From NCBI GenBank assembly GCA_017645765.1, contig JAGCNV010000019.1, positions 62,001 to 126,000 of the forward strand: 64,000 nucleotides of DNA, written 5' to 3'. The position numbers and the translations under genes are program-made. The stretch comes from a bacterium (GTDB lineage Bacteria > UBP6 > UBA1177). The notes under the pieces were generated by a model that was not told the origin of the DNA, ran no database searches, and worked only from the letters and a program-made list of their open reading frames with translations. The first letter of the stretch is position 1; the number at the start of each line of letters is the position of its first letter. Shown here piece after piece: positions 1-64,000 of this stretch.

Positions 1-1
1 G

Positions 2-793
2 TCGACATGCGAGGGAATCATAGCCTGTGCTAAAGGTTGTTCCGATGATGATTCTGACTGTGTCAATAGTTGTTATGTCAAGGGAAGCGATGACGGACAG
101 CTTTACTACAGGCGCTGGCGTGAGTGCTTTGACAACGCGTGTGCGGAAGACAAAACTGCTGAATGTTCCGCTGAAAACTGCGCTGATTGGGATGAGTGGT
201 GCAATGTCGCAGCTGCTTTCGAATACGAATTAACTATTCCTGCACCTTACGGAAATGTCGAATTTGCAGGCGATTTTTCATTTATTCTGAATAACTCGTA
301 TCCGACATCTGACACGCAGCTCGTGTACGAAAGTTTTGCTTCGGGTCAAATTTCTTCAACACCGGTCACTCCGGGAGGAACGATGATTTCATTCGTCAGA
401 ACAGCTGCCGACCAGCGTGACGGAAAGGTCGTCGAAGTTTATCAGATTCCATATAATGCTAATGCTACCACACAAACCATTGGAAATCCGGTTGTTCTCC
501 TTAGAATCAAAACCGATGCCGCAACTGAAGGCGATCACATTGTCGGGGTCGGAGATGAAAGCGAGGCCAGACTGATTGTCGGAGAGATCGATTCAAAATA
601 TAATTTTTCGTGTTATCACGCTTTCGGAATCGGCTCATTTAAAATAGATAAAGCTGTGATAGAAACTGGTTCTGCCGGAAGTTTGAGCTTCAGCAAAGGC
701 AGTGCGGAACTTTTCAACCCGCAGAATATTCCTGAACTGGGCGGCGATGCAACTGAAATTCTCGGTGTCGAGTCCTGTTCCCTTATCTGGTAG
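2..793 (+). CDS. Cys-rich secreted protein, 3' part, C-terminal SCSLIW
   Basis: The reading frame is open from the window edge to the TAG at 791-793 and the start lies outside. The visible 263 residues begin with a Cys-rich segment of about 75 residues (a dozen cysteines spaced as in small disulfide-rich repeats) and continue into a beta-rich domain of unknown family. The last residues are E-S-C-S-L-I-W, close to the Gly-Cys-Ser tails found on other secreted proteins in this window, although Ser replaces Gly and Cys is fifth from the end. Disulfides and the tail suggest an exported protein, but the signal peptide is not in view. A MORN lipoprotein follows after 8 bp with its Shine-Dalgarno sequence beginning at this stop codon. 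Function unknown. Confidence 0.75.
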   Translation, partial: STCEGIIACAKGCSDDDSDCVNSCYVKGSDDGQLYYRRWRECFDNACAEDKTAECSAENCADWDEWCNVAAAFEYELTIPAPYGNVEFAGDFSFILNNSYPTSDTQLVYESFASGQISSTPVTPGGTMISFVRTAADQRDGKVVEVYQIPYNANATTQTIGNPVVLLRIKTDAATEGDHIVGVGDESEARLIVGEIDSKYNFSCYHAFGIGSFKIDKAVIETGSAGSLSFSKGSAELFNPQNIPELGGDATEILGVESCSLIW

Positions 794-801
794 GAGGAAA
801 T

Positions 802-1824
802 ATGAAAAAAATACTTTGTGTTTTCTGCTGTTTTCTGTGCATGTTGCTGCTTTCGTGCGGAACTGCCGAAAAAAAGACTCCCCGCAAAAAAAATGTGCCG
901 GTAGAGACAGAACAGAAAGAGGCTGATAACGGGATCACGGAAAACGGGATCCACAATCTGCCGAACGGCGACCGTTATATCGGCGGTTTCAAGGATCACA
1001 AAAAATACGGTGAAGGCGAATATATTTATGCAAACGGTGACCGCTACAAAGGTTTTTTCGAGAACGGTCACTACAACGGTCAGGGCGAGCTTACGCTGAA
1101 GGACGGCACGAAGTATGTCGGTGAATTTAAAGACGGTCTCCGTCACGGGCAGGGAACTTTGACTTTTCCGAGCGGCGCCAAGTACGAAGGCTCTTTTGTC
1201 AAAGACATGATGGAAGGTGAAGGCGTCTACCGTTTTCCCGATGAAAGAGAGTACCGCGGGAATTTCAGCAAAAACTTCAGGCATGGTCACGGCGTGATGA
1301 TTTTCCCGAGCGGTGCTGAATACGACGGCGATTTCAACAATGACAAACGGAGCGGAAAAGGTAAGATGACCTATCGCAACGGCACTGTCTATGAAGGAGA
1401 TTTCGTTGACGGAAAACGCGAAGGTCAGGGAAAACTGACCAAGAAAAACGGCGATGTCTATACCGGTGATTTCGAAGCTGACAACCCTGAGGGCATGGGA
1501 AAATATGTCTTTGCTAACGGAGACGTCTACGAAGGAGAAATCAAGCAGGGTGCTCTTACGGGAAACGGAAAGAAAACAATGAAATCAGGCGTTTATGAAG
1601 GTGAATTTCTTAATGGCGCATATCACGGCATGGGCAAATTTACAGGGAAAAACGGTGCCGTAAGATACGGTGTATGGCATCACGGCAATCTTGCGAATCA
1701 GCTTCCTCTGCCTGAAGAAGGAGGTGATAGCGAAGAAAGCGCTTCTTCGGATGAAGACGAATCCGGAAGTGAAGAAAAATCTGCCCCGGTAAAAGAAGAA
1801 AACGGCGAAAATCCGGCAGAGTAG
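802..1824 (+). CDS. MORN-repeat lipoprotein
   Basis: 340 residues. The N-terminus has a signal peptide ending in L-L-L-S-C (Cys19), a lipobox, so the protein should be a lipoprotein. Residues about 50-290 are ten or so MORN repeats of the form G-x-Y-x-G-x(2)-(K/N/D)-G-x(2)-(H/E)-G-x-G, for example NGDRYIGGFKDHKKYGEGEY. The last 35 residues are an acidic, Ser/Glu-rich tail. MORN repeats form elongated beta-hairpin arrays. In bacteria their role is poorly known, mostly envelope-associated scaffolding. A strong AGGAGG lies 6 nt before the ATG. pth begins 2 nt after the stop, so the two genes are probably co-transcribed. Confidence 0.88.
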   Translation: MKKILCVFCCFLCMLLLSCGTAEKKTPRKKNVPVETEQKEADNGITENGIHNLPNGDRYIGGFKDHKKYGEGEYIYANGDRYKGFFENGHYNGQGELTLKDGTKYVGEFKDGLRHGQGTLTFPSGAKYEGSFVKDMMEGEGVYRFPDEREYRGNFSKNFRHGHGVMIFPSGAEYDGDFNNDKRSGKGKMTYRNGTVYEGDFVDGKREGQGKLTKKNGDVYTGDFEADNPEGMGKYVFANGDVYEGEIKQGALTGNGKKTMKSGVYEGEFLNGAYHGMGKFTGKNGAVRYGVWHHGNLANQLPLPEEGGDSEESASSDEDESGSEEKSAPVKEENGENPAE

Positions 1825-1825
1825 C

Positions 1826-2341
1826 ATGCTTGTCGTTTTTTTGGGAAATCCTGGTTCCGAATACAAACTCACAAGACACAATTCAGGTTTTATAGTTGCC
1901 GAAAAGATGGTGATGCTTCAGGACTTGCGCTGGAGTCAGAAATTTTTCGGAATGTTCGCGAAGAAGGATTTCAACGGGCGTCAGCACTGTTTTTTGAAGC
2001 CTGAAACTTTCATGAATTTAAGCGGAAAAAGCGTTCAGGCTGCAAAGTCTTTTTTCAAGTTGAGCGACCGCGAAATAGTTGTCGTACATGATGATATCGA
2101 AACGGAATTCGGAGTTGTTACTTTCAGGGAAGGCGGCGGTTTTGCTGGTCATAACGGATTGAAATCAATAGCAAATTCGATCGGAAGTCCGAACTTCCTG
2201 CGCATAAAGATCGGTGTCGGAAGACCGAAAAAAGGTGATGTTTCCTCTTTCGTTCTGGGGAAATTCACTCCTGAGGAAATGCCGTTCCTGCCGGTCATGG
2301 CCGAGGCTGCCGAAGAGAAACTGAGAGGTATGTTGCAATAA
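1826..2341 (+). CDS. pth: Peptidyl-tRNA hydrolase
   Basis: 171 residues. Family-1 Pth, the cytoplasmic esterase that releases peptides from peptidyl-tRNA that dropped off ribosomes. Visible hallmarks: GNPGSEYKLTRHN-G near the N-terminus including the catalytic His, FLKPETFMNLSG, VHDDIE with the catalytic Asp, GGFAGHNGLKS, and RIKIGVGRP followed by FVLGKF. The protein is about 15-20 residues shorter than typical members because the C-terminal helix is reduced, but no catalytic motif is missing. The gene starts one base after the TAG of the MORN lipoprotein gene and has no separate promoter that I can see. Confidence 0.96.
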   Translation: MLVVFLGNPGSEYKLTRHNSGFIVAEKMVMLQDLRWSQKFFGMFAKKDFNGRQHCFLKPETFMNLSGKSVQAAKSFFKLSDREIVVVHDDIETEFGVVTFREGGGFAGHNGLKSIANSIGSPNFLRIKIGVGRPKKGDVSSFVLGKFTPEEMPFLPVMAEAAEEKLRGMLQ

Positions 2342-2347
2342 ATTCTG

Positions 2348-2367
2348 AGACGTGTCAGGTCACGTTT
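2348..2367 (+). terminator. Possible weak terminator after pth
   Basis: AGACGTG (2348-2354) and CACGTTT (2361-2367) can pair, with one G-T wobble, around a 6-nt TCAGGT loop seven bases after the pth stop codon. There is no long U-tract, so this is a weak candidate. It sits just upstream of the promoter of the next gene. Confidence 0.35.
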
Positions 2368-2390
2368 CTACACCTTAAATGAATAAATTA

Positions 2391-2418
2391 TTGCTTTTTA
2401 GGCAACTATCTGTACAAT
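2391..2418 (+). promoter_or_regulatory. Sigma70-type promoter of the PpiD-like gene
   Basis: TTGCTT (2391-2396), 16-bp spacer, TACAAT (2413-2418), 45 bp before the start codon. One of many promoters in the window with a 16-bp spacer. Confidence 0.65.
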
Positions 2419-2462
2419 GCCCGCGTTTATTTTTTTGTGACTTTTAAATTTAGAGGTTTTAA

Positions 2463-3704
2463 ATGTTTCAGGACATCAGAAAAAAAGGAAGTTCGCTGCT
2501 CATAACGCTCATGTTTGCGGCGATCATCGTTACGTTCGTTATTTCTTTCGGTCCCGGTGACAAGGCAGGCTGCAGCTCGACGCAGAACAGTGCCGCATCT
2601 GTCAACGGTGAAATCGTTACAATGTCAGAATTTCGTTTCGCTTACTCGAATCTGATGGATTACTATCAGAGGATTTTCAGAGATTTCAACAACGAAATGG
2701 CGAAACAGTATAAACTTTCGGACAAGGCTCTGAACGGTCTTATCGGTGAAATTCTTGTCGCTCAGGAAGCCGGAAAGCTCGGATTCAAGGTTTCGGACGA
2801 AGAAGTCAGCAACGAAATCGTTAAAAATCCATACTTCCAGAAGAACGGTGCTTTCGACAAGGAATCGTATGACAACATGGTCAAATTCACTCTGAATACG
2901 ACTGTTGCAGCTTATGAGAACCGCGTCAGAATGCAGCTTTTGTCTAGAAAACTCAGAAACTACCTCGTTGACAACATCACTGTTTCCGATACCGAAGCAA
3001 AAGACGAATTTGTAGCTGCAAACGAAAAAATCGATGCTTTCGTCTATGTTTTTTCAGATTCAAACCTTAAAGCAGACAACAAAAAAGCTCTTCTTTCCGC
3101 TATTACTGATGACGAAGTTGCGGCTTACCTCAAGGATAATGAATCAAAGGCGAAAATGGCTTTTGAAGATAATGTTTCCAAATATTCGAAAGGCGAAGGT
3201 CAGACTGTTTTCGAAGATGTTAAAAACGATGTCGCAAAAGATCTTCTTCTTGCTCCGAAACTTGAAGAAAAAATCAAGGCTGATTCTGCAAAACTCATCG
3301 AAATGCTTAAAGAAAAACCTGAACTTTCCGCTGAAGAGATTTCGGCTGCATTCGCTGACTGGGATCTCAACGGAAGAGAAATTTCCGTTACGAAAAAATC
3401 AACTTTCGCAGCTGGAATCGGTTTCAGCCCGAAATTCATAGAAAAACTTTTTTCAGATCCGGAACCTAAGCTTCTTGGCGAAGTCTTCAAAACTGAAGAA
3501 AACAGATATGTTGTCGCTGAAATCAAGAAACATACTGCGGCTGATATGACAGAATTCGAAGGTTCGAAAGCGGTTCTCAAATCAAATCTGGCAGCGGCTA
3601 AAAAAGGTCAGATTTACGAAGCTTATGTTGAAAAACTGAGAGCTGAAGCGCATATCGAGATCAACAGAGAATTCCTCAAACTTTTTGAAGGTTCCGAAAA
3701 GTAG
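2463..3704 (+). CDS. PpiD/SurA-N-type periplasmic chaperone without PPIase domain
   Basis: 413 residues. A short cytoplasmic start (MFQDIRKKGSS) is followed by one membrane helix (about residues 12-30) and then the SurA_N/PpiD_N-like helical domain: SVNGEIVTMSEFRFAYSNLM, then the LIGEILVAQEAGKLGF-VSDEEV helix pair. This matches the membrane-anchored foldase PpiD, which helps newly exported proteins fold in the periplasm. I see no parvulin (rotamase) signature in residues 200-400, and the protein is some 200 residues shorter than E. coli PpiD, so it is probably a holdase only. The C-terminal half is Lys/Glu-rich and helical. Monocistronic, with its own promoter. Confidence 0.8.
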   Translation: MFQDIRKKGSSLLITLMFAAIIVTFVISFGPGDKAGCSSTQNSAASVNGEIVTMSEFRFAYSNLMDYYQRIFRDFNNEMAKQYKLSDKALNGLIGEILVAQEAGKLGFKVSDEEVSNEIVKNPYFQKNGAFDKESYDNMVKFTLNTTVAAYENRVRMQLLSRKLRNYLVDNITVSDTEAKDEFVAANEKIDAFVYVFSDSNLKADNKKALLSAITDDEVAAYLKDNESKAKMAFEDNVSKYSKGEGQTVFEDVKNDVAKDLLLAPKLEEKIKADSAKLIEMLKEKPELSAEEISAAFADWDLNGREISVTKKSTFAAGIGFSPKFIEKLFSDPEPKLLGEVFKTEENRYVVAEIKKHTAADMTEFEGSKAVLKSNLAAAKKGQIYEAYVEKLRAEAHIEINREFLKLFEGSEK

Positions 3705-3738
3705 CCATCTTTTTTATTACGAAAAATTCTGTAAAATT

Positions 3739-4410
3739 TTATTTCTGAACGGAAAGGACGGTTAAAGTTTTTTCCTCAACTTTGAATTTTATTTCAAGTC
3801 CTGAAAAGTGAAAGCCGTACACTCTTTCCGAGTCGTTCTGGTAGGCCGGACGCGGATCTAAAGCTAAAATTTCTTTAAGCGGTTCAAATTTTTCAGTCGG
3901 TATTCTATCGGTAAATTCAGTTGGAATTACGACTTCCAAAGGTTCTTTTTCTGCAATTCTGTCAAAAAGATCGGTCGCCGAAGGCAGTGCATCGACTGCC
4001 GGAAGATAAGGTTTAATGTCGTAGATCGGAGTACCGTCCATGAGATCTGCACCCGAAATAAAAATCTCACAGTTTTCTATTTTTTCGATTTTCACGGCTG
4101 AAAGAGCGAGACTGTTAGGGCGGAAAGGGGAGCGTGTCGCGAAAACGCCGACTTTTTTGTTGCCTCCGAGACGCGGTGGACGTACTGTCGGAGACCAGTT
4201 TTTCTGCTTTGCTTCCGAAAATCCCCAAATGAGCCAGATATGTGAAAAATTTTCAAGTCCGTTCAATGCTTCCGGATAACGGAATTCCTTTTCAAAAACT
4301 ATTTTTGCCGTAAGTGAGGGGACAAGTCCGCTCTGGCGCGGAATACCGAATTTCGTAGGGAAGTCGCTTTTGATTCTGGCAATAATTTTCAGAGTTCGGG
4401 TGTTACTCAT
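3739..4410 (-). CDS. trmO: tRNA m6t6A37 methyltransferase TrmO (TsaA/YaeB family)
   Basis: 223 residues from the ATG at 4410. TrmO-family proteins N6-methylate the t6A at position 37 of certain tRNAs using S-adenosylmethionine. Typical motifs are present: FPTKFGIPRQSGLVPSL, the YPEALNGLENFSHIWLIW stretch, RPPRLGGNKKVGVFATRSPFRPN, LMDGTPIYDIKPY and a C-terminal DPRPAYQ. An upstream in-frame ATG exists (4494) but would overlap the preceding gene by 85 bp. I prefer 4410, where stop and start form TAATG with the phosphatidyltransferase gene, implying translational coupling. Last gene of the minus-strand operon. Confidence 0.92.
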   Translation of the reverse strand: MSNTRTLKIIARIKSDFPTKFGIPRQSGLVPSLTAKIVFEKEFRYPEALNGLENFSHIWLIWGFSEAKQKNWSPTVRPPRLGGNKKVGVFATRSPFRPNSLALSAVKIEKIENCEIFISGADLMDGTPIYDIKPYLPAVDALPSATDLFDRIAEKEPLEVVIPTEFTDRIPTEKFEPLKEILALDPRPAYQNDSERVYGFHFSGLEIKFKVEEKTLTVLSVQK

Positions 4411-5234
4411 TATTTTTGGGGAATTTTGGAAATTTCGCGCTCTCTTTTGATGACTTTGACTGAAAACATGATCGGAACAACGATTATTCCGCATATTATA
4501 AGACCGCAGTCAAGACGTGTGAAAAGCCAGTATTGTTCGGTAATTAAAGCTAATCCGGCCCAAAAGAATATGTCGACTTCATTGACTTTGAAAATTGAAA
4601 ATATCGCCTGAAAAAACCACTTTACCCAATCAAAAAATGTTCGTTCCGGCGGAGTCGACCATTTCGGACACTTGTCCATCGAAGCCCCGAACTCTTCAAT
4701 TGTTCCCTTGCGGTAATTCTCAATTATTTTGAGGTCAAGCAAAACTCTTTCGCTTACCCATTTTGCATATCCGGCGATGTAGGTGATTGTCGCAGCCATG
4801 AGAGGCATAATCAAATCAATGAATTTATTGGGAAAAAACGGCGCTTCATAGTTCATGCCGTAGGCCCGGAATCCTATTGCCCAGAACATCAGTGTCATAG
4901 TGACGGCATCTGAAATTTTGTCGAGATAAAAGCCGAATTTCGTCGGGCAGTTGCGAAAGCGCGACACTGTTCCGTCCATGTTGTCAAGTACTAGTCCGAG
5001 GTTTAGCAGAATCGCGCCGATTACTCCGCCTGAATAGCTTCTGTCGAAGAAGACGAAAGCGCTTCCCGCAAGTTTAGTGAGTATGCTGACTACCGTGATC
5101 CTGTTCGGTGTGACCCACTTTTTTTCCGCTATCGGCAGAAGAAAAAGTATTGTCAGCGGACGGGCGAAAATCATTGCCCAGAAGTCATCTGACTGATAAT
5201 TTCTGAGTTTCATCCAACGGTCTTTAAGTTTCAT
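4410..5234 (-). CDS. CDP-alcohol phosphatidyltransferase
   Basis: 274 residues. Integral membrane enzyme of the family that transfers a phosphatidyl or similar group from a CDP-alcohol to a second alcohol, with release of CMP. The signature D-x2-D-G-x2-(A)R-x8-G-x3-D-x3-D is visible as DNMDGTVSRFRNCPTKFG-YLDKISD, with Ser in place of the usual Ala before Arg. Several hydrophobic segments follow (about residues 65-90, 110-155, 210-265). The acceptor cannot be read from the sequence: phosphatidylglycerol-phosphate, phosphatidylinositol-type or archaetidyl-type products are all possible. Start chosen at the ATG with GGAG 8 nt upstream. Stop overlaps the trmO start. Confidence 0.85.
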   Translation of the reverse strand: MKLKDRWMKLRNYQSDDFWAMIFARPLTILFLLPIAEKKWVTPNRITVVSILTKLAGSAFVFFDRSYSGGVIGAILLNLGLVLDNMDGTVSRFRNCPTKFGFYLDKISDAVTMTLMFWAIGFRAYGMNYEAPFFPNKFIDLIMPLMAATITYIAGYAKWVSERVLLDLKIIENYRKGTIEEFGASMDKCPKWSTPPERTFFDWVKWFFQAIFSIFKVNEVDIFFWAGLALITEQYWLFTRLDCGLIICGIIVVPIMFSVKVIKREREISKIPQK

Positions 5235-5297
5235 TTTAATCTCCGGAATTTTTAAGAAATTTTAATGTGGAACATTCTTGATTTTGTGAACGTGCAC

Positions 5298-5744
5298 TTA
5301 GAACGGCAGTTCGTCATCTTCGTTGTCGAATTTGGGAGCGTTGCCGACCTGTGGCTGAGGCTCTCCTTCTTTCGGATTCTGCTGATATGTACGCTCGCCG
5401 GAAGAAGAATTTTCTTTGTTGGAATCTATGAAATTCCATGAGTTTGCAATGATTTCAAAGACTGTTCTTTCGTTTCCGTCTTTATCCTGATATGAACGCG
5501 ACTGGATTTTGCCGTCAACGAAGATAAGAGAGCCTTTTTTGAGAAATTTCGAAGCATTTTCAGCCTGATTGCCGAAAACAACAATTCTGTGCCATTCGGT
5601 TTTTTCCTCAAAACTGTCGCCTTTTCTGATTCTGTCGGAAGTTGCGATTGAGAAATTGCATATCGGAGTGTTGTTTGAGGAATATCTGATTTCAGGATCT
5701 CTCCCGAGACGACCGATGAGTAAAACTTTGTTCAGACCACTCAT
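5298..5744 (-). CDS. ssb: Single-stranded DNA-binding protein
   Basis: 148 residues. Classic bacterial SSB: an N-terminal OB fold (residues 1-110, beginning MSGLNKVLLIGRLGRDPEIRY), then a Gln/Asn/Glu/Pro-rich linker, and the conserved acidic tip ending D-D-E-L-P-F that docks replication and repair proteins. It coats single-stranded DNA as a tetramer. In many bacteria ssb lies between rpsF and rpsR. Here it is 15 kb away from those genes, 9 bp downstream of a Cache-domain sensor gene and 63 bp upstream of the phosphatidyltransferase gene. RBS GGAG precedes the ATG. Confidence 0.97.
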   Translation of the reverse strand: MSGLNKVLLIGRLGRDPEIRYSSNNTPICNFSIATSDRIRKGDSFEEKTEWHRIVVFGNQAENASKFLKKGSLIFVDGKIQSRSYQDKDGNERTVFEIIANSWNFIDSNKENSSSGERTYQQNPKEGEPQPQVGNAPKFDNEDDELPF

Positions 5745-5753
5745 ATTTTACTC

Positions 5754-6998
5754 CTACTTTTTAATTGAGGTTGGTTTGTCTTTGTCGGGCATTCTTTCGC
5801 CGAGAATCGTTGCAATCATCATGTTGGCGTTCTGGTTGAGGTTGCCTTCAACGCCTTTTGCATCGTTGTTAAAGCGGAATTTGACGTTTCCGTTGATGAT
5901 TTCAAGCATTCCTTCCATGAATTTGTTGACCGGTCTGCCGTTCTGTTCGTCGAAGATGTAGAGGAGAACAAGCGAGATTATAAGAAGGAAAACTGCAACT
6001 ATGGTGAATGTTCCGCGTTTTGCTGAAAGCGGCTCAAGAAGTTTGTCTCTTGATATCAGCGACAGATAGAACAGGTCTTCGTTGTCGGAAAGCGACGGAT
6101 GACGTGATACGCTTGCAAAGAATGTTTCGCCGTTGAGAACGATTTCCATATCGTGTCTTTTGGTGTTTTCTTCATCTATTTTTGCGATAAGATCCTGATT
6201 TCCTTTGATGAATTTTTTAAAACTCTCGTGAAGCTGTGTCGGGAGTGTGCTGCCGAGAAGAGAAGCCTTGTCAAAAAATCCAAAGTAGAATTTTGACTGC
6301 TGGTTGCCGAAAATCGACTCGTCGTAAAGGCTTGCTACAGCGTGTTTTGCTGCTTCGGAATCAACATTGTCGGCTGAGAAGTAAATGCCGATGATGTTTC
6401 CTCTGTCAAGTATCGGAGCTGCTGAGACAAGGTAGGTTTTACCTTTTATTTTCATAACATCACGGTTGGGCGTGCCGCGAAGAACTGCCTGAAAAAGTTT
6501 TTCATTCGAAAGGTTGACGCCTTTGAAAATACCGTCAAGGTTTTTAGCGATGATGTTTCCTTTCGTGTCTGCAACGAAAATCGTGTCGCTATAGTCATAT
6601 ATCTGGTTGATGACGTTCATCTCGGTTTCGATTTTGTCGACGAAAGCCTTTGCGTTGGGTGTAAGTTCAGCTCTTTTTACTTCGCCTTCCTTAGTCTTTC
6701 CGTCATTTTCAATAGCTTCCTGAGCGAAAGCGGAAAGAACTTCTTCAGAAACTTCCTCCCATTTTGCCGGGTCGAGAGCTTCAATAAGCTTCGCATTTTT
6801 GGCGATCGATTCGACTTTGTGAATCTTGTCGAATTTGTCAGCCTCTGAGATTTTGGAATAGATCGATACCGATTGCGAAACGGCGTTTTTTGCCGATTCA
6901 ATAAGGTTGCTGCTGGTGTAGTTAACGAAGAAGTAGTTTGTTGCAATGCAAAGCAACACGGTCAGAATGATCGTTACGAGAAAAAGTTTGATTTTCAT
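5754..6998 (-). CDS. Cache-domain membrane sensor without output domain
   Basis: 414 residues. Architecture: transmembrane helix (about 4-26), extracytoplasmic double-Cache-like region (about 30-325, with NQIYDYSDTIFVADTKGNIIAKNLDG and YLVSAAPILDRGNIIGIYFSADN resembling Cache strands), second helix (about 331-350), then a short HAMP-like cytoplasmic stub (KFMEGMLEIINGNVKFRFNNDAKGVEGNLNQNANMM is the region, residues about 360-397) and a charged end. There is no kinase, GGDEF or chemoreceptor signalling domain, so it would have to act through a partner. The gene overlaps the purN stop by 4 nt (ATGA) and has a GGAGG Shine-Dalgarno sequence inside purN. Confidence 0.75.
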   Translation of the reverse strand: MKIKLFLVTIILTVLLCIATNYFFVNYTSSNLIESAKNAVSQSVSIYSKISEADKFDKIHKVESIAKNAKLIEALDPAKWEEVSEEVLSAFAQEAIENDGKTKEGEVKRAELTPNAKAFVDKIETEMNVINQIYDYSDTIFVADTKGNIIAKNLDGIFKGVNLSNEKLFQAVLRGTPNRDVMKIKGKTYLVSAAPILDRGNIIGIYFSADNVDSEAAKHAVASLYDESIFGNQQSKFYFGFFDKASLLGSTLPTQLHESFKKFIKGNQDLIAKIDEENTKRHDMEIVLNGETFFASVSRHPSLSDNEDLFYLSLISRDKLLEPLSAKRGTFTIVAVFLLIISLVLLYIFDEQNGRPVNKFMEGMLEIINGNVKFRFNNDAKGVEGNLNQNANMMIATILGERMPDKDKPTSIKK

Positions 6999-7615
6999 AA
7001 TTCCTCCTTGTTTGAAAACAGAACTTGTCTGCCAGATATTGAATATTTACCGGTAGTTACTATCGTTATAGCCTTCGAAAGCAGGATGTGCTCCTGTTCC
7101 AGAATGCGTGCTTTAAAAGTTTCTTTCGTGTCGTCGTCGTATCTTAAAACAGGCTGCTGAAGGATTATCGGACCGCCGTCAAGCGTTTCGTCGACGAAGT
7201 GTACCGTGCAGCCGGAGACTTTTACGCCGTAATCAAAAGCCTGACCCTGAGCATCGACTCCTTTGAAAGAGGGAAGAAGCGACGGATGGATGTTTATAAT
7301 TTTTCCGTTATATCCCGAAAGGAATGTGTGTCCCAGAACTTTCATGAAGCCTGCAAGAACTATGAGTCCGGTGCCGAAAGGCTGAACGGCTTCAAGCAGT
7401 CTGGTTTCGTAATCTTCCTTCGGCTCATCCTTTTTTTTCGGAAGAACAATCGTTTTTATGCCGAAAGATTCTGCCTTTTCAATTCCAGGAGCATTTCTTT
7501 TGTCGGAAAGAACGAAACTTATTTCATCAACACCGATGAGTTTTTTTTCGGCGAAATTACGGCATATTGCAGCCATATTCGTGCCGGTTCCTGATATGAA
7601 AATTCCGATTTTCAC
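6995..7615 (-). CDS. purN: Phosphoribosylglycinamide formyltransferase
   Basis: 206 residues. Transfers formyl from 10-formyltetrahydrofolate to GAR in purine synthesis (third step). Motifs: ISGTGTNMAAI at the N-terminus (GAR phosphate loop), NIHPSLLPSFKG containing the catalytic Asn-x-His, and HFVDETLDGGPII with the catalytic Asp. Start is GTG at 7615, overlapping the stop of the upstream gene as TAGTG. A GTG start with coupling is consistent with the other operon junctions here. No other purine-biosynthesis gene is in the window. Confidence 0.96.
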   Translation of the reverse strand: MKIGIFISGTGTNMAAICRNFAEKKLIGVDEISFVLSDKRNAPGIEKAESFGIKTIVLPKKKDEPKEDYETRLLEAVQPFGTGLIVLAGFMKVLGHTFLSGYNGKIINIHPSLLPSFKGVDAQGQAFDYGVKVSGCTVHFVDETLDGGPIILQQPVLRYDDDTKETFKARILEQEHILLSKAITIVTTGKYSISGRQVLFSNKEEL

Positions 7616-8559
7616 TAGTTTTTCTCTTCCAAAAATTCTATAATTTCTTCTTTTTCGGGAACTATTTCCGTTCCCTTTCCCTCGCTGTTGAGAATGTAGG
7701 GTTCTTTTTCTTTAGGATATCTTGCTACAAAATACTTTGCCTCTTTCTTTTGAACGGGAACCGTTCTGATTTGAGGCGGAAGAATACCGATGCCTTCCGG
7801 ATCTACGGCCGGAGAAACGATGCAGCCTTCACCGAAAACGCGGAAAAACGCGACTTCGACTTCGGGTTCGCACATAACGTTGTTCTCTTTTATGTATTTG
7901 TCGAGCATTGCTTCGATTGTTTTTTTATCGTAGCAGCCGAGGTTTTTGTCGCGCTCGTTTTCGAGGATAAGCTGGAAAGCTGCCGGGCACGGAACCTTTT
8001 CGGTAAGAGGCTTTTCCAGGAAGTAAAGCGGAATACCTGTCGGAACTTCGCAACTGTATTCGCAGTTGGGGACAGGCTGGTTTGTAACGGCCTGATAAAG
8101 TTCGATTCTGGTTCCGAGCTGATGGATTTCAACTGTTGCAACCGGACCTTTGACGATGTTTATTTTTCCGCTGTGAAGCAGTCCGGTTTTAAAAGTGGTG
8201 ATGTACGGTGCAGCCGTTTCCATCATTGTGTAGGCTCCCGACTTGAGGTCGAGCGAAACGGTGTGTCTTCCTGCCGGAATTTTGTCTGCGCGGATGCAGT
8301 TTTTCTTCTTGTCGATCGGTCTGAAAGATTTGTTTTCTTTTCCGTCAACCAGCAGTCTGAAACTTCTGATGAATGTTTCTGTTTCTTTAAACTGCTGAAA
8401 GCCGGATTTTTCGGCTTCGTCGGAATCTTTTGTGGAAAGTGGGAAATCCTGGCCGTCACTGAAAGCGCAAAGTTCAAGCGCAGCATACTGGGCAGCAAAT
8501 GCAGTGAAAAGTGGTGTTAATAAAAACGCAAATGAAATTAAGTATTTAGTGAATCTCAC
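7615..8559 (-). CDS. Secreted protein of unknown function
   Basis: 314 residues from a GTG start at 8559, chosen because GGGAG lies 7 nt upstream and the product then opens directly with a signal peptide (VRFTKYLISFAFLLTPLFTAFA, cleavage near AFA-AQ). An in-frame ATG 33 bp earlier has no Shine-Dalgarno sequence. The mature protein has a first half rich in beta strands (HTVSLDLKSGAYTMMET, a PEGA-like flavour, but not diagnostic) and several cysteines (CEYSCEVPTG, PCPAAF, LGCYDK, MCEPEVEVAF). The last 50 residues are charged. First gene of the purN-ssb-trmO operon. Family not recognised. Confidence 0.7.
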   Translation of the reverse strand: MRFTKYLISFAFLLTPLFTAFAAQYAALELCAFSDGQDFPLSTKDSDEAEKSGFQQFKETETFIRSFRLLVDGKENKSFRPIDKKKNCIRADKIPAGRHTVSLDLKSGAYTMMETAAPYITTFKTGLLHSGKINIVKGPVATVEIHQLGTRIELYQAVTNQPVPNCEYSCEVPTGIPLYFLEKPLTEKVPCPAAFQLILENERDKNLGCYDKKTIEAMLDKYIKENNVMCEPEVEVAFFRVFGEGCIVSPAVDPEGIGILPPQIRTVPVQKKEAKYFVARYPKEKEPYILNSEGKGTEIVPEKEEIIEFLEEKN

Positions 8560-8606
8560 GTCAAACTCCCGAAAAATTGTAAAAACCATCAAAAAAATCG
8601 CGCGCT

Positions 8607-8634
8607 ATTATAATACAAATAAATTTTTTGTCCA
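8607..8634 (-). promoter_or_regulatory. Promoter of the purN/ssb/trmO operon
   Basis: Read on the minus strand: TGGACA (8629-8634), 16-bp spacer, TATAAT (8607-8612), about 48 bp before the GTG start at 8559. Confidence 0.7.
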
Positions 8635-8664
8635 TAAAAACCGTACTTCGTTGTAAAAATCTCT

Positions 8665-9006
8665 TTAAAAGGCATGCCTGAACATGAAAAAAACGGCGCC
8701 GACAAGGCATAAACCGGCAAAAAGGAAGTCCAGAGTCAGCTTTTCTTTCATGTAGAAAACCGAGAAAAAGGCGAAAACTATCATCGTGATGACTTCCTGC
8801 ATGACTTTGAGCTGTCCGACGGTGTAGAATCTGTAACCCATGCGGTTGGCCGGAACCTGAATACTGTATTCAAAGAACGCTATTCCCCAGCTTAGCAGGA
8901 TTATTAAAAAAATCGGCTTGTCTTCAATCTTTAGATGCCAGTACCATGCGAAACACATGAAAATGTTTGCTGCCGTGAGCAGAAGAATAGGATAAATTCT
9001 TTCCAT
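8665..9006 (-). CDS. DUF486 (DMT-like) small membrane protein
   Basis: 113 residues, four hydrophobic segments. Matches the DUF486 family by AWYWHLK, WGIAFFEYSIQVPANRMGYR and YTVGQLKVMQEVITMIVFAFFSVFYM. DUF486 proteins are half-size relatives of drug/metabolite transporters and have no established substrate. GAGG lies before the ATG. It stands alone between the purN operon promoter and the restriction-modification gene. Confidence 0.88.
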   Translation of the reverse strand: MERIYPILLLTAANIFMCFAWYWHLKIEDKPIFLIILLSWGIAFFEYSIQVPANRMGYRFYTVGQLKVMQEVITMIVFAFFSVFYMKEKLTLDFLFAGLCLVGAVFFMFRHAF

Positions 9007-9060
9007 TTTTTTACCTCAAAGAAGTTAAACGCTGAATATTAGCAGAAATTTTTCGGAAAT

Positions 9061-9084
9061 AAACTTATCTTAATTAAGGTTTTA
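9061..9084. repeat. Left copy of direct repeat flanking the R-M gene
   Basis: 24 bp matching 12203-12226 at 21 of 24 positions, including 13 identical bases at one end and TTTTA at the other. The right copy covers the end of the RND permease gene, so the left copy looks like a duplicated 3' end of that gene left after insertion of the R-M gene. Confidence 0.6.
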
Positions 9085-9097
9085 TTATCACCAGTCA

Positions 9098-12000
9098 TCA
9101 CCGTTGCCGCACCTGTTTCTTTTTCGCAAGCTTTTCATACATCTTGAAAAGCTCTGCAACAATCTCTGTTTCACTAATTTTTGGATCAAAACCGTAAGCC
9201 GCCATAACGGCCTTGTCGTTTTCTTTGTGAGCTTTTCTGAGGTCCGGCGGCATCGTCGTTTCATCGTAAAGGTCGGCAAGTGATGAATCGGGATATTTTG
9301 CGCGAGCATCAAGAATAGCCTGCGCGGTCTGCTCGATTTTTGCTTTCTGCGAATCTGTCGGATTGCACCACGGAAAATTGTTGTAAACGATGAAAATTGA
9401 ATAACTGTATCGCATTTCCAAACGGCCGCATACAGTCCGTGTCCAAGCATTATGAACATTACTTGTCATCACGCCGAACAAATATAAATCAGCGTCTGAA
9501 ATGATATACAGTTTTTGTCCGGGAATCATGTCGTTTTCTACAAAAGCCATCGGAATGTATTTTCTGTTTTCTGACGAAGTCTGCGGCATTGCGAAATAAG
9601 GTCTTGTTTCATCGAATTTTGCAGCAGGTCTGAATAAATGCGGCATATCTTTCAGCTTATAGGCATCACCGGTTTTTGGCTGTGATTCGCGCCACTCCTT
9701 GCAAGCTTTGACACGGTTCAATATCATAGGCAAATTTCTCAACTGTGCCGGAGAAATATCCTTCAGCCAAAGACAGTAACGCTTTGTTCCGTCAATAAAT
9801 TCACGTCCCATCGAAAAACGTTTTATCCATTTTTCTGATTCAGGTTCTTTTCGAAGAATATTTTCTCTTTCTTCTTCTGTAAGGATGAGATTGTTGCCTG
9901 ATATTGACATCGGTCCCATAATGATTTCAGGAACATTGCACAAAGGTTTTTGTCTTCTTTCCAAGAACACATTGTCGGCATCTGCCAGATAACCGTTAAT
10001 GTTTTTAGCTGCGGTTACAGTCCCGTCAGCATTGAAAATCTTCTTATTGTCGCAGTGATTTTTATCTTGATTTTGCGTCAGTAAAATCGAATCCGTGTGG
10101 CAACTGAACCCGACAATTACACAATGAACAGCAGCCTGATGTTCGCTTTCGCTTGTCCATTTGAAAGTTTTCCATGCAAAATCAATCCGTATTCCCTCAT
10201 CGAAAAGAGGTTTCCACAAAGTTGCGACCTCTTCTCCCTGGGTTATTGAATTTGTGGAAACAAATGCACAGTGGGTTGTTTTTGAATCTTTTATTAAATC
10301 AGATGCTTTTTTATACCAGCATGCGACATAATCCAAATTCCCTGCATTGTTCCAGCCTTTAAAAATATTTTTCACATCTTCCCGCTGAGCCTCAGAGCGT
10401 TTTTTAGATCCTACAAACGGCGGGTTTCCCATGATGTAGTCGTAATGATTTTCCGCTTGTTTGTGCTGCGGTTTTCCGACATTTATCTCATTTGTAATCA
10501 GATTTATTTCGTCATATTTGAATCCGTGTTCTTTCTCGGAAAATTTGCCGGAAGCACAGTATTCAGGTCCAGATTCCCTGACCATGTAAGGATAAATAAG
10601 ATTTGTTCTTTTTGCCGTTATTGTCGGGATTTCCGCTTCTTCGTGCAGGTATCTCCAGTCCATGCGAAGTGCGTTGCCTTCAACAATCGTCGCACTTGTC
10701 GAAAGCGGAAGAAAATCTAGATTCTGTTCAACAATTTCTTCGGTTTCTTTCATCATCTGACTTTCTGCTATCCAAAGCGCGGTTTTTGCGACAGTTACCG
10801 CAAAATCGTTGATTTCGATACCGTAAAACTGCGAAATTTTGACTTTTATCGGTGAAAAATCCTTGCTCGAAAGAAGCATCTGCGAGCCGTGAATAACTTT
10901 CAGACATTCATTTTCCAAACGGCGCAGAGAAATATAGGTCTCTGTCAGAAAGTTTCCGCTTCCGCAGGCAGGATCGAGGAATTTCAAACTGGCAAGTTTG
11001 TTGCGGAAATCTTCTAATTTGCTTTTTAAAGACACACCGCGGCACGTCTTTACAATTTTTGCAAATTCCGCTTTCAGATCATCCATAAAGAGCGGATCGA
11101 TAACTTTGTGAATATTTTCAATCGAGGTGTAGTGCATCCCGCCTTTGCGCCGCGTTTCAGGATTCAAAGTCGATTCAAAAACGGCGCCGAAAATCGTGGG
11201 CGATATTTCCGACCAGTCGAAAGGAGCACAGTGATTCACGATAACATCAACGATTTCTTTGGTAAAATTGGGAATTTCGATAGTGTCATCGGCAAAAAGC
11301 CCGCCGTTCGTGTAAGGAAACGAATTTATTTTCGTGTCATATTTGTCGCGGTTTTCAGGCTTCGTATTCAGAATTTTGAACAGTTTTATAATTCCGTCGC
11401 GAAGATTTTCTGTTGAAAACGATTTTATATAGTCTTCAAAAGCCGTCCTCGTCTCGAAAAGTCCTGCATCTTCGGCATAAAGGCAGAAAACTATGCGGAC
11501 ACAAAGAATATTTAAACTTCGCAGACTGTTTTCATCAGGTTCTATATATTCCTTGAAAAGCGCGTCATAAAGCTTTCCGACAAGCTCTCCGGCCTTCAAA
11601 GAAATTTTCTCTTCACGGCTTATATCGGCGTTTCCCTGATTGATCAAAAACTGCATTCTGGCAAAATCTTTATCTAAATCTTTCAGAAATATATGTTCAG
11701 GCTCAGATTCGCGGTGATCCATATCATAAATGAAAAACTCTTTGAAGTTGCAGGTTACAATCCAACGCGCGGCTTCCGAATAATTCTGTTCTTTTCTGTA
11801 TCTGTCAGCCTGCTGATAAGGTGTAAGCAAGCTTCCGTCCGACTGTTTTGCAGGTTTAAGAAGATCGACATCAATGCTTTTCTGTTCAATCAGCACTTTT
11901 GTTGACGGAATGTAGGCGTCAATAAAACTCGTGTGCCCGAGTTTGATCCTTTTCTCAAATTGAATTGAATCTTCAGGATTGGCAACACCGAAAACATCGC

Positions 12001-12112
12001 GTAAAAGCGATAACCAAAATGCCTGAGTGTCCTGCTTTTCGTCGCCCCTACCGCACCATTTTGCCGAAAATTCCTTCGCCGCCTTTTTTTGATTTATGCC
12101 GCTTTTCGCCAT
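9098..12112 (-). CDS. MmeI-like fused restriction endonuclease-methyltransferase (type IIG/IIL)
   Basis: 1004 residues from the ATG at 12112 (the ORF also extends to a TTG 18 bp upstream; GGGGCGGA precedes the ATG). N-terminal nuclease domain with a PD-(D/E)xK core: D65 then E76-Q-K78, in SFIDAYIPSTKVLIEQK. A helical spacer follows (about 150-350), then a gamma-class adenine methyltransferase with motif I FLDPACGSGNF (about 378-388) and motif IV IMGNPPFVGS (about 560-569), and a C-terminal target-recognition and helical region. Enzymes of this plan methylate one strand of a short site and cut about 20 bp away, so no separate R, M or S subunit is needed, and none is nearby. The nuclease triad is intact, suggesting an active defence gene. 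Flanked by direct repeats. Confidence 0.9.
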   Translation of the reverse strand: MAKSGINQKKAAKEFSAKWCGRGDEKQDTQAFWLSLLRDVFGVANPEDSIQFEKRIKLGHTSFIDAYIPSTKVLIEQKSIDVDLLKPAKQSDGSLLTPYQQADRYRKEQNYSEAARWIVTCNFKEFFIYDMDHRESEPEHIFLKDLDKDFARMQFLINQGNADISREEKISLKAGELVGKLYDALFKEYIEPDENSLRSLNILCVRIVFCLYAEDAGLFETRTAFEDYIKSFSTENLRDGIIKLFKILNTKPENRDKYDTKINSFPYTNGGLFADDTIEIPNFTKEIVDVIVNHCAPFDWSEISPTIFGAVFESTLNPETRRKGGMHYTSIENIHKVIDPLFMDDLKAEFAKIVKTCRGVSLKSKLEDFRNKLASLKFLDPACGSGNFLTETYISLRRLENECLKVIHGSQMLLSSKDFSPIKVKISQFYGIEINDFAVTVAKTALWIAESQMMKETEEIVEQNLDFLPLSTSATIVEGNALRMDWRYLHEEAEIPTITAKRTNLIYPYMVRESGPEYCASGKFSEKEHGFKYDEINLITNEINVGKPQHKQAENHYDYIMGNPPFVGSKKRSEAQREDVKNIFKGWNNAGNLDYVACWYKKASDLIKDSKTTHCAFVSTNSITQGEEVATLWKPLFDEGIRIDFAWKTFKWTSESEHQAAVHCVIVGFSCHTDSILLTQNQDKNHCDNKKIFNADGTVTAAKNINGYLADADNVFLERRQKPLCNVPEIIMGPMSISGNNLILTEEERENILRKEPESEKWIKRFSMGREFIDGTKRYCLWLKDISPAQLRNLPMILNRVKACKEWRESQPKTGDAYKLKDMPHLFRPAAKFDETRPYFAMPQTSSENRKYIPMAFVENDMIPGQKLYIISDADLYLFGVMTSNVHNAWTRTVCGRLEMRYSYSIFIVYNNFPWCNPTDSQKAKIEQTAQAILDARAKYPDSSLADLYDETTMPPDLRKAHKENDKAVMAAYGFDPKISETEIVAELFKMYEKLAKKKQVRQR

Positions 12113-12202
12113 TTCCGCCCCGTTAATCAAAATTAAAGCGCATGACTGTATCAGATAGAAAAACCAAAAACAAGTTTTAGAATAAATAAAGCGTTTTTTT
12201 AG

Positions 12203-12226
12203 AAACTTATCTTAAGTGAAGTTTTA
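12203..12226. repeat. Right copy of direct repeat flanking the R-M gene
   Basis: 24 bp, 21/24 identical to 9061-9084. It overlaps the last codons and stop of the RND permease gene (stop at 12207-12209), which places the presumed insertion point at the 3' end of that gene. Confidence 0.6.
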
Positions 12227-15200
12227 CGAGGATGCTGTCAACGACCGCATAGACGCTGGGAACAAGTATAAGGGTGATGAGTGTCGAAACGGTGAGCCCG
12301 AAAACGACTGCAGTTCCGAGCGGACTGAACATAGCAGAACCTTCACCGCCCATGAGCATCATCGGGACCATGCCGAAAATGGTGGTCATCGCGGTCATGA
12401 GAATAGGTCTCAGACGCTTTCCGCCTGCGTATATCAGAGCTTCGTTGGTCGTGAGTGAGTCACGCTCCTTTACCTGCTTCATGTAGTCGATAAGAACGAT
12501 CGCGTTGTTGACGACGATACCGACAAGGATGATCATTCCGAGGAATGCAGGCATCGAAAGGGTTTTTCCCATTATAAAAAGTCCGACGAGAACGCCTGAA
12601 ATTCCGAACGGGATCGAGAAGAGGATGACGAACGGGTCAACAAACGACTCGAACTGTGCCGCCATTACGAGGAAGACGAGGATTACGCCGAGCAGAAGGA
12701 GCGCGACCAGATCGCCTGTCGTATCCTGCTGCTGCTTCATGTTGCCGCCGTATTCAACGCCGATGTCGGCCGGAAGGCCGATGTTTTTGAAAGCCTGCTG
12801 GACCTGGTCGTAAATTTTTCCGACTGCGATATCGTCCTCGAGGTTGGCCGAAACGGTGACCATTCTTTCACGGTTGAGTCTGTTTACGACGAGCGAAGTA
12901 AGACCGTCGGTGATTTCAGCGACATCTTTGAGTTTTACGACAGTTCCGTTCAGGGTTTTGAGCTCCATTTCCTTGAGCTGCTCAATGTTCGAGCGGTCGC
13001 CTTTCTGATATTTTACGACAATGTCGTATTCCTGTCCGTTGTCTCTGTAGACCGAAGCAGTCTGACCGTAGAACGAGTATCTGACAGCCATTGCTATCTG
13101 CGCCATTTTAAGTCCGACCTTGCTTGCACGGATACGGTCGACTTTGATCGAGATTTCAGGTTTCAGAACGTCGGCGTCGTTCGTTACGTCGGTGAGGCCG
13201 GGGATTTTGAGAAGTTCGCTCTGGAGCTTTGCTGCATAGAGCGAGTTTTTCTCGAAACTTTTGTTGAGAAGTTTGATCGTGACCGGTTTTTCCGACATGC
13301 CCATACCGTTGCCGCCTGTCTGGAAATCGGCTTTTTCAATGCCGGCGACCTCAGTCGTGATGCGGGCACGGATCTTTTTTGCATACTGTCTGACAGTTGT
13401 CGTTCTGTAGTTCGTCGAAATGAGTTTGGCACCGATCGTTGCGGTGTTGGTACCTTCGATCTTCTGCGACATACCGCTGTTGTTGGAACCGCCGCGGACA
13501 TAAGTTCTCGTAAGGTGCTCAAGCGGGATCTCCTCTCGGATGATACGCTCGATATGCTGCGCCGCTTTTAAAGTTTCTTCTATTCTTGTTCCCTGAGGAA
13601 GCTCGATATCGATCTGGAGCGAACCCTGGTCATCTTCAGGCATGAAGTCGATACCGATGACAGGGACAAGCATCAAAGAGGCGAAGAAAAGCAGTATGGC
13701 CACAACAATCGTGGTTTTTTTGAAGCGCAGAGTTCCTGCGATAACTTTCGAATATAGATTTTCTGCCGTTGTCAGGAATTTTTCGCCGGCGCGGTAGAAA
13801 AAATTCTGTTTTTTAGGCTTGTCTTCAACGATGAGGTTGCCGTTCTCGTCGTGTTTTGCCTCGCGGAGGATCTTCGAGCAGACCATCGGCGTAAGAAGCA
13901 TTGCTGACATGAGCGATGCGGTGAGAGTGAGGATGATAACGCCTGCAAGCTGGCTGAAGAATATGCTGATAAGTCCGCTGACAAAGAAAAGAGGAGCGAA
14001 AATAACGATCGTGGTGAGGGTCGAGGCTACGATTGCGCTGCCGACCTCGCTCGCACCTTTGATCGCAGCTTCTTTTTTGGTTTCTCCCTGTTCCAGATAT
14101 CTTGTGATGTTGTCCAGAACAACGATCGAGTTGTCAACGACCATACCGACAGCAAGGCAGAGAGACATGAGCGAAACCATGTTAAGAGTGTAGCCGAATC
14201 CGTAGAGGAATGCGAACGCGATGATCATCGAAGCCGGTATCGAAAGGATGACGATAAGGCTCGAACGGATCCTTCTCAGGAAGAAAACGACGACGAGCAT
14301 GACGCAGATCATAGCGGTGAGAACCGAGTCAGTGAGGTTGCCGACCATGCTCATGATGTATTCCGAGTTGTCGCGGATGATGTCGATTTTCATTCCTTTC
14401 GGAAGTCTGCCGTTCATTTCTTCTATTCTTTTCCTGACAGCATCTGCGATAGCGACGGTGTTTGCACCCGACTGCTTCTGAACCATCATGAAAACCATGT
14501 ATTTTCCGTTGTTGAGACCGAACTGTCTCGTGTCGTCAGCACCCCAGAAGACTCTCGCGACATCCTTGATCCTGATGATTCCTATCGGAGTGTTTGCGAT
14601 GATAGTTTCTGCAACTTCCTCGATGTCCTCGTATTCACCCGGAACACGGAGAGTGTAGTCGAAAGAGCCTATCTGCATGTTTCCGCCGGGAACGGAGAGG
14701 TTTTCTGCTGCGATGACCGACGAAATATCGCTGACCGAAAGACCTAAAGAGGCAAGTTTCTGCTTGTCGGCAGCGATGATTATCTGTTTTTCCATCGCGT
14801 TGAAAAGGGCTACTGAACCGACGCCGGGGATTCGCTCGATAGGATTCTGGACAAAGTCCTCGATGACCTCTTTCTGGAAACGGATATCCTCTTCCTCAGA
14901 AGTGATTGCCATGAAAAGAATAGGCATCATGCTCATATCGATTTTGAATATACGCGGATCGTCAACGTTGTCGGGCAGGTAGCTTCGAACCATGTTGATT
15001 TTGTCACGGATCGAGTTCGTTGCGTCGGCCAGATCGACACCGTATTCAAATTCACAGCTTACCGTGGAAAGGTTTTCCATCGATTTACTGTGGAGGTTTT
15101 TCAGGTTTTCGACCGAAGAAAGAGCCGATTCAAGGACTTTTGTGATTTTTTCCTCGACTTCTTCCGAACCTGCACCTTCATAGATCGTGATGATCGAGAT

Positions 15201-15332
15201 ATACGGGATCTCGATATCGGGCATGAGGTCGATCGGAAGGTCGGTAAGCGAGTAGAGACCGAAAAGGGTCATCATAAGAAAGATGACCATGACCAGAACC
15301 GGCCGTTTGACTGCAACTTGCGGAATACTCAT
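12207..15332 (-). CDS. RND-family multidrug efflux permease
   Basis: 1041 residues, the usual length for hydrophobe/amphiphile-efflux RND pumps (AcrB type). Twelve membrane helices are expected: one at the N-terminus (RPVLVMVIFLMMTLFGLYSL), a block at about 335-545 and a second at about 865-1030, with two large periplasmic domains between. The FRDxFP-like MPDIEIPYISI segment after helix 1, and GMVVDNSIVVLDNI and GIVVNNAIVLIDYMKQ in the helix-4/helix-10 proton relay regions, are typical. It takes substrates from the periplasm or inner leaflet in exchange for protons. Last gene of tolC-tetR-adaptor-RND, 12 bp after the adaptor. Confidence 0.95.
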   Translation of the reverse strand: MSIPQVAVKRPVLVMVIFLMMTLFGLYSLTDLPIDLMPDIEIPYISIITIYEGAGSEEVEEKITKVLESALSSVENLKNLHSKSMENLSTVSCEFEYGVDLADATNSIRDKINMVRSYLPDNVDDPRIFKIDMSMMPILFMAITSEEEDIRFQKEVIEDFVQNPIERIPGVGSVALFNAMEKQIIIAADKQKLASLGLSVSDISSVIAAENLSVPGGNMQIGSFDYTLRVPGEYEDIEEVAETIIANTPIGIIRIKDVARVFWGADDTRQFGLNNGKYMVFMMVQKQSGANTVAIADAVRKRIEEMNGRLPKGMKIDIIRDNSEYIMSMVGNLTDSVLTAMICVMLVVVFFLRRIRSSLIVILSIPASMIIAFAFLYGFGYTLNMVSLMSLCLAVGMVVDNSIVVLDNITRYLEQGETKKEAAIKGASEVGSAIVASTLTTIVIFAPLFFVSGLISIFFSQLAGVIILTLTASLMSAMLLTPMVCSKILREAKHDENGNLIVEDKPKKQNFFYRAGEKFLTTAENLYSKVIAGTLRFKKTTIVVAILLFFASLMLVPVIGIDFMPEDDQGSLQIDIELPQGTRIEETLKAAQHIERIIREEIPLEHLTRTYVRGGSNNSGMSQKIEGTNTATIGAKLISTNYRTTTVRQYAKKIRARITTEVAGIEKADFQTGGNGMGMSEKPVTIKLLNKSFEKNSLYAAKLQSELLKIPGLTDVTNDADVLKPEISIKVDRIRASKVGLKMAQIAMAVRYSFYGQTASVYRDNGQEYDIVVKYQKGDRSNIEQLKEMELKTLNGTVVKLKDVAEITDGLTSLVVNRLNRERMVTVSANLEDDIAVGKIYDQVQQAFKNIGLPADIGVEYGGNMKQQQDTTGDLVALLLLGVILVFLVMAAQFESFVDPFVILFSIPFGISGVLVGLFIMGKTLSMPAFLGMIILVGIVVNNAIVLIDYMKQVKERDSLTTNEALIYAGGKRLRPILMTAMTTIFGMVPMMLMGGEGSAMFSPLGTAVVFGLTVSTLITLILVPSVYAVVDSILVKLHLR

Positions 15333-15344
15333 CTTTTCCTCCGC

Positions 15345-16487
15345 TTATTCTCTGGTTTCAACAACGGTTACGGACTGTCCTTCCTCGAGTTGTCTTCCGC
15401 CGCCGACTACAACATCTTCGTTTCCGTCAAGGCCGTTTCTGATAATCGAATAACCTTCGATCGAACCGCCCATCGTGACATCTTTTGAGTAGACTTTGTT
15501 GTCGTCTGTTTTGTAGTAAACCGTTCCGACTTCGTTGTCACGGGTGAAAATCGAGTTTCTGGGAACTACGAGATGTTCCCTTTCCGGAAGAGTAAGTCTT
15601 GCGCGGACCGTCATTCCCGGTTTGTAGAGATGTTCTTTGTTGTTGAAGACGAATTCTACTTTTACGCTGCTTGTCGCCGAATCGACTTTGCTGTTGATGT
15701 AGTTGACTTTCGCCGTTTCGGTCTTGTCGGGATATGCGTCAAAAGTTATTTCGGCAGTCGAATCTTTTGTGATGCCGTATATCTCAAGTTCGCTGATGTA
15801 AAGATCGACTTTGAGTTTATCTGTCTGGACTATTTCGAACATCGGAAGGGCAGGGCTCGCCATTTCGCCGATCTCGCCTCTTTTCATAGAAATATAGCCA
15901 TCGAACGGAGCTTTTATCGTGGTGTATGCAAGCTGGTTGTTGTAGTTGTTGAGCGAACTTTTTGCCATTTCCACCTGCGCTTTTGCCGCAGCCAAGCCTG
16001 CTTCGGTCTGTTTGTAGCCTGATTCGACTGATTCAAAGTCGCTTTCGGAGATCGAACCCTGTTTTTTGAGCTTTTTGTAACGCTCGTAGTCGCTGCTCAT
16101 TTTTTCAAAAGCAGCTTCCGCCTGCATTACGCCTGCTTCAGCAGCCTGGACCTGCGCTTCCGCCGCCTTTTTGCCTACCATGTAGTCGGTTTTGTCAAGC
16201 TGTGCCAGAGCCTGTCCCGCTTTTACTTTGTCACCTTCCTGAACATGGAATTTAACGATGTTTGCCGAAACTTTCGGGGTTATCGTCGCTGTCTGGAAAG
16301 CGGTCGTCGTTGAAGAACTGTCGAAAGTCTCCGCGAATTTTTTGATCTGCGGCTTCGTGATGATTACCGCCTGTGAAAGTGCCTCGCCTTTGTCCAGTTT
16401 CGGTTTCCTTTTGCATGACACCGAAGATAGAAGAGTAAGGGTGATGACGAGAAACATAATGATTGCGAACTTAAAATTGAATTTCAT
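15345..16487 (-). CDS. RND efflux periplasmic adaptor (membrane fusion protein)
   Basis: 380 residues from the ATG at 16487, which has GGAGG 6 nt upstream (an in-frame TTG lies 12 bp earlier). The N-terminus is a signal sequence ending SSVSC-KRK, a plausible though imperfect lipobox. Then come a lipoyl/barrel-sandwich half (VSANIVKFHVQEGDKVKAGQ), a long coiled-coil hairpin with Ala/Glu-rich repeats (about 85-185), the second lipoyl half (TTIKAPFDGYISMKRGEIG), a beta-barrel and a membrane-proximal domain. It links the RND pump with the TolC channel. Lies 13 bp after the tetR stop. Confidence 0.94.
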   Translation of the reverse strand: MKFNFKFAIIMFLVITLTLLSSVSCKRKPKLDKGEALSQAVIITKPQIKKFAETFDSSSTTTAFQTATITPKVSANIVKFHVQEGDKVKAGQALAQLDKTDYMVGKKAAEAQVQAAEAGVMQAEAAFEKMSSDYERYKKLKKQGSISESDFESVESGYKQTEAGLAAAKAQVEMAKSSLNNYNNQLAYTTIKAPFDGYISMKRGEIGEMASPALPMFEIVQTDKLKVDLYISELEIYGITKDSTAEITFDAYPDKTETAKVNYINSKVDSATSSVKVEFVFNNKEHLYKPGMTVRARLTLPEREHLVVPRNSIFTRDNEVGTVYYKTDDNKVYSKDVTMGGSIEGYSIIRNGLDGNEDVVVGGGRQLEEGQSVTVVETRE

Positions 16488-16500
16488 TGTTTCCTCCAAA

Positions 16501-17184
16501 TTAATTTTTATCTTTAAATGTCGTTTTTATCAAAGCGTCTATTCCGCTGATAATGAAGGCGGAAAACTCTTCATTAGTTGTTTTTTCAAGGATTTCTCCT
16601 GAAAATTTCATCTTCGGTCCTTCCGTTGCCGAAACAGTCTCTTCTTTCCTTATTTTGAAAAGCATGATCAGAAATCCTGAAATCATAGTGGAAACCGTTA
16701 TGGCAACTTTGACGATACGCGGGTCGTCCTTTTCTCTGCCGGAGTATGCTGAGATCATCCCGCAAAGTATCTCAAGCTCCCTGTCGCGGTCGATTTTGAT
16801 TTCACGGATAAGATCGGGGATCGTCGTGACATATTTCTGTACTTCGCGTGCTGTATCTTCCGAAAATTCGAAAAGAGCGCGCATTTCATCGTCTTTTGCC
16901 ACGACTGAGAACGAAAAATCGCAGTAAGCTTTGATTTTTTCGGCAGGATTTACAGCCTTTTTCATCATTGCCTCGCATTTTCCGTTCATTTTGTCGCGGA
17001 AATACCTGTAAGTCGCAATGATGAGGGCTTCTTTCGAATTAAAGTAATAGTAAAGCGCCGATTTCGTAAGCCCCGACTTTTCTGCGACATCGTTCAAGGT
17101 GACCTTTTCTATGCCGTACTGCTGCATGAGCGAGACAAAATTCCGAAGAATGATCTCCTTTTTCTGCTCGGTGGAGATTTTCAT
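16501..17184 (-). CDS. TetR-family regulator of the efflux operon
   Basis: 227 residues. N-terminal TetR helix-turn-helix: ILRNFVSLMQQYGIEKVTLNDVAEKSGLTKSALYYYFNSKEAL lies at residues 11-53 (the YYYF-SKE recognition helix is diagnostic). The C-terminal part is a helical ligand-binding domain. It sits between tolC and the adaptor gene, with its start overlapping the tolC stop as TGATG, so it is made with the pump it presumably represses and should autoregulate from the promoter at 18571-18598. Ligand unknown. Confidence 0.93.
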   Translation of the reverse strand: MKISTEQKKEIILRNFVSLMQQYGIEKVTLNDVAEKSGLTKSALYYYFNSKEALIIATYRYFRDKMNGKCEAMMKKAVNPAEKIKAYCDFSFSVVAKDDEMRALFEFSEDTAREVQKYVTTIPDLIREIKIDRDRELEILCGMISAYSGREKDDPRIVKVAITVSTMISGFLIMLFKIRKEETVSATEGPKMKFSGEILEKTTNEEFSAFIISGIDALIKTTFKDKN

Positions 17185-18512
17185 CAGTTGCCTCCGTCGG
17201 TGATGCTGCCGTATTCGGCGCCTATCGTGATTGCGAGAGTGTGGAGCGCGACTTCGTGTTCGTACATCGCGGTGAGAAGTCCGAGTTTTGCACTTCTGAG
17301 AGAAAGCGAGGCTGCCAGAAGGTCGGTTTCGGTCGTCATTTTAGCTTTGTATTTGTCTTCTTCGATCCTGAGGTTTTCTTCCGCTGATTCAATTTCGCGC
17401 TTTGAAATTTCAATAGCTAAAGCCTTTGTCTCGACATCGTTTTCAAGCTGGGTAAGCTGAAGCGAAAGCTGCTTTTTTGTCGCAGCATTCTCAAGGCGTG
17501 TCTGAACTTTTTTGTGTTTTGACTGCTTGATGTCGAAAGCGGTTTTTCCCCAGTCGAAACCGATATTCCACGAAAGCTGTCCGCCGATGAAAACTGTATC
17601 TTCAGGCTTCATTGATCCTGCATCCCAGTCTTTTTTGTAACCCGCTACAAGAGCTAAAGTCGGGATGAGCGGCTGAACCGCGAGCATTTCTGAATATTCG
17701 GAAATACTTTCGCTTTTTTCAAGAAGTTTGTATTCAAGCCTGTTGTCGGTCATTATTTTTTCAAGCTGAGAATTGTCTGCCGAAAGATTTTTTTCGGTAA
17801 CTTCCTTCTTTTCAAGTTCGAAAGAGTCCACCGGTTTGTTTATGAGAATGCCGATATTTCTTTTTATCAGGTTTGTGTTACCTGTTACAGTCTGAATCTG
17901 CTGGTCAAGCCTGGTCATCTCGATTTCGATCTTGAGAACCGAACGCTTATCAACAACGCCGGCATCATAGAAGTTTTTCGCCTGCTCGTAGTATTTCTGA
18001 AGCTGTTCTTTGGTCTCGTTGAGGATTTCCATGCTTTCATTCAGAAGCTGATAGTTATAGAAAAGACTCATAATCTGGAGTTTGAGCTGGTCTTCAGAAA
18101 GTTCGCGCTGGAGTTTCGCGATGTCTTCTGCCGTTTCCAGACTTTTGTAGCCGTAGGAGACGCTCCAGAGCGGGGTTATCGGCTGAACGACCGTGATTCC
18201 GAGAGTTCTGCTCTTCTCAGGAAACGGCACAGTTACAGGCTGAAATGTCGTCATATCAACACTTGAATAACCTTCTGGATTGTATTTCGGCATCCAGGTA
18301 AGAGCCACATCCAAGGTTGCCGTCGGCAGGAATGAAAAGACCGTTCCGTTCTTGCCGCTTTTCGCAGCCTCTTCGCTTTCCTGCATAGCCTTTATCTTTT
18401 CGCTTTCCTTCAGCGAGCGTTCGATGCACTCTTCAAGCGAAAATGTTTCGGCAGCCGCGGAAAAACAAGCAAACAAAATCAAAACTGCCGCCGTAAAATT
18501 TTTCAATCTCAT
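17184..18512 (-). CDS. TolC-family outer membrane efflux channel
   Basis: 442 residues from the ATG at 18512, which is preceded by GGGAGGGAAC. A longer in-frame reading to 18554 has no signal sequence at its start. Signal peptide MRLKNFTAAVLILFACFSAAAE, then two OEP repeats: FSLEECIERSLKESEKIKAMQ at the start, long heptad-rich helices near 140-215 and 350-425, and a GVVDKRSVLKIEIEM hairpin. Trimeric TolC proteins form the outer-membrane exit duct of tripartite pumps. First gene of the operon with tetR, adaptor and RND permease. Confidence 0.94.
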   Translation of the reverse strand: MRLKNFTAAVLILFACFSAAAETFSLEECIERSLKESEKIKAMQESEEAAKSGKNGTVFSFLPTATLDVALTWMPKYNPEGYSSVDMTTFQPVTVPFPEKSRTLGITVVQPITPLWSVSYGYKSLETAEDIAKLQRELSEDQLKLQIMSLFYNYQLLNESMEILNETKEQLQKYYEQAKNFYDAGVVDKRSVLKIEIEMTRLDQQIQTVTGNTNLIKRNIGILINKPVDSFELEKKEVTEKNLSADNSQLEKIMTDNRLEYKLLEKSESISEYSEMLAVQPLIPTLALVAGYKKDWDAGSMKPEDTVFIGGQLSWNIGFDWGKTAFDIKQSKHKKVQTRLENAATKKQLSLQLTQLENDVETKALAIEISKREIESAEENLRIEEDKYKAKMTTETDLLAASLSLRSAKLGLLTAMYEHEVALHTLAITIGAEYGSITDGGN

Positions 18513-18570
18513 GTTCCCTCCCTGAATTTTTGAACATTCGAGCAAAAAAGACAAAAAACAAAAACGCCGA

Positions 18571-18598
18571 TTTGTAGCTAAAATAAAGGCTGTGTCAA
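18571..18598 (-). promoter_or_regulatory. Promoter of the tolC-tetR-adaptor-RND operon
   Basis: Minus strand: TTGACA (18593-18598), 16-bp spacer, TACAAA (18571-18576), about 58 bp before the tolC ATG. The consensus -35 suggests strong transcription when not repressed. The TetR operator is likely near here, but no clean palindrome was found. Confidence 0.7.
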
Positions 18599-18647
18599 TA
18601 GATGCTAAAAGAAAAATTCGTAATTAACTGATATTGCTGATAATTTT

Positions 18648-20063
18648 TTAGGACTCATTTGTCTGCTCATAGCTGTCTGCTACAGGATCTAGCTGAAGGA
18701 ATTTCATGTAATGCGGAACAAAGCGGAATTTGATGCTTCCGGTAGGTCCGTGTCTGTTTTTTTCAACGAAAATTTCGGCTTCGTTGTTTTTGTCTTCCTC
18801 TTTTTTCTTGTAGGCGTCTTCCCTGTGGATGAACATTACCATGTCGGCATCCTGCTCTATTGAACCGGAATCCTTGAGGTCGCTCAGCATAGGTTTGTTG
18901 CTGCTGAATTCAACTTTTCCGCCGCGGCGCTCTTCGATTTTACGGTTGAGCTGTGCCATCGCGATTATCGGAATACCAAGATCCTTCGCCAGCTTTTTGA
19001 TGTTTTTTGAGTTGTATTCGACCTGACGGACTTTATCCTCTTTGAAAACATTGGAATCCATGAGCTGAAGGTAGTCGATGAATATGCAGTCGAGTTTGTT
19101 CGGACTCTGCCTCTTTGAATTCGGCGTTTTGCGGAGTTCTGCATCGAGTTTTTTCGCTTTCGATCGGAGCTCGGGAATTGTGAGAGAGGAAGATTCATCA
19201 ATGAAAATAGGAAGTTCAGTGACATTGTCGAAATTTCCCCACAATCTGTTGGTTTCATCCGGATCGAACTTTGCATTCAGGAGACTTCTTGAATTTATGC
19301 TGCATTCGATGCTGACGAATCTGTTCAGGATCTGCTGGGCCGGCATTTCGAGCGAAAAGAAAAGAACGTTGAGCCCCTGTTTCGCTATTGCAAGTGCCAT
19401 ATTTATCGCAAAACCTGTTTTTCCCATGCCAGGACGTCCTGCAACAATAACCATATCGCCCGGTTTGAGACCGCTGCACATCGCATCAAGCCTCGGATAA
19501 CCAGATGAGATACCTAGGAGCGAAGAATCTTTGTTCGCCTGTTCCTGAATCCTTTCGAGCAGTTCGCCCATAAGAGTTTTGAACGGTATTACCGAATTCA
19601 TGTGTCTGCGGTTGCCGAGTGCGATAAGCTCGTTCGTTGTCTGGTCGGAAAGCTCGTCGAAGTCGATTTTCTGACCGTATGATATGTCTATCGCATTCGA
19701 ACAGATTCCTATCAGCGAGCGGTGAAGCGACTTTTCGAGGATTATCGAACAATACTGCTGGAGTGTTTCTTCCGAATATATAGGAGCCTTGTTCGCAAGA
19801 TCGAAGACAAAAGATGGTTCAGGAGGATTCGGTATTTTTGAAAATTCGTCAATAACTGTCAGTGCGTCAGGAGTTCTCTGCGATTCGAAGATCGCCTTTA
19901 TCGTGCGGAAAACCGCTGCGTTGCGTTCCTGTGAGAAATCTTCGGGCAGAAGTCCGAAGCCTTCTATGTCGCCGTAAAGTTTTCCGTCGTTGAGAAGGCA
20001 GCCAAGAAGAGCCGCTTCAATGTCTGTATTCGACGGCAGTATCCTTAAAGATGAGTCTTCCAT
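18648..20063 (-). CDS. dnaB: Replicative DNA helicase DnaB
   Basis: 471 residues, no intein. N-terminal primase-interacting domain (PSNTDIEAALLGCLL at the start), then a RecA-like core: Walker A VAGRPGMGKTGFA (about 208-220), FFSLEMP, Walker B CIFIDYLQLM, LNRKIEERRGGKPMLSDLKDSGSIEQDAD-type H4 region (here RRGGKVEFSSNKPMLSDLK), and the C-terminal VEKNRHGPTGSIKF strand. The hexamer unwinds DNA ahead of the replisome. It follows the rplI gene as in the common rpsF-rpsR-rplI-dnaB layout but has its own promoter in the 116-bp gap. The Shine-Dalgarno sequence is poor (GAG about 12 nt away). Confidence 0.97.
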   Translation of the reverse strand: MEDSSLRILPSNTDIEAALLGCLLNDGKLYGDIEGFGLLPEDFSQERNAAVFRTIKAIFESQRTPDALTVIDEFSKIPNPPEPSFVFDLANKAPIYSEETLQQYCSIILEKSLHRSLIGICSNAIDISYGQKIDFDELSDQTTNELIALGNRRHMNSVIPFKTLMGELLERIQEQANKDSSLLGISSGYPRLDAMCSGLKPGDMVIVAGRPGMGKTGFAINMALAIAKQGLNVLFFSLEMPAQQILNRFVSIECSINSRSLLNAKFDPDETNRLWGNFDNVTELPIFIDESSSLTIPELRSKAKKLDAELRKTPNSKRQSPNKLDCIFIDYLQLMDSNVFKEDKVRQVEYNSKNIKKLAKDLGIPIIAMAQLNRKIEERRGGKVEFSSNKPMLSDLKDSGSIEQDADMVMFIHREDAYKKKEEDKNNEAEIFVEKNRHGPTGSIKFRFVPHYMKFLQLDPVADSYEQTNES

Positions 20064-20105
20064 GAATTTTTTTTCTCTAAATCAGGTCAATAAAAAAACG
20101 CAAAT

Positions 20106-20133
20106 ATTGTAATTTGGAACATTAAAATGTCAA
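20106..20133 (-). promoter_or_regulatory. Promoter of dnaB
   Basis: Minus strand: TTGACA (20128-20133), 16-bp spacer, TACAAT (20106-20111), about 43 bp before the dnaB ATG. The -35 is part of a small inverted repeat GTCAA-TTTT-TTGAC (20129-20142). Confidence 0.75.
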
Positions 20134-20179
20134 TTTTTTGACTTAGAATCAGGTATGGGACGGAAAAGATTGAAAAAAG

Positions 20180-20656
20180 TTATTCGGCTGCCTGAACCGG
20201 AGCTTCTTCGCTGTCTTCAGAAACTACGAAAAGTTTGAAAACGCCGCGGACTTCTCTGAAAAGTTTGACTTCGACTTCATAAACACCGCTTTTTTTGATG
20301 TTCGAGTCGATGATGAGGTCGCGATGGTCGATCTCAAAACCTTTTTCTTTGAGTGCGTCGCCGATCTCTCTGCTTGTTACGCTGCCGAAAAGTTTGCCTT
20401 CGTCGCCGACTTTCTTGCTGATTTTGATTTCGCATGCAGCAAGTCTGGAAGCGAGGTCGTTAGCTTTTGCAAGCTCGGAGTTGATCTTCTTTTCGATCAT
20501 TCTTTTGTTGAACTCAAGCTGTTTTACGCTTTTTTCGTTTGCAACAAGTGCAAATCCCTGCGGAATGAGGTAGTTGCGTGCATAGCCGTCTTTTACTTTT
20601 ACGACTTCGCCCGCTTTGCCGAGTTTTTCAACATCTTTCGCAAGTATAACGTTCAT
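20180..20656 (-). CDS. rplI: Ribosomal protein bL9
   Basis: 158 residues. N-terminal rRNA-binding domain with MNVILAKDVEKLGKAGEVVKVKDGYARNYLIPQGFA (region residues 1-36; the GYARN-LIP signature is diagnostic), a long connecting helix (about 45-75) and a C-terminal domain. bL9 projects from the L1 stalk base of the large subunit and affects translational fidelity. The last residues form a short Glu/Ala tail. AGGAGG precedes the ATG. It is 9 bp after rpsR. Confidence 0.97.
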   Translation of the reverse strand: MNVILAKDVEKLGKAGEVVKVKDGYARNYLIPQGFALVANEKSVKQLEFNKRMIEKKINSELAKANDLASRLAACEIKISKKVGDEGKLFGSVTSREIGDALKEKGFEIDHRDLIIDSNIKKSGVYEVEVKLFREVRGVFKLFVVSEDSEEAPVQAAE

Positions 20657-20665
20657 TGTGACCTC

Positions 20666-20890
20666 CTATCTTCCGGTTACGGTGTAGGGAAGGAGCGCGA
20701 TCGATCTTGCTCTTTTGATCTCTCTCGAAAGCTCTCTCTGGTGTTTTGCGCATACGCCGCTGATTCTTCTCGGGATTATTTTGCCTCTTTCGGTGATGTA
20801 GTTGAGAAGAAGATCTACATTTTTATAGTCCGGTTCAACTTCGGTGTGAAGGCAGAAACGGCAGACTTTTCTTTTTTTGTATGATGCCAT
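20666..20890 (-). CDS. rpsR: Ribosomal protein bS18
   Basis: 74 residues. Shows the S18 core: an N-terminal KKRKVCRFC-x6-Y segment, then [37 protein letters not shown]. Two Cys pairs (C-R-F-C near the start and a later Cys by the KHQR motif) resemble Zn-ribbon type (C+) S18 variants, though spacing is not a complete four-Cys set. bS18 binds bS6 on the platform of the small subunit. Placed 15 bp after rpsF and 9 bp before rplI. Confidence 0.97.
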
Positions 20891-20905
20891 GGTTCTCTCC
20901 TTAAA

Positions 20906-21391
20906 TTAAAGTGTTACGTCTTCTTCTTCCTCACCGGCATTGCTCAGTGATTTCTGAAGTTCTTCGTTGTATTTCCTTGCATCTTCGAAACCGTTTCTTC
21001 CGTCTTCATAAGCCTGATCCGGAGATGATTTCTTTTCCTGTTTTTCAAAAAGGGATGCAATTCCCTTTGCCGATTCAAGCATTTCATCGAGATTCTCGAC
21101 TTTGTCGACTCTTACCGACATGAACTTGAGAACGACTTCCCAAATGTTGAAGTTTCTTTCAACTTCTTCAACCATTTTGCCGTTTCCGATGATGTCGAAA
21201 AGCAGATAATGACCTTTAAGATTCTTTTTGATTTCGTAAGCAAGCTTTCTTTCGCCCCAAGAACGAAGAGAAACGATTTTGCCGCCGAAATCGTTGACGA
21301 TAGCGTCTACACGCTCAGCAAATTGCTTGATTGCTTCCGGGCCGCCTTCGGGCTTAAGGATAGCAGTAAGCTCGTAGTGTTTTCTTTCCAT
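20906..21391 (-). CDS. rpsF: Ribosomal protein bS6
   Basis: 161 residues. S6 fold in the first 100 residues: YELTAILKPEGGPEAIKQF, then VSLRSWGERKLAYEIKKNLKGHYLLFDI (a signature segment, split over about residues 40-68). The remaining 60 residues are a charged extension with a Glu-rich end (EEEEDVTL), longer than the E. coli protein's acidic tail. Start with AAGGAGG 7 nt upstream. First gene of rpsF-rpsR-rplI. ssb, often between rpsF and rpsR, is absent here and found at 5298-5744. Confidence 0.95.
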   Translation of the reverse strand: MERKHYELTAILKPEGGPEAIKQFAERVDAIVNDFGGKIVSLRSWGERKLAYEIKKNLKGHYLLFDIIGNGKMVEEVERNFNIWEVVLKFMSVRVDKVENLDEMLESAKGIASLFEKQEKKSSPDQAYEDGRNGFEDARKYNEELQKSLSNAGEEEEDVTL

Positions 21392-21423
21392 AATTCCTCC
21401 TTACGGGTATAAAGTCCAAAACA

Positions 21424-21450
21424 TTGAACAAGGAGATTTCCACTGTTCAA
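21424..21450 (-). promoter_or_regulatory. Hairpin in the rpsF leader
   Basis: Within the roughly 70-nt leader, TTGAACA and TGTTCAA are perfect 7-bp arms. Inside them GGA and TCC can add 3 bp around a 4-nt loop. S6:S18 feedback leaders are known upstream of rpsF in many bacteria, but I do not see enough to equate this hairpin with that motif. Confidence 0.4.
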
Positions 21451-21468
21451 AAAACAATTAGCGCAGAG

Positions 21469-21496
21469 AATATAGTCAAAAAAGTTTAAAAAGCAA
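21469..21496 (-). promoter_or_regulatory. Promoter of rpsF-rpsR-rplI
   Basis: Minus strand: TTGCTT (21491-21496), 16-bp spacer, TATATT (21469-21474), about 78 bp before the rpsF ATG, leaving room for the leader hairpin. Confidence 0.65.
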
Positions 21497-21560
21497 GATT
21501 TTTGTCGGTTTGTTGTCCGTTGCGGTGACAGTTGTGTTTCGGGTCCTTTAAAAAAACTTT

Positions 21561-21588
21561 TTGCGGAAAAAATCCGTTTCGCTATAAT
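21561..21588 (+). promoter_or_regulatory. Promoter of the lipoprotein/add/sigma operon
   Basis: TTGCGG (21561-21566), 16-bp spacer, TATAAT (21583-21588), 29 bp before the lipoprotein ATG at 21618. It is divergent from the rpsF promoter, 64 bp away. Confidence 0.7.
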
Positions 21589-21617
21589 ACTTGGATTTTG
21601 TTTTTTCGGAGGCGATT

Positions 21618-22298
21618 ATGAAAAAGTTTTTTTTGATTTTTTCGGCTTTGATGTTCAGTGTATTTTTTACCGCATGTATTCAGAACAGCGATGAACAGTA
21701 TGAGGTCGACGATTTCCAGACAGACATGGACAATGATTATTACACGGTATATGAAGATGAAGATCTGGTTTCAGATGACGATACCGCAGGTTCAGTTTGG
21801 GATGTCAACTTTTCATTCCTCGGTACGATAAACGACGGAAATGCAGAGAATTTCAACTACGGTTCGGGTTTCCTGACCTACGTTGATCTTGAGGGTAACA
21901 CGATATCGGTAAGCTCCTTTGCGTGGGCTATCAAAAAGACTATGACTTTGAATTCTGGACATCAGGTCCCGATTCTTCAGATCTTTTTTGCTGATGACCC
22001 GTCAAAGAAAGATGATGACGGCAGGGTGCTTTACTTCGTGCTTCAGCTCGAAGGTTCGTCTGTTTCTTCAAAGAGCGAGACCTATTACATCAACAACGAC
22101 AAGCTTTACAAAGCGAAAGTCAAACTCAACGATGAAACGGGGAAAATCGAGGAGATCTGTTACATTCAGGAACCTGATTCAACTACGGGGAAAGTAAATA
22201 TCTACACAAGCAACATCCGTATCGGCGAAGAACTCAAGGTCGACGGCTATGCGAATATGCTCGATATGGAGGTGAAAGAGTGCAAAACAATGAACTGA
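21618..22298 (+). CDS. Lipoprotein of unknown function
   Basis: 226 residues from the ATG at 21618, which has GGAGG 7 nt upstream. The in-frame TTG at 21591 is not used because it would lie at the -10 edge of the promoter. Signal peptide MKKFFLIFSALMFSVFFTAC gives a lipobox FTAC at Cys20. The mature start is very acidic (about 50 residues rich in Asp/Glu/Tyr), followed by a beta-rich domain (WDVNFSFLGTIND, LYKAKVKLNDETGKIEEICYI). No family recognised. The last 19 bp overlap the adenosine deaminase gene. Confidence 0.78.
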   Translation: MKKFFLIFSALMFSVFFTACIQNSDEQYEVDDFQTDMDNDYYTVYEDEDLVSDDDTAGSVWDVNFSFLGTINDGNAENFNYGSGFLTYVDLEGNTISVSSFAWAIKKTMTLNSGHQVPILQIFFADDPSKKDDDGRVLYFVLQLEGSSVSSKSETYYINNDKLYKAKVKLNDETGKIEEICYIQEPDSTTGKVNIYTSNIRIGEELKVDGYANMLDMEVKECKTMN

Positions 22299-23410
22299 AA
22301 AAGGTTGACGATGTTGCTTCAAGAGTTGCTCAAGGTCTGACGCGCGAGTTCTTTGAAAAACTGCCTAAAACAGATCTTCACGTCCATCTTGACGGTTCTC
22401 TGCGCCTTGAAACTATCTGGGATCTGGCAAAAAAGGATCATATCGACCTCGGTGCCGGCTCGATCGAAGAACTCCGGGAACTGATTGCTCCCGGTAAGAC
22501 CCACCCGTCACTTAACGATTATCTGAAAGGTTTCGATACAACGCTCAAAGTCCTTCAGACGAGGGAAAATCTTTACCGTGCGGCTTACGAACTTGCCGAA
22601 GACTGTGCCAAAGAGAATGTCGGATACTTCGAAGTCCGCTTTTCTCCGATACTTCACACGCAGAAAGGGCTTTCCACGCCTGTCATTCTTGAATCGGTTA
22701 TAGAAGGTCTCAAGGCGGGACAGCGCGATTTCGGCGTTATGAGCGGCGTTATCGTCTGCGGTATCAGGAACATTTCGCCTGAAGTAAGTCTCAGAATGGC
22801 AGAACTTGCGGTCGCTTTCAAAAACAGAGGTGTTGTCGGTTTCGATCTGGCCGGTGCTGAAAACAACTATCCGGCGCGCGACCATCTGGAGGCTTTTTCG
22901 CTGATCCTTTCGAACAATGTCAATGTTACCATTCATGCCGGCGAAGCTTACGGTCCGGACAGCATCCATCAGGCTCTTCATTACTGCGGTGCGCACAGGA
23001 TCGGACACGGTGTCAGACTCCGTGAAGACGGAGATCTGCTCAACTATGTCAACGACCACAGGATACCTCTCGAGCTCTGTCCTTCGAGCAATGTTCAGAC
23101 GGGTGCCGTAAAAAATATAAAGGATCATCCGCTCAAATTCTATCTTGATCTCAGCCTCAGAGTCACGCTTAACACCGACAACAGGCTCATTACGAATACG
23201 ACGATGACCGATGAATACTGGCAGGCGTACAAAACTTTCAATCTTTCGCCACAGAACATACTCGATCTCATAATAAACGGCGTAAAAAGTTCGTTTATGC
23301 CCTACGAATTCAAAAAGGTTTATCTGCGCGATGTGAAACGCAAGGCGATCAAACTATTCCTGCGTGAAGCAAATATAAATCTCAACATCAAACCCGTTAC
23401 AGGGAAATGA
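22280..23410 (+). CDS. add: Adenosine deaminase family protein
   Basis: 376 residues, GTG start at 22280 with GGAGGTG 5 nt upstream inside the lipoprotein gene. Metal-dependent TIM-barrel deaminase: zinc ligands in LPKTDLHVHLDGSL (His-x-His), TIHAGEAYGPDSI (catalytic Glu) with the HRIGHGVRL His, LELCPSSNVQTG, and the NTDNRLITNT Asp. Adenosine or deoxyadenosine to inosine is the likely reaction. Close relatives act on aminodeoxyfutalosine or adenine, and the substrate is not fixed by what I can see. About 20-30 residues at the N-terminus precede the barrel. Overlaps the ECF sigma gene by 4 nt. Confidence 0.9.
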   Translation: MQNNELKKVDDVASRVAQGLTREFFEKLPKTDLHVHLDGSLRLETIWDLAKKDHIDLGAGSIEELRELIAPGKTHPSLNDYLKGFDTTLKVLQTRENLYRAAYELAEDCAKENVGYFEVRFSPILHTQKGLSTPVILESVIEGLKAGQRDFGVMSGVIVCGIRNISPEVSLRMAELAVAFKNRGVVGFDLAGAENNYPARDHLEAFSLILSNNVNVTIHAGEAYGPDSIHQALHYCGAHRIGHGVRLREDGDLLNYVNDHRIPLELCPSSNVQTGAVKNIKDHPLKFYLDLSLRVTLNTDNRLITNTTMTDEYWQAYKTFNLSPQNILDLIINGVKSSFMPYEFKKVYLRDVKRKAIKLFLREANINLNIKPVTGK

Positions 23411-23964
23411 ACCGGTTTGATGAAAAAACTCTTGTCCGTCTCGCCGTTTCAGGTGATGTCAAGGCTTTTAACGAGCTTTTGAAGGAAAGCGGCGGCAAAC
23501 TTTTTTCATTTGCACTCTCAATTTGTGCCGGAAACCGTGACGCAGCGGAGGAAATCTATCAGGAAGCACTGACTAAAGCTTTTGTAAATATCGGAAAATT
23601 CAAAGGTGAATCCTCTTTTTCGACCTGGATCTGGACGATAACAAAAAACAGCTACATCGATTTTCTGGCAGACAGTAAAAATTTTGTCAGTCTTGAAAGC
23701 ATAGAGAGTTTCGAACCTTCTTCCGATATTCCGGCAGAACTTGAACTCATCAGGGAAGACCGTGCCAAAATGCTGCGCAAACTGATTTCGGAACTTCCGG
23801 TATCCTACAGCGAAGTTATTACTCTCATCGATTTGCAGGAAATGGATCATTCCGAAGCGGCAGAACTTTTGGGAATAGACAAAAACCTTCTCAAAGTGCG
23901 TCTTCACAGAGCGAGGAACGCTCTCGAAAAAATGATTCAGGCGAACATTGAATTTTTCAAGTGA
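23407..23964 (+). CDS. ECF-type RNA polymerase sigma factor
   Basis: 185 residues. Region 2: LFSFALSICAGNRDAAEEIYQEALTKAF, then FKGESSFSTWIWTITKNSYIDFLAD (the TWI-xI--N-xID core of region 2.3-2.4). Region 4: LPVSYSEVITLIDLQEMDHSEAAELLGIDKNLLKVRLHRAR as a helix-turn-helix (about 135-175). A Ser/Glu linker joins them. Starts within the add stop codon (ATGA). No anti-sigma factor with a zinc finger or membrane helix is adjacent, so the control of this sigma factor is unclear. Confidence 0.93.
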   Translation: MNRFDEKTLVRLAVSGDVKAFNELLKESGGKLFSFALSICAGNRDAAEEIYQEALTKAFVNIGKFKGESSFSTWIWTITKNSYIDFLADSKNFVSLESIESFEPSSDIPAELELIREDRAKMLRKLISELPVSYSEVITLIDLQEMDHSEAAELLGIDKNLLKVRLHRARNALEKMIQANIEFFK

Positions 23965-24040
23965 TAATATTTGAAATTTTTCCGTTTTTGGTGTTTAATG
24001 CTCTGTTTTTTTTGTAGGAGTTATTCTGAAGGAGAACATT

Positions 24041-24853
24041 ATGGCTAAATTTGAAGTCTTTATTCCAATGGCTGGAAGCTCAAAAGGTGTTATTATTACT
24101 ACGGAAAGTGTCGATTACATGGACGCGCTCAAAGAGGCGCTCACGAGTAAAGGTCTCGCTGACTGCATGAAACACATTCTTTGCGACGTCAAAGAAAACG
24201 GTCTTATTGTAGTCACGGATACCGACTCCAGAAGAAAATTTTATCTCAGGGAAGTCGATCCGGCTAACACTGTTGACATCAGAGAGCTTGTCGAAGAGAA
24301 AAAATCAGGATGGGTTGCAGACAAGATCACTCCGAAAGATGAACTTCTCGCTGATCTTTTCACCGAAGTAATGGATGCTTGGGGAATGCCGCAGCAGAAG
24401 GGAATCGATTTCTTCCTTGATCTGGCGCTCAAATATATCCCGTGTGAAAGCGGTTCGTTTGCAAGATCAGACCTCAGCACGACCGATATGGAATTCGTTT
24501 CATGCCGCGGTCCGAAGGCTGATTCTGTTCTCGGCATCAAAGTCCGTGTAGGTCAGGGTCTTGTCGGTTTTGCTGCAAAATACAGCTGCTACATCGCTGT
24601 CGGCGACGTTCAGAAAGATCCGCGTTTCTTTAAGGACATAAGCCAGAAGATCGGTTACGAGACCAATTCGATCGTCTGTGTTCCGATAAAATCTCTTGAA
24701 ACCAACATCACTTTCGGTGTTCTCGAGCTTATCAACAAGAAGGGAAGCAGCCGTTTTGATGCAGACGATATGGAAGCGATGCGCTTTATCGGCGAAAAGA
24801 TGGGCGAATATTTCCACATGATCTGGACCGGAACGAACAATACGTTTGATTAG
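24041..24853 (+). CDS. GAF-domain protein
   Basis: 270 residues. N-terminal 95 residues form an alpha/beta region with no recognised family (MAKFEVFIPMAGSSKGVIIT, then a Cys near 46 and DVKENGLIVVTDTDSRRKF). Residues about 105-265 are a GAF domain: FFLDLALKYIPCESGSF, VRVGQGLVGFAAKYSCYIAVGDVQKDPRFF, NSIVCVPIKSLETNITFGVLELINKK. GAF domains bind small ligands or dimerise. No kinase, cyclase or phosphodiesterase domain is attached. AAGGAG precedes the ATG. It is 76 bp after the sigma factor and 95 bp before pckA, so it may be a separate unit. Confidence 0.85.
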   Translation: MAKFEVFIPMAGSSKGVIITTESVDYMDALKEALTSKGLADCMKHILCDVKENGLIVVTDTDSRRKFYLREVDPANTVDIRELVEEKKSGWVADKITPKDELLADLFTEVMDAWGMPQQKGIDFFLDLALKYIPCESGSFARSDLSTTDMEFVSCRGPKADSVLGIKVRVGQGLVGFAAKYSCYIAVGDVQKDPRFFKDISQKIGYETNSIVCVPIKSLETNITFGVLELINKKGSSRFDADDMEAMRFIGEKMGEYFHMIWTGTNNTFD

Positions 24854-24876
24854 TCTGTTTTTTCCGATATTTGAGG

Positions 24877-24888
24877 CGGGAAATCCCG
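24877..24888 (+). terminator. Weak hairpin between GAF gene and pckA
   Basis: CGGG-AAAT-CCCG stem-loop 24 bp after the GAF stop codon, followed by TTCTTTC rather than a clean U-tract. A weak or attenuator-like terminator at most. Confidence 0.3.
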
Positions 24889-24948
24889 TTCTTTCATGAA
24901 GAAAATTTCTAAAACCAATAATTGTCAATAAGTTTAAGGAGTTATGAA

Positions 24949-26595
24949 ATGAATTTCAAAGCTGGTCTTAAAGAGCTTCTTGATGCTCACAAAAAAGTTT
25001 TTATCAACCCGTCAAGGGAAATGCTTATCCACAAATCAGTAACCAAAGAGAAAGTTTTTGTTACTAAAACAGGTGCTTTGTCTGTCTGGACGCCGGCTGA
25101 ATCGACCGGCAGAAGCCCGAAAGACACATTTATCGTCAAAAATTCAAAGACCGAAAAAACGGTCGACTGGACTTCACCGAACAACCTTCCCGTATCGCAG
25201 GAAACTTTCGACATGCTGTTCGAGGACGCAGTTGCCGCTCTTTCCAAAAAGGAATCTCTTTTTGTCACCGACAGAGTCATCGGCGCAGACGCAAGCTATG
25301 CTCTTCCGATCAGAACGATAACCGACAGAGCTTTCACTTCGCTTTTTGCCGACAATATGTTCAGAGCGGTTCCCGAAGGCATCGAAAAAAGTCTTCTCTG
25401 GGATAAACAGTTCACACTTCTGGTTGTTCCGTACGACAAACTTGACGAGAAAAAATATAGAAACCGCATCAGAATGATAAACGAGAACAAGTCAAGCGAC
25501 ATGGCGATCGTCATGGATTACGAAAATTCTATGGGTATCGTTTTCGGCTCGGCATACCTCGGAAGCTGCAAAAAACTTATGTTCACCGTCATGAACTACT
25601 ATCTGCCTGAATACGGCATTCTTCCGCTTCACTGCAGTGCAAACGAAGGCGCTGACGGCAAAAGCGCGCTCATGCTTGGACTCAGCGGCACTGGCAAAAC
25701 GACACTTTCGGCAGATCCAGAAAGAAAACTCATCGGCGACGATGAGCACGGCTGGAACGATAACGGCATCGCGAACTTCGAGAACGGCTGCTACGCTAAA
25801 CTCATCAACCTCAAAAAAGAGAAAGAACCCGAAATCTACAACGCTGTTTTCCACGAAGCAGACTACATGGAACACGGCGCAATGATCGAAAACTGCATGA
25901 TCTATCCCGACGGAACCATTGATTTCGACGACGAAAGATACACTGCGAACTCGCGTGCAAGCTATCCGCTGAGATTCCTCTCCAACATCAAAGAATCCTC
26001 TGTCAGCGGTCATCCGACGACAATTATTTTCCTCACCGCAGATGCTAACGGTGTTCTTCCGCCTGTTGCAAAACTCACGAGAGAGCAGGCTATGCTCTGG
26101 TTCCTCATGGGTTACACCAGCAAACTTGCAGGAACTGAAACTGGAATCGTTGAGCCGGTAAGCACTTTCTCGAGATTCTTCGGTGCACCGTTTATGCCGA
26201 GAAATCCCAATGATTACAGCGAACTGCTCGGCAAGAAAATGGATCGTCACGGAGTAAACGTTTACCTTGTCAACACCGGCTGGAGCGGCGGCGCTTACGG
26301 AACCGGCAAAAGAATGGATATCAACATCACGAGAGCGATAGTTTCTGCGGCAATCAGCGGCGAGCTTGAAAAATCGGAATACACCGAAGACAAACTTTTC
26401 CACGTCATGATCCCGAAAAGCTGCCCCGGCGTAGAAAGCTCGATCCTCGATCCGATCAACACCTGGAGCGACAAAGAGGCTTTCAAGGCAAGAGCTGAAA
26501 AACTTGCGGCAGACTTCGCAAAACAGTTTGATAAAGCTTACGGCAGCAATACCAGCATTTCTGACGCGGTCAGAAAACAATGCCCCGGGAAATAA
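24949..26595 (+). CDS. pckA: Phosphoenolpyruvate carboxykinase (ATP)
   Basis: 548 residues from the ATG at 24949 (AAGGAG 8 nt upstream). ATP-type PEPCK, which interconverts oxaloacetate + ATP and PEP + CO2 + ADP. In anaerobes it can run towards oxaloacetate and gain ATP. Motifs: LSVWTPAESTGRSPKDTF near the start, FVTDRVIGAD, LPLHCSANEGADGKSALMLGLSGTGKTTLSADPERKLIGDDEHGW spanning about residues 230-275 (P-loop GLSGTGKTT and metal-binding Asp-Asp-Glu-His), and FLTADANGVLPP...MLWFLMGYTSKLAGTETG. Stop overlaps the downstream ATPase start as TAATG. Confidence 0.97.
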   Translation: MNFKAGLKELLDAHKKVFINPSREMLIHKSVTKEKVFVTKTGALSVWTPAESTGRSPKDTFIVKNSKTEKTVDWTSPNNLPVSQETFDMLFEDAVAALSKKESLFVTDRVIGADASYALPIRTITDRAFTSLFADNMFRAVPEGIEKSLLWDKQFTLLVVPYDKLDEKKYRNRIRMINENKSSDMAIVMDYENSMGIVFGSAYLGSCKKLMFTVMNYYLPEYGILPLHCSANEGADGKSALMLGLSGTGKTTLSADPERKLIGDDEHGWNDNGIANFENGCYAKLINLKKEKEPEIYNAVFHEADYMEHGAMIENCMIYPDGTIDFDDERYTANSRASYPLRFLSNIKESSVSGHPTTIIFLTADANGVLPPVAKLTREQAMLWFLMGYTSKLAGTETGIVEPVSTFSRFFGAPFMPRNPNDYSELLGKKMDRHGVNVYLVNTGWSGGAYGTGKRMDINITRAIVSAAISGELEKSEYTEDKLFHVMIPKSCPGVESSILDPINTWSDKEAFKARAEKLAADFAKQFDKAYGSNTSISDAVRKQCPGK

Positions 26596-27338
26596 TGCTC
26601 AGAACCGAGAATCTTACCGCCGGATACGGAGCGGGAACGATTCTCGAAGACATAACCTTCCAGATCGAAAAAGGGGAGCGTTTCATCGTTTTAGGCGAGT
26701 CAGGCTGCGGAAAATCGACTTTGATGAAGGCGATCGTCGGCTTGAACCCGCCGACAAGCGGAAAAATTTTTTTCCACGAAGAAGAGATAATTCACCCTAT
26801 GCCTGAAAACTCTGATTTTTATAAGAAAATCGGTATCTTATATCAGAACTCGGCGCTCCTCAATTCGCTCACTCTCGAAGAAAATATCATGCTTCCGATA
26901 ACGATGCACTATCCCGATTTTTCTAAAAAAACTGCGAAAGATATTGCCGATGAGAAACTTGCAATGGTCAATCTCTATAAACACCGCGACAAGTTTCCGC
27001 AGGAGCTTTCGGGCGGTATGAAAAAAAGGGGAGCACTTGCGAGAGCGCTTGTTCTTGACCCTGACATTATCTTTTTCGATGAGCCTCAGGCGGGTCTTGA
27101 CCCCGTTACGGCGCGAGATCTCGACATGCTTTTCATCAAACTCAACGAGCAGCTTGGAACGACATATTTCATTGTAACACACGAGCTTCTTTCGATAAAA
27201 AGAACTGCTCAGAAAGTTCTCATGCTTGCCGACAAACATGTCCTTTTCTCAGGTACATTCGACGGAGCGATGGCTTCGGAAATATTCAAGGTCCAGCGCT
27301 TTTTCAATGTCGATAAATACAGCAAAAATCAGGCTTAA
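26595..27338 (+). CDS. MlaF-like ABC transporter ATP-binding protein
   Basis: 247 residues from the ATG at 26595, which overlaps the pckA stop. An ATG 15 bp upstream is also possible. ABC ATPase: Walker A LGESGCGKSTLMKAI, Q-loop YQNSALLNSLTLEENIMLP, signature LSGGMKKRGALARAL, Walker B PDIIFFDEPQAGLDP, switch His in VTHEL. The LSGGM-K-R and QNSALLNS features match the Mla/Ttg2A lipid-transport subfamily. The permease (MlaE) and substrate-binding (MlaD) genes are not in the window, so this is an orphan ATPase attached to pckA. Ends 9 bp from the convergent gene. Confidence 0.88.
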   Translation: MLRTENLTAGYGAGTILEDITFQIEKGERFIVLGESGCGKSTLMKAIVGLNPPTSGKIFFHEEEIIHPMPENSDFYKKIGILYQNSALLNSLTLEENIMLPITMHYPDFSKKTAKDIADEKLAMVNLYKHRDKFPQELSGGMKKRGALARALVLDPDIIFFDEPQAGLDPVTARDLDMLFIKLNEQLGTTYFIVTHELLSIKRTAQKVLMLADKHVLFSGTFDGAMASEIFKVQRFFNVDKYSKNQA

Positions 27339-27347
27339 ATCTAAAAA

Positions 27348-28868
27348 CTAAAATATCAGAGCGGAACATCCGCTGAATTTGATTTCTTCCTTGCAGATAT
27401 TGTGTGAATTGCAGACGAGTCCGGAGTCGCATCTTCCGTTTGAGTAACACTCGCCGTGAAGTTTTCCCTGTTCGGGATTGGTGTTTTCAGGATCATCTTT
27501 TTCGCTTGACTGGTCGCCGCTGTCGGCGGTATCTGAATCACCGCTGTCGGTCTTGCCGGAATCAGTATCTGCGGTATCTCCGGTATCAGTGTCGGTGTCA
27601 GTATTACCGATGTCGTGTGCAACCGTGTCGATACTGACGATGAGGAGATTCGTATAAACCTGATCCTGATTGGCTCCGATTTTGAGATTGAAACGCTTGT
27701 CTCCTTTCATAAATCTGCCGCTGAAAGGACCTGACGGGCTTGTATCAACAACAAGAATGTCGGCATCCATCGCGTATTCGATCGGATTCGTCTCGTCAAG
27801 CATATTGTCAGGATTACCGATACACCAGTAATCGTCGATGCTTTTCCATCCGAAAACCGAGGAAATCGAGTTGAACATTTCGGTATAGAGAAAAGGCGTT
27901 GTTTTCTGCGGGTTGCATTTGTTGAAGATGGGCGCGAAATTGTCCGGATCGCTCTGACCGCTGATTAAAAGACCTTCAGGGTTGTTCGAATAGACGGCAT
28001 TTGCAAGACCGGGATCACCTTCAAAAGCGACGAAAGCGAGCTTGATGACTGCTTCGTCCGGAAGTTCGAAGCCTGAGACATTGATAATTGTCGAACTATT
28101 ATTATATGCGGAAAGACCGTTGTAGAAGTAGATTTTTTTTGCGCTGATATGCGACGAAGTATAGACAAAAGGCATGAACCAACCGCCGACCAAGCCGCTT
28201 GTGGAGAGGTAGTTATGGTGATTCGAGCACTCCATATTTCTTACATTGTAGTCACCGTAAAGAGCTTCGCCTGAGTTCATACCTGCCGCTTTACCCATTG
28301 TGATAATTTCTTTCATGAAGTCGGAAACTTCGACACGATAGGTGTAAACGCCTGTGTCTCCCGCATCGTTATGCATATTCAGAGCTTCGTATTCAAAGTT
28401 GCCTATTGTAGTTGCCGCAAGGTTGCCCTGAAATGAAGCGGAGATTACCCTTGACAATGTTATTTCAGGATGTGATGCATTCTTGAAGTTAAGGGTTACT
28501 GAATTGTCAGTCAGACCGTCGAGATTGTCGGGGTCCTGAGTCGAAAGCCAAACAAGGAAAGCACGGTCAATTTCTGCGTCTTCGGGAATGTGCTTGGATG
28601 TCAAAGTGTAAGTCGAGCCGACATCCTGGTCAAGGCATGTGTCAGCCTGCGGGTTCTGCGCAGTGTTGTCATTGTCGGTTCCGGCCTGATTTACTTCTCC
28701 TGTGATACGGGCAACTAACGTTTTGTGCATGATGAAGAAGTCCCAGTTGCCTTCTTCCCATTTTAGTTCAGAGCCGTCGGGAGCGTGCGAGATACCGTTG
28801 TCGCCGATTGCCGCGAACATGAAAAATGGAAGAAAAACTATAAAAACTATCAATAATTTTTTCATCAT
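27348..28868 (-). CDS. Secreted protein with Asp/Thr linker and C-terminal GCS tag
   Basis: 506 residues. Signal peptide MMKKLLIVFIVFLPFFMFAA. A large beta-rich domain (about 20-410) of unknown family with features such as IPEDAEIDRAFLVWLSTQDPD and GFELPDEAVIKLAFVAFEGDPG is followed by a linker of Asp/Thr/Ser/Gly repeats (about 418-455) and a short Cys-rich motif (CYSNGRCDSGLVCNSHNIC). The end is F-S-G-C-S-A-L-I-F with Cys sixth from the C-terminus, the same tail as other secreted proteins here. AGGAGG precedes two adjacent ATGs (28868 or 28865). Last gene of the operon starting with an XRE regulator. 7 bp after the CsgG-like gene. Confidence 0.82.
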   Translation of the reverse strand: MMKKLLIVFIVFLPFFMFAAIGDNGISHAPDGSELKWEEGNWDFFIMHKTLVARITGEVNQAGTDNDNTAQNPQADTCLDQDVGSTYTLTSKHIPEDAEIDRAFLVWLSTQDPDNLDGLTDNSVTLNFKNASHPEITLSRVISASFQGNLAATTIGNFEYEALNMHNDAGDTGVYTYRVEVSDFMKEIITMGKAAGMNSGEALYGDYNVRNMECSNHHNYLSTSGLVGGWFMPFVYTSSHISAKKIYFYNGLSAYNNSSTIINVSGFELPDEAVIKLAFVAFEGDPGLANAVYSNNPEGLLISGQSDPDNFAPIFNKCNPQKTTPFLYTEMFNSISSVFGWKSIDDYWCIGNPDNMLDETNPIEYAMDADILVVDTSPSGPFSGRFMKGDKRFNLKIGANQDQVYTNLLIVSIDTVAHDIGNTDTDTDTGDTADTDSGKTDSGDSDTADSGDQSSEKDDPENTNPEQGKLHGECYSNGRCDSGLVCNSHNICKEEIKFSGCSALIF

Positions 28869-28875
28869 AAACCTC

Positions 28876-29901
28876 CTACCAGTTCAACGCGAATTGAAGT
28901 GTTCCGGCAGCGGGATTCGCACTGAAAGAGAGGTTGTATTTTTGCTGCACCTCTTTTTCGCCTTTTAACTTGATGCTGTAAAGGACAACGCCGGTCGCAA
29001 TCAGTGCGGCGCCGACACCTGCAGTGACTCCGCCGACAATCATAAAGGTTTTCCGTTTTTTGTCCGCACGGTTCACTTGTTTGCGAAAATCGTCTTCCTT
29101 ATCGATATTGCTATCCAGGTATTGTTGATAATAATTACTGCGTTTCTTTTTCCATTCGTTCATGGAGTAAAACGAAATTCCGCTGACAACTCCGGCAGCG
29201 ACTCCTGCGACAAGAGTCGTTGTAGCGACCGCGATTCTCGTTTTTCTGCCTGCCTGGTTGAGTTCGTCTTTGAATTTCTGTTTTTCTTCTGCTGCTTTCC
29301 GGCGCTCTTCAGCTCTTTTTCTCTGTTCTTCTTCTGCTTTTGTCTTTTCAGCATTCTCTTTTTCTTCAAGATTTTCAGATTTGACAGGTTCTTGAGCTTT
29401 TGCTGCTTCATCATTGTGTTTGATCTGCGTTCCTGAAATCTGTTCCGCTATTTTGTCGAGAGCCGAAACAAGTGATGTCTCCGATCCGTCAAAATTCTGT
29501 TTTGCTCCGATGACTGTCGCTTCTTTCTCAAGGTCGATAAGTTCCGAAGTAATAACGTAAACTCCGCCTAAAGAGTTGATTGACGTCCTTAGAATCGTGT
29601 CGGCTGAAAGTGCCTGCCCGAGCGGAATCTGGCAGTTTTTGTCGTTGCAGATTTTGTATGATTCTTTTTTCATTTCGGCAATCATTACTTTTTCCTGACG
29701 CTCTTTCGCAATGACGATGAACTTGTTCGATGCTACGAATGCGCTACGGATGTATTCTGTCGCGTCGGACAATGTTTTTTCAGACAAAGTTCCGCTTCTG
29801 TCTTCAAATTCCATAACGGCAAGTTTTAACTTTTCGTCATCGTCGGCAAACAGATTCGCTGCCGAGATCAAAAAAAGAAAAAGCATGAAGATTTTTTTCA
29901 T
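28876..29901 (-). CDS. CsgG/LpoB-like secreted protein with paired C-terminal membrane segments
   Basis: 341 residues. Signal peptide MKKIFMLFLFLISAANLFAD. Residues about 25-155 resemble the CsgG/LpoB/TolB-N-like fold that binds peptidoglycan synthases or forms curli pores: KLKLAVMEFEDRSGTLSEKT, then FIVIAKERQEKVMIAEMK and GQALSADTILRTSINSLGGVYVITSELIDLEK. A Glu/Lys/Arg-rich coiled coil follows (about 165-218), then two hydrophobic helices (about 222-245 and 285-310). The end QFALNW resembles an outer-membrane strand terminus. Such proteins with a CsgG-like N-domain and paired helices are common in predatory and social deltaproteobacteria, role unproven. 24 bp after the 189-residue gene. Confidence 0.7.
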   Translation of the reverse strand: MKKIFMLFLFLISAANLFADDDEKLKLAVMEFEDRSGTLSEKTLSDATEYIRSAFVASNKFIVIAKERQEKVMIAEMKKESYKICNDKNCQIPLGQALSADTILRTSINSLGGVYVITSELIDLEKEATVIGAKQNFDGSETSLVSALDKIAEQISGTQIKHNDEAAKAQEPVKSENLEEKENAEKTKAEEEQRKRAEERRKAAEEKQKFKDELNQAGRKTRIAVATTTLVAGVAAGVVSGISFYSMNEWKKKRSNYYQQYLDSNIDKEDDFRKQVNRADKKRKTFMIVGGVTAGVGAALIATGVVLYSIKLKGEKEVQQKYNLSFSANPAAGTLQFALNW

Positions 29902-29925
29902 TTTTATCTCCGAAAACGTTGCTGA

Positions 29926-30495
29926 TCACCTTTTTACCGGCTTGATTTTGACTTTTCCGTCTTCGTAGTAGACATCAAACGAGAAGTTGTTTCCGAATTT
30001 TTCGCGGACATCGCCGATTTTTTTAGTGAGCATTTCGGCTACAGCATCGAAACTGTATGCCTTGTTTGTGTATTTTTTGCTTAACTCTATAAATTTATTA
30101 GCGGTTTGATCGATCATTGCACTCATGGCAAATGCTTCGGCATCACGCCTTTCGATTGAATTTGCCGCCGATTTCAGATCACTCAGATCGCTGCTGCCGG
30201 CACATCCGAAGAATTTACAGCCTGGTTTCGCGCGTCCTTCCTCGATGTCGCGGACGCATCTTTCCCATTTCTGACGGTAAGTCGTGAAGCGGTTTACGAG
30301 CTGCGTCGCCAGATTCTGCTCGACGAGATTCTGTGACATCGTGGCGTTTTTCATCAGAAGAGAGACTTCTTTCTTCATGTTTTCCAAGGCCTGAAGCGGA
30401 GCTTTTTTCTCCTGAGCCGTGAAATACATATTGAAATCGTGATCTAATTTTTCTATTTTTGTGATGAGAGTCGAAACGAATTCGCCGATCTGCAT
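29926..30495 (-). CDS. Hypothetical helical protein
   Basis: 189 residues, no signal peptide. Almost wholly helical by composition, with a coiled-coil-like first half (IEKLDHDFNMYFTAQEKKAPLQALENMKKEV) and a central KPGCKFFGCAG segment holding three of its four cysteines region. I do not recognise the family. Its start overlaps the stop of the lipoprotein gene as TAATG, so the two products are probably made in fixed ratio. It could be the cytoplasmic partner of the envelope proteins encoded around it, which is only inference. Confidence 0.7.
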   Translation of the reverse strand: MQIGEFVSTLITKIEKLDHDFNMYFTAQEKKAPLQALENMKKEVSLLMKNATMSQNLVEQNLATQLVNRFTTYRQKWERCVRDIEEGRAKPGCKFFGCAGSSDLSDLKSAANSIERRDAEAFAMSAMIDQTANKFIELSKKYTNKAYSFDAVAEMLTKKIGDVREKFGNNFSFDVYYEDGKVKIKPVKR

Positions 30496-31355
30496 TATTT
30501 CTTTTTCGGAAGTTTGAGATCTTCGATTTTGATGAGTTCAGCCTGAGTCGCGACTTTGACTGCGTTGACTTCCCACTGAAGTTTGCCTGTCCAGTTGCCG
30601 TCGATATCGCCTGCATCGTAGCCGGGGATGATGATGTTTCTTTCTTCACCTGGCTGGATCGGGTAGATCTCTTCGATCTGACGGGTGTAGATTACGAAGA
30701 AAGTCTTCTCGAAAAGGACTTTCTGTTCCGCGTCGTCCATGAATTTTACGAGAACGCCGACATAGCTGAGCGGTTTGTCGGTGTTGTTTTTAACTGTTGC
30801 ATCCATCATATACTGAGCAGTAGGACCGTCGCCGACTTCGCCGTTGCGGAGGTTCTTGACTTCGATTTTGTCTTTGTAAAGTTTCGCGGTTTCGATAAGT
30901 TCAGGATCAATGGGAATTTCGATCGAATCGCGTTTCCGCTCTTCAAGGATCTGGTCTATTCTTTCCTGAAGTCTAACCTGCCATTTGCCGTTGTTTTTGC
31001 TTGCGTAGTAGGTGATTTTTGCGTCTGGAAGCTTGTTGAAAGCGACTTTCTGACCGGTATATTCGGTTTCCATGATCGCTTTGTCGCCGGCTTCGTTGAC
31101 CTTTATCGGCTTGTTTTTAAGGAACATCACGTTACCGGAAATGTTCTGAGCATCTTCGATGAACTTTTTCTGGCCGACAACTTCCTGCGATTCCTGGTCA
31201 AGCATTTCCCATGCTCTTGCAAAATTTTTCGCTTTGAGAAGTTCGACATAGGATTCTATCGTTTTTTCTGCTTCGCCTTTCGAACCGGCGCATGAAACTG
31301 CGAAAAACGCAAGGAAAAGTGTGAAAATCAAACCTGTGAACTGAAATTTTTTCAT
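30495..31355 (-). CDS. Lipoprotein, DUF4878-like N-terminus
   Basis: 286 residues. Signal peptide with lipobox FAVSC (Cys22). The first mature part (GEAEKTIESYVELLKAKNFARAWEMLDQESQEVVGQKKF) resembles the NTF2-like DUF4878 lipoprotein domain. The second half (about 165-275) is a beta-sandwich-like region with MMDATVKNNTDKPLSYVGVLVKFMD and YPIQPGEERNIIIPGY, reminiscent of FxLYD-type domains. GAGG 7 nt before the ATG. It lies 15 bp after the XRE gene and overlaps the next gene by one base. Likely an envelope component of the operon. Confidence 0.75.
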   Translation of the reverse strand: MKKFQFTGLIFTLFLAFFAVSCAGSKGEAEKTIESYVELLKAKNFARAWEMLDQESQEVVGQKKFIEDAQNISGNVMFLKNKPIKVNEAGDKAIMETEYTGQKVAFNKLPDAKITYYASKNNGKWQVRLQERIDQILEERKRDSIEIPIDPELIETAKLYKDKIEVKNLRNGEVGDGPTAQYMMDATVKNNTDKPLSYVGVLVKFMDDAEQKVLFEKTFFVIYTRQIEEIYPIQPGEERNIIIPGYDAGDIDGNWTGKLQWEVNAVKVATQAELIKIEDLKLPKKK

Positions 31356-31370
31356 TTTTTACCTCGTTTT

Positions 31371-31583
31371 TTAATTATTTTCAGGAAAAACTTCGTCTTT
31401 TTCATCGAAAGTGAGACCCAATGCCTCAATAATCTTTCTTTTTGTCGAAAGGCGGCAGTCATAGCCTCTTTCTATTCTGTCGAGAGTTACGAGCGAAATT
31501 TCGGCTTCTCTGGCAAGCTCGGTTTTGCTTATAAGCCTTTGTTCTCTTATTGTTTTTAAATTGTTTGTCTTTTCTTTTTCCAT
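31371..31583 (-). CDS. Small XRE-family helix-turn-helix regulator
   Basis: 70 residues, a single Cro/C1-type HTH: NLKTIREQRLISKTELAREAEISLVTLDRIERGYDCRLSTKRKIIEALG (region residues 8-57). No effector domain. GGAGTATGCT precedes the ATG. As the first gene of a five-gene operon (lipoprotein, 189-residue protein, CsgG-like protein, GCS-tagged secreted protein) it is likely an autorepressor of the whole unit. Confidence 0.9.
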   Translation of the reverse strand: MEKEKTNNLKTIREQRLISKTELAREAEISLVTLDRIERGYDCRLSTKRKIIEALGLTFDEKDEVFPENN

Positions 31584-31606
31584 AGCATACTCCTAAAAAA
31601 CGAAAA

Positions 31607-31634
31607 ATTTTAGTCCGAAAGCGCTTCAAGTCAA
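31607..31634 (-). promoter_or_regulatory. Promoter of the XRE/lipoprotein/CsgG-like operon
   Basis: Minus strand: TTGACT (31629-31634), 16-bp spacer, TAAAAT (31607-31612), 23 bp before the XRE start codon. The -10 lies in CTTTCGGACTAAAAT, nearly the same as the -10 region of the promoter at 34443-34469. Confidence 0.7.
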
Positions 31635-31707
31635 GAGTTTTGAAGATTTTAAGAAATTTCCACTGTTGAAAAAAGTTCTATGCTGATTTTATTGGATGAA
31701 TCACAGG

Positions 31708-32229
31708 TTATTTTTCTATGCCTGTTCTAGCTTCGACGCCTTTCGTGTAGTAGTGCTTGATCTCTTTCATTTCGGTTACGAGATCGGCCGCGTCAATGAG
31801 TTCCTGCGGCGCGTATCTGCCTGTGATTACGACTTCGACGCCTTCCGCACGGCTGTTTACGGCTTCAAGAAGTTCTTCAACGGAGAACAGTTTGTAGAAA
31901 AGGGCGATATTGGCTTCATCCATGATGACGACGTCGTGTCTGCCTTCTTTGAGGATTTTACTCATTTCGGCAAGACCGTCTTTCGCGATTTTGATATCGT
32001 GTTCGGTCGGAGCTTTGACGATGAAGCAGTCTGCGCCGTACTGTCTGATTTCGATATTTTTTATAAAATCAGGCATTTTAAGTTCGCTGTAGGGCATCCC
32101 TTTGACGAACTGGCCGATGAAAACTTTTTTGCCTGCCATTGCTGCTCTCAGCGCAAGTCCGAAAGCTGCCGTCGTTTTTCCTTTTCCGTTGCCGGTGTAG
32201 ACCTGAATGTAACCTTTGCGATCTTCCAT
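31708..32229 (-). CDS. cobO: Corrinoid adenosyltransferase (CobO/BtuR)
   Basis: 173 residues. ATP:cob(I)alamin adenosyltransferase of the BtuR/CobO type, making the adenosyl ligand of coenzyme B12. P-loop GNGKGKTTAAFGLALRA is at the start, then IGQFVKGMPYSE, the Walker B-like DVVIMDEANIAL and VVITGRYAPQELIDAADLVTEMKEIKHYY. No other cobalamin gene is near, consistent with corrinoid salvage. RBS AGGAG. Last gene of a TPR protein - unknown - cobO operon, 9 bp after the preceding gene. Confidence 0.95.
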   Translation of the reverse strand: MEDRKGYIQVYTGNGKGKTTAAFGLALRAAMAGKKVFIGQFVKGMPYSELKMPDFIKNIEIRQYGADCFIVKAPTEHDIKIAKDGLAEMSKILKEGRHDVVIMDEANIALFYKLFSVEELLEAVNSRAEGVEVVITGRYAPQELIDAADLVTEMKEIKHYYTKGVEARTGIEK

Positions 32230-32238
32230 TTCTTTCTC

Positions 32239-32751
32239 CTATGAATTTTCCTTGATTTCTTTAAGCGATTCCTTGAGAAGCGGCAGTGCTGAAGCGATTG
32301 TCTGCTCGATTTTTTCGATATCGGCTTCATTTTTTATAGTGAACGAAATTTTGAAGCTGTTCCCCTCCGCAAAATCGGGAAATGTGATTTCTCCTCCTGT
32401 TGCGGCGCAGAATTTGTTTTTGAGCTTCGTAAAATTCGCCTGCTTTCTGCTCCAGAACGGATAGCGCAGGTTGTAAAGCCGGTTCATAAGCTCTTCGCCT
32501 TTTGTTTTTTCCGATAATGTTTCGTCGTCGAGAATCTTGAAAAATCCCGCCGATTCGAAGATTTCATCAAACGGTTTTCCTTCACGCAGTCCGATTTCAC
32601 GCGTGTAGCGGACAAAATTTTTGAACGAGTTTGCATTGAGATCGGCTTTTTCAAGAATCCGGAGCGAAAATTCAAGAAGTTCCGGCTCTTTCTGGAACGA
32701 ACCTGCGATTTTCGGGTTTATCCCGCGTTTTTCTAAAATTGAAATATCCAT
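32239..32751 (-). CDS. Hypothetical protein
   Basis: 170 residues, soluble, charged and mostly helical. Notable segments: RYTREIGLREGKPFDEIFESAG, LRYPFWSRKQANFTKLKNKF, and a final KISFTIKNEADIEKIEQTIASALPLLKESL. The middle resembles a short ParB-like or nuclease-related helical region only superficially, so I assign no family. It begins 2 bp after the TPR gene and ends 9 bp before cobO, so it belongs to that operon. Confidence 0.7.
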   Translation of the reverse strand: MDISILEKRGINPKIAGSFQKEPELLEFSLRILEKADLNANSFKNFVRYTREIGLREGKPFDEIFESAGFFKILDDETLSEKTKGEELMNRLYNLRYPFWSRKQANFTKLKNKFCAATGGEITFPDFAEGNSFKISFTIKNEADIEKIEQTIASALPLLKESLKEIKENS

Positions 32752-32753
32752 GA

Positions 32754-33488
32754 TTACCGCGTGAAAGTTCTGACACCCATGCTTTTCTGCTGATTTTTTA
32801 TCATTTTGTTCTGAAGCTTCGTCAGACCTTTTCTATCAAGCATAAGCTGGTACCACTGCTCGCCGTATTTTTCCATTTTGAACTCTTTGTTGTTCTGGAA
32901 AGCAAGAAGATGCTCCTTGATTTTCGGGTTGTCGGGCATGATTTTTGTCGCTTTCGTCAAAGTCTCGAGAGCTTTGTCACGGTTGTCCAGCTCTTCTTCA
33001 TAAATATAAGCGATTGCAGAGTAGACGAACGGATCCTTTTTGTTGAAGCGGATGAGCAGGTCGATGTTCTTGTCGATGTTTTCGGTTTTTTTGTTCTTGA
33101 TGCAGCCGATTATGTACATCAGATAGCCCATCATTATGCGCGGATTTGAATTTTTGAGATACTTGTAGGCTTCTCCGAACTTCTTCTGGGAATAGAGGAT
33201 TATTCCGATCTGAGTGTCAATCTGCGCCTGAACAAGAAACGCATATTTGTTGTAGCGGTAACCTTCTTTCAAAGCCGTTATCGCACGGTCAAACTGCTGT
33301 TTCTGGATTTCGAAATTCGCTGCCATGAAAATTGCCTGGAGCTTTTTTGAGAAAAAGCGCTGAAAAAAAATGAAAGCTGCTAAAAAAGCGAAAAGACCGA
33401 GGAAAATTCCCAGACCGGCATTGACCAGAAAACCGAGAATCAGACCGACAGCAAGACCGATACCTAAAGAAATAAGTAGACTATACAT
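32754..33488 (-). CDS. TPR protein with N-terminal membrane anchor
   Basis: 244 residues. Two short hydrophobic segments at the N-terminus (about 5-22 and 26-45, Gly/Leu/Phe-rich) anchor the protein, leaving a cytoplasmic or periplasmic helical-repeat domain: FEIQKQQFDRAITALKEGYRYN, SQKKFGEAYKYLKNSNPRI, DPFVYSAIAYIYEEELDNRDKALETLTKATKIMPDNPKI, recognisable as TPR-like units. The end is basic (QNKMIKNQQKSMGVRTFTR). TPR proteins serve as scaffolds. AAGGAG precedes the ATG. First gene of the cobO operon. Confidence 0.8.
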   Translation of the reverse strand: MYSLLISLGIGLAVGLILGFLVNAGLGIFLGLFAFLAAFIFFQRFFSKKLQAIFMAANFEIQKQQFDRAITALKEGYRYNKYAFLVQAQIDTQIGIILYSQKKFGEAYKYLKNSNPRIMMGYLMYIIGCIKNKKTENIDKNIDLLIRFNKKDPFVYSAIAYIYEEELDNRDKALETLTKATKIMPDNPKIKEHLLAFQNNKEFKMEKYGEQWYQLMLDRKGLTKLQNKMIKNQQKSMGVRTFTR

Positions 33489-33521
33489 AAAATACTCCTT
33501 TAAAAAAACCGCGTAAATCTA

Positions 33522-33527
33522 ATTATA
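33522..33527 (-). promoter_or_regulatory. -10 element upstream of the TPR gene
   Basis: TATAAT on the minus strand, 33 bp before the TPR gene. No good -35 hexamer is present at 16-17 bp (best is TTTTTC). Confidence 0.4.
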
Positions 33528-33591
33528 AGAGAGTTTATTTCAAGAAAAATCAGCTGAATTTCGGGAAAAATCTGATAATCAGATCAGTCGA

Positions 33592-34386
33592 TTAGTAGCA
33601 GTAACCCTGAACGCAAGGCATACCGGAGCAGCATTCGCTTACGCCTTCAACACACTGCTGACCTGCCGGAACACACTGTGTTGCATTGATGATCGAGCCT
33701 GCCGAACAACCTGATGTCGAGGTTTTTGCCTGGCAGATATATTCGCCGGATTTGCAAGCATAGCATTTTGCCGGAGGATTGGTAGCGCCGGTGTTGAGTG
33801 ACGGGCAGTCATCTGTCGTGGTCGAGCAAACTGCGTTGATACATTTAGACTCGTCCGGAGAATAAAGCTGACCCTGCGGGCAAAGACCGCATACTGCGGG
33901 CGTTGCGTTGTCGCCGGTAGCGCATTTAATACCGGTAAGTCCTTTTTCTGCATAGCAGCAACCTGACGGGCAGCTTGCTTCATCGCATGCTTTGCCTGAA
34001 GCATAAACACTGACACAGCGTGCAAGTTTTTTGTTGCACATTGTGCCTGTTGTTGAGCAGTCTTCATCTTTGGTGCAGCCTTTTACACATTTTCCGCCGG
34101 TAACGCAGATCATGCATGCACCGCATTCGGAGTCTTTTGTACAAGTCTTGCCAAGATTTCCGTCTTCGCAACCGTCATCAACCGGTGGATTGTCAACGTC
34201 AGCGTCAGCATCAGCATCTGTTTCAGGAGTGTTGTCGACCGGCTCAGCCGTGTCTGCGTCGCTTACGTCGGAATCTTCAGTCGGTTCGTTGTCGGGAGTT
34301 ACTACAACAGGAGTAGGATCATCACCACATGCGATAAACATGAAAATCGCTGCAAATAATAACAATGCAAAAGACATTTTCTTCAT
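33592..34386 (-). CDS. Cys-rich lipoprotein with Asp-rich linker
   Basis: 264 residues. Signal peptide and lipobox FIAC (Cys20), then about 50 residues of Asp/Thr/Ala/Glu linker (DADADADVD and similar), then a Cys-rich region (some 28 cysteines) made of short disulfide modules such as GKTCTKDSECGACMICVTGG and CTKDEDCSTTGTMCNKKLARC. It ends PCVQGYCY, without the GCS tail. This domain plan (lipid anchor, acidic spacer, disulfide-rich head) indicates surface display. No enzymatic motif. RBS GGAGG 6 nt before the ATG. Divergent from the collagen-like gene at 34584. Confidence 0.82.
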   Translation of the reverse strand: MKKMSFALLLFAAIFMFIACGDDPTPVVVTPDNEPTEDSDVSDADTAEPVDNTPETDADADADVDNPPVDDGCEDGNLGKTCTKDSECGACMICVTGGKCVKGCTKDEDCSTTGTMCNKKLARCVSVYASGKACDEASCPSGCCYAEKGLTGIKCATGDNATPAVCGLCPQGQLYSPDESKCINAVCSTTTDDCPSLNTGATNPPAKCYACKSGEYICQAKTSTSGCSAGSIINATQCVPAGQQCVEGVSECCSGMPCVQGYCY

Positions 34387-34442
34387 CTTGAACCTCCAAA
34401 AATTATAGAATTAAATGTCAAATCAACTCAAACGCGAAAAGC

Positions 34443-34469
34443 ATTCTAGTCCGAAAAAGTTTTTTTTCA
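34443..34469 (-). promoter_or_regulatory. Promoter of the Cys-rich lipoprotein gene
   Basis: Minus strand: TTGAAA (34464-34469), 15-bp spacer, TAGAAT (34443-34448), about 57 bp before the ATG at 34386. It shares TTTCGGACTA(A/G)AAT with the promoter at 31607-31634. Confidence 0.5.
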
Positions 34470-34518
34470 ATAAAAAAGTGAAATAAAAAATATTGTTCCA
34501 CGCAAGAGCTTTCTAAAC

Positions 34519-34546
34519 TTGAATTTTTCTCCGATTTAAAGATGAT
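34519..34546 (+). promoter_or_regulatory. Possible promoter of the collagen-like genes
   Basis: TTGAAT (34519-34524), 16-bp spacer, GATGAT (34541-34546), 37 bp before the ATG. The -10 matches the consensus at only four positions. Confidence 0.4.
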
Positions 34547-34583
34547 AGGACGTTCGTTGTTTTTGATCATTTGAGGAGTAATT

Positions 34584-35726
34584 ATGAAAAAATTTGCTTT
34601 CGTTATTTTCTTTAGTTTTTTCTTTGCTGCGGCTCTTTCGGCGGCAGATAAACTTGTTAATGTCAGTGACGCCGGCAGCAATTGTCCGAGCGGCGGAATC
34701 AAAATCGAAGTCGGTCCTGATGCCAACGGCGACAACGAAATTGATGAACCTGCTGAAGAAACGAAGTTTGTCTGCAACGGTGAGAACGGTGAAGACGGCT
34801 CAGCACCGGCGGTTTCGATAGCACCGGCTGACGTAACTGACTGCAGCGGTAGAGGCGGCATTGTTGTTACGGTCGGCAGTGACGAACTTCCGGTATGCAA
34901 TGGTCAGGCTGGGGCAGACGCACTCATCAATACTACCGAACTGGCTGCCGATAGCGGCGAATGTCCGTGTTCGAACGGCTGCATTAAAATCGAAGCCGGA
35001 CTCGACAACAAAACAGTGAACGGCGTCCTTGATGCAAATGAAGTCACCAAAACCGAATATGCGTGCAACGGTGAAAACGGTGCAGCAGGTGCAAACGGCA
35101 AAAACGCACTGTCAAAAATTACGGAAATAACCAATGAAACCACATCTTGCAAGAACGGCGGTGTTAAGATCGAAGTCGGTATCGACGCCGACGGAAGCGG
35201 GACGCTTGAGGCTAACGAGATTGACAACAATCAAACGAAGTATGTATGCAACGGTACAAACGGCAAAAACGGCGCCACCGGTCCGACAGGTCCCAAAGGT
35301 GAAGACGGCACAGACGGTAAAGATGGTGCTAAGGGCGATCAGGGTGACAAAGGCGATCAGGGTCCTAAAGGCGATCAGGGTGAGCAGGGTGAAACAGGTG
35401 CGACAGGCGCAAACGGCAAAAACGGCGCAGGTTCCGTTGTTTCAGTCGTTGACGAACCGAAAGGTGAAAACTGCGCGGCAGGCGGCAAAAAAATCGAAGT
35501 CGGACTTGATGCAAACGGCAACGGCGCACTTGACGAAGACGAAATCGACCCCGAAAGTGTTTATTATGTCTGCAACGGGCGTGATGCCGAAGAGGCAGGC
35601 CTTGCTTCTTCATCAACAGGCTGTTCACTGGAAAGTATTGATGAAAACGGAACTTTGATGTCAGTCGTTTTTGCTTTGATGTCAATTGTTTTTGCAATTT
35701 TTGTATTGAGAAAAGCCCGCAGTTAG
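34584..35726 (+). CDS. DUF7151/collagen-like surface protein with GCS plus hydrophobic C-tail
   Basis: 380 residues. Signal peptide MKKFAFVIFFSFFFAAALSA. Four modules of DUF7151 type, each with C-x(2)-GG-x-K-I-E-x-G-x-D-x-N-G-x-L-(D)-x(2)-E and ending Y-V-C-N-G, e.g. CKNGGVKIEVGIDADGSGTL. Between the third and fourth lies a collagen-like Gly-X-Y tract (residues about 224-281). The C-terminus is S-T-G-C-S (Cys347), then SLESIDENG, a hydrophobic helix and R-K-A-R-S. This Cys + helix + basic layout parallels MYXO-CTERM/sortase-type signals. Role: probably a trimeric rod-like surface protein. Followed 9 bp later by a paralogue. Confidence 0.85.
   Translation: MKKFAFVIFFSFFFAAALSAADKLVNVSDAGSNCPSGGIKIEVGPDANGDNEIDEPAEETKFVCNGENGEDGSAPAVSIAPADVTDCSGRGGIVVTVGSDELPVCNGQAGADALINTTELAADSGECPCSNGCIKIEAGLDNKTVNGVLDANEVTKTEYACNGENGAAGANGKNALSKITEITNETTSCKNGGVKIEVGIDADGSGTLEANEIDNNQTKYVCNGTNGKNGATGPTGPKGEDGTDGKDGAKGDQGDKGDQGPKGDQGEQGETGATGANGKNGAGSVVSVVDEPKGENCAAGGKKIEVGLDANGNGALDEDEIDPESVYYVCNGRDAEEAGLASSSTGCSLESIDENGTLMSVVFALMSIVFAIFVLRKARS
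35253..35426 (+). repeat. Collagen-like Gly-X-Y repeat tract
   Basis: 58 codons, almost perfect Gly every third residue, with recurrent GDQG and GDKG units that appear as near-identical 9- to 18-bp DNA repeats (GGCGATCAGGGT and variants). Such tracts change length by slippage. Confidence 0.85.
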
Positions 35727-35735
35727 GAGGCATAT

Positions 35736-36734
35736 ATGAAAAAAATAATTCTGGTGCTTTCCGTTTTTGTCTCGGCGCAGCTGTGTGGCGCGGACTGGCT
35801 GATTGAAACGACGGATCTGAGCAAAGGCGATGAACACTGCCCGAACGGCGGAGTTCTTGTTTCTCTAGGTGAAGATTCCAATCCTAATGGTGTTCTGGAT
35901 GAAAACGATGATCTTCTGCCGCCGGTTTATGTCTGCAACGGTGAAGACGGCACAGACGGCTGCAAAATGCTGGTTGTTCCGTCCTTAAGTTCCTCCACGG
36001 AATGCAAGCCGTCTGTTACGATATCAAAAGGATTGGACTGCGATGACGACGGAAATATCGATTCGGCAGCCGATACGACCCTGTGTTACGGTAAAAGAGG
36101 GGAAAACGGCTCTATTCAAATAGATGTAGACGATGCCGAAGACGGAGCCGACGGTTCCAACGGGCAGGATGGAAAATCTTCGGAACTTGTAATGACCGAA
36201 GAACCTGCCGGAGACAACTGCAAAAACGGCGGAACGAAAATCGAGAATCATTTTGAAGAATCGGAAATTTCGGTTGAATATGTCTGTAACGGTGCCGACG
36301 GTTTGGAACCTGAAGGACCTCAGGGCGGCAAAGGACTTCCCGGCACTGACGGAAAAGACGGTGATCCAGGTGCAAAAGGTGAAACCGGAGACAAAGGTGA
36401 ACAGGGCGAACAGGGAATTCCCGGCGAACCCGGAGAAGCCGGAGCAGACGGCTATGATTCTCTGCTAAGCGTAGTCGATGAACCAGCCGGAGACAACTGT
36501 AAAAACGGCGGTAAAAAATTCCTGAGCGGAGCCGATACCGACAGAAACGGTGTCCTTGACGAAAGTGAAGTCAAAAACAGCTATTACATCTGCAACGGCG
36601 AGGATGCCGTCGAGGCAAGCGAGCAGGCGGCAAGTTCGGGCTGCTCAGTTTCTTTAATTGATGACAATTCCGGTCTGGAATCGTTTCTTTCGGTGATTTC
36701 TAATATTTGCCGGTTCGTATCGGATCTTTTCTAA
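35736..36734 (+). CDS. DUF7151/collagen-like surface protein, paralogue
   Basis: 332 residues, RBS AGGAGG. Signal peptide MKKIILVLSVFVSAQLCGA. Three DUF7151-like modules (for example EHCPNGGVLVSLGEDSNPNG, DNCKNGGKKFLSGADTDRNG) and a collagen tract (residues about 194-239). The tail begins SSGCSVSLIDDN, closely matching STGCSLESIDEN of the upstream gene, but then runs SGLESFLSVISNICRFVSDLF and stops, with a weaker hydrophobic stretch and no basic end. The final 4 bp overlap the 3' end of the convergent PNGase F-like gene, so the tail may have been shortened by that junction. Same operon as the upstream paralogue. Confidence 0.83.
   Translation: MKKIILVLSVFVSAQLCGADWLIETTDLSKGDEHCPNGGVLVSLGEDSNPNGVLDENDDLLPPVYVCNGEDGTDGCKMLVVPSLSSSTECKPSVTISKGLDCDDDGNIDSAADTTLCYGKRGENGSIQIDVDDAEDGADGSNGQDGKSSELVMTEEPAGDNCKNGGTKIENHFEESEISVEYVCNGADGLEPEGPQGGKGLPGTDGKDGDPGAKGETGDKGEQGEQGIPGEPGEAGADGYDSLLSVVDEPAGDNCKNGGKKFLSGADTDRNGVLDESEVKNSYYICNGEDAVEASEQAASSGCSVSLIDDNSGLESFLSVISNICRFVSDLF
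36315..36452 (+). repeat. Collagen-like Gly-X-Y repeat tract (paralogue)
   Basis: 46 codons with Gly at every third residue (GPQGGKGLPGTDGKDG and on), richer in Glu/Pro than the tract in the neighbouring gene. Confidence 0.8.
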
Positions 36735-38356
36735 TAAATCACAAGATAGCTCGAAAGGTAAATTTCGGCGCGGTAGCCGCTTTCGTCTGTGACGACAGGC
36801 TCGTAAATTTTTCCGTCAAGATAAGCGGAGTAGGAAAAAGTGTTGTCTCCGCTGACGAGCGCTTCGGTAATATCGATTTTTATGAGTTTCACATCCTGTC
36901 CGGGACACCATCCGGCACGTCCGTAAGGCCATGAACCGTACTGGTTGGGTACAACGCCGTCGTTTACCTTCTCAAAACAGCCGTCAGATGTTCCGGCATT
37001 GTCGAAGTTGATTACGAAATCGTTGCCGTTGACCGTGAAAACAGATTCAAACTGGCAGAATTCGGCACAGTTTGCTTCCTCTGAGCCGTTGCCGTGACCT
37101 GTTATGTAGGCGACAATTTCTGCTTTTTTTATGTCGTCGATTTTTATTGTCTGCGGCTCAAAATGCGAATTGTAGTTCTCATCAAACTGTTCGCGCTGGT
37201 TGAAAAGCGGTTCAAGCGTTCCGGCAGGCAGATCTTTTCTGACAAAAATAAAATCGAGATTGTTGACATAGTAGTCTCCGTCAACGGTAAACCTGAAATT
37301 GTATTTTCCGTTTTTATCAAACAGCGGTTTCAGCTGAGTGATGTCGGTAAGCCATTTACCGCTTCTGCCGTAAGTCGTGATCCAGCGGCCTATTTCCGTT
37401 TCGCATTTTTCTCCCGTCTCGTCGCAGAGGAAAAGCCTTTCCAATCTGTCCCATTCGCATTTTTTCGGATCATCACAAAGCTGTTCCAGCGAAATGTAAA
37501 GCTCGCCGTTTTCGGAAAGTCCTTCGAAATTTATCGAAAAATCGATAGTTTTATTCCACCCTTCTTCATCGAAAGGAACACTTTCCAAACCTTTGAATAC
37601 TGTTAAGCTTTTGGAATTTTCTTCAATGAAATCAGCGATTTTCTTTTCGTGGTCGTAAAGTTCCGCCTCTTTGTAGAGATTGTCGAATTCCGGCGGGAGA
37701 GTGCTCGAATTCCAGCTCGAAAACGATCCGCCCTGCCTTATTCTGCGGAATCTGTCTATTCCGAAGAAAAAGTCGGAATTGTTTTTCAGCAGTTCAGCTA
37801 TCCACGGATCAGTTTCCGAAGCAGGCTTCGAAACAAAATGGATCTTTTTCAGAATATCGGAGTTTCCGACCATATCGAAAGCATCGTCAACAGAATCTTT
37901 TATTATCTGAATTTTTTCTTCGACAATTTCTTCCTGGTTGTTGTCTACTAAAAAGAAAAACCGAATATTTTCAGGGGCTTTATCGAAGAGATTGTAGAGT
38001 CGCGTTGACCAGATTTTTTTACTCGTCGAGTTCGTTCCGCGGTAGAACACTAAAAGATAGTTTTCGTCTTTTGAGTAGTTTTCCGCGAAATTCCATTCCC
38101 CTGAATCAAGCGGCAGAGTGAAGTCGCAGGCGTAGTCTCCGAAAGAAGTTCCGCATTCCAGATCTTCAAAATCGGGGCTTTTCGCTTTTTCATCCGTCGG
38201 TTCCACGCCGTCTTCATCAGGATATGTTTCTTCTGCATCCTGGTCGTTCAGGATATCGTCGTCGCTATACGGTTCTTCAGTTTTTTTGCTTTCGGAACAT
38301 GCAGCAAAAATTAAAAGAACGGCAAAAACTATAAAGTACAATTTGTTGAATTTCAT
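36731..38356 (-). CDS. PNGase F-like peptide-N-glycosidase lipoprotein
   Basis: 541 residues. Lipobox FAAC (Cys20), then an acidic spacer of about 40 residues. The C-terminal 150 residues carry hallmarks of the peptide-N-glycosidase F family: AYITGHGNGSEEANCAEFC and DGVVPNQYGSWPYGRAGWCPG, matching the H-G and R-A-G-W-C-P-G motifs of the jelly-roll domains. The preceding domain (about 270-400) corresponds to the N-terminal jelly roll. Residues 60-250 look like a thioredoxin/redox-fold-like segment of uncertain identity. PNGase F cleaves the Asn-GlcNAc amide bond of N-glycoproteins. Here it sits beside several secreted proteases. RBS AAGGGG. 52 bp after the subtilase gene. Confidence 0.82.
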   Translation of the reverse strand: MKFNKLYFIVFAVLLIFAACSESKKTEEPYSDDDILNDQDAEETYPDEDGVEPTDEKAKSPDFEDLECGTSFGDYACDFTLPLDSGEWNFAENYSKDENYLLVFYRGTNSTSKKIWSTRLYNLFDKAPENIRFFFLVDNNQEEIVEEKIQIIKDSVDDAFDMVGNSDILKKIHFVSKPASETDPWIAELLKNNSDFFFGIDRFRRIRQGGSFSSWNSSTLPPEFDNLYKEAELYDHEKKIADFIEENSKSLTVFKGLESVPFDEEGWNKTIDFSINFEGLSENGELYISLEQLCDDPKKCEWDRLERLFLCDETGEKCETEIGRWITTYGRSGKWLTDITQLKPLFDKNGKYNFRFTVDGDYYVNNLDFIFVRKDLPAGTLEPLFNQREQFDENYNSHFEPQTIKIDDIKKAEIVAYITGHGNGSEEANCAEFCQFESVFTVNGNDFVINFDNAGTSDGCFEKVNDGVVPNQYGSWPYGRAGWCPGQDVKLIKIDITEALVSGDNTFSYSAYLDGKIYEPVVTDESGYRAEIYLSSYLVIY

Positions 38357-38408
38357 TCTGACCCCTTAAATTAAGTTGATGATTTTATTGAAAAAAAGAA
38401 AAGCCAAA

Positions 38409-41030
38409 CTAGAAAACCGTTACCGAACAGCCCGATGACGATGATCCGCTGTCAGATTCTTTCATGCAGTATCCCGAGCAGCCGTCGCCGTCTATTCTGT
38501 TGCCGTCGTCGCACTGTTCTCCAGGGTCAATTAAGCCGTTACCGCATTTGTCATTGCTGTTTCCGCCGTTGTCTGAACTGTTGCCGGAATCGTTGTTGCC
38601 GCTGCCGTTATCATTGTTGTTTCCGTTATAGCAGCCCGATTTGTCCCAGCTGAGGCAGTCTAGCGCACATTTTGCAGTGCCGTTTTCAGGTGCACCCGCA
38701 AGCTGGCTGCACTGGATTGTGTCGCCGTCGCATACTTCTCCCGGGTCTATATTGTTGTTTCCGCAGAGAACTCCGCCGCCGCCTTCACATGTGCTTGTGT
38801 CGTAACCGTTGCAAGTTTTGTTGCAGTATGCGATTCCGCCAGTGAAGCGGTCGTCAATGGATTTGCAGGATTTATAGCCGCCGTCGCATTTTTCTCCTTC
38901 TTCTTTAACGTCGTTTCCGCAGTTCGCGACAGTCTCGGTCCCTTTCGGAAGAATTTTGTTTGAAATGCATGCGTAACCCGAGCGGACAGTGTTGTAGCTG
39001 CATTTCGCAATGCACTGACCCTGATAACATTCGACTTTGCTGTTGCCGTTGTAGCAGTCATTGTTTTTCGTGCATTCAGCAGAGCAGTAGCCGCCGTTCC
39101 AGCCTTCATCGGTTATACACTTCGGATTTGTCGCAGTATTTATACAGTCTGATGCAGCGGAACATGCATCGCCTGTCCTGCCCTTGGCATTGTCAGGGCA
39201 GTTGTTATCAATTACTCCGTCGCAGTCGTCATCTTTGTCGTAGTAATTTCCGAAGCAGCCGTCAACAGATGAAGTTGCAACGCATTCACCGCATGTTCCG
39301 TTCTTTGCGCCGACAACCATTGCATTGGCGTCAACTATACCAAAACCGTAACACGGAGAATGTTCTTTCGAACCAGCTTCGATATGTTCGTCTTGCTGCA
39401 TTGTCCAAGAACCTTCGGAACAGGCGTTTGAAGGTTTGCGTGCGGAAGATTTTATGCAGTTCATTGCCCCTGAGAACGTAAGCGCGGGATTTGCCGCCAG
39501 CATAAGCGCTACCGCTCCTGCTGCTACCGGTGTTGCAGCACTTGTTCCGTTCATTCCACTTGTGTAGTCGCCGTTGTTGTCAAGGCTGTATATTCCGTTG
39601 TATGCGTAACCGTAGGTTTTGCCCTGAATATCAGTCGTATTGTTTCCGGCACCTGCTGAGATATCGATTTCAGTACCGTAGTTGGAGTAACTTTCCAGAG
39701 AACCTGACTGCCCGAGTGCGCTGATTGTCAGGAAGTCGTTGTCTTGTAGGAATTTGTTCTGGTTAGTGTTGCAGTGAGAGTTCCCCGCAGCCCAGAGGAA
39801 AATTGTTCCTTTGCCGTTTCTGCCGTTATTGCGGCCGTAATCGACACCCTGCGAGCTGTTGTTGTCTGCCGGAACACCTGTGCAGTTTCCGTATCTGTCG
39901 ACATCCTGCGCTCCCCAGCTGTTGCTTACGACCCATGCACCGTTGTCAACTGCATATTTCATAGCCTGCAGTGTTGCATCGCTTGCAGTTGACTGACCGC
40001 TCGTCCAGCTATAATCATCAACAATAAGCCTTATCGGAATGATCGGACATCCCCAGCATGAAGCAGAAACACCGAGTCCGTTGTTTGTCTTTGCCGCAGC
40101 AAGACCTGCGCATGCGGTTCCGTGCGGAACGCCTTCATGGTCTTTACCACCGTTCTGGGTGCCGCCATAGGTAGGAACATTCGGTGCGCCGCCGAGATTT
40201 CCGATAAAGTCTTTCCCAAGATTTGAAAGGACATTAAGGTCCGGATGATTCAAATCGACACCCGTATCAACAATTGCGATTCTGACATCCTTATTTGCGG
40301 CAGTTTCTGTATCCCACGCTTCCGGTGCATTTATCTGCGTCAAGTGCCACTGCTGTGAGAAGTATGTGTCGTCCGGAGTCGTTGAAAGCGGCTTGAAGTG
40401 CCAGATCCAGTTCGGCTGAGCCCAGCGGACAAGACGTCTTTCGAAAAGAGCATTGGCAATCGCGAACGGATCAGAACCGGCAGGAAGAGAAACCATGTAA
40501 AAATTCAGGTCTTCATCGATTTCAACAACTTTAAGCCCAAAAAGTTCGAGAGTTTCCTCTTGCTCTTCTCTGCTTGTGTACTTCGTGAAAACAATGTTCA
40601 TTGTGCCGTCGAGGACTACAGGAGCGTCGTCTGCGTGATATGTGAGGACCGGCCATGCAGCAATTCCGTTTTTGGCAAGAATATTACGTACCTGAAACCA
40701 ATTGTTGCGGTCAAACTCGTCAAGGTTTATTTTGAAAGCTCTGAAATTCTGTACATCGAAAGTCACTTCAGAAATCATGTCGGTGATCTGGATGCCGTTG
40801 AACTCCAGACCGCGCAGAGAGTTCAAATCAACGGAGTGTGGAATAGCGATTTCGTCATATTTCTGCAACAAATACTGCGGTTCACCGTCCATATGATAAT
40901 AAAAAGTATCGTAAAGCCTACCGTTTCTTTCGATAAGTTTTCCGAGAATAGGCAGTTCCTGATCCGCAAAAAGAACTGAAAAGAAGCAGATTGACAAAAG
41001 AAGAGTAAATGTTTTCCTGAAAGCAGGCAT
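38409..41030 (-). CDS. S8 subtilisin-like protease with Myxococcus-type Cys repeats and GCS tag
   Basis: 873 residues from the ATG at 41030 (GGAGG 8 nt upstream, direct signal peptide MPAFRKTFTLLLSICFFSVLFA). The open frame continues 147 bp upstream without an RBS. A propeptide-like region (25-220) precedes the catalytic domain: Asp255 in IAIVDTGVD, His303 in VPHGTACAG, Asn near 417 in WAAGNSH, Ser497 in GTSAATP. The C-terminal part has disulfide modules and two Myxococcus-type repeats (CGNNNIDPGEVCDG, CGNGLIDPGEQCDDGN). The end is S-S-S-S-G-C-S-V-T-V-F after an Asn/Gly/Asp linker. Secreted or surface-displayed endoprotease. Confidence 0.93.
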   Translation of the reverse strand: MPAFRKTFTLLLSICFFSVLFADQELPILGKLIERNGRLYDTFYYHMDGEPQYLLQKYDEIAIPHSVDLNSLRGLEFNGIQITDMISEVTFDVQNFRAFKINLDEFDRNNWFQVRNILAKNGIAAWPVLTYHADDAPVVLDGTMNIVFTKYTSREEQEETLELFGLKVVEIDEDLNFYMVSLPAGSDPFAIANALFERRLVRWAQPNWIWHFKPLSTTPDDTYFSQQWHLTQINAPEAWDTETAANKDVRIAIVDTGVDLNHPDLNVLSNLGKDFIGNLGGAPNVPTYGGTQNGGKDHEGVPHGTACAGLAAAKTNNGLGVSASCWGCPIIPIRLIVDDYSWTSGQSTASDATLQAMKYAVDNGAWVVSNSWGAQDVDRYGNCTGVPADNNSSQGVDYGRNNGRNGKGTIFLWAAGNSHCNTNQNKFLQDNDFLTISALGQSGSLESYSNYGTEIDISAGAGNNTTDIQGKTYGYAYNGIYSLDNNGDYTSGMNGTSAATPVAAGAVALMLAANPALTFSGAMNCIKSSARKPSNACSEGSWTMQQDEHIEAGSKEHSPCYGFGIVDANAMVVGAKNGTCGECVATSSVDGCFGNYYDKDDDCDGVIDNNCPDNAKGRTGDACSAASDCINTATNPKCITDEGWNGGYCSAECTKNNDCYNGNSKVECYQGQCIAKCSYNTVRSGYACISNKILPKGTETVANCGNDVKEEGEKCDGGYKSCKSIDDRFTGGIAYCNKTCNGYDTSTCEGGGGVLCGNNNIDPGEVCDGDTIQCSQLAGAPENGTAKCALDCLSWDKSGCYNGNNNDNGSGNNDSGNSSDNGGNSNDKCGNGLIDPGEQCDDGNRIDGDGCSGYCMKESDSGSSSSGCSVTVF

Positions 41031-41143
41031 TTTTTCACCTCCAAAAATTATCAAAACAAAAAACTTAAAATCTAAGCAAAAACAATGCCTTAGAAAAATG
41101 GTTAATAAAATCGGCACATTTTTCAAAGCACTAAAAACTAATA

Positions 41144-41171
41144 ATTGTAGCCTCAAAAAAATCAAAATCAA
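41144..41171 (-). promoter_or_regulatory. Promoter of the GCS-tagged subtilase gene
   Basis: Minus strand: TTGATT (41166-41171), 16-bp spacer, TACAAT (41144-41149). The leader to the ATG is long (about 105 nt, A/T-rich). It lies just before the stop of the upstream hydrolase gene. Confidence 0.6.
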
Positions 41172-41176
41172 GTGCA

Positions 41177-42154
41177 CTAACGAGAAAGGAACACACTGTC
41201 GAAAAACTGTTGTCTTGTATGCTTGATCCGTTCTTTCCTTTCGGGTTTGTCCGGTGTCGGGTGAGTCGAGTTGGTGAGAAGCGCCGCTATAGTTTTTGTT
41301 TCGGGATCAATAAGAAAGGCTGTGCCGGTGAAGCCGAGATGGCCGAAGAATCTCTGTTTTGCCGATTTTCCGTAGTTGGAATCGTCTCCTTCAGGTCGGT
41401 CAAAACCTGCAAAACCGAGTTTTTGCGCAGTCGGCAGAAACCATGCCGTTTTCATCAGTTTTTCAAAATATCTGATGATTTCCGAAGCACTTCCGAAAAG
41501 TCCTGCATGTCCTGTCAGGCCGCCCAGAAACCACGAGTTTTCATCCTCAACTGTTTTATCCGGGAAATCTCCGCGCATTTTTGAGAATGCTGTTTTTGGA
41601 GTCTTTTCTTTCGGACTGTATGTGAGGTCGTAATTCAAATTGTTGAGTTTTTTGAAGTTTTCGAAGATCTCGTCGATCGGCTGATTGAATGTTTTTTCAA
41701 GAATGAAGCCGAGCAGAAGGTAGTTGAGGTCGCTGTAACACTTAGTTTTGTCGGAAGTTTGATGCTCAAAAATGATTTTTTGAGTCTCTTTTTTCCTTTT
41801 TTTCAAAGATTTTTCCGAAGAAACAAGCTCGTAAAACGGCAGCCATGCAGGAAAACCGGAGGTATGGCTTAAAAGCTCAAGAATTGTTATGTCGCTTTTG
41901 AAATCTCCGAAGAAGCGGGAAATTTTTTCGTTTTCGGAAAGTTTTTTTGATGAGAAAAGATCGTAGAAAACAGGAACCGTAACGATCGCCTTTGTCAGCG
42001 AAGCCAAGTCGAACTGCGTGGTATCGTTGATTTTTTCAGCTGATTCAAAATCAAATGTTCCGCCGCATCCGCACGAAAGGAGTCCGTCTTTCAAAAATGC
42101 GTACTGATAGGAGGAATAAAGTTCTGAATCGATATTTTTTTGCAGAAAATCCAT
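41177..42154 (-). CDS. Beta-lactamase-family serine hydrolase
   Basis: 325 residues, no signal peptide. Class C beta-lactamase/PBP-like fold: S-x-x-K nucleophile motif in FDLASLTKAIV (about residues 51-54), ILELLSHTSGFPAWLPFY, the tyrosine motif KCYSDLNYLLLG (Y-x-N-like) and a C-terminal RFFGHLGFTGTAFLIDPE segment with HxG-like HLG-FTG. Family members are D-Ala-D-Ala peptidases, esterases or amidases. Resistance activity is not implied. The start overlaps the metalloprotease stop as TAATG, so it is coupled to that gene. Confidence 0.88.
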   Translation of the reverse strand: MDFLQKNIDSELYSSYQYAFLKDGLLSCGCGGTFDFESAEKINDTTQFDLASLTKAIVTVPVFYDLFSSKKLSENEKISRFFGDFKSDITILELLSHTSGFPAWLPFYELVSSEKSLKKRKKETQKIIFEHQTSDKTKCYSDLNYLLLGFILEKTFNQPIDEIFENFKKLNNLNYDLTYSPKEKTPKTAFSKMRGDFPDKTVEDENSWFLGGLTGHAGLFGSASEIIRYFEKLMKTAWFLPTAQKLGFAGFDRPEGDDSNYGKSAKQRFFGHLGFTGTAFLIDPETKTIAALLTNSTHPTPDKPERKERIKHTRQQFFDSVFLSR

Positions 42155-44481
42155 TAGAAAACGGTCATTGAGCAGCCGCTGCTTTTCTTTTCTTTCTTCG
42201 GTTTGTCGTCGCTGTAGATATCGTCGTCGCTTGTTTCGTCGCTGTCTCCTGCAATTTCTTCATCGGCATCGCTGATGATTCCTTCGTTATCGTTTCCTTC
42301 CGATTCAGGCTCTGACGGAATACATTCTTCTTCCGAACTCCACGATGTTTTTGCTTTAGGATAAGCCAGAAGTCCCGCAGGTCCTTTGTTTATGAAGTTA
42401 ATGTAGTATCTTTTGCCGGGTTCGAGATTTGTGAAAGTCCATCTTCCTTTTTCTTCGCTTTCTACGACATAATCGTATGTCACAATGCTCGGATAGTCAT
42501 GTTCCCAGATTACCGGCTTACCTTCGCGGACAAGAGCTGTCAATTTGGGTGCGTTTCTCTGGCTCTGGCTCCCTGTCTCATCCATAAGAGTTCCCGTTAT
42601 TGTCAAAGTATCGATACATTCAGGAACATCGATGTAAAACTGGACATAAAAAGGACTGACTTCTTCAACATCGCCGTCTTCGTTTTCTATAAAGGTTGTT
42701 GCGGTCGAAACCGAGTAGCGTCCGTCACCGACACCGCCCATATAGAAATAGTCGGCGTGATTCATAACGTTTCTTGCCCTGATTTCTTCAAAATAACCTC
42801 TGTCGGTGAGAATTTGTTCGAAATCGCCTTTAAGAGCCGATGCAGGGCTTGATGCAGCTGCTTCGAGCATGAGTTCTCCCCATTCCTTGTAGCTGATCTC
42901 GCTGTGAGGGACAGATACGAGCGCGGTAAGGAAAATCTTTGCAAAATCATCTCTCGTGAAACCTTTTTCGAGCATTTTCTGATAAATTTCCCAGTGTGCT
43001 CCGACAAGCGGAAGACCGTCGTTGTGACTTTCACCGTTGAAATCCTCGTTTACCTTGTTCGGGTTTGTCGTAGTTCTCAGACAAAGCTGCCCGTCAAGGT
43101 TTACAGCTCCGCCCATCTGACCGGTCCCTTTCGCAACATACTCGGCAAGACAGGGATCCTCTGTGATTATGAACGAGAAAACATCCGCCATACCTTCGTT
43201 CATTCCCATGATTTCATTGGTGAAACCGTATTCGTCAGCCCATCCTTCGTATGCGAACTGCGCAATGCCGTCAACAATGCCGTGACCGAATTCGTGATAA
43301 ATAACGTCACCGTCGTAAGAGAAATCGGCATTTGTACCCTGACCGAAAACAAGGGCGTCGCTTTCGTTGTATTCAAAATCACCGTAGAACATTTCGGCAA
43401 ATGCGGGATCGTATTTGCTGAAGAAAGCGTTGTCCATCGGCTTCAGGTCAGACGTGTTGTATCCGGCGTAGTAGCCCATCATCTGGAAGTTGGCAATTCC
43501 GACTATCGGCTTGGTTCCTTCATGGTTCGGAAGTTCGGTGTATTCCTTGAGACCGAGTCCTGCAAGATAGTTGTAAATTTTAGTCATGTGGTAGTAAAGC
43601 GCGATTTCGGGATAAATGTCTTCGGTGTCGAGCTTGTAGTTGAGACCTTTATTCCAGTCTTCGTAGATGAAACTGCCGTTTTCTTCTTTGTTTGCAAGCT
43701 GCTTAACTGTGCAGCGCGGAAATGAGTATCCGTAATAGTCGGATTCTTCGCCTAAATCGGGACAGTTTGCCGCAACGACTTTTCTGAGCCCTTTCTCATC
43801 TGCAGCAGCAGAAAGGTAACCTTCAGCGTCGTCTCCGACCCAGAGAAGGTCGACTTCTATCGGATCGGGAGTGCTGATCGGGTTCATATCGAAAACTTTA
43901 GCCTTGTTTGTCGCAAACTTTACGAGGTTGCCTGTGCGGAGAAGTCTGCCGTTTTGTGCATCAACGAAGAAAAATCTGCCGTCAACAGGGCTCATCGGGC
44001 GGAAGCGGATGCGGTATGCAAGTCTGTAGTTTCCCGAGTCTTCGAGTATCACGAGTTTTGCTGCGAAATCGGGTTTTTTTGCCGGATCGCCGAAATGTTT
44101 TCCGTTCAGCGTGAGAGCAGCCTGTTCAGCCGAAATAGCCGGTTTCGTGTCAATTGAAAAATTTCTCAAGCCGTTGACAATGCTGAAAATTTTTCCGTCT
44201 TTCTCTTTGATTACGGTGAATTTGCCTACGACCGGAAGACCGTTGTAATTCCATGAAACTCTGTGGATAGCGGTTCCTGAGATCGTGTTCGAATTCTGGA
44301 TTTCCCCTTTGAAAAGCGGGCTTTTGAGCGATATCATTGCCGGAAGTTTCTGCTCTACGAAAGCAGACATATTTTTGACGGCAAGAGGTTTTGCGGGTTT
44401 AATCACGTCAAATTTCGGTTTTTCACCGAAAAGAGCGAAAGCCGCGAAGAGAATCGCGAGTGCAGCAACTAATTTTTTCAT
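42154..44481 (-). CDS. M36/M4-like secreted zinc metalloprotease with GCS tag
   Basis: 775 residues from the second ATG (44481), 6 nt beyond AGGAG. The first ATG at 44487 touches the Shine-Dalgarno sequence. Signal peptide, then an FTP/PepSY-like inhibitory propeptide (about 40-200: TAIHRVSWNYNGLPVVGKFTV and LAYRIRFRPMSPVDGRFFFVDAQNG), then the catalytic domain with zinc motif HEFGH (His396, Glu397, His400) and downstream MNEGMADVFSF supplying Glu429, the fungalysin/thermolysin (gluzincin) pattern. C-terminal beta domains follow, then an acidic spacer and the end K-S-S-G-C-S-M-T-V-F. Residue numbers count from 44481. Secreted endopeptidase. Confidence 0.9.
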   Translation of the reverse strand: MKKLVAALAILFAAFALFGEKPKFDVIKPAKPLAVKNMSAFVEQKLPAMISLKSPLFKGEIQNSNTISGTAIHRVSWNYNGLPVVGKFTVIKEKDGKIFSIVNGLRNFSIDTKPAISAEQAALTLNGKHFGDPAKKPDFAAKLVILEDSGNYRLAYRIRFRPMSPVDGRFFFVDAQNGRLLRTGNLVKFATNKAKVFDMNPISTPDPIEVDLLWVGDDAEGYLSAAADEKGLRKVVAANCPDLGEESDYYGYSFPRCTVKQLANKEENGSFIYEDWNKGLNYKLDTEDIYPEIALYYHMTKIYNYLAGLGLKEYTELPNHEGTKPIVGIANFQMMGYYAGYNTSDLKPMDNAFFSKYDPAFAEMFYGDFEYNESDALVFGQGTNADFSYDGDVIYHEFGHGIVDGIAQFAYEGWADEYGFTNEIMGMNEGMADVFSFIITEDPCLAEYVAKGTGQMGGAVNLDGQLCLRTTTNPNKVNEDFNGESHNDGLPLVGAHWEIYQKMLEKGFTRDDFAKIFLTALVSVPHSEISYKEWGELMLEAAASSPASALKGDFEQILTDRGYFEEIRARNVMNHADYFYMGGVGDGRYSVSTATTFIENEDGDVEEVSPFYVQFYIDVPECIDTLTITGTLMDETGSQSQRNAPKLTALVREGKPVIWEHDYPSIVTYDYVVESEEKGRWTFTNLEPGKRYYINFINKGPAGLLAYPKAKTSWSSEEECIPSEPESEGNDNEGIISDADEEIAGDSDETSDDDIYSDDKPKKEKKSSGCSMTVF

Positions 44482-44518
44482 TTTCATCTCCTAAAAAAAC
44501 AAACTTAAAACTGTTAGC

Positions 44519-44546
44519 AATAAATATTCTCAATTTTTTTTGTCAA
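44519..44546 (-). promoter_or_regulatory. Promoter of the metalloprotease/hydrolase operon
   Basis: Minus strand: TTGACA (44541-44546), 16-bp spacer, TTTATT (44519-44524), 38 bp before the ATG. Perfect -35, weak -10. Confidence 0.5.
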
Positions 44547-44659
44547 TAATTTTAAGCCATGGTTGTCAGCGCCAAGTTAACATGTTCTCTTTTGTGTAAA
44601 ACTAAAATTTCCAGTTTATATTTCTGGTTTAGGAAAAATAGGAGATTAATATCTGGACA

Positions 44660-45550
44660 TTAGATGAAAAGCAGAGAACAGCCGTCGGATTTGCTTTCTT
44701 CTTTGTTTTCTGCCGGTGCTGCGGTGTTGCCGTCAGCCTTATCTGCAGGTGCTGCGCCGGTTGCCGGTGCTTCGGTATCTGCAGTATCAGCGACGCTCTC
44801 TTCCGACGGCTCGTCATCACTTATAAACAAACCGCAGGCTTTGCAGCAGTCTTCCTCTGTGCAGTTTTCAAGACATTCCCATTTGGTTCGCCATTCTTTT
44901 ATGTCATCATCTTCTCCCCACTGACAACAATTGGAAATTGCTCCGCTAATGTGATTGCCGTATGCAGGAAAATCAAGAATATCTTCAATATCTTCGACAT
45001 ATTCAATATCTTCAACATAGTCATTGAACCAGCGTCCATAGCAAGTTTCAACAGGTTTTATGTATGTGACACATTCATTTAGAATTTCTTGATCCTCACA
45101 GACATCCCTTATCTTTGCAAGCTCGGTTCCGCATATTTCGACAAGTTTGCTCTTGCATGATTCTTCAGCGAATTCCGCAGTTCCGGTGTATGCTCCTTCT
45201 ACAGCTCCGTTTGCCGAGTATACTCCCCAGCAGCTGCAAAGATATTCGCCGTTATCGCTGATATTGCATCTTCCGGCATCGTTTTCGCAAGAGAAGTTGC
45301 CTTTTTTGCAATACGTATTGGCGTCAACGTTATGGGAGCAGTCCAACTCTCTCGGCATAGCAGCCGAATTTGAATGATTGTTGATTTTGTCATAACTGCC
45401 GCCGTCACAGGTGCAATATTCGTGGAACACCGTCCCGTCAAGTTCATAGACGCATGTTCCTGCCTCTGATTCACATGTCATCGTCTCAGTTTCAGCAAAA
45501 AGTGTTGCCGCCGCAAGCATAATTGCGACCAAAATCAATGTCTTTTTCAT
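44660..45550 (-). CDS. Cys-rich secreted protein with GCS tag
   Basis: 296 residues. Signal peptide MKKTLILVAIMLAAATLFAE. Mature part has about 27 cysteines in the first 230 residues, including CCQWGEDDD, CLENCTEEDCCKAC and three early C-x(n)-C blocks (CESEAGTC, YCTCDGG), probably all in disulfides. An Ala/Asp/Thr/Pro linker of about 45 residues follows, and the end is K-S-D-G-C-S-L-L-F-I with Cys sixth from the C-terminus. No family recognised. It is 23 bp after the subtilase gene at 45574-47505 on the same strand, so both may be produced together. Confidence 0.8.
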   Translation of the reverse strand: MKKTLILVAIMLAAATLFAETETMTCESEAGTCVYELDGTVFHEYCTCDGGSYDKINNHSNSAAMPRELDCSHNVDANTYCKKGNFSCENDAGRCNISDNGEYLCSCWGVYSANGAVEGAYTGTAEFAEESCKSKLVEICGTELAKIRDVCEDQEILNECVTYIKPVETCYGRWFNDYVEDIEYVEDIEDILDFPAYGNHISGAISNCCQWGEDDDIKEWRTKWECLENCTEEDCCKACGLFISDDEPSEESVADTADTEAPATGAAPADKADGNTAAPAENKEESKSDGCSLLFI

Positions 45551-45573
45551 GATTGTTTTCTCCGTTTAAAAAG

Positions 45574-47505
45574 TTAATTTATACTGATAGCTCTCAAACC
45601 AATGTAAAGTTTGGACTGGGTGTCTCTAAGCGCGTATTTGGAAACTCTTATTCTGTACACACCAGTGACACTTGGATCGAATGTTACCACTTCATAATTG
45701 TTAAATCTTGATGAAGAACAACCGACCAGGGAACCGTTCGGATCATAAACGCACATATCCAAATCTACTCCGATAGGATATGCGGCAGTTTTATGGGCAT
45801 AGGTGTAAGTTCCTCTGGTTGCCCAAGAAATGGCAATTTTTGTTTTTGATCTGCTCGAATAAATGTAATAATAATAGTCCAAATATCCGTTATTCGGAAT
45901 CGGATCAGCTGCATCCAATGAATTCCAGTCAGTAACAGTTGCTGAAGATTTCTCCCATTCTTTATAATACGCCCCATCGAATCCGCTTGCATAATCAACA
46001 CCTCCCTCACCGACTTTTGTAGAATCTCCGAAAACAACATCCGTAGCCGCTGACAGAATAAAAGCTTTTGTAAGGTGTGGTCTGGTAGTCAGATCGCTAA
46101 AATCGCTCATATAATCGGCAATAATTGCTGCGACATGCGGCGCGGAAAAACTTGTTCCGGTATAAGGTCCGGGTGAAGAAGTGAAGTCGAAATCAGGAAG
46201 ATTTAAATTTGTCCCTGGAGCAACAACCTCAGGCTTTTGGTTTCCTGTCTCTGGATTTACATAACTTGAAGTAGAATTAATCGTAGCAGGAATCAGAATC
46301 GAATTTCCCATGAAAGAAATAGTATGAGCCATTATATAGTTTCCGACTGTAATTGAGTTCAAAGCAGCGGACGGTTCTCCGACATATCCGCTTGCCTCGC
46401 CAGTGTTACCCGCAGAATTAACAATTGTAACATTATAGTTGTATATAAATTGATCCCAATCCCGTGTATCTCCTGTATATTCTGATGTGTCATCAGAAAA
46501 CGATGCGTTTATTACTTTTATTGGCGGTTTTCCGCTGATGCCATTCAACTCATAATAATATGGAAGAGCACCTCCAGGTCTGCAGTAAAGGAATGACTGC
46601 GGAGAAACAGTGCGGAGAACATAAGAAACCTGCTGAGGATGCTGCTGACTAGCCCATGTGGCTCCAAGCGCATAATAATTTTGTGTTGTCAGTACACCAT
46701 TATTATATGGGGGACAATGCGTTTCTGTCATGTATATACCGACACCTTGACCTTGACCGCCAAGATCAAACATCCACGGATCAACACTCGTAGCAAGCAT
46801 TGCATTTGCCAAATCCTCTTTAGGTTCATGATAGAGTTCAACACAGTCAATTATACCTCGAGCATTTTCAAGCAGTTCAAACATCTCGTCTTCTGTCATT
46901 TCTGCAACAAAAGAACTTTTTCCACGATTCTGAGCAATCCCGATTGCTTCATCAAGATCTGGGTTGGTATTCCTTTTTCTCAACTCCTGCCATGTGGCTG
47001 AATTTACTGACAACAATTCCTCAAGATACTCATTTTGGATTTGATCATATTCTTCCTGCAGCAACTTGTGTTGGAATTCATCAATCAATTCGCCGCCGAC
47101 ATAAAGGGATAAATTTCCGAATTCATCAGTATAGCCTTCTGATGAAAACGAATGTTCCGGATAAAGAACTGTAGGAAAGGAAATTCCTATTAAGAGCTTT
47201 TGCGTTTCATTCGGATTTTTCTCAAAAGCTTCAATTACTTCATCAGAAATTACCTTTGGTTCCGAAACCGGAATTTCATCCTCTTGAATCTCAACAAAAT
47301 CGGTGTTGAAAATTTTTGTACCGATGTTGCCTAATTCATCGTGGTAAGTCACAAAATGGTAATTTTTTCCTCCCACCATCCGGCTGACCACATTAATTCC
47401 TAAGGCTTCAGGCAACAAACTTGAAATTGCTGTCTCCGGCGTTTCTGCATAAACAGAAACAAAACAGAGACAAAGAAAAGTCACCCAACAAAAAAACTTT
47501 TTCAT
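45574..47505 (-). CDS. S8-like protease with Glu in place of the catalytic Asp
   Basis: 643 residues from the ATG at 47505 (GAGGTG 5 nt upstream; an in-frame GTG lies 6 bp earlier). Signal peptide ends SVYAE. After a long propeptide-like region the catalytic domain aligns as: GQGVGIYMTETHC where subtilases have G-x-G-V-x-V-A-V-x-D-T-G, placing Glu261 at the Asp position; His289 in QQHPQQV (HGTHV position); Asn in VNSAGNTG; Ser452 in GTSFSAPHVAA. The C-terminus is a pre-peptidase-like beta domain (YDPNGSLVGCSSSRFNNYEVVTF). No GCS tail. Either a variant E-H-S triad or a low-activity enzyme. Confidence 0.85.
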   Translation of the reverse strand: MKKFFCWVTFLCLCFVSVYAETPETAISSLLPEALGINVVSRMVGGKNYHFVTYHDELGNIGTKIFNTDFVEIQEDEIPVSEPKVISDEVIEAFEKNPNETQKLLIGISFPTVLYPEHSFSSEGYTDEFGNLSLYVGGELIDEFQHKLLQEEYDQIQNEYLEELLSVNSATWQELRKRNTNPDLDEAIGIAQNRGKSSFVAEMTEDEMFELLENARGIIDCVELYHEPKEDLANAMLATSVDPWMFDLGGQGQGVGIYMTETHCPPYNNGVLTTQNYYALGATWASQQHPQQVSYVLRTVSPQSFLYCRPGGALPYYYELNGISGKPPIKVINASFSDDTSEYTGDTRDWDQFIYNYNVTIVNSAGNTGEASGYVGEPSAALNSITVGNYIMAHTISFMGNSILIPATINSTSSYVNPETGNQKPEVVAPGTNLNLPDFDFTSSPGPYTGTSFSAPHVAAIIADYMSDFSDLTTRPHLTKAFILSAATDVVFGDSTKVGEGGVDYASGFDGAYYKEWEKSSATVTDWNSLDAADPIPNNGYLDYYYYIYSSRSKTKIAISWATRGTYTYAHKTAAYPIGVDLDMCVYDPNGSLVGCSSSRFNNYEVVTFDPSVTGVYRIRVSKYALRDTQSKLYIGLRAISIN

Positions 47506-47754
47506 CTGCACCTCAAAAATAAAAAAACAACAAAGCGCCGCTTTTTATCAAAGGCACAGAATAAAAGCAACAAACATTCCAAACTTTTTTTATCAGTAAA
47601 AACAACGGTTTAACAAGAAACGTAATGTTGTCAAACAAAAAGATGTAATTGTATCGAAAAAACACCCTGAGTACTGACGAAAAAATTTCGGCATAAAAAA
47701 TGTCAGGTATTAAAAACTGAGTTCGTGAGTAATCTGGCAGCCTGACCTGATATT
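47506..47754. other. Longest non-coding gap (249 bp)
   Basis: Holds the upstream region of the subtilase gene and the 3' flank of dxs. It is A/T-rich. On the minus strand TTGACA at 47628-47633 has only a poor -10 (TAAACC) at 16 bp. The dxs-side stem is listed separately. No gene or RNA element recognised. Confidence 0.5.
47695..47754 (-). terminator. Candidate terminator after dxs
   Basis: Immediately after the dxs stop, AATATCAGGT and ACCTGACATT can pair (nine of ten positions) around a 36-nt loop, and the second arm runs into TTTTTT. The long loop makes this a tentative call. Confidence 0.4.
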
Positions 47755-49614
47755 TTAATTTTGCGCTGATATAATTTCAGCCACCGCTTCCACTATACTT
47801 TCAGCATCGATCCCTTCGATTCTTCTCAGTTCTTTCTGGGTTCCGTGAGTCGAAAAAGTGTCTTTGACTCCGAGGACCGTGCACGGTATATTCATTTTGA
47901 GCTCGCTCAGTTTTTCAAGTACTGCACTTCCTGCGCCGCCTGACGCAATGCCGTCTTCGACTGTGACGATGCGCGTTATTCCGTGTTTTTTGATAAGTTT
48001 GGAAAGCTCATCCGGCAGCGGTTTTACGAATTTCAGGTCATAGACAAAAGGCGAAATTCCTGCTTTTTCGAGTTTTTCAGCCGCCTCAAGTGCGAAAATG
48101 GTGGTTATGCCTGCACCGATGATCATAATTTTGTCTTTTCCGGTTTTAAGAAGTTCACCCGTGCAGCTTTTGAGCGGGGTCAGGCGGTTTGAAGCCCGCT
48201 TTCCGCTACCGCTTCCTCTCGGATAACGTATCGCTACAGGGGAATGCAGAGTTAGTGAAAATTCAATCATTCTCGCCATTTCCGATTCATCGCGCGGTGC
48301 CATTACTGTCATATTCGGTATCATTCTGAAGTAAGCGAGATCGAAAAGCCCGTGGTGTGTCGCTCCGTCCTCGCCGACAAGACCCGCTCTGTCGGTAAGG
48401 AAAACGACCGGCAGATTCTGGAGTGCGACATCATGCACGATATTGTCAAAAGCGCGCTGCAGAAATGTCGAATATATCGCGACTATGGGGCGTAAACCAC
48501 CGGCGGCAAGTCCCGAAGCGAACGTCACGGCATGTCCTTCCGACATTCCGACGTCAAAAACTCTCGACGGATAAGTTTCCTGAAGTTTCCAAAGCCCGGT
48601 TCCGTCCGGCATGGCAGCGGTTATCGCGACCAAATTGGAATGACGTCTGAAAAGGCGCGGCAGATAGTCCGTCAGATATCCTGTGAACGACGGTGAGGAC
48701 GGCTTTTTTATCTCGCCGGTTTTAATGTCGAAAGGTGCTATTCCATGGAATTTCCTGGGATTTTCCTCTGCAAACCTGTAGCCTTTCCCTTTCATCGTGT
48801 GGATGTGCAGAAGCACCGGTTCGTTATTGTGCTTCAAATCCTGCAATGTTTCGACAAGTTCTTCGATGTTGTGGCCGTCGATCGGACCGACATACTGGTA
48901 TCCGAACCCTTCGAAAAGGATTCCCGGAGTTAGCAAAGACTTTGAAGAGTTGATAGTTTTTCTAATAATATCAACTATTTTATCGCCATGAAAAATCGGC
49001 GGAAGTTTTGAAATGAGCTGCTTTATCTCGGTTCTTGCAGTTGAGTATTTCTGCCCTGAAAGTTTGCGGCTGAACCACTTCGAAAGAGCTCCGACGGAAG
49101 TCGAAATGAACATGTCGTTGTCGTTGAGGATCGTTATCGTGTTTCTGCCGAAGCGGTCGACGTTGTTCATCGCTTCAAGGGCTAGACCGCTCGTTATTGC
49201 GCCGTCGCCGATAACAGAAATCACTTTCGAAGCGTCGTTTTTCATCCGCATCGCCTCGCGCATTCCGAGCCCTGCCGAAATCGAAGTTCCGCCGTGACCG
49301 GTGCCGAAAAAGTCGTATTTCGATTCCGAAATTTTGGGAAATCCGGAAATGCCCCCTAAAGTTCTGAGCGTATCGAAGTTTTCGCTTCTGTCGGTGAGCA
49401 TTTTGTAGGCGTAAGACTGATGACCTACATCCCAGATCACCTTGTCTTTCGGCAGGTCGAAAACTTTGAGCAGCGCGATCGTCAGTTCGACTGTCCCGAG
49501 TGACGAAGCGAGGTGACCGCCTCTTTTCGAGACTGTTTCGACCATTTTTTTACGGGTTTCGGCAGCGATTTTCTCAAGCTCTTTCAAATCGGCGTTTTTT
49601 ATCTTTTCAATCAT
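47755..49614 (-). CDS. dxs: 1-deoxy-D-xylulose-5-phosphate synthase
   Basis: 619 residues from the ATG at 49614 (GGAG in the rsmE stop region). First enzyme of the MEP isoprenoid pathway: condenses pyruvate and glyceraldehyde 3-phosphate using thiamine diphosphate. Visible: HLASSLGTVELTIAL, DVGHQSYAYKMLTDR, GTGHGGTSISAGLG, the TPP motif GDGAITSGLALEAMNN with ILNDNDMFIS, then DRAGLVGEDGATHHGLFDLAY and RYPRGSG in the transketolase-like half. Also feeds thiamine and pyridoxal synthesis in some bacteria. Two bases separate it from rsmE, with which it forms an operon. No other MEP gene is present. Confidence 0.97.
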   Translation of the reverse strand: MIEKIKNADLKELEKIAAETRKKMVETVSKRGGHLASSLGTVELTIALLKVFDLPKDKVIWDVGHQSYAYKMLTDRSENFDTLRTLGGISGFPKISESKYDFFGTGHGGTSISAGLGMREAMRMKNDASKVISVIGDGAITSGLALEAMNNVDRFGRNTITILNDNDMFISTSVGALSKWFSRKLSGQKYSTARTEIKQLISKLPPIFHGDKIVDIIRKTINSSKSLLTPGILFEGFGYQYVGPIDGHNIEELVETLQDLKHNNEPVLLHIHTMKGKGYRFAEENPRKFHGIAPFDIKTGEIKKPSSPSFTGYLTDYLPRLFRRHSNLVAITAAMPDGTGLWKLQETYPSRVFDVGMSEGHAVTFASGLAAGGLRPIVAIYSTFLQRAFDNIVHDVALQNLPVVFLTDRAGLVGEDGATHHGLFDLAYFRMIPNMTVMAPRDESEMARMIEFSLTLHSPVAIRYPRGSGSGKRASNRLTPLKSCTGELLKTGKDKIMIIGAGITTIFALEAAEKLEKAGISPFVYDLKFVKPLPDELSKLIKKHGITRIVTVEDGIASGGAGSAVLEKLSELKMNIPCTVLGVKDTFSTHGTQKELRRIEGIDAESIVEAVAEIISAQN

Positions 49615-49615
49615 T

Positions 49616-50326
49616 TTATTCTCCACTCTGCATATTTATCAGATTTCTGACGAAAGCGAGCGTTGCTGTTACGGCATTTTCCATTCGGAGTATCGGAATT
49701 TTGAGGGAAAACATCCTGAAATTTTTCCCTTCAAAAAAAGTTGTCTCTTTTTCGGAAAATCCCCCTTCGGCACCGATCCAAAGCATTATGTCTTTTTTGT
49801 TTTTGCAGTCGTAACTAATTAAATTTATTGGTGAATATGGGTGAAGCGCAATGTGCTCGCAATCCATGCCGGCAAGCTCTTCCATTGTTTTCAGAGTTAT
49901 TTCAGGCAGAAATGTCCGGCGCGACTGGGATGCCGCCGAGGCGATTATGGTTTTAAGGCGCGGCATCTTTTTTTCAATAAGTTTCATGTCGGTGTTCGAA
50001 TAGTCGCTTCTGAAAATGAAAAAGGCGTCTGCACCTGCTTCGACTCCGTTGCGCAGGCACTCTTCAAGAGCCGAAATATCGGCTGACGCAAGAGCTGCAA
50101 AAAGTTTCGGTTCATTTCTCAAGTAGCTGTATTTATTGATTATTTTAAATGAGGCATCTTTGCCTGAAAGAACGCATTCGGTTTCGAAAACATCTCCTGC
50201 GGATGCAAAAGAGATTTTCTCGCCGCTGCGGATCCTGCGCACTTTGACTAAATAATGCAGATCTTCTGCATCCGGAACAATCAAACCGTCTGAAATATTA
50301 AGTTTTTCTCTGACTAAATGAATCAT
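49616..50326 (-). CDS. rsmE: 16S rRNA (uracil1498-N3)-methyltransferase
   Basis: 236 residues. SPOUT-class RsmE: N-terminal PUA-like part (HLVREKLNISDGLIVPDAEDLHYLVKVRRIRSGEKI spans residues 3-38), then the knotted SAM domain with LWIGAEGGFSEKE and LKIPILRMENAVTATLAFV, the G-x-EGG and LR-ExA signature. It methylates U1498 in helix 44 of 16S rRNA. Several residues differ slightly from consensus (A for P in the G-P-EGG motif). Heads an operon with dxs from a promoter at 50361-50388. Confidence 0.94.
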   Translation of the reverse strand: MIHLVREKLNISDGLIVPDAEDLHYLVKVRRIRSGEKISFASAGDVFETECVLSGKDASFKIINKYSYLRNEPKLFAALASADISALEECLRNGVEAGADAFFIFRSDYSNTDMKLIEKKMPRLKTIIASAASQSRRTFLPEITLKTMEELAGMDCEHIALHPYSPINLISYDCKNKKDIMLWIGAEGGFSEKETTFFEGKNFRMFSLKIPILRMENAVTATLAFVRNLINMQSGE

Positions 50327-50360
50327 TTACAAATCCGACTGCAAAAATCAAAAACATGGA

Positions 50361-50388
50361 ACTATACACAATTTTTTTGGAAAATCCA
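50361..50388 (-). promoter_or_regulatory. Promoter of rsmE-dxs
   Basis: Minus strand: TGGATT (50383-50388), 16-bp spacer, TATAGT (50361-50366), 35 bp before rsmE. Its GCG-TGGATTTTCC segment recurs at the next promoter (51971-51998). Confidence 0.5.
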
Positions 50389-50400
50389 CGCGGATGTCTG

Positions 50401-51942
50401 CTAAATTTCAAACATATTCCCGATGTTCAGGATAAGGTCGGGATCGAACGTTTTTTTGATGCGTTTCATTTCGTTTATGCCGTGTTCGCTGAACATTGTT
50501 TCAAGGTATTTGTGCTTGATTTTTCCGATGCCGTGCTCTGCCGAAACGGTGCCGCCGAGGCTGATTACTTTTTTTGCGATAAGTGCGTAGATTTCTTTGG
50601 CTTTTTCAAGTTCTTCATAGTTTGAAGGCAGCATGTTTATGTGAAGGTGGTTGTTTCCGATGTGACCGAAAACGGCATGTTTTATGCCGCAGCTTTCAAG
50701 GGTTTTTCTGTAAAATGTGACGAGTTCGTCGAAATTTTCGTCACTTACCGCGAAATCGGTTCCGAGTTTGTGGATTTTAGGATAATTTTTTTTGATTTCG
50801 GCGATCGTTGCGTTGACGCTTTCCGGAACTGCATGGCGGAAAGCTTTGATCCGCTCGATTTCACAGTTTTCCCATGCGCACCACGAATTTTCGTTTCCGC
50901 ATGTTATTTCCGCCGCTTTTTTTGCAATTTCGGGCAGGTCGTTTCTGTCGAATGCGATGTCGAAAAAGACCGCGGCGGCAAAATTTTCGTCAAGTTTCGG
51001 AATGTCGAGGCTGACACAGTCGGAGTTCATTCTGTTTCTGATAAGTTCAAGCCCTGATGAGCCTATAAATTCGATAAAATCAGGCTGGAGCGAACTTTTT
51101 TTCAGTTTTTTTACGAAATCGAGTGATTCATCGACCGATCTGAAAAACTGCACTACGCTGAGAGCCGGTTTTTGTTTTTCGAGGTATATTTCAAGAGTCG
51201 TGATAATGCCCAGAATTCCTTCTGATCCGATAAAAAGATCAATAATATCCATGCTTTTTCTTGAATAAAGACCAGAGGCGTTTTTGCAGTCAGGCATTGT
51301 GTAATCGGGAATTCTGAATTTTTTTCCGGCAAAATCGAATTCTCCCGAAGCGTCCGCAAAGCACTTTCCGCGCTCTATTTTTTGAACCGAACCGTCGGGA
51401 AGAACGACGACGATTGATTTTATCCAGTTCCTCGTGGGTCCGAACTTGTAGGTCGCCGCTCCGCTCGCATTTGTAGCCGCGGTGCCGCCTATCTGTGCGC
51501 TCATTTCTGTCGGATCAACGGGGTAGAGCCACAAATCCGGCGAATCTTCGAGTGATTTCCGTGCGTTGTCGGTGAGATCCTCAAGGTTTGCAATATCTTT
51601 TGCTCGCAGGGTTTCGGCGATTTTCGAAAGTGTCACGGCAGCCTGAACTTTCAGGAAAAACCTGTCGTTTTCGAAACCCAATCCGATGATTTTATTGAAT
51701 TTTTCCATTGAAATCACAATGCCGCCGAAAGGAACCGCCGCGCCTGTTATTCCTGTTCCTCCGCCCGCAACGGTCGCTTTGAGCTTTTTTTCTTTGCAGT
51801 GCTTTAAAATTACTGAAATTTCCTCTTCATTTTCGGGAAAAAACACTTCATCGGCATATCCGCCGCCCATTTTGCTTTCATCACGCAGAAACCTGTCGTC
51901 TTCAGTGATTTGTCTGCGTTCAATTGATCCGATTTCTCTCAT
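50401..51942 (-). CDS. FAD-linked oxidase (glycolate/lactate dehydrogenase GlcD family)
   Basis: 513 residues from the ATG at 51942 (GGAAGGTG 7 nt upstream). The frame stays open 138 bp further but would overlap the divergent promoter. PCMH-type FAD domain: FPENEEEISVILKHCKEKKLKATVAGGGTGITGAAVP (about residues 35-72), QIGGTAATNASGAATYKFG, and a C-terminal FAD-oxidase domain with GHIGNNHLHINMLP and VSAEHGIGKIKHKYL. Members oxidise 2-hydroxy acids (glycolate, D-lactate, D-2-hydroxyglutarate). The electron acceptor is not identifiable, and no GlcE/GlcF or Fe-S partner is adjacent. Monocistronic. Confidence 0.9.
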   Translation of the reverse strand: MREIGSIERRQITEDDRFLRDESKMGGGYADEVFFPENEEEISVILKHCKEKKLKATVAGGGTGITGAAVPFGGIVISMEKFNKIIGLGFENDRFFLKVQAAVTLSKIAETLRAKDIANLEDLTDNARKSLEDSPDLWLYPVDPTEMSAQIGGTAATNASGAATYKFGPTRNWIKSIVVVLPDGSVQKIERGKCFADASGEFDFAGKKFRIPDYTMPDCKNASGLYSRKSMDIIDLFIGSEGILGIITTLEIYLEKQKPALSVVQFFRSVDESLDFVKKLKKSSLQPDFIEFIGSSGLELIRNRMNSDCVSLDIPKLDENFAAAVFFDIAFDRNDLPEIAKKAAEITCGNENSWCAWENCEIERIKAFRHAVPESVNATIAEIKKNYPKIHKLGTDFAVSDENFDELVTFYRKTLESCGIKHAVFGHIGNNHLHINMLPSNYEELEKAKEIYALIAKKVISLGGTVSAEHGIGKIKHKYLETMFSEHGINEMKRIKKTFDPDLILNIGNMFEI

Positions 51943-51970
51943 TTTGCACCTTCCAAAAACAAAACGGATG

Positions 51971-51998
51971 ATCATACCCGATTTTTCGGGAAAATCCA
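51971..51998 (-). promoter_or_regulatory. Promoter of the FAD oxidase gene with an internal palindrome
   Basis: Minus strand: TGGATT (51993-51998), 16-bp spacer, TATGAT (51971-51976), 28 bp before the start. The spacer holds the inverted repeat CCCGA-TTTT-TCGGG (51977-51990), a candidate operator. Confidence 0.55.
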
Positions 51999-52007
51999 TG
52001 CGCTGTA

Positions 52008-52035
52008 TTGACTCTTTAAAATTTTTAAGTATAGA
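52008..52035 (+). promoter_or_regulatory. Promoter of the PEGA protein operon
   Basis: TTGACT (52008-52013), 16-bp spacer, TATAGA (52030-52035), 34 bp before the ATG at 52070. Divergent and only about 10 bp from the FAD oxidase promoter. Confidence 0.65.
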
Positions 52036-52069
52036 CAATTGGTTTTTTTGATGTTTTGAGGAATAAAAA

Positions 52070-53611
52070 ATGAGATTCACAGTAGTTTATTTGATTCTTG
52101 TCTCCTTTACATTTCTTTCACTGACACCTGCCGGTGTATCGCTTGCAGAACTTCGTGCGGATGACGGTTTCGAGCTCGACGAGCTTGATCTCGGACTTGA
52201 AGATGACGAAGAAGAGGAAGAAGATTCTTCCGCTAAAAAAGGCAAAAAATCGGAAGAAGACGAAGAACTTGATGAGGAAGAGAGTTCCGAAGATTCTGAG
52301 GATTCCGAGAGTTCCGAAGATGAAGAAGAGTCTCCTGCTCCGAAAAAATCAGCAAAAAAGACTGATGACGAGGAAGATTATGCTGCTTCAGGCAAAAAAA
52401 TCATGGCGGTTTATGTGTTCGAAAATTCTCATACCGTCAAAGCTGCATCGCATGTTGTTGCGGAAACGGCTTCCCGCCTTGCGGCATCGAAGGATTATGA
52501 CTATGTAGGAACTGAAGTCGCTGTTTCCTCATCGTCCTCATCGTGGCTGAAAAATGCTAAAAAGGAGTTCGAAGAAGGAAAAGCGCTTTATAACGATCTC
52601 GGTATCGAAGAGGCAGCTGAAAAGTTCAAGTCGGCTCTCAAATATTTTGAAGACAACATCGATAAAGTCAGCGATATGAGTCTGATGAGCGAGATCATCT
52701 TCTATCTCGGTGCAAGCTACTCTCTCATTGACGAGGAAGAACAGGCTGAATCCTATTTCTCGCTCTATCTTACGATAAATCCTGACGGACAGCCTGAGGA
52801 TTCGTTTTCCGATGAAGTAATGTCTGCTTTTGACGGGATGAAACGCAACCGCAGAAGTACCGGAAAAGGTTCTGTCAAAGTTCAGAGCAATACTGACGGC
52901 GCACTTGTTTTCATCGATGGCAGAATAGTCGGAATGACACCGGCCACTCTTCGCGGCGTCAGCGAAGGAAAGCACTACTACCGCATCCACAAAAACGGTT
53001 TCCGTGCTGCCGGCGGTTCGGTATCGGTACGCAGCGGAAAGACTGCTTCCATCAATGAGACGTTGACGAAAAATCCGTCTGCTTCGGCTGTAGCAGAGCT
53101 TGAAGAAGAGATGAAATCGGGATTCGGCAGCGTTGCAATGGTCCGCAAAGCTACCGATCTGGCAGAGGACAACAACCTCAGCAATGTTTTTGTAGTCAAG
53201 GCGTCGCTCGGCGCTGACGAAAGACTCAAATATCAGGGTTACATGATCGACTGCGACAAAAAGGAATTCAAAAAATCGGAAGCTGTTTTCGATCTTCCCG
53301 AAAAAGGTGCTGCATCCAAATCTGTATCTCTCAATCAGTTCAATAAGGCGCTTATAGATGATCCTTACGAATATAAAGCTATATCGGATCTGCTCATGGA
53401 AGAAGCCGACCTTCTCGGACTTTCCGACAAACCTGCCGAAAACCAGAAGGATGATAAGGAAAAGAAACCGGTTTACAAAGAGTGGTGGTTGTGGACTGTT
53501 GTAGGCGTTGTTGTTGCAGGCGGTGTAGCTGCCGGAGTAGTTTGCGGATTAGGAAAATGCACTGGCGGCGGTAGCGGCAGCGGTGCAAGTTTGGATGTCA
53601 ATTTTCAATAA
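52070..53611 (+). CDS. Secreted TPR/PEGA-domain protein with C-terminal membrane helix
   Basis: 513 residues. Signal peptide (about 1-26), then a very acidic stretch (about 30-105, Asp/Glu/Ser with Lys patches). Residues 110-150 resemble the CsgG-like strand pattern (KIMAVYVFENSHTVKAASHVVAETASRLAA). TPR-like helices follow (KFKSALKYFEDNIDK, IIFYLGASYSLIDEEEQAESYFSLYLTINPD), then a PEGA domain (GSVKVQSNTDGALVFIDGRIVGMTPATLRGVSEGKHYYRI within residues 265-305). A helix WWLWTVVGVVVAGGVAAG (about 475-495) lies near the end. PEGA proteins of this type are common in Myxococcota. Role unknown. RBS GAGG. Followed by two small genes. Confidence 0.85.
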   Translation: MRFTVVYLILVSFTFLSLTPAGVSLAELRADDGFELDELDLGLEDDEEEEEDSSAKKGKKSEEDEELDEEESSEDSEDSESSEDEEESPAPKKSAKKTDDEEDYAASGKKIMAVYVFENSHTVKAASHVVAETASRLAASKDYDYVGTEVAVSSSSSSWLKNAKKEFEEGKALYNDLGIEEAAEKFKSALKYFEDNIDKVSDMSLMSEIIFYLGASYSLIDEEEQAESYFSLYLTINPDGQPEDSFSDEVMSAFDGMKRNRRSTGKGSVKVQSNTDGALVFIDGRIVGMTPATLRGVSEGKHYYRIHKNGFRAAGGSVSVRSGKTASINETLTKNPSASAVAELEEEMKSGFGSVAMVRKATDLAEDNNLSNVFVVKASLGADERLKYQGYMIDCDKKEFKKSEAVFDLPEKGAASKSVSLNQFNKALIDDPYEYKAISDLLMEEADLLGLSDKPAENQKDDKEKKPVYKEWWLWTVVGVVVAGGVAAGVVCGLGKCTGGGSGSGASLDVNFQ

Positions 53612-53622
53612 CGGAGGAAAAA

Positions 53623-53817
53623 ATGACTAAGGAAAATAAAGAAAATATCGTTATGCCTGAGATCGATACGAGAACAATCGAAAGAAAGCTCAAAAGCGGC
53701 GAAATCACTGAAGAAGAATACAAAAAATATCTAGACAGCATTGAAGAATGCACTGAATATGACACTGTCAACGAGGCTGCGCTCATCAAAGAAGCCAATA
53801 TCAAAAGAAATTATTAG
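53623..53817 (+). CDS. Small hypothetical protein, 64 residues
   Basis: Highly charged, Lys/Glu-rich, helical, one Cys. The middle KLKSGEITEEEYKKYLDSIE resembles short helical hairpins (SHOCT-like: 'L-x-x-G-x-I-T-x-x-E-Y/F'), which often occur at protein ends, but the match is short. GGAGG 7 nt before the ATG and an 11-bp gap from the PEGA gene support real expression in this operon. Confidence 0.7.
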   Translation: MTKENKENIVMPEIDTRTIERKLKSGEITEEEYKKYLDSIEECTEYDTVNEAALIKEANIKRNY

Positions 53818-53825
53818 AGGTCTGT

Positions 53826-54104
53826 ATGGATAACGGAAGCAAAGCTGAACTTTCGTCAATAGTAAGTCCGTCGTTTGAAAGCCTTGTTTCTTCAGTTTAT
53901 TCGGCGATTCTGCTGAACCTGGGTGAAATCAAAGTAAAAGGAGCGGGCGAGGTTAGCGAAAATCTTGAAATCGCAAAATTCAACATCGGACTTCTCAAAA
54001 TGCTTGAAGAAAAAACCAAAGGAAATCTGACAGAAGAAGAAGATTCCTATCTTCACGGCGTTATATTCAATTCAATGGAAAAGCTGCGTGAACACTCGCT
54101 CTGA
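53826..54104 (+). CDS. DUF1844 protein
   Basis: 92 residues. Matches DUF1844: FESLVSSVYSAILLNLGEI near the middle and AKFNIGLLKMLEEKTKGNLTEEEDSYLHGVIFNSMEKLRE at the end (KTKGNLT-EE is the family signature). Function unknown; the family is widespread in deltaproteobacteria and acidobacteria. RBS GAGG. The last 17 bp overlap the inositol-phosphatase family gene. Confidence 0.9.
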   Translation: MDNGSKAELSSIVSPSFESLVSSVYSAILLNLGEIKVKGAGEVSENLEIAKFNIGLLKMLEEKTKGNLTEEEDSYLHGVIFNSMEKLREHSL

Positions 54105-54888
54105 CAGGCTTTTACAAGTCATAGAAATCGCAAAATCGGCTGGGGATACAGCCCTGAAGTTTTTTTGCTCGCCTGAACTTAAAAAGTCTTTCAAATCGAA
54201 ATGCGATCTTGTAACGGAGGCAGATATCACTGTTGAAAAGATGCTTCTCGAAAAACTTAAAACAGTAGACAATATTGATTTTTTAAGCGAAGAGTTTAAT
54301 CCGGAAACCGGACTTGCAAAGCCGTGCTGGATAGTCGATCCTATCGACGGAACTACCAACTTCATTGCCGGAATTGCCCCTTTTGCGATTTCAATCGCGC
54401 ATTATGACGGCACGGAAGTCGATCTTGCAGTCTGCTTCCTTCCGGTAACTGACGAAATGTTTTCAGCTGAAAAAGGATGCGGTGCATGGCTGAACGGTGA
54501 AAAAATAGGCGTGAGCAGCGAAGAGAGTGCGATAAATTGCGTCGGAGCCACAGGTTTTGCCGACATAACGCAGAACGGCGGCACGGGAACTCTGCCGGTT
54601 TTCTGCAGTATGGTTCAGAAAACAAGAGCGATGAGAAGATTAGGCTCGGCAGTCACCGATCTTGTCTATACGGCATGCGGAAAGTTCGCGTTTTTCTACG
54701 AAGCAGGGCTTTCTCCGTGGGATGTCGCGGCGGGATCGCTGATCGTGAAAGAGGCCGGAGGAATCGTAACCGATTTTTCCGGTGGAGAAAATTATATTCT
54801 TGGAAAAACGATAATTGCCTCAAACCCGAAAATGTATAATTTTGTCAAAAACGAGATCAGAAATTCCCTTTCCAAAAATTGTTTTTAA
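54088..54888 (+). CDS. suhB: Inositol monophosphatase family protein
   Basis: 266 residues, GTG start at 54088 inside the DUF1844 gene. Mg-dependent phosphatase fold: metal-binding WIVDPIDGTTNFIAGI (DPIDGT, residues about 89-101), an upstream Glu pair (LSEEFN) and WDVAAGSLIVKEAGG near 212-226. The family includes SuhB, inositol-1-phosphatase, fructose-1,6-bisphosphatase and PAP phosphatase (CysQ), and the exact substrate is not settled by these motifs. 34 bp before the next transcription unit's -10. Confidence 0.85.
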   Translation: MNTRSDRLLQVIEIAKSAGDTALKFFCSPELKKSFKSKCDLVTEADITVEKMLLEKLKTVDNIDFLSEEFNPETGLAKPCWIVDPIDGTTNFIAGIAPFAISIAHYDGTEVDLAVCFLPVTDEMFSAEKGCGAWLNGEKIGVSSEESAINCVGATGFADITQNGGTGTLPVFCSMVQKTRAMRRLGSAVTDLVYTACGKFAFFYEAGLSPWDVAAGSLIVKEAGGIVTDFSGGENYILGKTIIASNPKMYNFVKNEIRNSLSKNCF

Positions 54889-54906
54889 TAAGAAAAACAC
54901 TATAAT
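54879..54906 (+). promoter_or_regulatory. Promoter of trmL and the nucleotide-transporter operon
   Basis: TTGTTT (54879-54884), 16-bp spacer, TATAAT (54901-54906), 31 bp before the trmL ATG. Confidence 0.65.
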
Positions 54907-54937
54907 ATAGCGTTTTTGATTTTTGAGTTTGGAATCC

Positions 54938-55396
54938 ATGTTCGAAATAGTGATCATAAATCCCGAAATTCCGCAGAATACAGGCAATATTGCGCGTACA
55001 GTCCTTTCGCAGAAATGCAGGCTGCACTTAGTCAAACCTTACGGATTCAGGCTTGATACGGCGGCGGTGAAAAGGGCAGGGGTCGATTACTGGAAATTTG
55101 TCGAAATAACCGAGTGGGATTCAACTGACGAATTCTTTGCGGCGAACGACACTTCGAAAATGCACTTTTTTTCACAGAAAGGTAAGGTTAGATACGACAA
55201 AGTGAGCTACAAAAGCGGCGATTTTCTGGTTTTCGGGTGCGAATCGGCAGGCCTCGGAGAAGAAATTTTAGGGAAATACGCCGGTCAGACGCGCTTTCTT
55301 CCTATGCTTGACAGCAGAGTGCGCAGTCTCAATCTCGCAAGTGCCGCAACGGCAGTGATTTTTGAAGCAATGAAACAAACAGATTTTGAGGAATAA
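54938..55396 (+). CDS. trmL: tRNA (cytidine/uridine-2'-O)-methyltransferase TrmL
   Basis: 152 residues from the ATG at 54938 (an in-frame TTG lies 15 bp upstream). Minimal SPOUT enzyme: IINPEIPQNTGNIARTVL at the start, LVKPYGFRLDTAAVKRAGVDYW, FGCESAGLGEEIL and the knot region DSRVRSLNLASAATAVIFEAM. It methylates the wobble ribose at position 34 of tRNA-Leu isoacceptors. First gene of an operon of five; the stop is 2 bp before the transporter gene. Confidence 0.93.
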   Translation: MFEIVIINPEIPQNTGNIARTVLSQKCRLHLVKPYGFRLDTAAVKRAGVDYWKFVEITEWDSTDEFFAANDTSKMHFFSQKGKVRYDKVSYKSGDFLVFGCESAGLGEEILGKYAGQTRFLPMLDSRVRSLNLASAATAVIFEAMKQTDFEE

Positions 55397-55398
55397 AG

Positions 55399-58275
55399 AT
55401 GAAAAGGCTTTTTGCAGCTTTCAGCATGAACAATCCGGATGAAAGAAACCGGGCACTCATGCTTTTTGCATACAACTTTCTGGCGACTTCTATCATGGTC
55501 ATGGGCCGAATCGTCAGAGATACCCTGTTTTTGAACAAGTACAAAGGCGACAGGCTGATGCTTTCCTTCATGTATATCGGTGTCGCGATACTCGTTTCGA
55601 CAGCGACCTTCTTTTACACGAAAAGAAGCTCTTTCTACCGCATGGACAAGCTGATAACGGCTACTTTTTCAATCGGAATTGTCTGTACGCTCATATTTGT
55701 CGGGCTTGTGAACAATGAAATTTCCGTAGCTTTCGGCTCGCTTTACATTTTTATCGAGCTTCTGGGTTCGTTTATGATGTTCCAGTTCTGGTCGTTTACG
55801 AACGAGCTGCTTGATTCCCGCGAGGCGAAGCGTGTCCTCGGTTTTGTCGGGTGCGGCGGTATCATTGCAAGTATGGCTGTCGGCGGATCGGTAGGAAAAC
55901 TCGCCGTTCTGCTCGGCAAAGTCCAGTATCTGCTCTTCATAAACGCTTTGTGTATGCTGTGCTGCATAATGATAGTCCGCTTTATGGGCAAAAAGTATCA
56001 GAGCCGCCTGCAGAGAGGTGTCGTTTCAAAGACTCTTACTCCGAAACAGGCAAAAGCTGCCGCTTCTCAGGTAAGCATCACAAAAACGCCTTACGTCAAA
56101 TACATCGCGATAATGATCGCTTTGATTTATGTGGTTGTTACATTGGTTGATTACCAGTTTAAGGTCGTTGCTTCCGACAAAATCACCGATCCGCAGAAAC
56201 TTGCCGCTTACTTCGGTTTTGTCTACTCGATTTTCGGCGGCGTTTTCTCGCTTTTCTTCCAGCTTGTAGCAACCTCGCGACTGCTTAAGTTCAGCATTTT
56301 TATGAGTTTGGGAATATTGCCGGCGATACTTACTTTGAGTTCTATTTTCTTCATTGCCGTGCCGCCGGAACTTATGATGTTCGGTTTTGCAGCGCCTCTT
56401 GTAGCGATAACAATGGCAAAATCGGGCGACAGTGCGTTCCGCTACACGATAAACGATGCTGCGATCCAGCTTTTGTATATTCCGCTCGATCCTAAGGTTA
56501 AAAGCAGGACGAAAGCGATAATCGACGGCATGGTCAAACCGATTTTCATCGGCGTTTCGGGCTTTATCCTTCTTGCCGTCAGCTATCTCGGAAAGGCGGG
56601 GATCGTTCCGTCGGATGTCAAGCTCATTTCGTGGATTGTTACAGTCATCGGTGTTTCATGGCTCATTACGATAGTCGGGATCAGAAACCGTTATCTTTCG
56701 GTCCTCATTGACAATATCAAGAAAAAACGTTTCGGAACGAACCAGCTCACGATGCAGCCCAATGTTCTTCAGAGCATTGTTCAGAAGGCGATAGAAAGCG
56801 GAGATGACGAAGACCTTTCTATGGCGATCGACATGGTTGAAAGTTCCGGAAATTCGGCTCTCGGACGTGATTTTGTTGCTCTTCTCTCAAAGGCTAATCC
56901 CAAAATCAAGGTGAAAATCCTTTCGCTCATGCGCCGCATGGAAAGCAGATATAATACTTATAACATATTAAAATTGTTCAAAGATTCAGATGAAGACGTG
57001 CTGCGTGAGGCGATCCTGACTTACGGATATGTCCAAATGGACAAATCGGTGAAATTTATATCTCCTTTCCTTGAGAGTGAAAAAATTGCGATAAGAGAGG
57101 CAGCTGTAATAGCTCTCATCAAATATGCCGGAGTCGTAGGCGCGATGACTGCCGGATCGTATCTCAAGGCTTTCTTTGAATCAGAAAACGCGACCGACAG
57201 AGCCGCTGCGGCCTATATTTTGGGTGAACTCGGACAGAAAAACATGGATCAGCAGCTTTCCACACTTCTGAACGATCCGAGTCCGATAGTAAGACGTGCC
57301 GCGGTAAACGCAGCTTCGAAAATAGATTCCAATGTCTTTATACCAAAACTTTTTTACATGCTTTTTGACAGAGATGTCAGCTTCGATGCAGCGAAAGTGC
57401 TTTCGAAATTCGGCGAAAAAATTCTCGAACCTGCTGCCGATATCCTTGCTAATAAGCTCGAAAGCTACCGCCTGAAGAGCGAGGTCGCGAAAATGCTGGG
57501 AGACATCTACTCTCCGGAATCCTTCAGGCTGCTCGCTATTTCTCTTGATACCGAAAGCGATGAGCTGCGCAATATCGTTCTGAACAGTCTTAAAAAACTT
57601 ATTTCAAAAGTCGAAAAGGCGTCGATCGACAAAGAACCTCTCAAAGTTCTGCTGTTGAGGGAAATTTATCAGTATTTCCAGACTCTTTACTTCTCGGTTC
57701 AGATCAGGAAGAATTTGAAGACAGACTGCTTGTCCGGTGTCATGGCAACAAAGCTCGACAACTGTTATCAGCGTATTTTCTCAATACTTTCACTGATGTA
57801 CGGCAACTCGCTATTTGATAACATCTACTTCAATATAACCAGAAAATTCGTTTTGCCGTCCCAGCGCGCCAACGCTCTGGAAATTATAGACAATATTGTT
57901 GACAAGGATATCAGACCGATAATCGTTCCGCTTATAGAAAGCAAAACCGAAGAGGAAAAGCTTAATCTCGGTTATCAGTTCTTCAGCGTAAAAAAACTTA
58001 AGATAGAAGATATTATCGAAACTCTGCTTTCTGACGATTCCGAGTGGGTTCGTTCGGTAACTCTTTACGCAGTTGCCCATGAACACATCAGCGGAATTTA
58101 CGGCAGAATACAGATGTTCCTGTATGATCCGAGTCCGATAGTCCGCGAAGCTGCGCTTTACGCAATGAATTACATCAAAATAGTAATATCAAAAACAGAT
58201 GCACATTATCTTTTGAACGATACTGACAAGTATCTCTGTGAATATTCCCGCTCTGTTTTGCAACCGGAAGCATAG
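55399..58275 (+). CDS. Tlc/Npt-type nucleotide transporter fused to HEAT repeats
   Basis: 958 residues. Residues 1-435 form the membrane part with about 12 helices of the ATP/ADP (NTT/Tlc) carrier superfamily: NRALMLFAYNFLATSIMVMGRIVRDTLFL, FIELLGSFMMFQFWSFTNELLDSREAKRVLGFVGCGG and SAFRYTINDAAIQLLYIPLDPKVKSRTKAIIDGMVKPI are typical of the bacterial HEAT-fused branch. Residues about 450-950 carry HEAT/PBS-like repeats (DSDEDVLREAILTYG, SEKIAIREAAVIALIKYAG, DPSPIVRRAAVNAAS). Classic Tlc proteins exchange ATP in intracellular parasites. This fused free-living form has no proven substrate. Next to a cyclic-nucleotide-binding protein. Confidence 0.88.
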   Translation: MKRLFAAFSMNNPDERNRALMLFAYNFLATSIMVMGRIVRDTLFLNKYKGDRLMLSFMYIGVAILVSTATFFYTKRSSFYRMDKLITATFSIGIVCTLIFVGLVNNEISVAFGSLYIFIELLGSFMMFQFWSFTNELLDSREAKRVLGFVGCGGIIASMAVGGSVGKLAVLLGKVQYLLFINALCMLCCIMIVRFMGKKYQSRLQRGVVSKTLTPKQAKAAASQVSITKTPYVKYIAIMIALIYVVVTLVDYQFKVVASDKITDPQKLAAYFGFVYSIFGGVFSLFFQLVATSRLLKFSIFMSLGILPAILTLSSIFFIAVPPELMMFGFAAPLVAITMAKSGDSAFRYTINDAAIQLLYIPLDPKVKSRTKAIIDGMVKPIFIGVSGFILLAVSYLGKAGIVPSDVKLISWIVTVIGVSWLITIVGIRNRYLSVLIDNIKKKRFGTNQLTMQPNVLQSIVQKAIESGDDEDLSMAIDMVESSGNSALGRDFVALLSKANPKIKVKILSLMRRMESRYNTYNILKLFKDSDEDVLREAILTYGYVQMDKSVKFISPFLESEKIAIREAAVIALIKYAGVVGAMTAGSYLKAFFESENATDRAAAAYILGELGQKNMDQQLSTLLNDPSPIVRRAAVNAASKIDSNVFIPKLFYMLFDRDVSFDAAKVLSKFGEKILEPAADILANKLESYRLKSEVAKMLGDIYSPESFRLLAISLDTESDELRNIVLNSLKKLISKVEKASIDKEPLKVLLLREIYQYFQTLYFSVQIRKNLKTDCLSGVMATKLDNCYQRIFSILSLMYGNSLFDNIYFNITRKFVLPSQRANALEIIDNIVDKDIRPIIVPLIESKTEEEKLNLGYQFFSVKKLKIEDIIETLLSDDSEWVRSVTLYAVAHEHISGIYGRIQMFLYDPSPIVREAALYAMNYIKIVISKTDAHYLLNDTDKYLCEYSRSVLQPEA

Positions 58276-58283
58276 GAGGAAAG

Positions 58284-58724
58284 ATGCTGACACGAGTAGA
58301 AAGGGTGCTTGCACTCAAAAATATCGAGCTTTTTCACGATATTCCCGGTGAGGTTCTTGCTGATATCGCCGCTCTGCTTGAAGAGGAGACTTTCGAGAAA
58401 GGGCAGTATATCGTGAATGAAGGAGACCTCGGAAAAGAGCTTTTCATGATAGTGAAGGGTGAAGTCGAAGTCGTTGTCGGCGGCAATGTGGTAGCCGTTA
58501 TGAAAGAAGGCGCAGGATTCGGTGAAATGGCGCTTATCGACAGCCAGCCGCGAAGTGCCGACATCATCGCGAGAAACGATGTCCTGGTTCTGAAAATGGA
58601 AAGTGACGACTTTCTTGAGATCCTCAAACAGCGTGACGAAGTAGCTCTCGGCGTCATCAGAGTTCTTACGGGCCGCATCAGGGAACTGAATGCAAAACTT
58701 GCCGAAAAATCGGGTAAAAAATAG
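58284..58724 (+). CDS. Stand-alone cyclic nucleotide-binding domain protein
   Basis: 146 residues, a single Crp-type cNMP-binding beta-roll: LKNIELFHDIPGEVLADIAALLEEETFEKGQYIVNEGDLGKELFMIVKGEVEV spans residues 11-63, and the phosphate-binding cassette FGEMALIDSQPRSADIIA (FGEMAL-x(4)-RSA) is intact, so it should bind cAMP or cGMP. There is no HTH or kinase domain. AGGAGG precedes the ATG and the gene is 8 bp after the HEAT-transporter gene. It probably regulates that transporter by direct contact. Confidence 0.92.
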   Translation: MLTRVERVLALKNIELFHDIPGEVLADIAALLEEETFEKGQYIVNEGDLGKELFMIVKGEVEVVVGGNVVAVMKEGAGFGEMALIDSQPRSADIIARNDVLVLKMESDDFLEILKQRDEVALGVIRVLTGRIRELNAKLAEKSGKK

Positions 58725-58726
58725 AA

Positions 58727-59026
58727 ATGATCGGAAAAAAAAGTGAAGAACGTCAGATAGTCTGGTGGAATCTTATAATTTTGCTTTTGATGACGGTTCT
58801 TTCTTTTGTCCTTATCAATGCCGAGAGCGGACCTCTTTTTTACGGGCTCGCAGCTGCACTATTTCTCTGCTTGGGAATTTTTATTAAACGCACGTACGTT
58901 TTTCTCGGTATTCTGATTATGGTCTTAGTCATCGTTTTTGTTGTCAAAGACGGATTTTTCGGTACTTTTGCCGACGAAAACGGCGGCAGTTTCAACTTTA
59001 ATTTTTTTATCAACAGCAATAAGTGA
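58727..59026 (+). CDS. Small membrane protein
   Basis: 99 residues. Three hydrophobic segments (about 13-32, 34-53, 55-75), a short polar N-terminus (MIGKKSEERQIVWWN) and a Phe/Asn-rich tail (NGGSFNFNFFINSNK). No family recognised. Two bases after the cNMP-binding gene and overlapping the start region of the glycosidase lipoprotein gene, so it is part of the operon. Confidence 0.75.
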   Translation: MIGKKSEERQIVWWNLIILLLMTVLSFVLINAESGPLFYGLAAALFLCLGIFIKRTYVFLGILIMVLVIVFVVKDGFFGTFADENGGSFNFNFFINSNK

Positions 59027-59031
59027 ACGTC

Positions 59032-61812
59032 ATGAAAAAACTTTTTTTACTTATTTTTGCCGCACTTTTTGTGTTCAGTTGCGGCGGATCCAAAAACGAG
59101 AATGACAATGATAATCTCCCTGACACAGATTTGGATGCCGATGTGTCTAATACCGATGCCTCGGATACCGATATTCCGGGAAACGACAATGATCCTGACA
59201 CGGAACCGGCAGAATCTGATAACGATATCCAGGAAAATGACGATGATGCCGACACGGAACCTGCAGAACCCGATACCGATATTCCGGAAAACGACGATGA
59301 TTCAGACAGTGACACTGAACCACAGGATGATGACGATAATCCGATAGTTTCCGACACTTCAAAAGTAGAGTGGAACGGAAAAACCGGAACTGTTTCGGTT
59401 TCGGGCGACGAGCTTAAAACCTACACCCTGACAACAAACGCTGAACCCCGCAATAACGATGATCCGAAACAGAGAACGTTTTCGGAAGCTGCAGAAAGCC
59501 CGCGTCTCCGCAGCGGACACGATATGTTCGACGCACTTTTTGCTCTGGCGGTCACAGAACTCAACGAAAACAAAGTTACAGCAATTACGGATTACAGCAT
59601 GAACAATAATCAGGCTGTTGACTGCGACTGTTTTGAGACCGGTGCTGACTGGCATTACGTCTGGACACGCGATACAGCTTACGCAGTTCATTCGGCAGTT
59701 GCTTTTCTGGAACCGCAGAAGTCGAAAAACTCGCTTAAATTCAAGATTTCCGAGCCCAAAAGCATCGTCAGCGACAAGTTGAATAAGCAGATCGTCCAGG
59801 ATACCGGTTCGGGCGGTTCGTGGCCTGTCAGTACCGACCGCGTCGTCTGGGCACTTGGTGCACTTGAAACCTTGAAAAATCTCGACGGAAGCGATTATAA
59901 CAGCTTTTTGTCAGACTCTTACGAAGCGATAAAAAACACGCTTGATGCTGACAGACTTCATGTTTACGATGAAAATGACGGTTTGTACCGCGGCGAGCAG
60001 TCTTTCCTTGACTGGAGAGAGCAGACTTATCCGAAATGGACTGCTAAAAATACGAAGCACATCGGAATGTCGAAGACACTTTCGACGAACATTCTTCACT
60101 ATATCGCAATGGAAACCGCTTCCGAAATGGCTGAAGAACTCGGCAAAACGACCGAGGCGGCTCAATTCAAGGCACAGGCTGAAAGTTTGAAAAATGCAAT
60201 AAAATCAGGGTTTTATCTCGAAAAAAGAAAAACTTTTTCAACTATGAAAACGACTTTCCTTGATTATTCTTCGGTTGACAAAATGGATCTTCTGGGAGAA
60301 GCTCTCACTATTCTTTCCGGTGTAGCCGATGATACACAAAGTGCTGAAATTATTGCCGGATATCCTGTGACCGAAGCCGGTCCGGCTGTAATTTTCCCGC
60401 AGGAACCAGATACAAAAATCTATCACAACCGTGCGGTCTGGCCTTTCGTTACTTCTTACGGACTTCGTGCTGCGGCAAAAGCGGGTAACGACAAATTCTA
60501 TGAAAACGCATTCATGAGTCTGGTTCGCGGTGCCGCTTTCAACCTTTCGAACATGGAAAATTTTGAATTTACGACTCTCAGTGCATGGTACGATGACGCG
60601 ACATATCCGCAGTTGAGCGGTCCGGAAGTAAATTCAAGGCGTCAGCTCTGGAGCGTCGCGGGATTTCTTTCGATGGTTTTAGACTCTGTTTTCGGCAGAG
60701 AACAGACTTTGAAAACTCTCTGGTTTTCCCCGAAAATTCCTGTAAATCTGAGAAATACTTTCTTTGCAGGAAGCAGCGAATTTGTCCTTAAAAACCTGAA
60801 ATTTAAAGGAAAAACTATTGAACTCAAGATCAAACTTCCTGAGAAAAACTCTGAAAAATCCGGTTTTTATGTGCTGAAATCGCTGAAACTTGACGGTGTA
60901 GAGAAAACCGCTCCTTTCAGTGCCGGTGACTTGAAAGCAGAGAGTAAAATCGAAATGGAACTTGAACTTTCAGACGAATCAGGAACACTCAATCTTGTTG
61001 ACTGCAACGCCAACCCGAACAAATGCTGGGCTCCGATGCCGGTAGAGAACGTTTCTGTCAAATTGGATGGAAAAAGGATCGGAATTAAATTCGATTCTTC
61101 AAATGATGCAGTTTCCTACAATGTTTACCGTGATGGAAAAAAGATTAAGGAAAATCTGAAAGAAACTTCATGGCGTGATGACAGTGAGGGCAGTTCCAAC
61201 TATGAAAAAGAATCTTTCTGCTACAGTGTTTCAGCAGTAAATCTGGAAGGTTGGGAAAGCCATCATTCAGATCCAGCCTGCTACTGGGGCGAAAACGATA
61301 GCGAACGGGCAAAATGGGAGTTCACGGCGTCATCTTTTGACCAGACTCCGAATATAACAGAAGATTCAAGCAGTGACTTATACCACGGCAGACCACATTT
61401 CGGCGACTGGGGAAGACCGGATGAAGTCCTTTCCGTTTCAAATATTAAACCCAAGGATAGCGGAACATATCTCATTTCTTTGGAATATGGCAGCGGAAGA
61501 CCGATAAACACGGGAATAACTTCATGCAACAAAATAGTTAAAATTACTGACGAAAGTAACAATGTCGTTCTGGAAAAAATGGTTTTCATGCCGCATTTGG
61601 GCGATAGCTGGGACTTCTGGGGCGAATCTTCGTTTGTCAAAGTAGATCTTGACACCGGAAAAATCTATAAAGCTGAAATAAAAGACGCTTTCAATATGTC
61701 CTATTTCAAGCATTTCGAACTTTACACAGGCGGCGCAGGCGGCGGAACCGATGTTTACAACAGAGCAAATATTTCAACACTCAAATTTTTGCTTAAAGAG
61801 ATTAAGAATTAA
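59032..61812 (+). CDS. Lipoprotein glycoside hydrolase, (alpha/alpha)6-barrel type
   Basis: 926 residues from the ATG at 59032 (GTG 9 bp earlier also possible). Lipobox FVFSC near Cys17, then an acidic repeat spacer (about 20-110). The next 450 residues look like a six-hairpin glycosidase: GADWHYVWTRDTAYAVHSAVAFL, GGSWPVSTDRVVWALGALE, YRGEQSFLDWREQTYPKW, RAVWPFVTSYGLRAAAKAG and STLSAW-type segment. Similar layouts occur in GH15/GH63/GH78-like debranching or exo-enzymes, and I cannot fix the family. A fibronectin-III-like unit (SYNVYRDGKKI) and a CBM-like beta domain end the protein. Surface carbohydrate degradation is likely. Last gene of the operon. Confidence 0.8.
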   Translation: MKKLFLLIFAALFVFSCGGSKNENDNDNLPDTDLDADVSNTDASDTDIPGNDNDPDTEPAESDNDIQENDDDADTEPAEPDTDIPENDDDSDSDTEPQDDDDNPIVSDTSKVEWNGKTGTVSVSGDELKTYTLTTNAEPRNNDDPKQRTFSEAAESPRLRSGHDMFDALFALAVTELNENKVTAITDYSMNNNQAVDCDCFETGADWHYVWTRDTAYAVHSAVAFLEPQKSKNSLKFKISEPKSIVSDKLNKQIVQDTGSGGSWPVSTDRVVWALGALETLKNLDGSDYNSFLSDSYEAIKNTLDADRLHVYDENDGLYRGEQSFLDWREQTYPKWTAKNTKHIGMSKTLSTNILHYIAMETASEMAEELGKTTEAAQFKAQAESLKNAIKSGFYLEKRKTFSTMKTTFLDYSSVDKMDLLGEALTILSGVADDTQSAEIIAGYPVTEAGPAVIFPQEPDTKIYHNRAVWPFVTSYGLRAAAKAGNDKFYENAFMSLVRGAAFNLSNMENFEFTTLSAWYDDATYPQLSGPEVNSRRQLWSVAGFLSMVLDSVFGREQTLKTLWFSPKIPVNLRNTFFAGSSEFVLKNLKFKGKTIELKIKLPEKNSEKSGFYVLKSLKLDGVEKTAPFSAGDLKAESKIEMELELSDESGTLNLVDCNANPNKCWAPMPVENVSVKLDGKRIGIKFDSSNDAVSYNVYRDGKKIKENLKETSWRDDSEGSSNYEKESFCYSVSAVNLEGWESHHSDPACYWGENDSERAKWEFTASSFDQTPNITEDSSSDLYHGRPHFGDWGRPDEVLSVSNIKPKDSGTYLISLEYGSGRPINTGITSCNKIVKITDESNNVVLEKMVFMPHLGDSWDFWGESSFVKVDLDTGKIYKAEIKDAFNMSYFKHFELYTGGAGGGTDVYNRANISTLKFLLKEIKN
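59101..59346 (+). repeat. Acidic Asp/Glu/Pro repeat spacer
   Basis: About 80 codons of imperfect 16-18 residue units such as DTEPAEPDTDIPENDDD, seen in DNA as repeats of GATACCGATATTCCGG. It separates the lipid anchor from the enzyme domain. Confidence 0.8.
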
Positions 61813-61891
61813 GGTGATAAATTACCTGATTTTTTCAGCATATTTTCAATCAACGGATTATAATTTGTGTTAATTATGCGCGGATGATCAA

Positions 61892-63427
61892 ATGGGTTAT
61901 GCCGAAATAACTTTGAAACTTCCGACAGATTATTCGGAAAATCTGCTCAGAAAAAGGATCGCTGAAGAGATTTCCGACAAAAATTTTTCATTTAAAATCA
62001 TCAGACGAAGCCTTGACGCAAGAAACAAGCGCGACATCCACTTTCTGACAAGAATCGGTGTAACTTCTGAAAATCTTTCAGGAAATCCGCCGGAAATACA
62101 GAAATTGGAAATTCAGGAAAGGCATACTGACAAAAAAGTCGTCGTCACCGGATGCGGTCCTGCAGGAATTTTTGCCGCTCTTGTTCTGCAGAAAGCGGGA
62201 TTTTCAGTCACGATCATCGAAAAAGGGGCTGAAGTTGCAAAAAGAAAAGAGAAAATTTCCGAATTCGAGAAAACGGGAACTTTCGACTTTTTCGGCGGCT
62301 ACTGCTTCGGCGAAGGAGGTGCCGGAACATTCAGCGACGGCAAGCTGACAAGCAGAACAAAAACTATAAGTCTCGAAAAAGATTTCATTTTTGACACTTT
62401 CATAAAAGCAGGTGCGCCGGAGGAAATCGCTTACGAAACCTATCCTCATGTGGGAAGCGACAACCTCAAAAAAATAATTCCGGCAATAATTTCGGAGTTT
62501 AAGGAACTCGGCGGCAAAGTCCTTTTTGAAAGCGAAGTCACCGAAATCAATAAAAGCGGCGACAAAATTACATCAGTTGGAATTTCAGGAAAATCAACTG
62601 GAAAAATCGAAGGAGACTACTTTATTTTCGCAAACGGTCACAGTTCGTTCAAACTTTATAAGCTATTGATTTCAAACGGAGTTTTATTCTCGACCAAACC
62701 TTTTGCGATAGGTTTCAGAGTCGAGCATCTTCAGGAAGAACTCAACTTTTCGATGTGGCGGAAACGCTCTCTTCCCGGTGTAAAAGCGGCGGAATATCAC
62801 CTCACAGCCGACTGCGATCCGGGCCACGCATTCACTTTTTGCATGTGCCCCGGCGGAAGAGTCGTTCAATCGGCTCCCGATGAAATATCCTCAGTCGTAA
62901 ACGGCATGTCAAACTATGCCAGAAACGGCAGATTCGCAAACAGCGCAGTCGTCACACCATTTTCGCTTGAAGAACTCGCAGGAAAGGAAATTTCAGCCGG
63001 AACAGCATTGGATCTGCTTGAAAATATGGAACACAAATTCTATAACTTCCGGAATTCATTCGACATTCCTGCCGAGAGAATTTCAGACATAATCCACGGC
63101 AGAAAAACGGCAAAACTGCCCGAATCAAGCTTTTCGTTCAGCCTTATCCCGGCAGATTTAAGTGAATTCTTCCCGCAGACAGTTTTTGAAAGATTGAAAA
63201 AAGGGCTTGAAATCTTCTGCAGAAAACTCGACTGCTTTGAAAACGGTATCGCCATGGGACTGGAAAGCAAAACTTCAGCACCCATAAAATGTCTGAGAAA
63301 TCAAAACCTTACAGCCGCACCGTTCACAAATCTCTACATCTGCGGCGAAGGAAGCGGATATTCCGGCGGAATAATCTCAAGCGCCGCCGACGGGATAAAA
63401 ACAGCAATGAAAATCGCGTCGATGTAA
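61892..63427 (+). CDS. FAD-dependent dehydrogenase (COG2509-type flavoprotein)
   Basis: 511 residues. An N-terminal 80-residue ferredoxin-like extension (ITLKLPTDYSENLLRKRIAEEI ... KIIRRSLDARNKRDIHFLTRI) precedes an FAD-binding Rossmann domain (VVVTGCGPAGIFAALVLQKAG, VTIIEKGAEVAKRKEKI). Other family motifs: GGYCFGEGGAGTFSDGKLTSRTK, GFRVEHLQEELN, FCMCPGGRVV and the C-terminal LYICGEGSGYSGGIISSAADG. This matches the uncharacterised 'NAD(FAD)-utilising dehydrogenase' family. The substrate is unknown, and a link to redox or sulfur chemistry is only suggested by the Cys-containing motifs. Possible TATAAT at 61859-61864. Confidence 0.9.
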   Translation: MGYAEITLKLPTDYSENLLRKRIAEEISDKNFSFKIIRRSLDARNKRDIHFLTRIGVTSENLSGNPPEIQKLEIQERHTDKKVVVTGCGPAGIFAALVLQKAGFSVTIIEKGAEVAKRKEKISEFEKTGTFDFFGGYCFGEGGAGTFSDGKLTSRTKTISLEKDFIFDTFIKAGAPEEIAYETYPHVGSDNLKKIIPAIISEFKELGGKVLFESEVTEINKSGDKITSVGISGKSTGKIEGDYFIFANGHSSFKLYKLLISNGVLFSTKPFAIGFRVEHLQEELNFSMWRKRSLPGVKAAEYHLTADCDPGHAFTFCMCPGGRVVQSAPDEISSVVNGMSNYARNGRFANSAVVTPFSLEELAGKEISAGTALDLLENMEHKFYNFRNSFDIPAERISDIIHGRKTAKLPESSFSFSLIPADLSEFFPQTVFERLKKGLEIFCRKLDCFENGIAMGLESKTSAPIKCLRNQNLTAAPFTNLYICGEGSGYSGGIISSAADGIKTAMKIASM

Positions 63428-63461
63428 CAAATTATTTTAAGATTTCAATAAATTATAGTTA

Positions 63462-63858
63462 TTAGAACCAGTCTTGAATCCGCAAATTCGGAATTTTCTC
63501 AAAATGTTTCGTATTGTGAGTGACAAGGATCATGTTTTCAGCGATAGCGGTCGAAGCAATAAGCAAATCCATATCATCAATGATTCTGCCTGTTTTTTTG
63601 AATTTTGGCTTTAAGTTCGCCGAATACATCCATTACATCGGGTGTTACATCAACCAGCGAAAATATGGATTTTATATATTCAACGGTTTTCAGATTCTTT
63701 TCCACTGAACCCGATTTTTTCGCACCGAAAACCAGCTCACCGTAAGAAATTACGGAAAGCGACATCTCTTCCTCTTTGTATTTCAGAAAATTATCATTTA
63801 CATTTCCGGCGTTTTTCAGGCTGTATATAATGATGTTTGTATCAATCAAAAAGCGCAT
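63462..63858 (-). pseudogene. vapC: VapC-like PIN-domain toxin, frameshifted at A7
   Basis: From the ATG at 63858 the product begins MRFLIDTNIIIYSLKNAGN, a PIN-domain start with the first catalytic Asp, then LSVISYGELVFGA with the catalytic Glu. The frame breaks at an A7 run (63593-63599 on the plus strand): with one A fewer it continues as TGRIIDDMDLLIASTAIAENM, LVTHNTKHFEKIPNLRIQDWF and stops at 63462. That tail holds the third catalytic Asp region and VTHN-x-HF typical of VapC. As read, the toxin is truncated to about 93 residues. VapC toxins are endoribonucleases. Could be a real pseudogene, an assembly indel or restorable by slippage on the A-run. Confidence 0.85.
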
Positions 63859-64000
63859 TATTTTCTCCGAAGCGTTCTGAATTGACGCGGCTCTGCCCGA
63901 TGTTTTCCAAAATTTCATCTGCGCTCTCGTTTCCATCCCATGATAATTTCAGGAATTTTTGAGCCGGAGTTTCATCGTCTTCTTTGGAATTCAGTTTTCC
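63842..64000 (-). CDS. vapB: VapB-like antitoxin, C-terminal part
   Basis: The frame runs from the window edge (64000) to the TGA at 63842-63844, 52 residues visible, ending FGENNALFD. The KFLKLSWDG-x-ESADEILENI segment and a later SRVNSERF match the toxin-binding tail of VapB/AbrB-type or related antitoxins (cf. D-x(2)-A-E-E-I-x(2)-I-x(3)-R). It overlaps the toxin start by 17 bp, the usual coupled antitoxin-toxin order. The DNA-binding N-terminus is outside the window. Confidence 0.75.
   Translation of the reverse strand, partial: GKLNSKEDDETPAQKFLKLSWDGNESADEILENIGQSRVNSERFGENNALFD

Follow-up and report, generated by a model that had tools for sequence, protein, structure and literature searches.

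The window analysed here is the whole stretch of 64,000 nucleotides of contig JAGCNV010000019.1, to which coordinates refer unless another locus is named. Two neighbouring genes on its forward strand encode collagen-like proteins with cysteine-containing C-terminal tails, and four genes on the reverse strand encode proteins ending in a short cysteine tag, as follows.

34584-35726 (+), collagen-like/DUF7151 secreted protein of 380 aa (ORF; PF23657 in four stretches and PF01391), signal peptide MKKFAFVIFFSFFFAAALSA
35616-35723 (+), its long (tripartite) tail TGCS-LESIDENGT-helix-RKARS, Cys347 codon at 35622-35624
35655-35708 (+), hydrophobic helix LMSVVFALMSIVFAIFVL of the long tail, 15-residue hydropathy maximum 3.10
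35709-35723 (+), basic end RKARS of the long tail, read from the sequence
35736-36734 (+), second collagen-like/DUF7151 protein of 332 aa with a signal peptide (ORF, domain search)
36639-36731 (+), its intermediate tail GCSVSLIDDNSGLESFLSVISNICRFVSDLF, an amphipathic helix, Cys303 codon at 36642-36644
27351-27371 (-), short tag GCSALIF, read at the end of the secreted protein 27348-28868
38412-38432 (-), short tag GCSVTVF, end of the S8 subtilase 38409-41177, whose family f4 homologues are long-tailed
42157-42177 (-), short tag GCSMTVF, end of the M4/M36-like metallopeptidase 42154-44487 (sequence read, domain search)
44663-44683 (-), short tag GCSLLFI, read at the end of the secreted protein 44660-45550

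Translation of 35616-35726 gave TGCSLESIDENGTLMSVVFALMSIVFAIFVLRKARS*, the C-terminal end of the first collagen-like protein, in which 9 linker residues separate GCS from an 18-residue hydrophobic helix, and RKARS closes the chain. The second collagen-like protein carries SSGCSVSLIDDNSGLESFLSVISNICRFVSDLF. The first-pass annotation, which was made from the sequence alone, had noted that the two motifs start with the same G-C-S and that the first protein shows a tripartite arrangement of GCS, hydrophobic stretch, and RKARS; both tails were indeed read in the sequence, and the arrangement was borne out by the hydropathy maximum and by three K/R among the last eight residues. The long tail was retained in all genus orthologues read. 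The tripartite layout, taken as a Cys motif, a membrane helix, and a basic end on an exported protein, was met by the first gene, its genus orthologues, and proteins of f4, a sister family within the phylum, but not by the short tags or the second gene. Elsewhere in the source genome, two large exported DUF11-repeat proteins of 1051 and 1038 aa (L281:15366-18521, - strand, and L295:4622-7738, + strand) have long tripartite tails beginning with Cys-Ala.

At its stop, the second collagen-like gene shares 4 bp with the convergent gene 36731-38356 (-), as had been stated in that annotation; the convergent gene ends at 36731. The hydrophobic stretch of the second tail had also been judged the weaker one. 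This held for the hydropathy maximum (only 1.28 vs 3.10), but the tail does not look like a weak copy of the first, as it corresponds to a conserved amphipathic helix with a hydrophobic moment of 0.63. The membrane helix and the basic end are absent. Pairwise dN/dS among five orthologues, calculated over the 30-codon tail, was mostly 0.1-0.4, with two higher pairs (about 0.6 and 0.9) where dS was low; the tail is mostly under purifying selection. It is possible that it represents a third, amphipathic-helix form of the signal. Alternatively, it could be a long tail that has decayed and lost its function, a reading in keeping with the lack of a membrane helix and a basic end and with four genus members in which the protein stops at a short tag instead. 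The mostly low dN/dS and the strong amphipathicity rather suggest a form kept for binding to the membrane surface, and we consider decay unlikely, although it cannot be discarded.

The long form runs from GC[SA] through a polar linker and the membrane helix to the basic end; the short form was defined as [G/S]C[S/T/A] followed by a few mostly hydrophobic residues, with the protein ending 3-6 residues past the Cys. All four tagged proteins of the window stop exactly 5 residues past it. The patterns GCSxxhF-stop and GCSxxhh-stop had 6 and 22 matches, respectively, in the source genome; when reversed, each matched 0 times. GCSxxhh-stop was also enriched in 15 genomes of the genus (271 vs 10 for the control), in the rest of the family, f1 (48 vs 5), and in family f2 (10 vs 0). 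The main form in family f3 was GCGC[ST]hxx-stop, found 14-20 times per near-complete genome against 0-1 in the control. The number of residues past the Cys was mostly 5 in f1 and mostly 4 in f3. Neither f4 (9 vs 8) nor a set of 52 genomes from other phyla (105 vs 81) was enriched in GCSxxhh-stop, and no short tag was found in 933 kb around the myxosortase-like genes of Myxococcota and other taxa.

Proteins bearing the short tag had signal peptides wherever the N-terminus was present, acidic low-complexity linkers after the signal peptide, and often a KKKSS-type basic patch directly before the tag. They include S8 subtilases, the M4/M36-like metallopeptidase, a C25 peptidase, and a multi-copy family of approximately 300 aa ending in GCSMLFI. 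Members of this last family, which are secreted and acidic, are dispersed in the source genome (L043, L064, L066, L069, and L049/L050) and nearly all end in SDGCSMLFI or SNGCSMLFI; the one member scanned had no Pfam match. An N-terminal lipobox was detected in 2 of 38 tagged exported proteins vs 197 of 488 untagged ones (p about 3e-6); a third flagged tagged case looks like a false call. This rarity is expected if the tag itself is the anchor, although one short-tagged protein (L300) apparently also has an N-terminal lipobox, which counts against that reading.

The relationship between long and short endings was examined in orthologous proteins. Within the genus, the second collagen-like gene has a long-type amphipathic tail in 6 genomes; in 4 others (G001, G003, G008, and G012), the same Cys belongs to a short tag (endings GCSLTLF, GCSLTVL, and GCSLTIL), and a tree of the protein without its tail required one switch between long and short, with 99/99 support. 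Between families, DUF7151 proteins have a long tripartite tail in f2 (GCSIVTTDESEGNLLAALLIGLLALLVFRRRLS) and a short one in f3, and S8 subtilases have long tripartite tails in every f4 homologue for which the tail was read (e.g. SSGCSFENSSSSNSIIMILLSILSSLFIFRRKLQ) and short ones in f1-f3. Thus, the two forms occupy homologous positions in orthologous exported proteins. A profile of the long tails looked too information-poor for searching; sampled DNA was scanned instead with one classifier throughout, consisting of simple ORF calling and hydropathy thresholds. It yielded 7 long and 0 short tails in 382 kb of f4, 0 long and 29 short tails in 1.16 Mb from two f3 genomes, and 3 exported long tails and 7 short tags in 464 kb of the source genome; f1 has both forms. 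Discounted from the figures for the source genome were a short match at 2-793 of the window, which has no GC, and two long matches without a signal peptide, and the absence of long tails from f3 refers to the DNA sampled, not to whole genomes. Among the exported proteins of the source bacterium, the short ending is far commoner than the long one.

These comparisons, which are of sequence only, support the view that long and short tails represent alternative states of a single C-terminal cysteine sorting signal. Judged by the predicted tails, they also show that in the order containing f1-f3 the long form has been replaced by the short one, largely in f1 and apparently wholly in f3. The suggestion in the first-pass annotation that the short tags may be the same signal minus the helix is thereby strengthened, since orthologues swap endings at the same Cys both within the genus and between families. 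It had further been held that independent assortment of the two forms among genomes would refute a common signal. The forms proved to sort by lineage (only long in f4, only short in f3, both in f1) and do not always occur together. Regarding the further expectation that both forms accompany the same processing enzyme, the single-copy myxosortase-like protease found alongside the two forms is indeed of one kind; that one enzyme cleaves both is only inferred.

The source genome contains a single PF02517 (Rce1-like) gene. Its best NCBIfam matches were MrtP (83 bits), MrtC (78 bits), and Mrt_core (NF040914; 77 bits, cut-off 100), all below the cut-off; MrtJ gave 60.5 bits against a cut-off of 75, and f4 copies reached up to 103.7 bits with Mrt_core. 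One strong copy was found in every f1-f4 genome examined except one that is 65% complete and still has tags. The residues E122, E123, R127, H161, H198, and N202 (EExxxR, H, and HxxxN) were invariant in 15 aligned sequences, and structure prediction gave a confident seven-helix bundle. Foldseek found nothing significant in the PDB, and a profile search of PDB sequences likewise returned no significant match; hence, the Rce1 assignment rests on sequence. No conserved neighbouring gene ties the protease to the tags across families, no operon partner emerged, and the protease tree of the genus was unresolved. The gene abutting the protease upstream (L074:7552-8961), which is also present in another genus member (L142), encodes a membrane protein that is weakly P-type-ATPase-like (18 bits).

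Where examined, the protease co-occurs with Cys tags that have many members, short in f1-f3 and long in f4. Since f3 keeps the protease and no long tails were found in its sampled DNA, short tags are the simplest substrates there. We infer that the short tags are probably substrates of this myxosortase-type protease. It could be argued that the short form, though the same signal by descent, is no longer cut: the Cys would be lipidated or otherwise linked, the stub would stay, and the protease would serve only the few remaining long tails or other substrates. Release of the protein from the membrane would not require the removal of so small a stub, and some long tails do persist in f1 genomes. 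This explanation seems rather improbable to us given the retention of the protease in f3, where 1.16 Mb of sampled DNA held 29 short tails and no long one, and given that the residues past the Cys stay hydrophobic and restricted in length across families, as expected if they are read by an enzyme.

PDZ domains and tail-specific proteases commonly recognise a hydrophobic C-terminus. The short tag might be a separate signal, directed e.g. at type II secretion or read by a PDZ-type receptor or tail-specific protease, and have only GCS in common with the long tail; the source genome does have a GspD match above the cut-off. We find this hard to maintain when orthologous proteins swap long and short endings at the same Cys and when the short tags of f3 carry GCGC, the generic motif described for MYXO-CTERM (PMC11980579), and we give it little credence. 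Finally, wider short-tag patterns do match often by chance (50 vs 29 for the control), but chance C-termini or an annotation artefact were excluded by the counts of the specific pattern in the source genome and the genus, with the signal peptides and acidic linkers of the owners and the lack of enrichment in f4, in other phyla, and around the myxosortase-like genes of other taxa pointing the same way.

In Myxococcus xanthus, MrtX cleavage depends on the tag Cys, and proteins are displayed on the surface by way of type II secretion (PMC11980579). MrtX functions in E. coli; hence, the authors propose Lgt as the lipidating enzyme (PMC11980579). Genomes of the present phylum had 3-7 Lgt-family matches each, against one in most other phyla. 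The source genome has five Lgt (PF01790) paralogues, at C78:41899, C65:25065, C22:53998, C22:18755, and C7:85433 (L394, L395, L289, L287, and L396, respectively). These paralogues are candidates for the enzyme that lipidates the C-terminal Cys, which is a lead and not proof. Among genomes of other phyla, at least two Lgt copies were present in 4 of 8 with a strong myxosortase-like match vs 5 of 44 without one (p 0.02); phylogeny was not controlled, and in some places the data were fragmentary. Several non-canonical paralogues have the motif GCCFG where the canonical copy has GNFxNSE. In an f3 genome (G021, L399:2967-6725), a protein of 1252 aa combines an Lgt-family domain with a two-component-type beta-propeller and an AraC-type HTH in one chain, and similarly long open frames were seen for this paralogue in G020, G022, and G023.

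Here, we propose a route in which Sec would export the tagged proteins and Lgt, or one of the extra Lgt paralogues, would lipidate their Cys at the exported side of the inner membrane. The protease would then cut just past the lipidated Cys, taking the helix and basic end off long tails and a stub of 3-6 residues off short ones, in analogy to the removal of -aaX from CAAX proteins by Rce1. Surface anchoring would follow lipidation and stub removal. The hydrophobic stub of the short form may by itself stand in for the membrane helix. We regard it as likely that one signal in two states operates through Sec export, Cys lipidation, and protease cleavage; processing and lipidation are inferred, without biochemical evidence.

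Myxosortase and other CTERM signals, as described in the literature compared, include a membrane helix, which is thought to hold the protein until processing. Across an entire order, the bacteria studied here retain the protease and the Cys and have mostly dropped the helix. The paired natural substrates make it testable whether the helix is necessary and whether the Cys is lipidated before cleavage, and annotators gain a recognisable tag of surface proteins that the curated models tried have missed. The phylum bearing the tag, inferred to be the uncultured UBP6, is found in rumen samples; the nearest named records to the source genome were mostly rumen and ruminant-gut MAGs, two of which carry the label UBP6 (UBA1177 and UBA1196).

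The MYXO-CTERM model TIGR03901 matched neither the window proteins nor the isolated long tail; a Deltaproteobacterial tail from L171, used as a control, scored 30.9-32.7 bits (cut-off 20). No CTERM model of NCBIfam was found on proteins with long or short tails. The JDVT-CTERM model NF033191 aligned over its full length with an f4 long tail at 22.7 bits, below the cut-off of 27, and had no match in the long tail of the window. Even so, the long form is, to judge from its composition, laid out like a MYXO-CTERM/JDVT-CTERM signal and presumably works like one, though no curated model accepts it. With the MYXO-CTERM/MrtX system of Myxococcota, it shares exported target proteins, an invariant C-terminal Cys, and a helix with a basic end, and the GCGC motif recurs in the f3 short tags; an Rce1-like glutamic intramembrane protease and a type II secretin are likewise present. 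Unlike in that system, most UBP6 tags lack the membrane helix and basic end, the protease falls below the curated cut-offs, and TIGR03901 misses the long tail. The resemblance to JDVT-CTERM/MrtJ lies in the full-length alignment of the f4 tail and the match of the protease to MrtJ, both below the cut-off. In MrtJ systems, however, one enzyme is paired with one target (mBio paper) instead of dozens as here, and the short form is no part of the described system.

The tag also resembles the lipoprotein lipobox processed by Lgt/LspA, with a small residue-Gly-Cys-Ser around the modified Cys and possibly lipidation by the Lgt family, but it is C-terminal and of opposite polarity, and tagged proteins rarely have an N-terminal lipobox. 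No description of a helix-less Cys tag was found in the myxosortase/CTERM literature, in a search that did not include the original myxosortase discovery paper; within the literature compared, the helix-less form is a new variant of myxosortase/Cys-CTERM systems.

In a CAAX protein, the Cys lies exactly 4 residues from the C-terminus and is prenylated in the cytosol. The UBP6 tags do not meet this definition, as mostly 5 (f1) or 4 (f3) residues follow the Cys (range 3-6), in place of 3, and their owners are exported by signal peptides; the lipid and the transferase have not been identified. In common with the eukaryotic and archaeal CAAX/Rce1 system, they have a C-terminal Cys followed by aliphatic residues, a free C-terminus without a membrane helix, and a PF02517 protease. 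On balance, we favour, without great confidence, the idea that bacteria here possess a CAAX-like box that acts on the exported side: an entire order would have shrunk a three-part, membrane-anchored Cys signal to a Cys and 3-6 residues, with lipidation and Rce1-type cleavage proceeding without a transmembrane anchor, and the long, amphipathic, and short tails would be the evolutionary intermediates.
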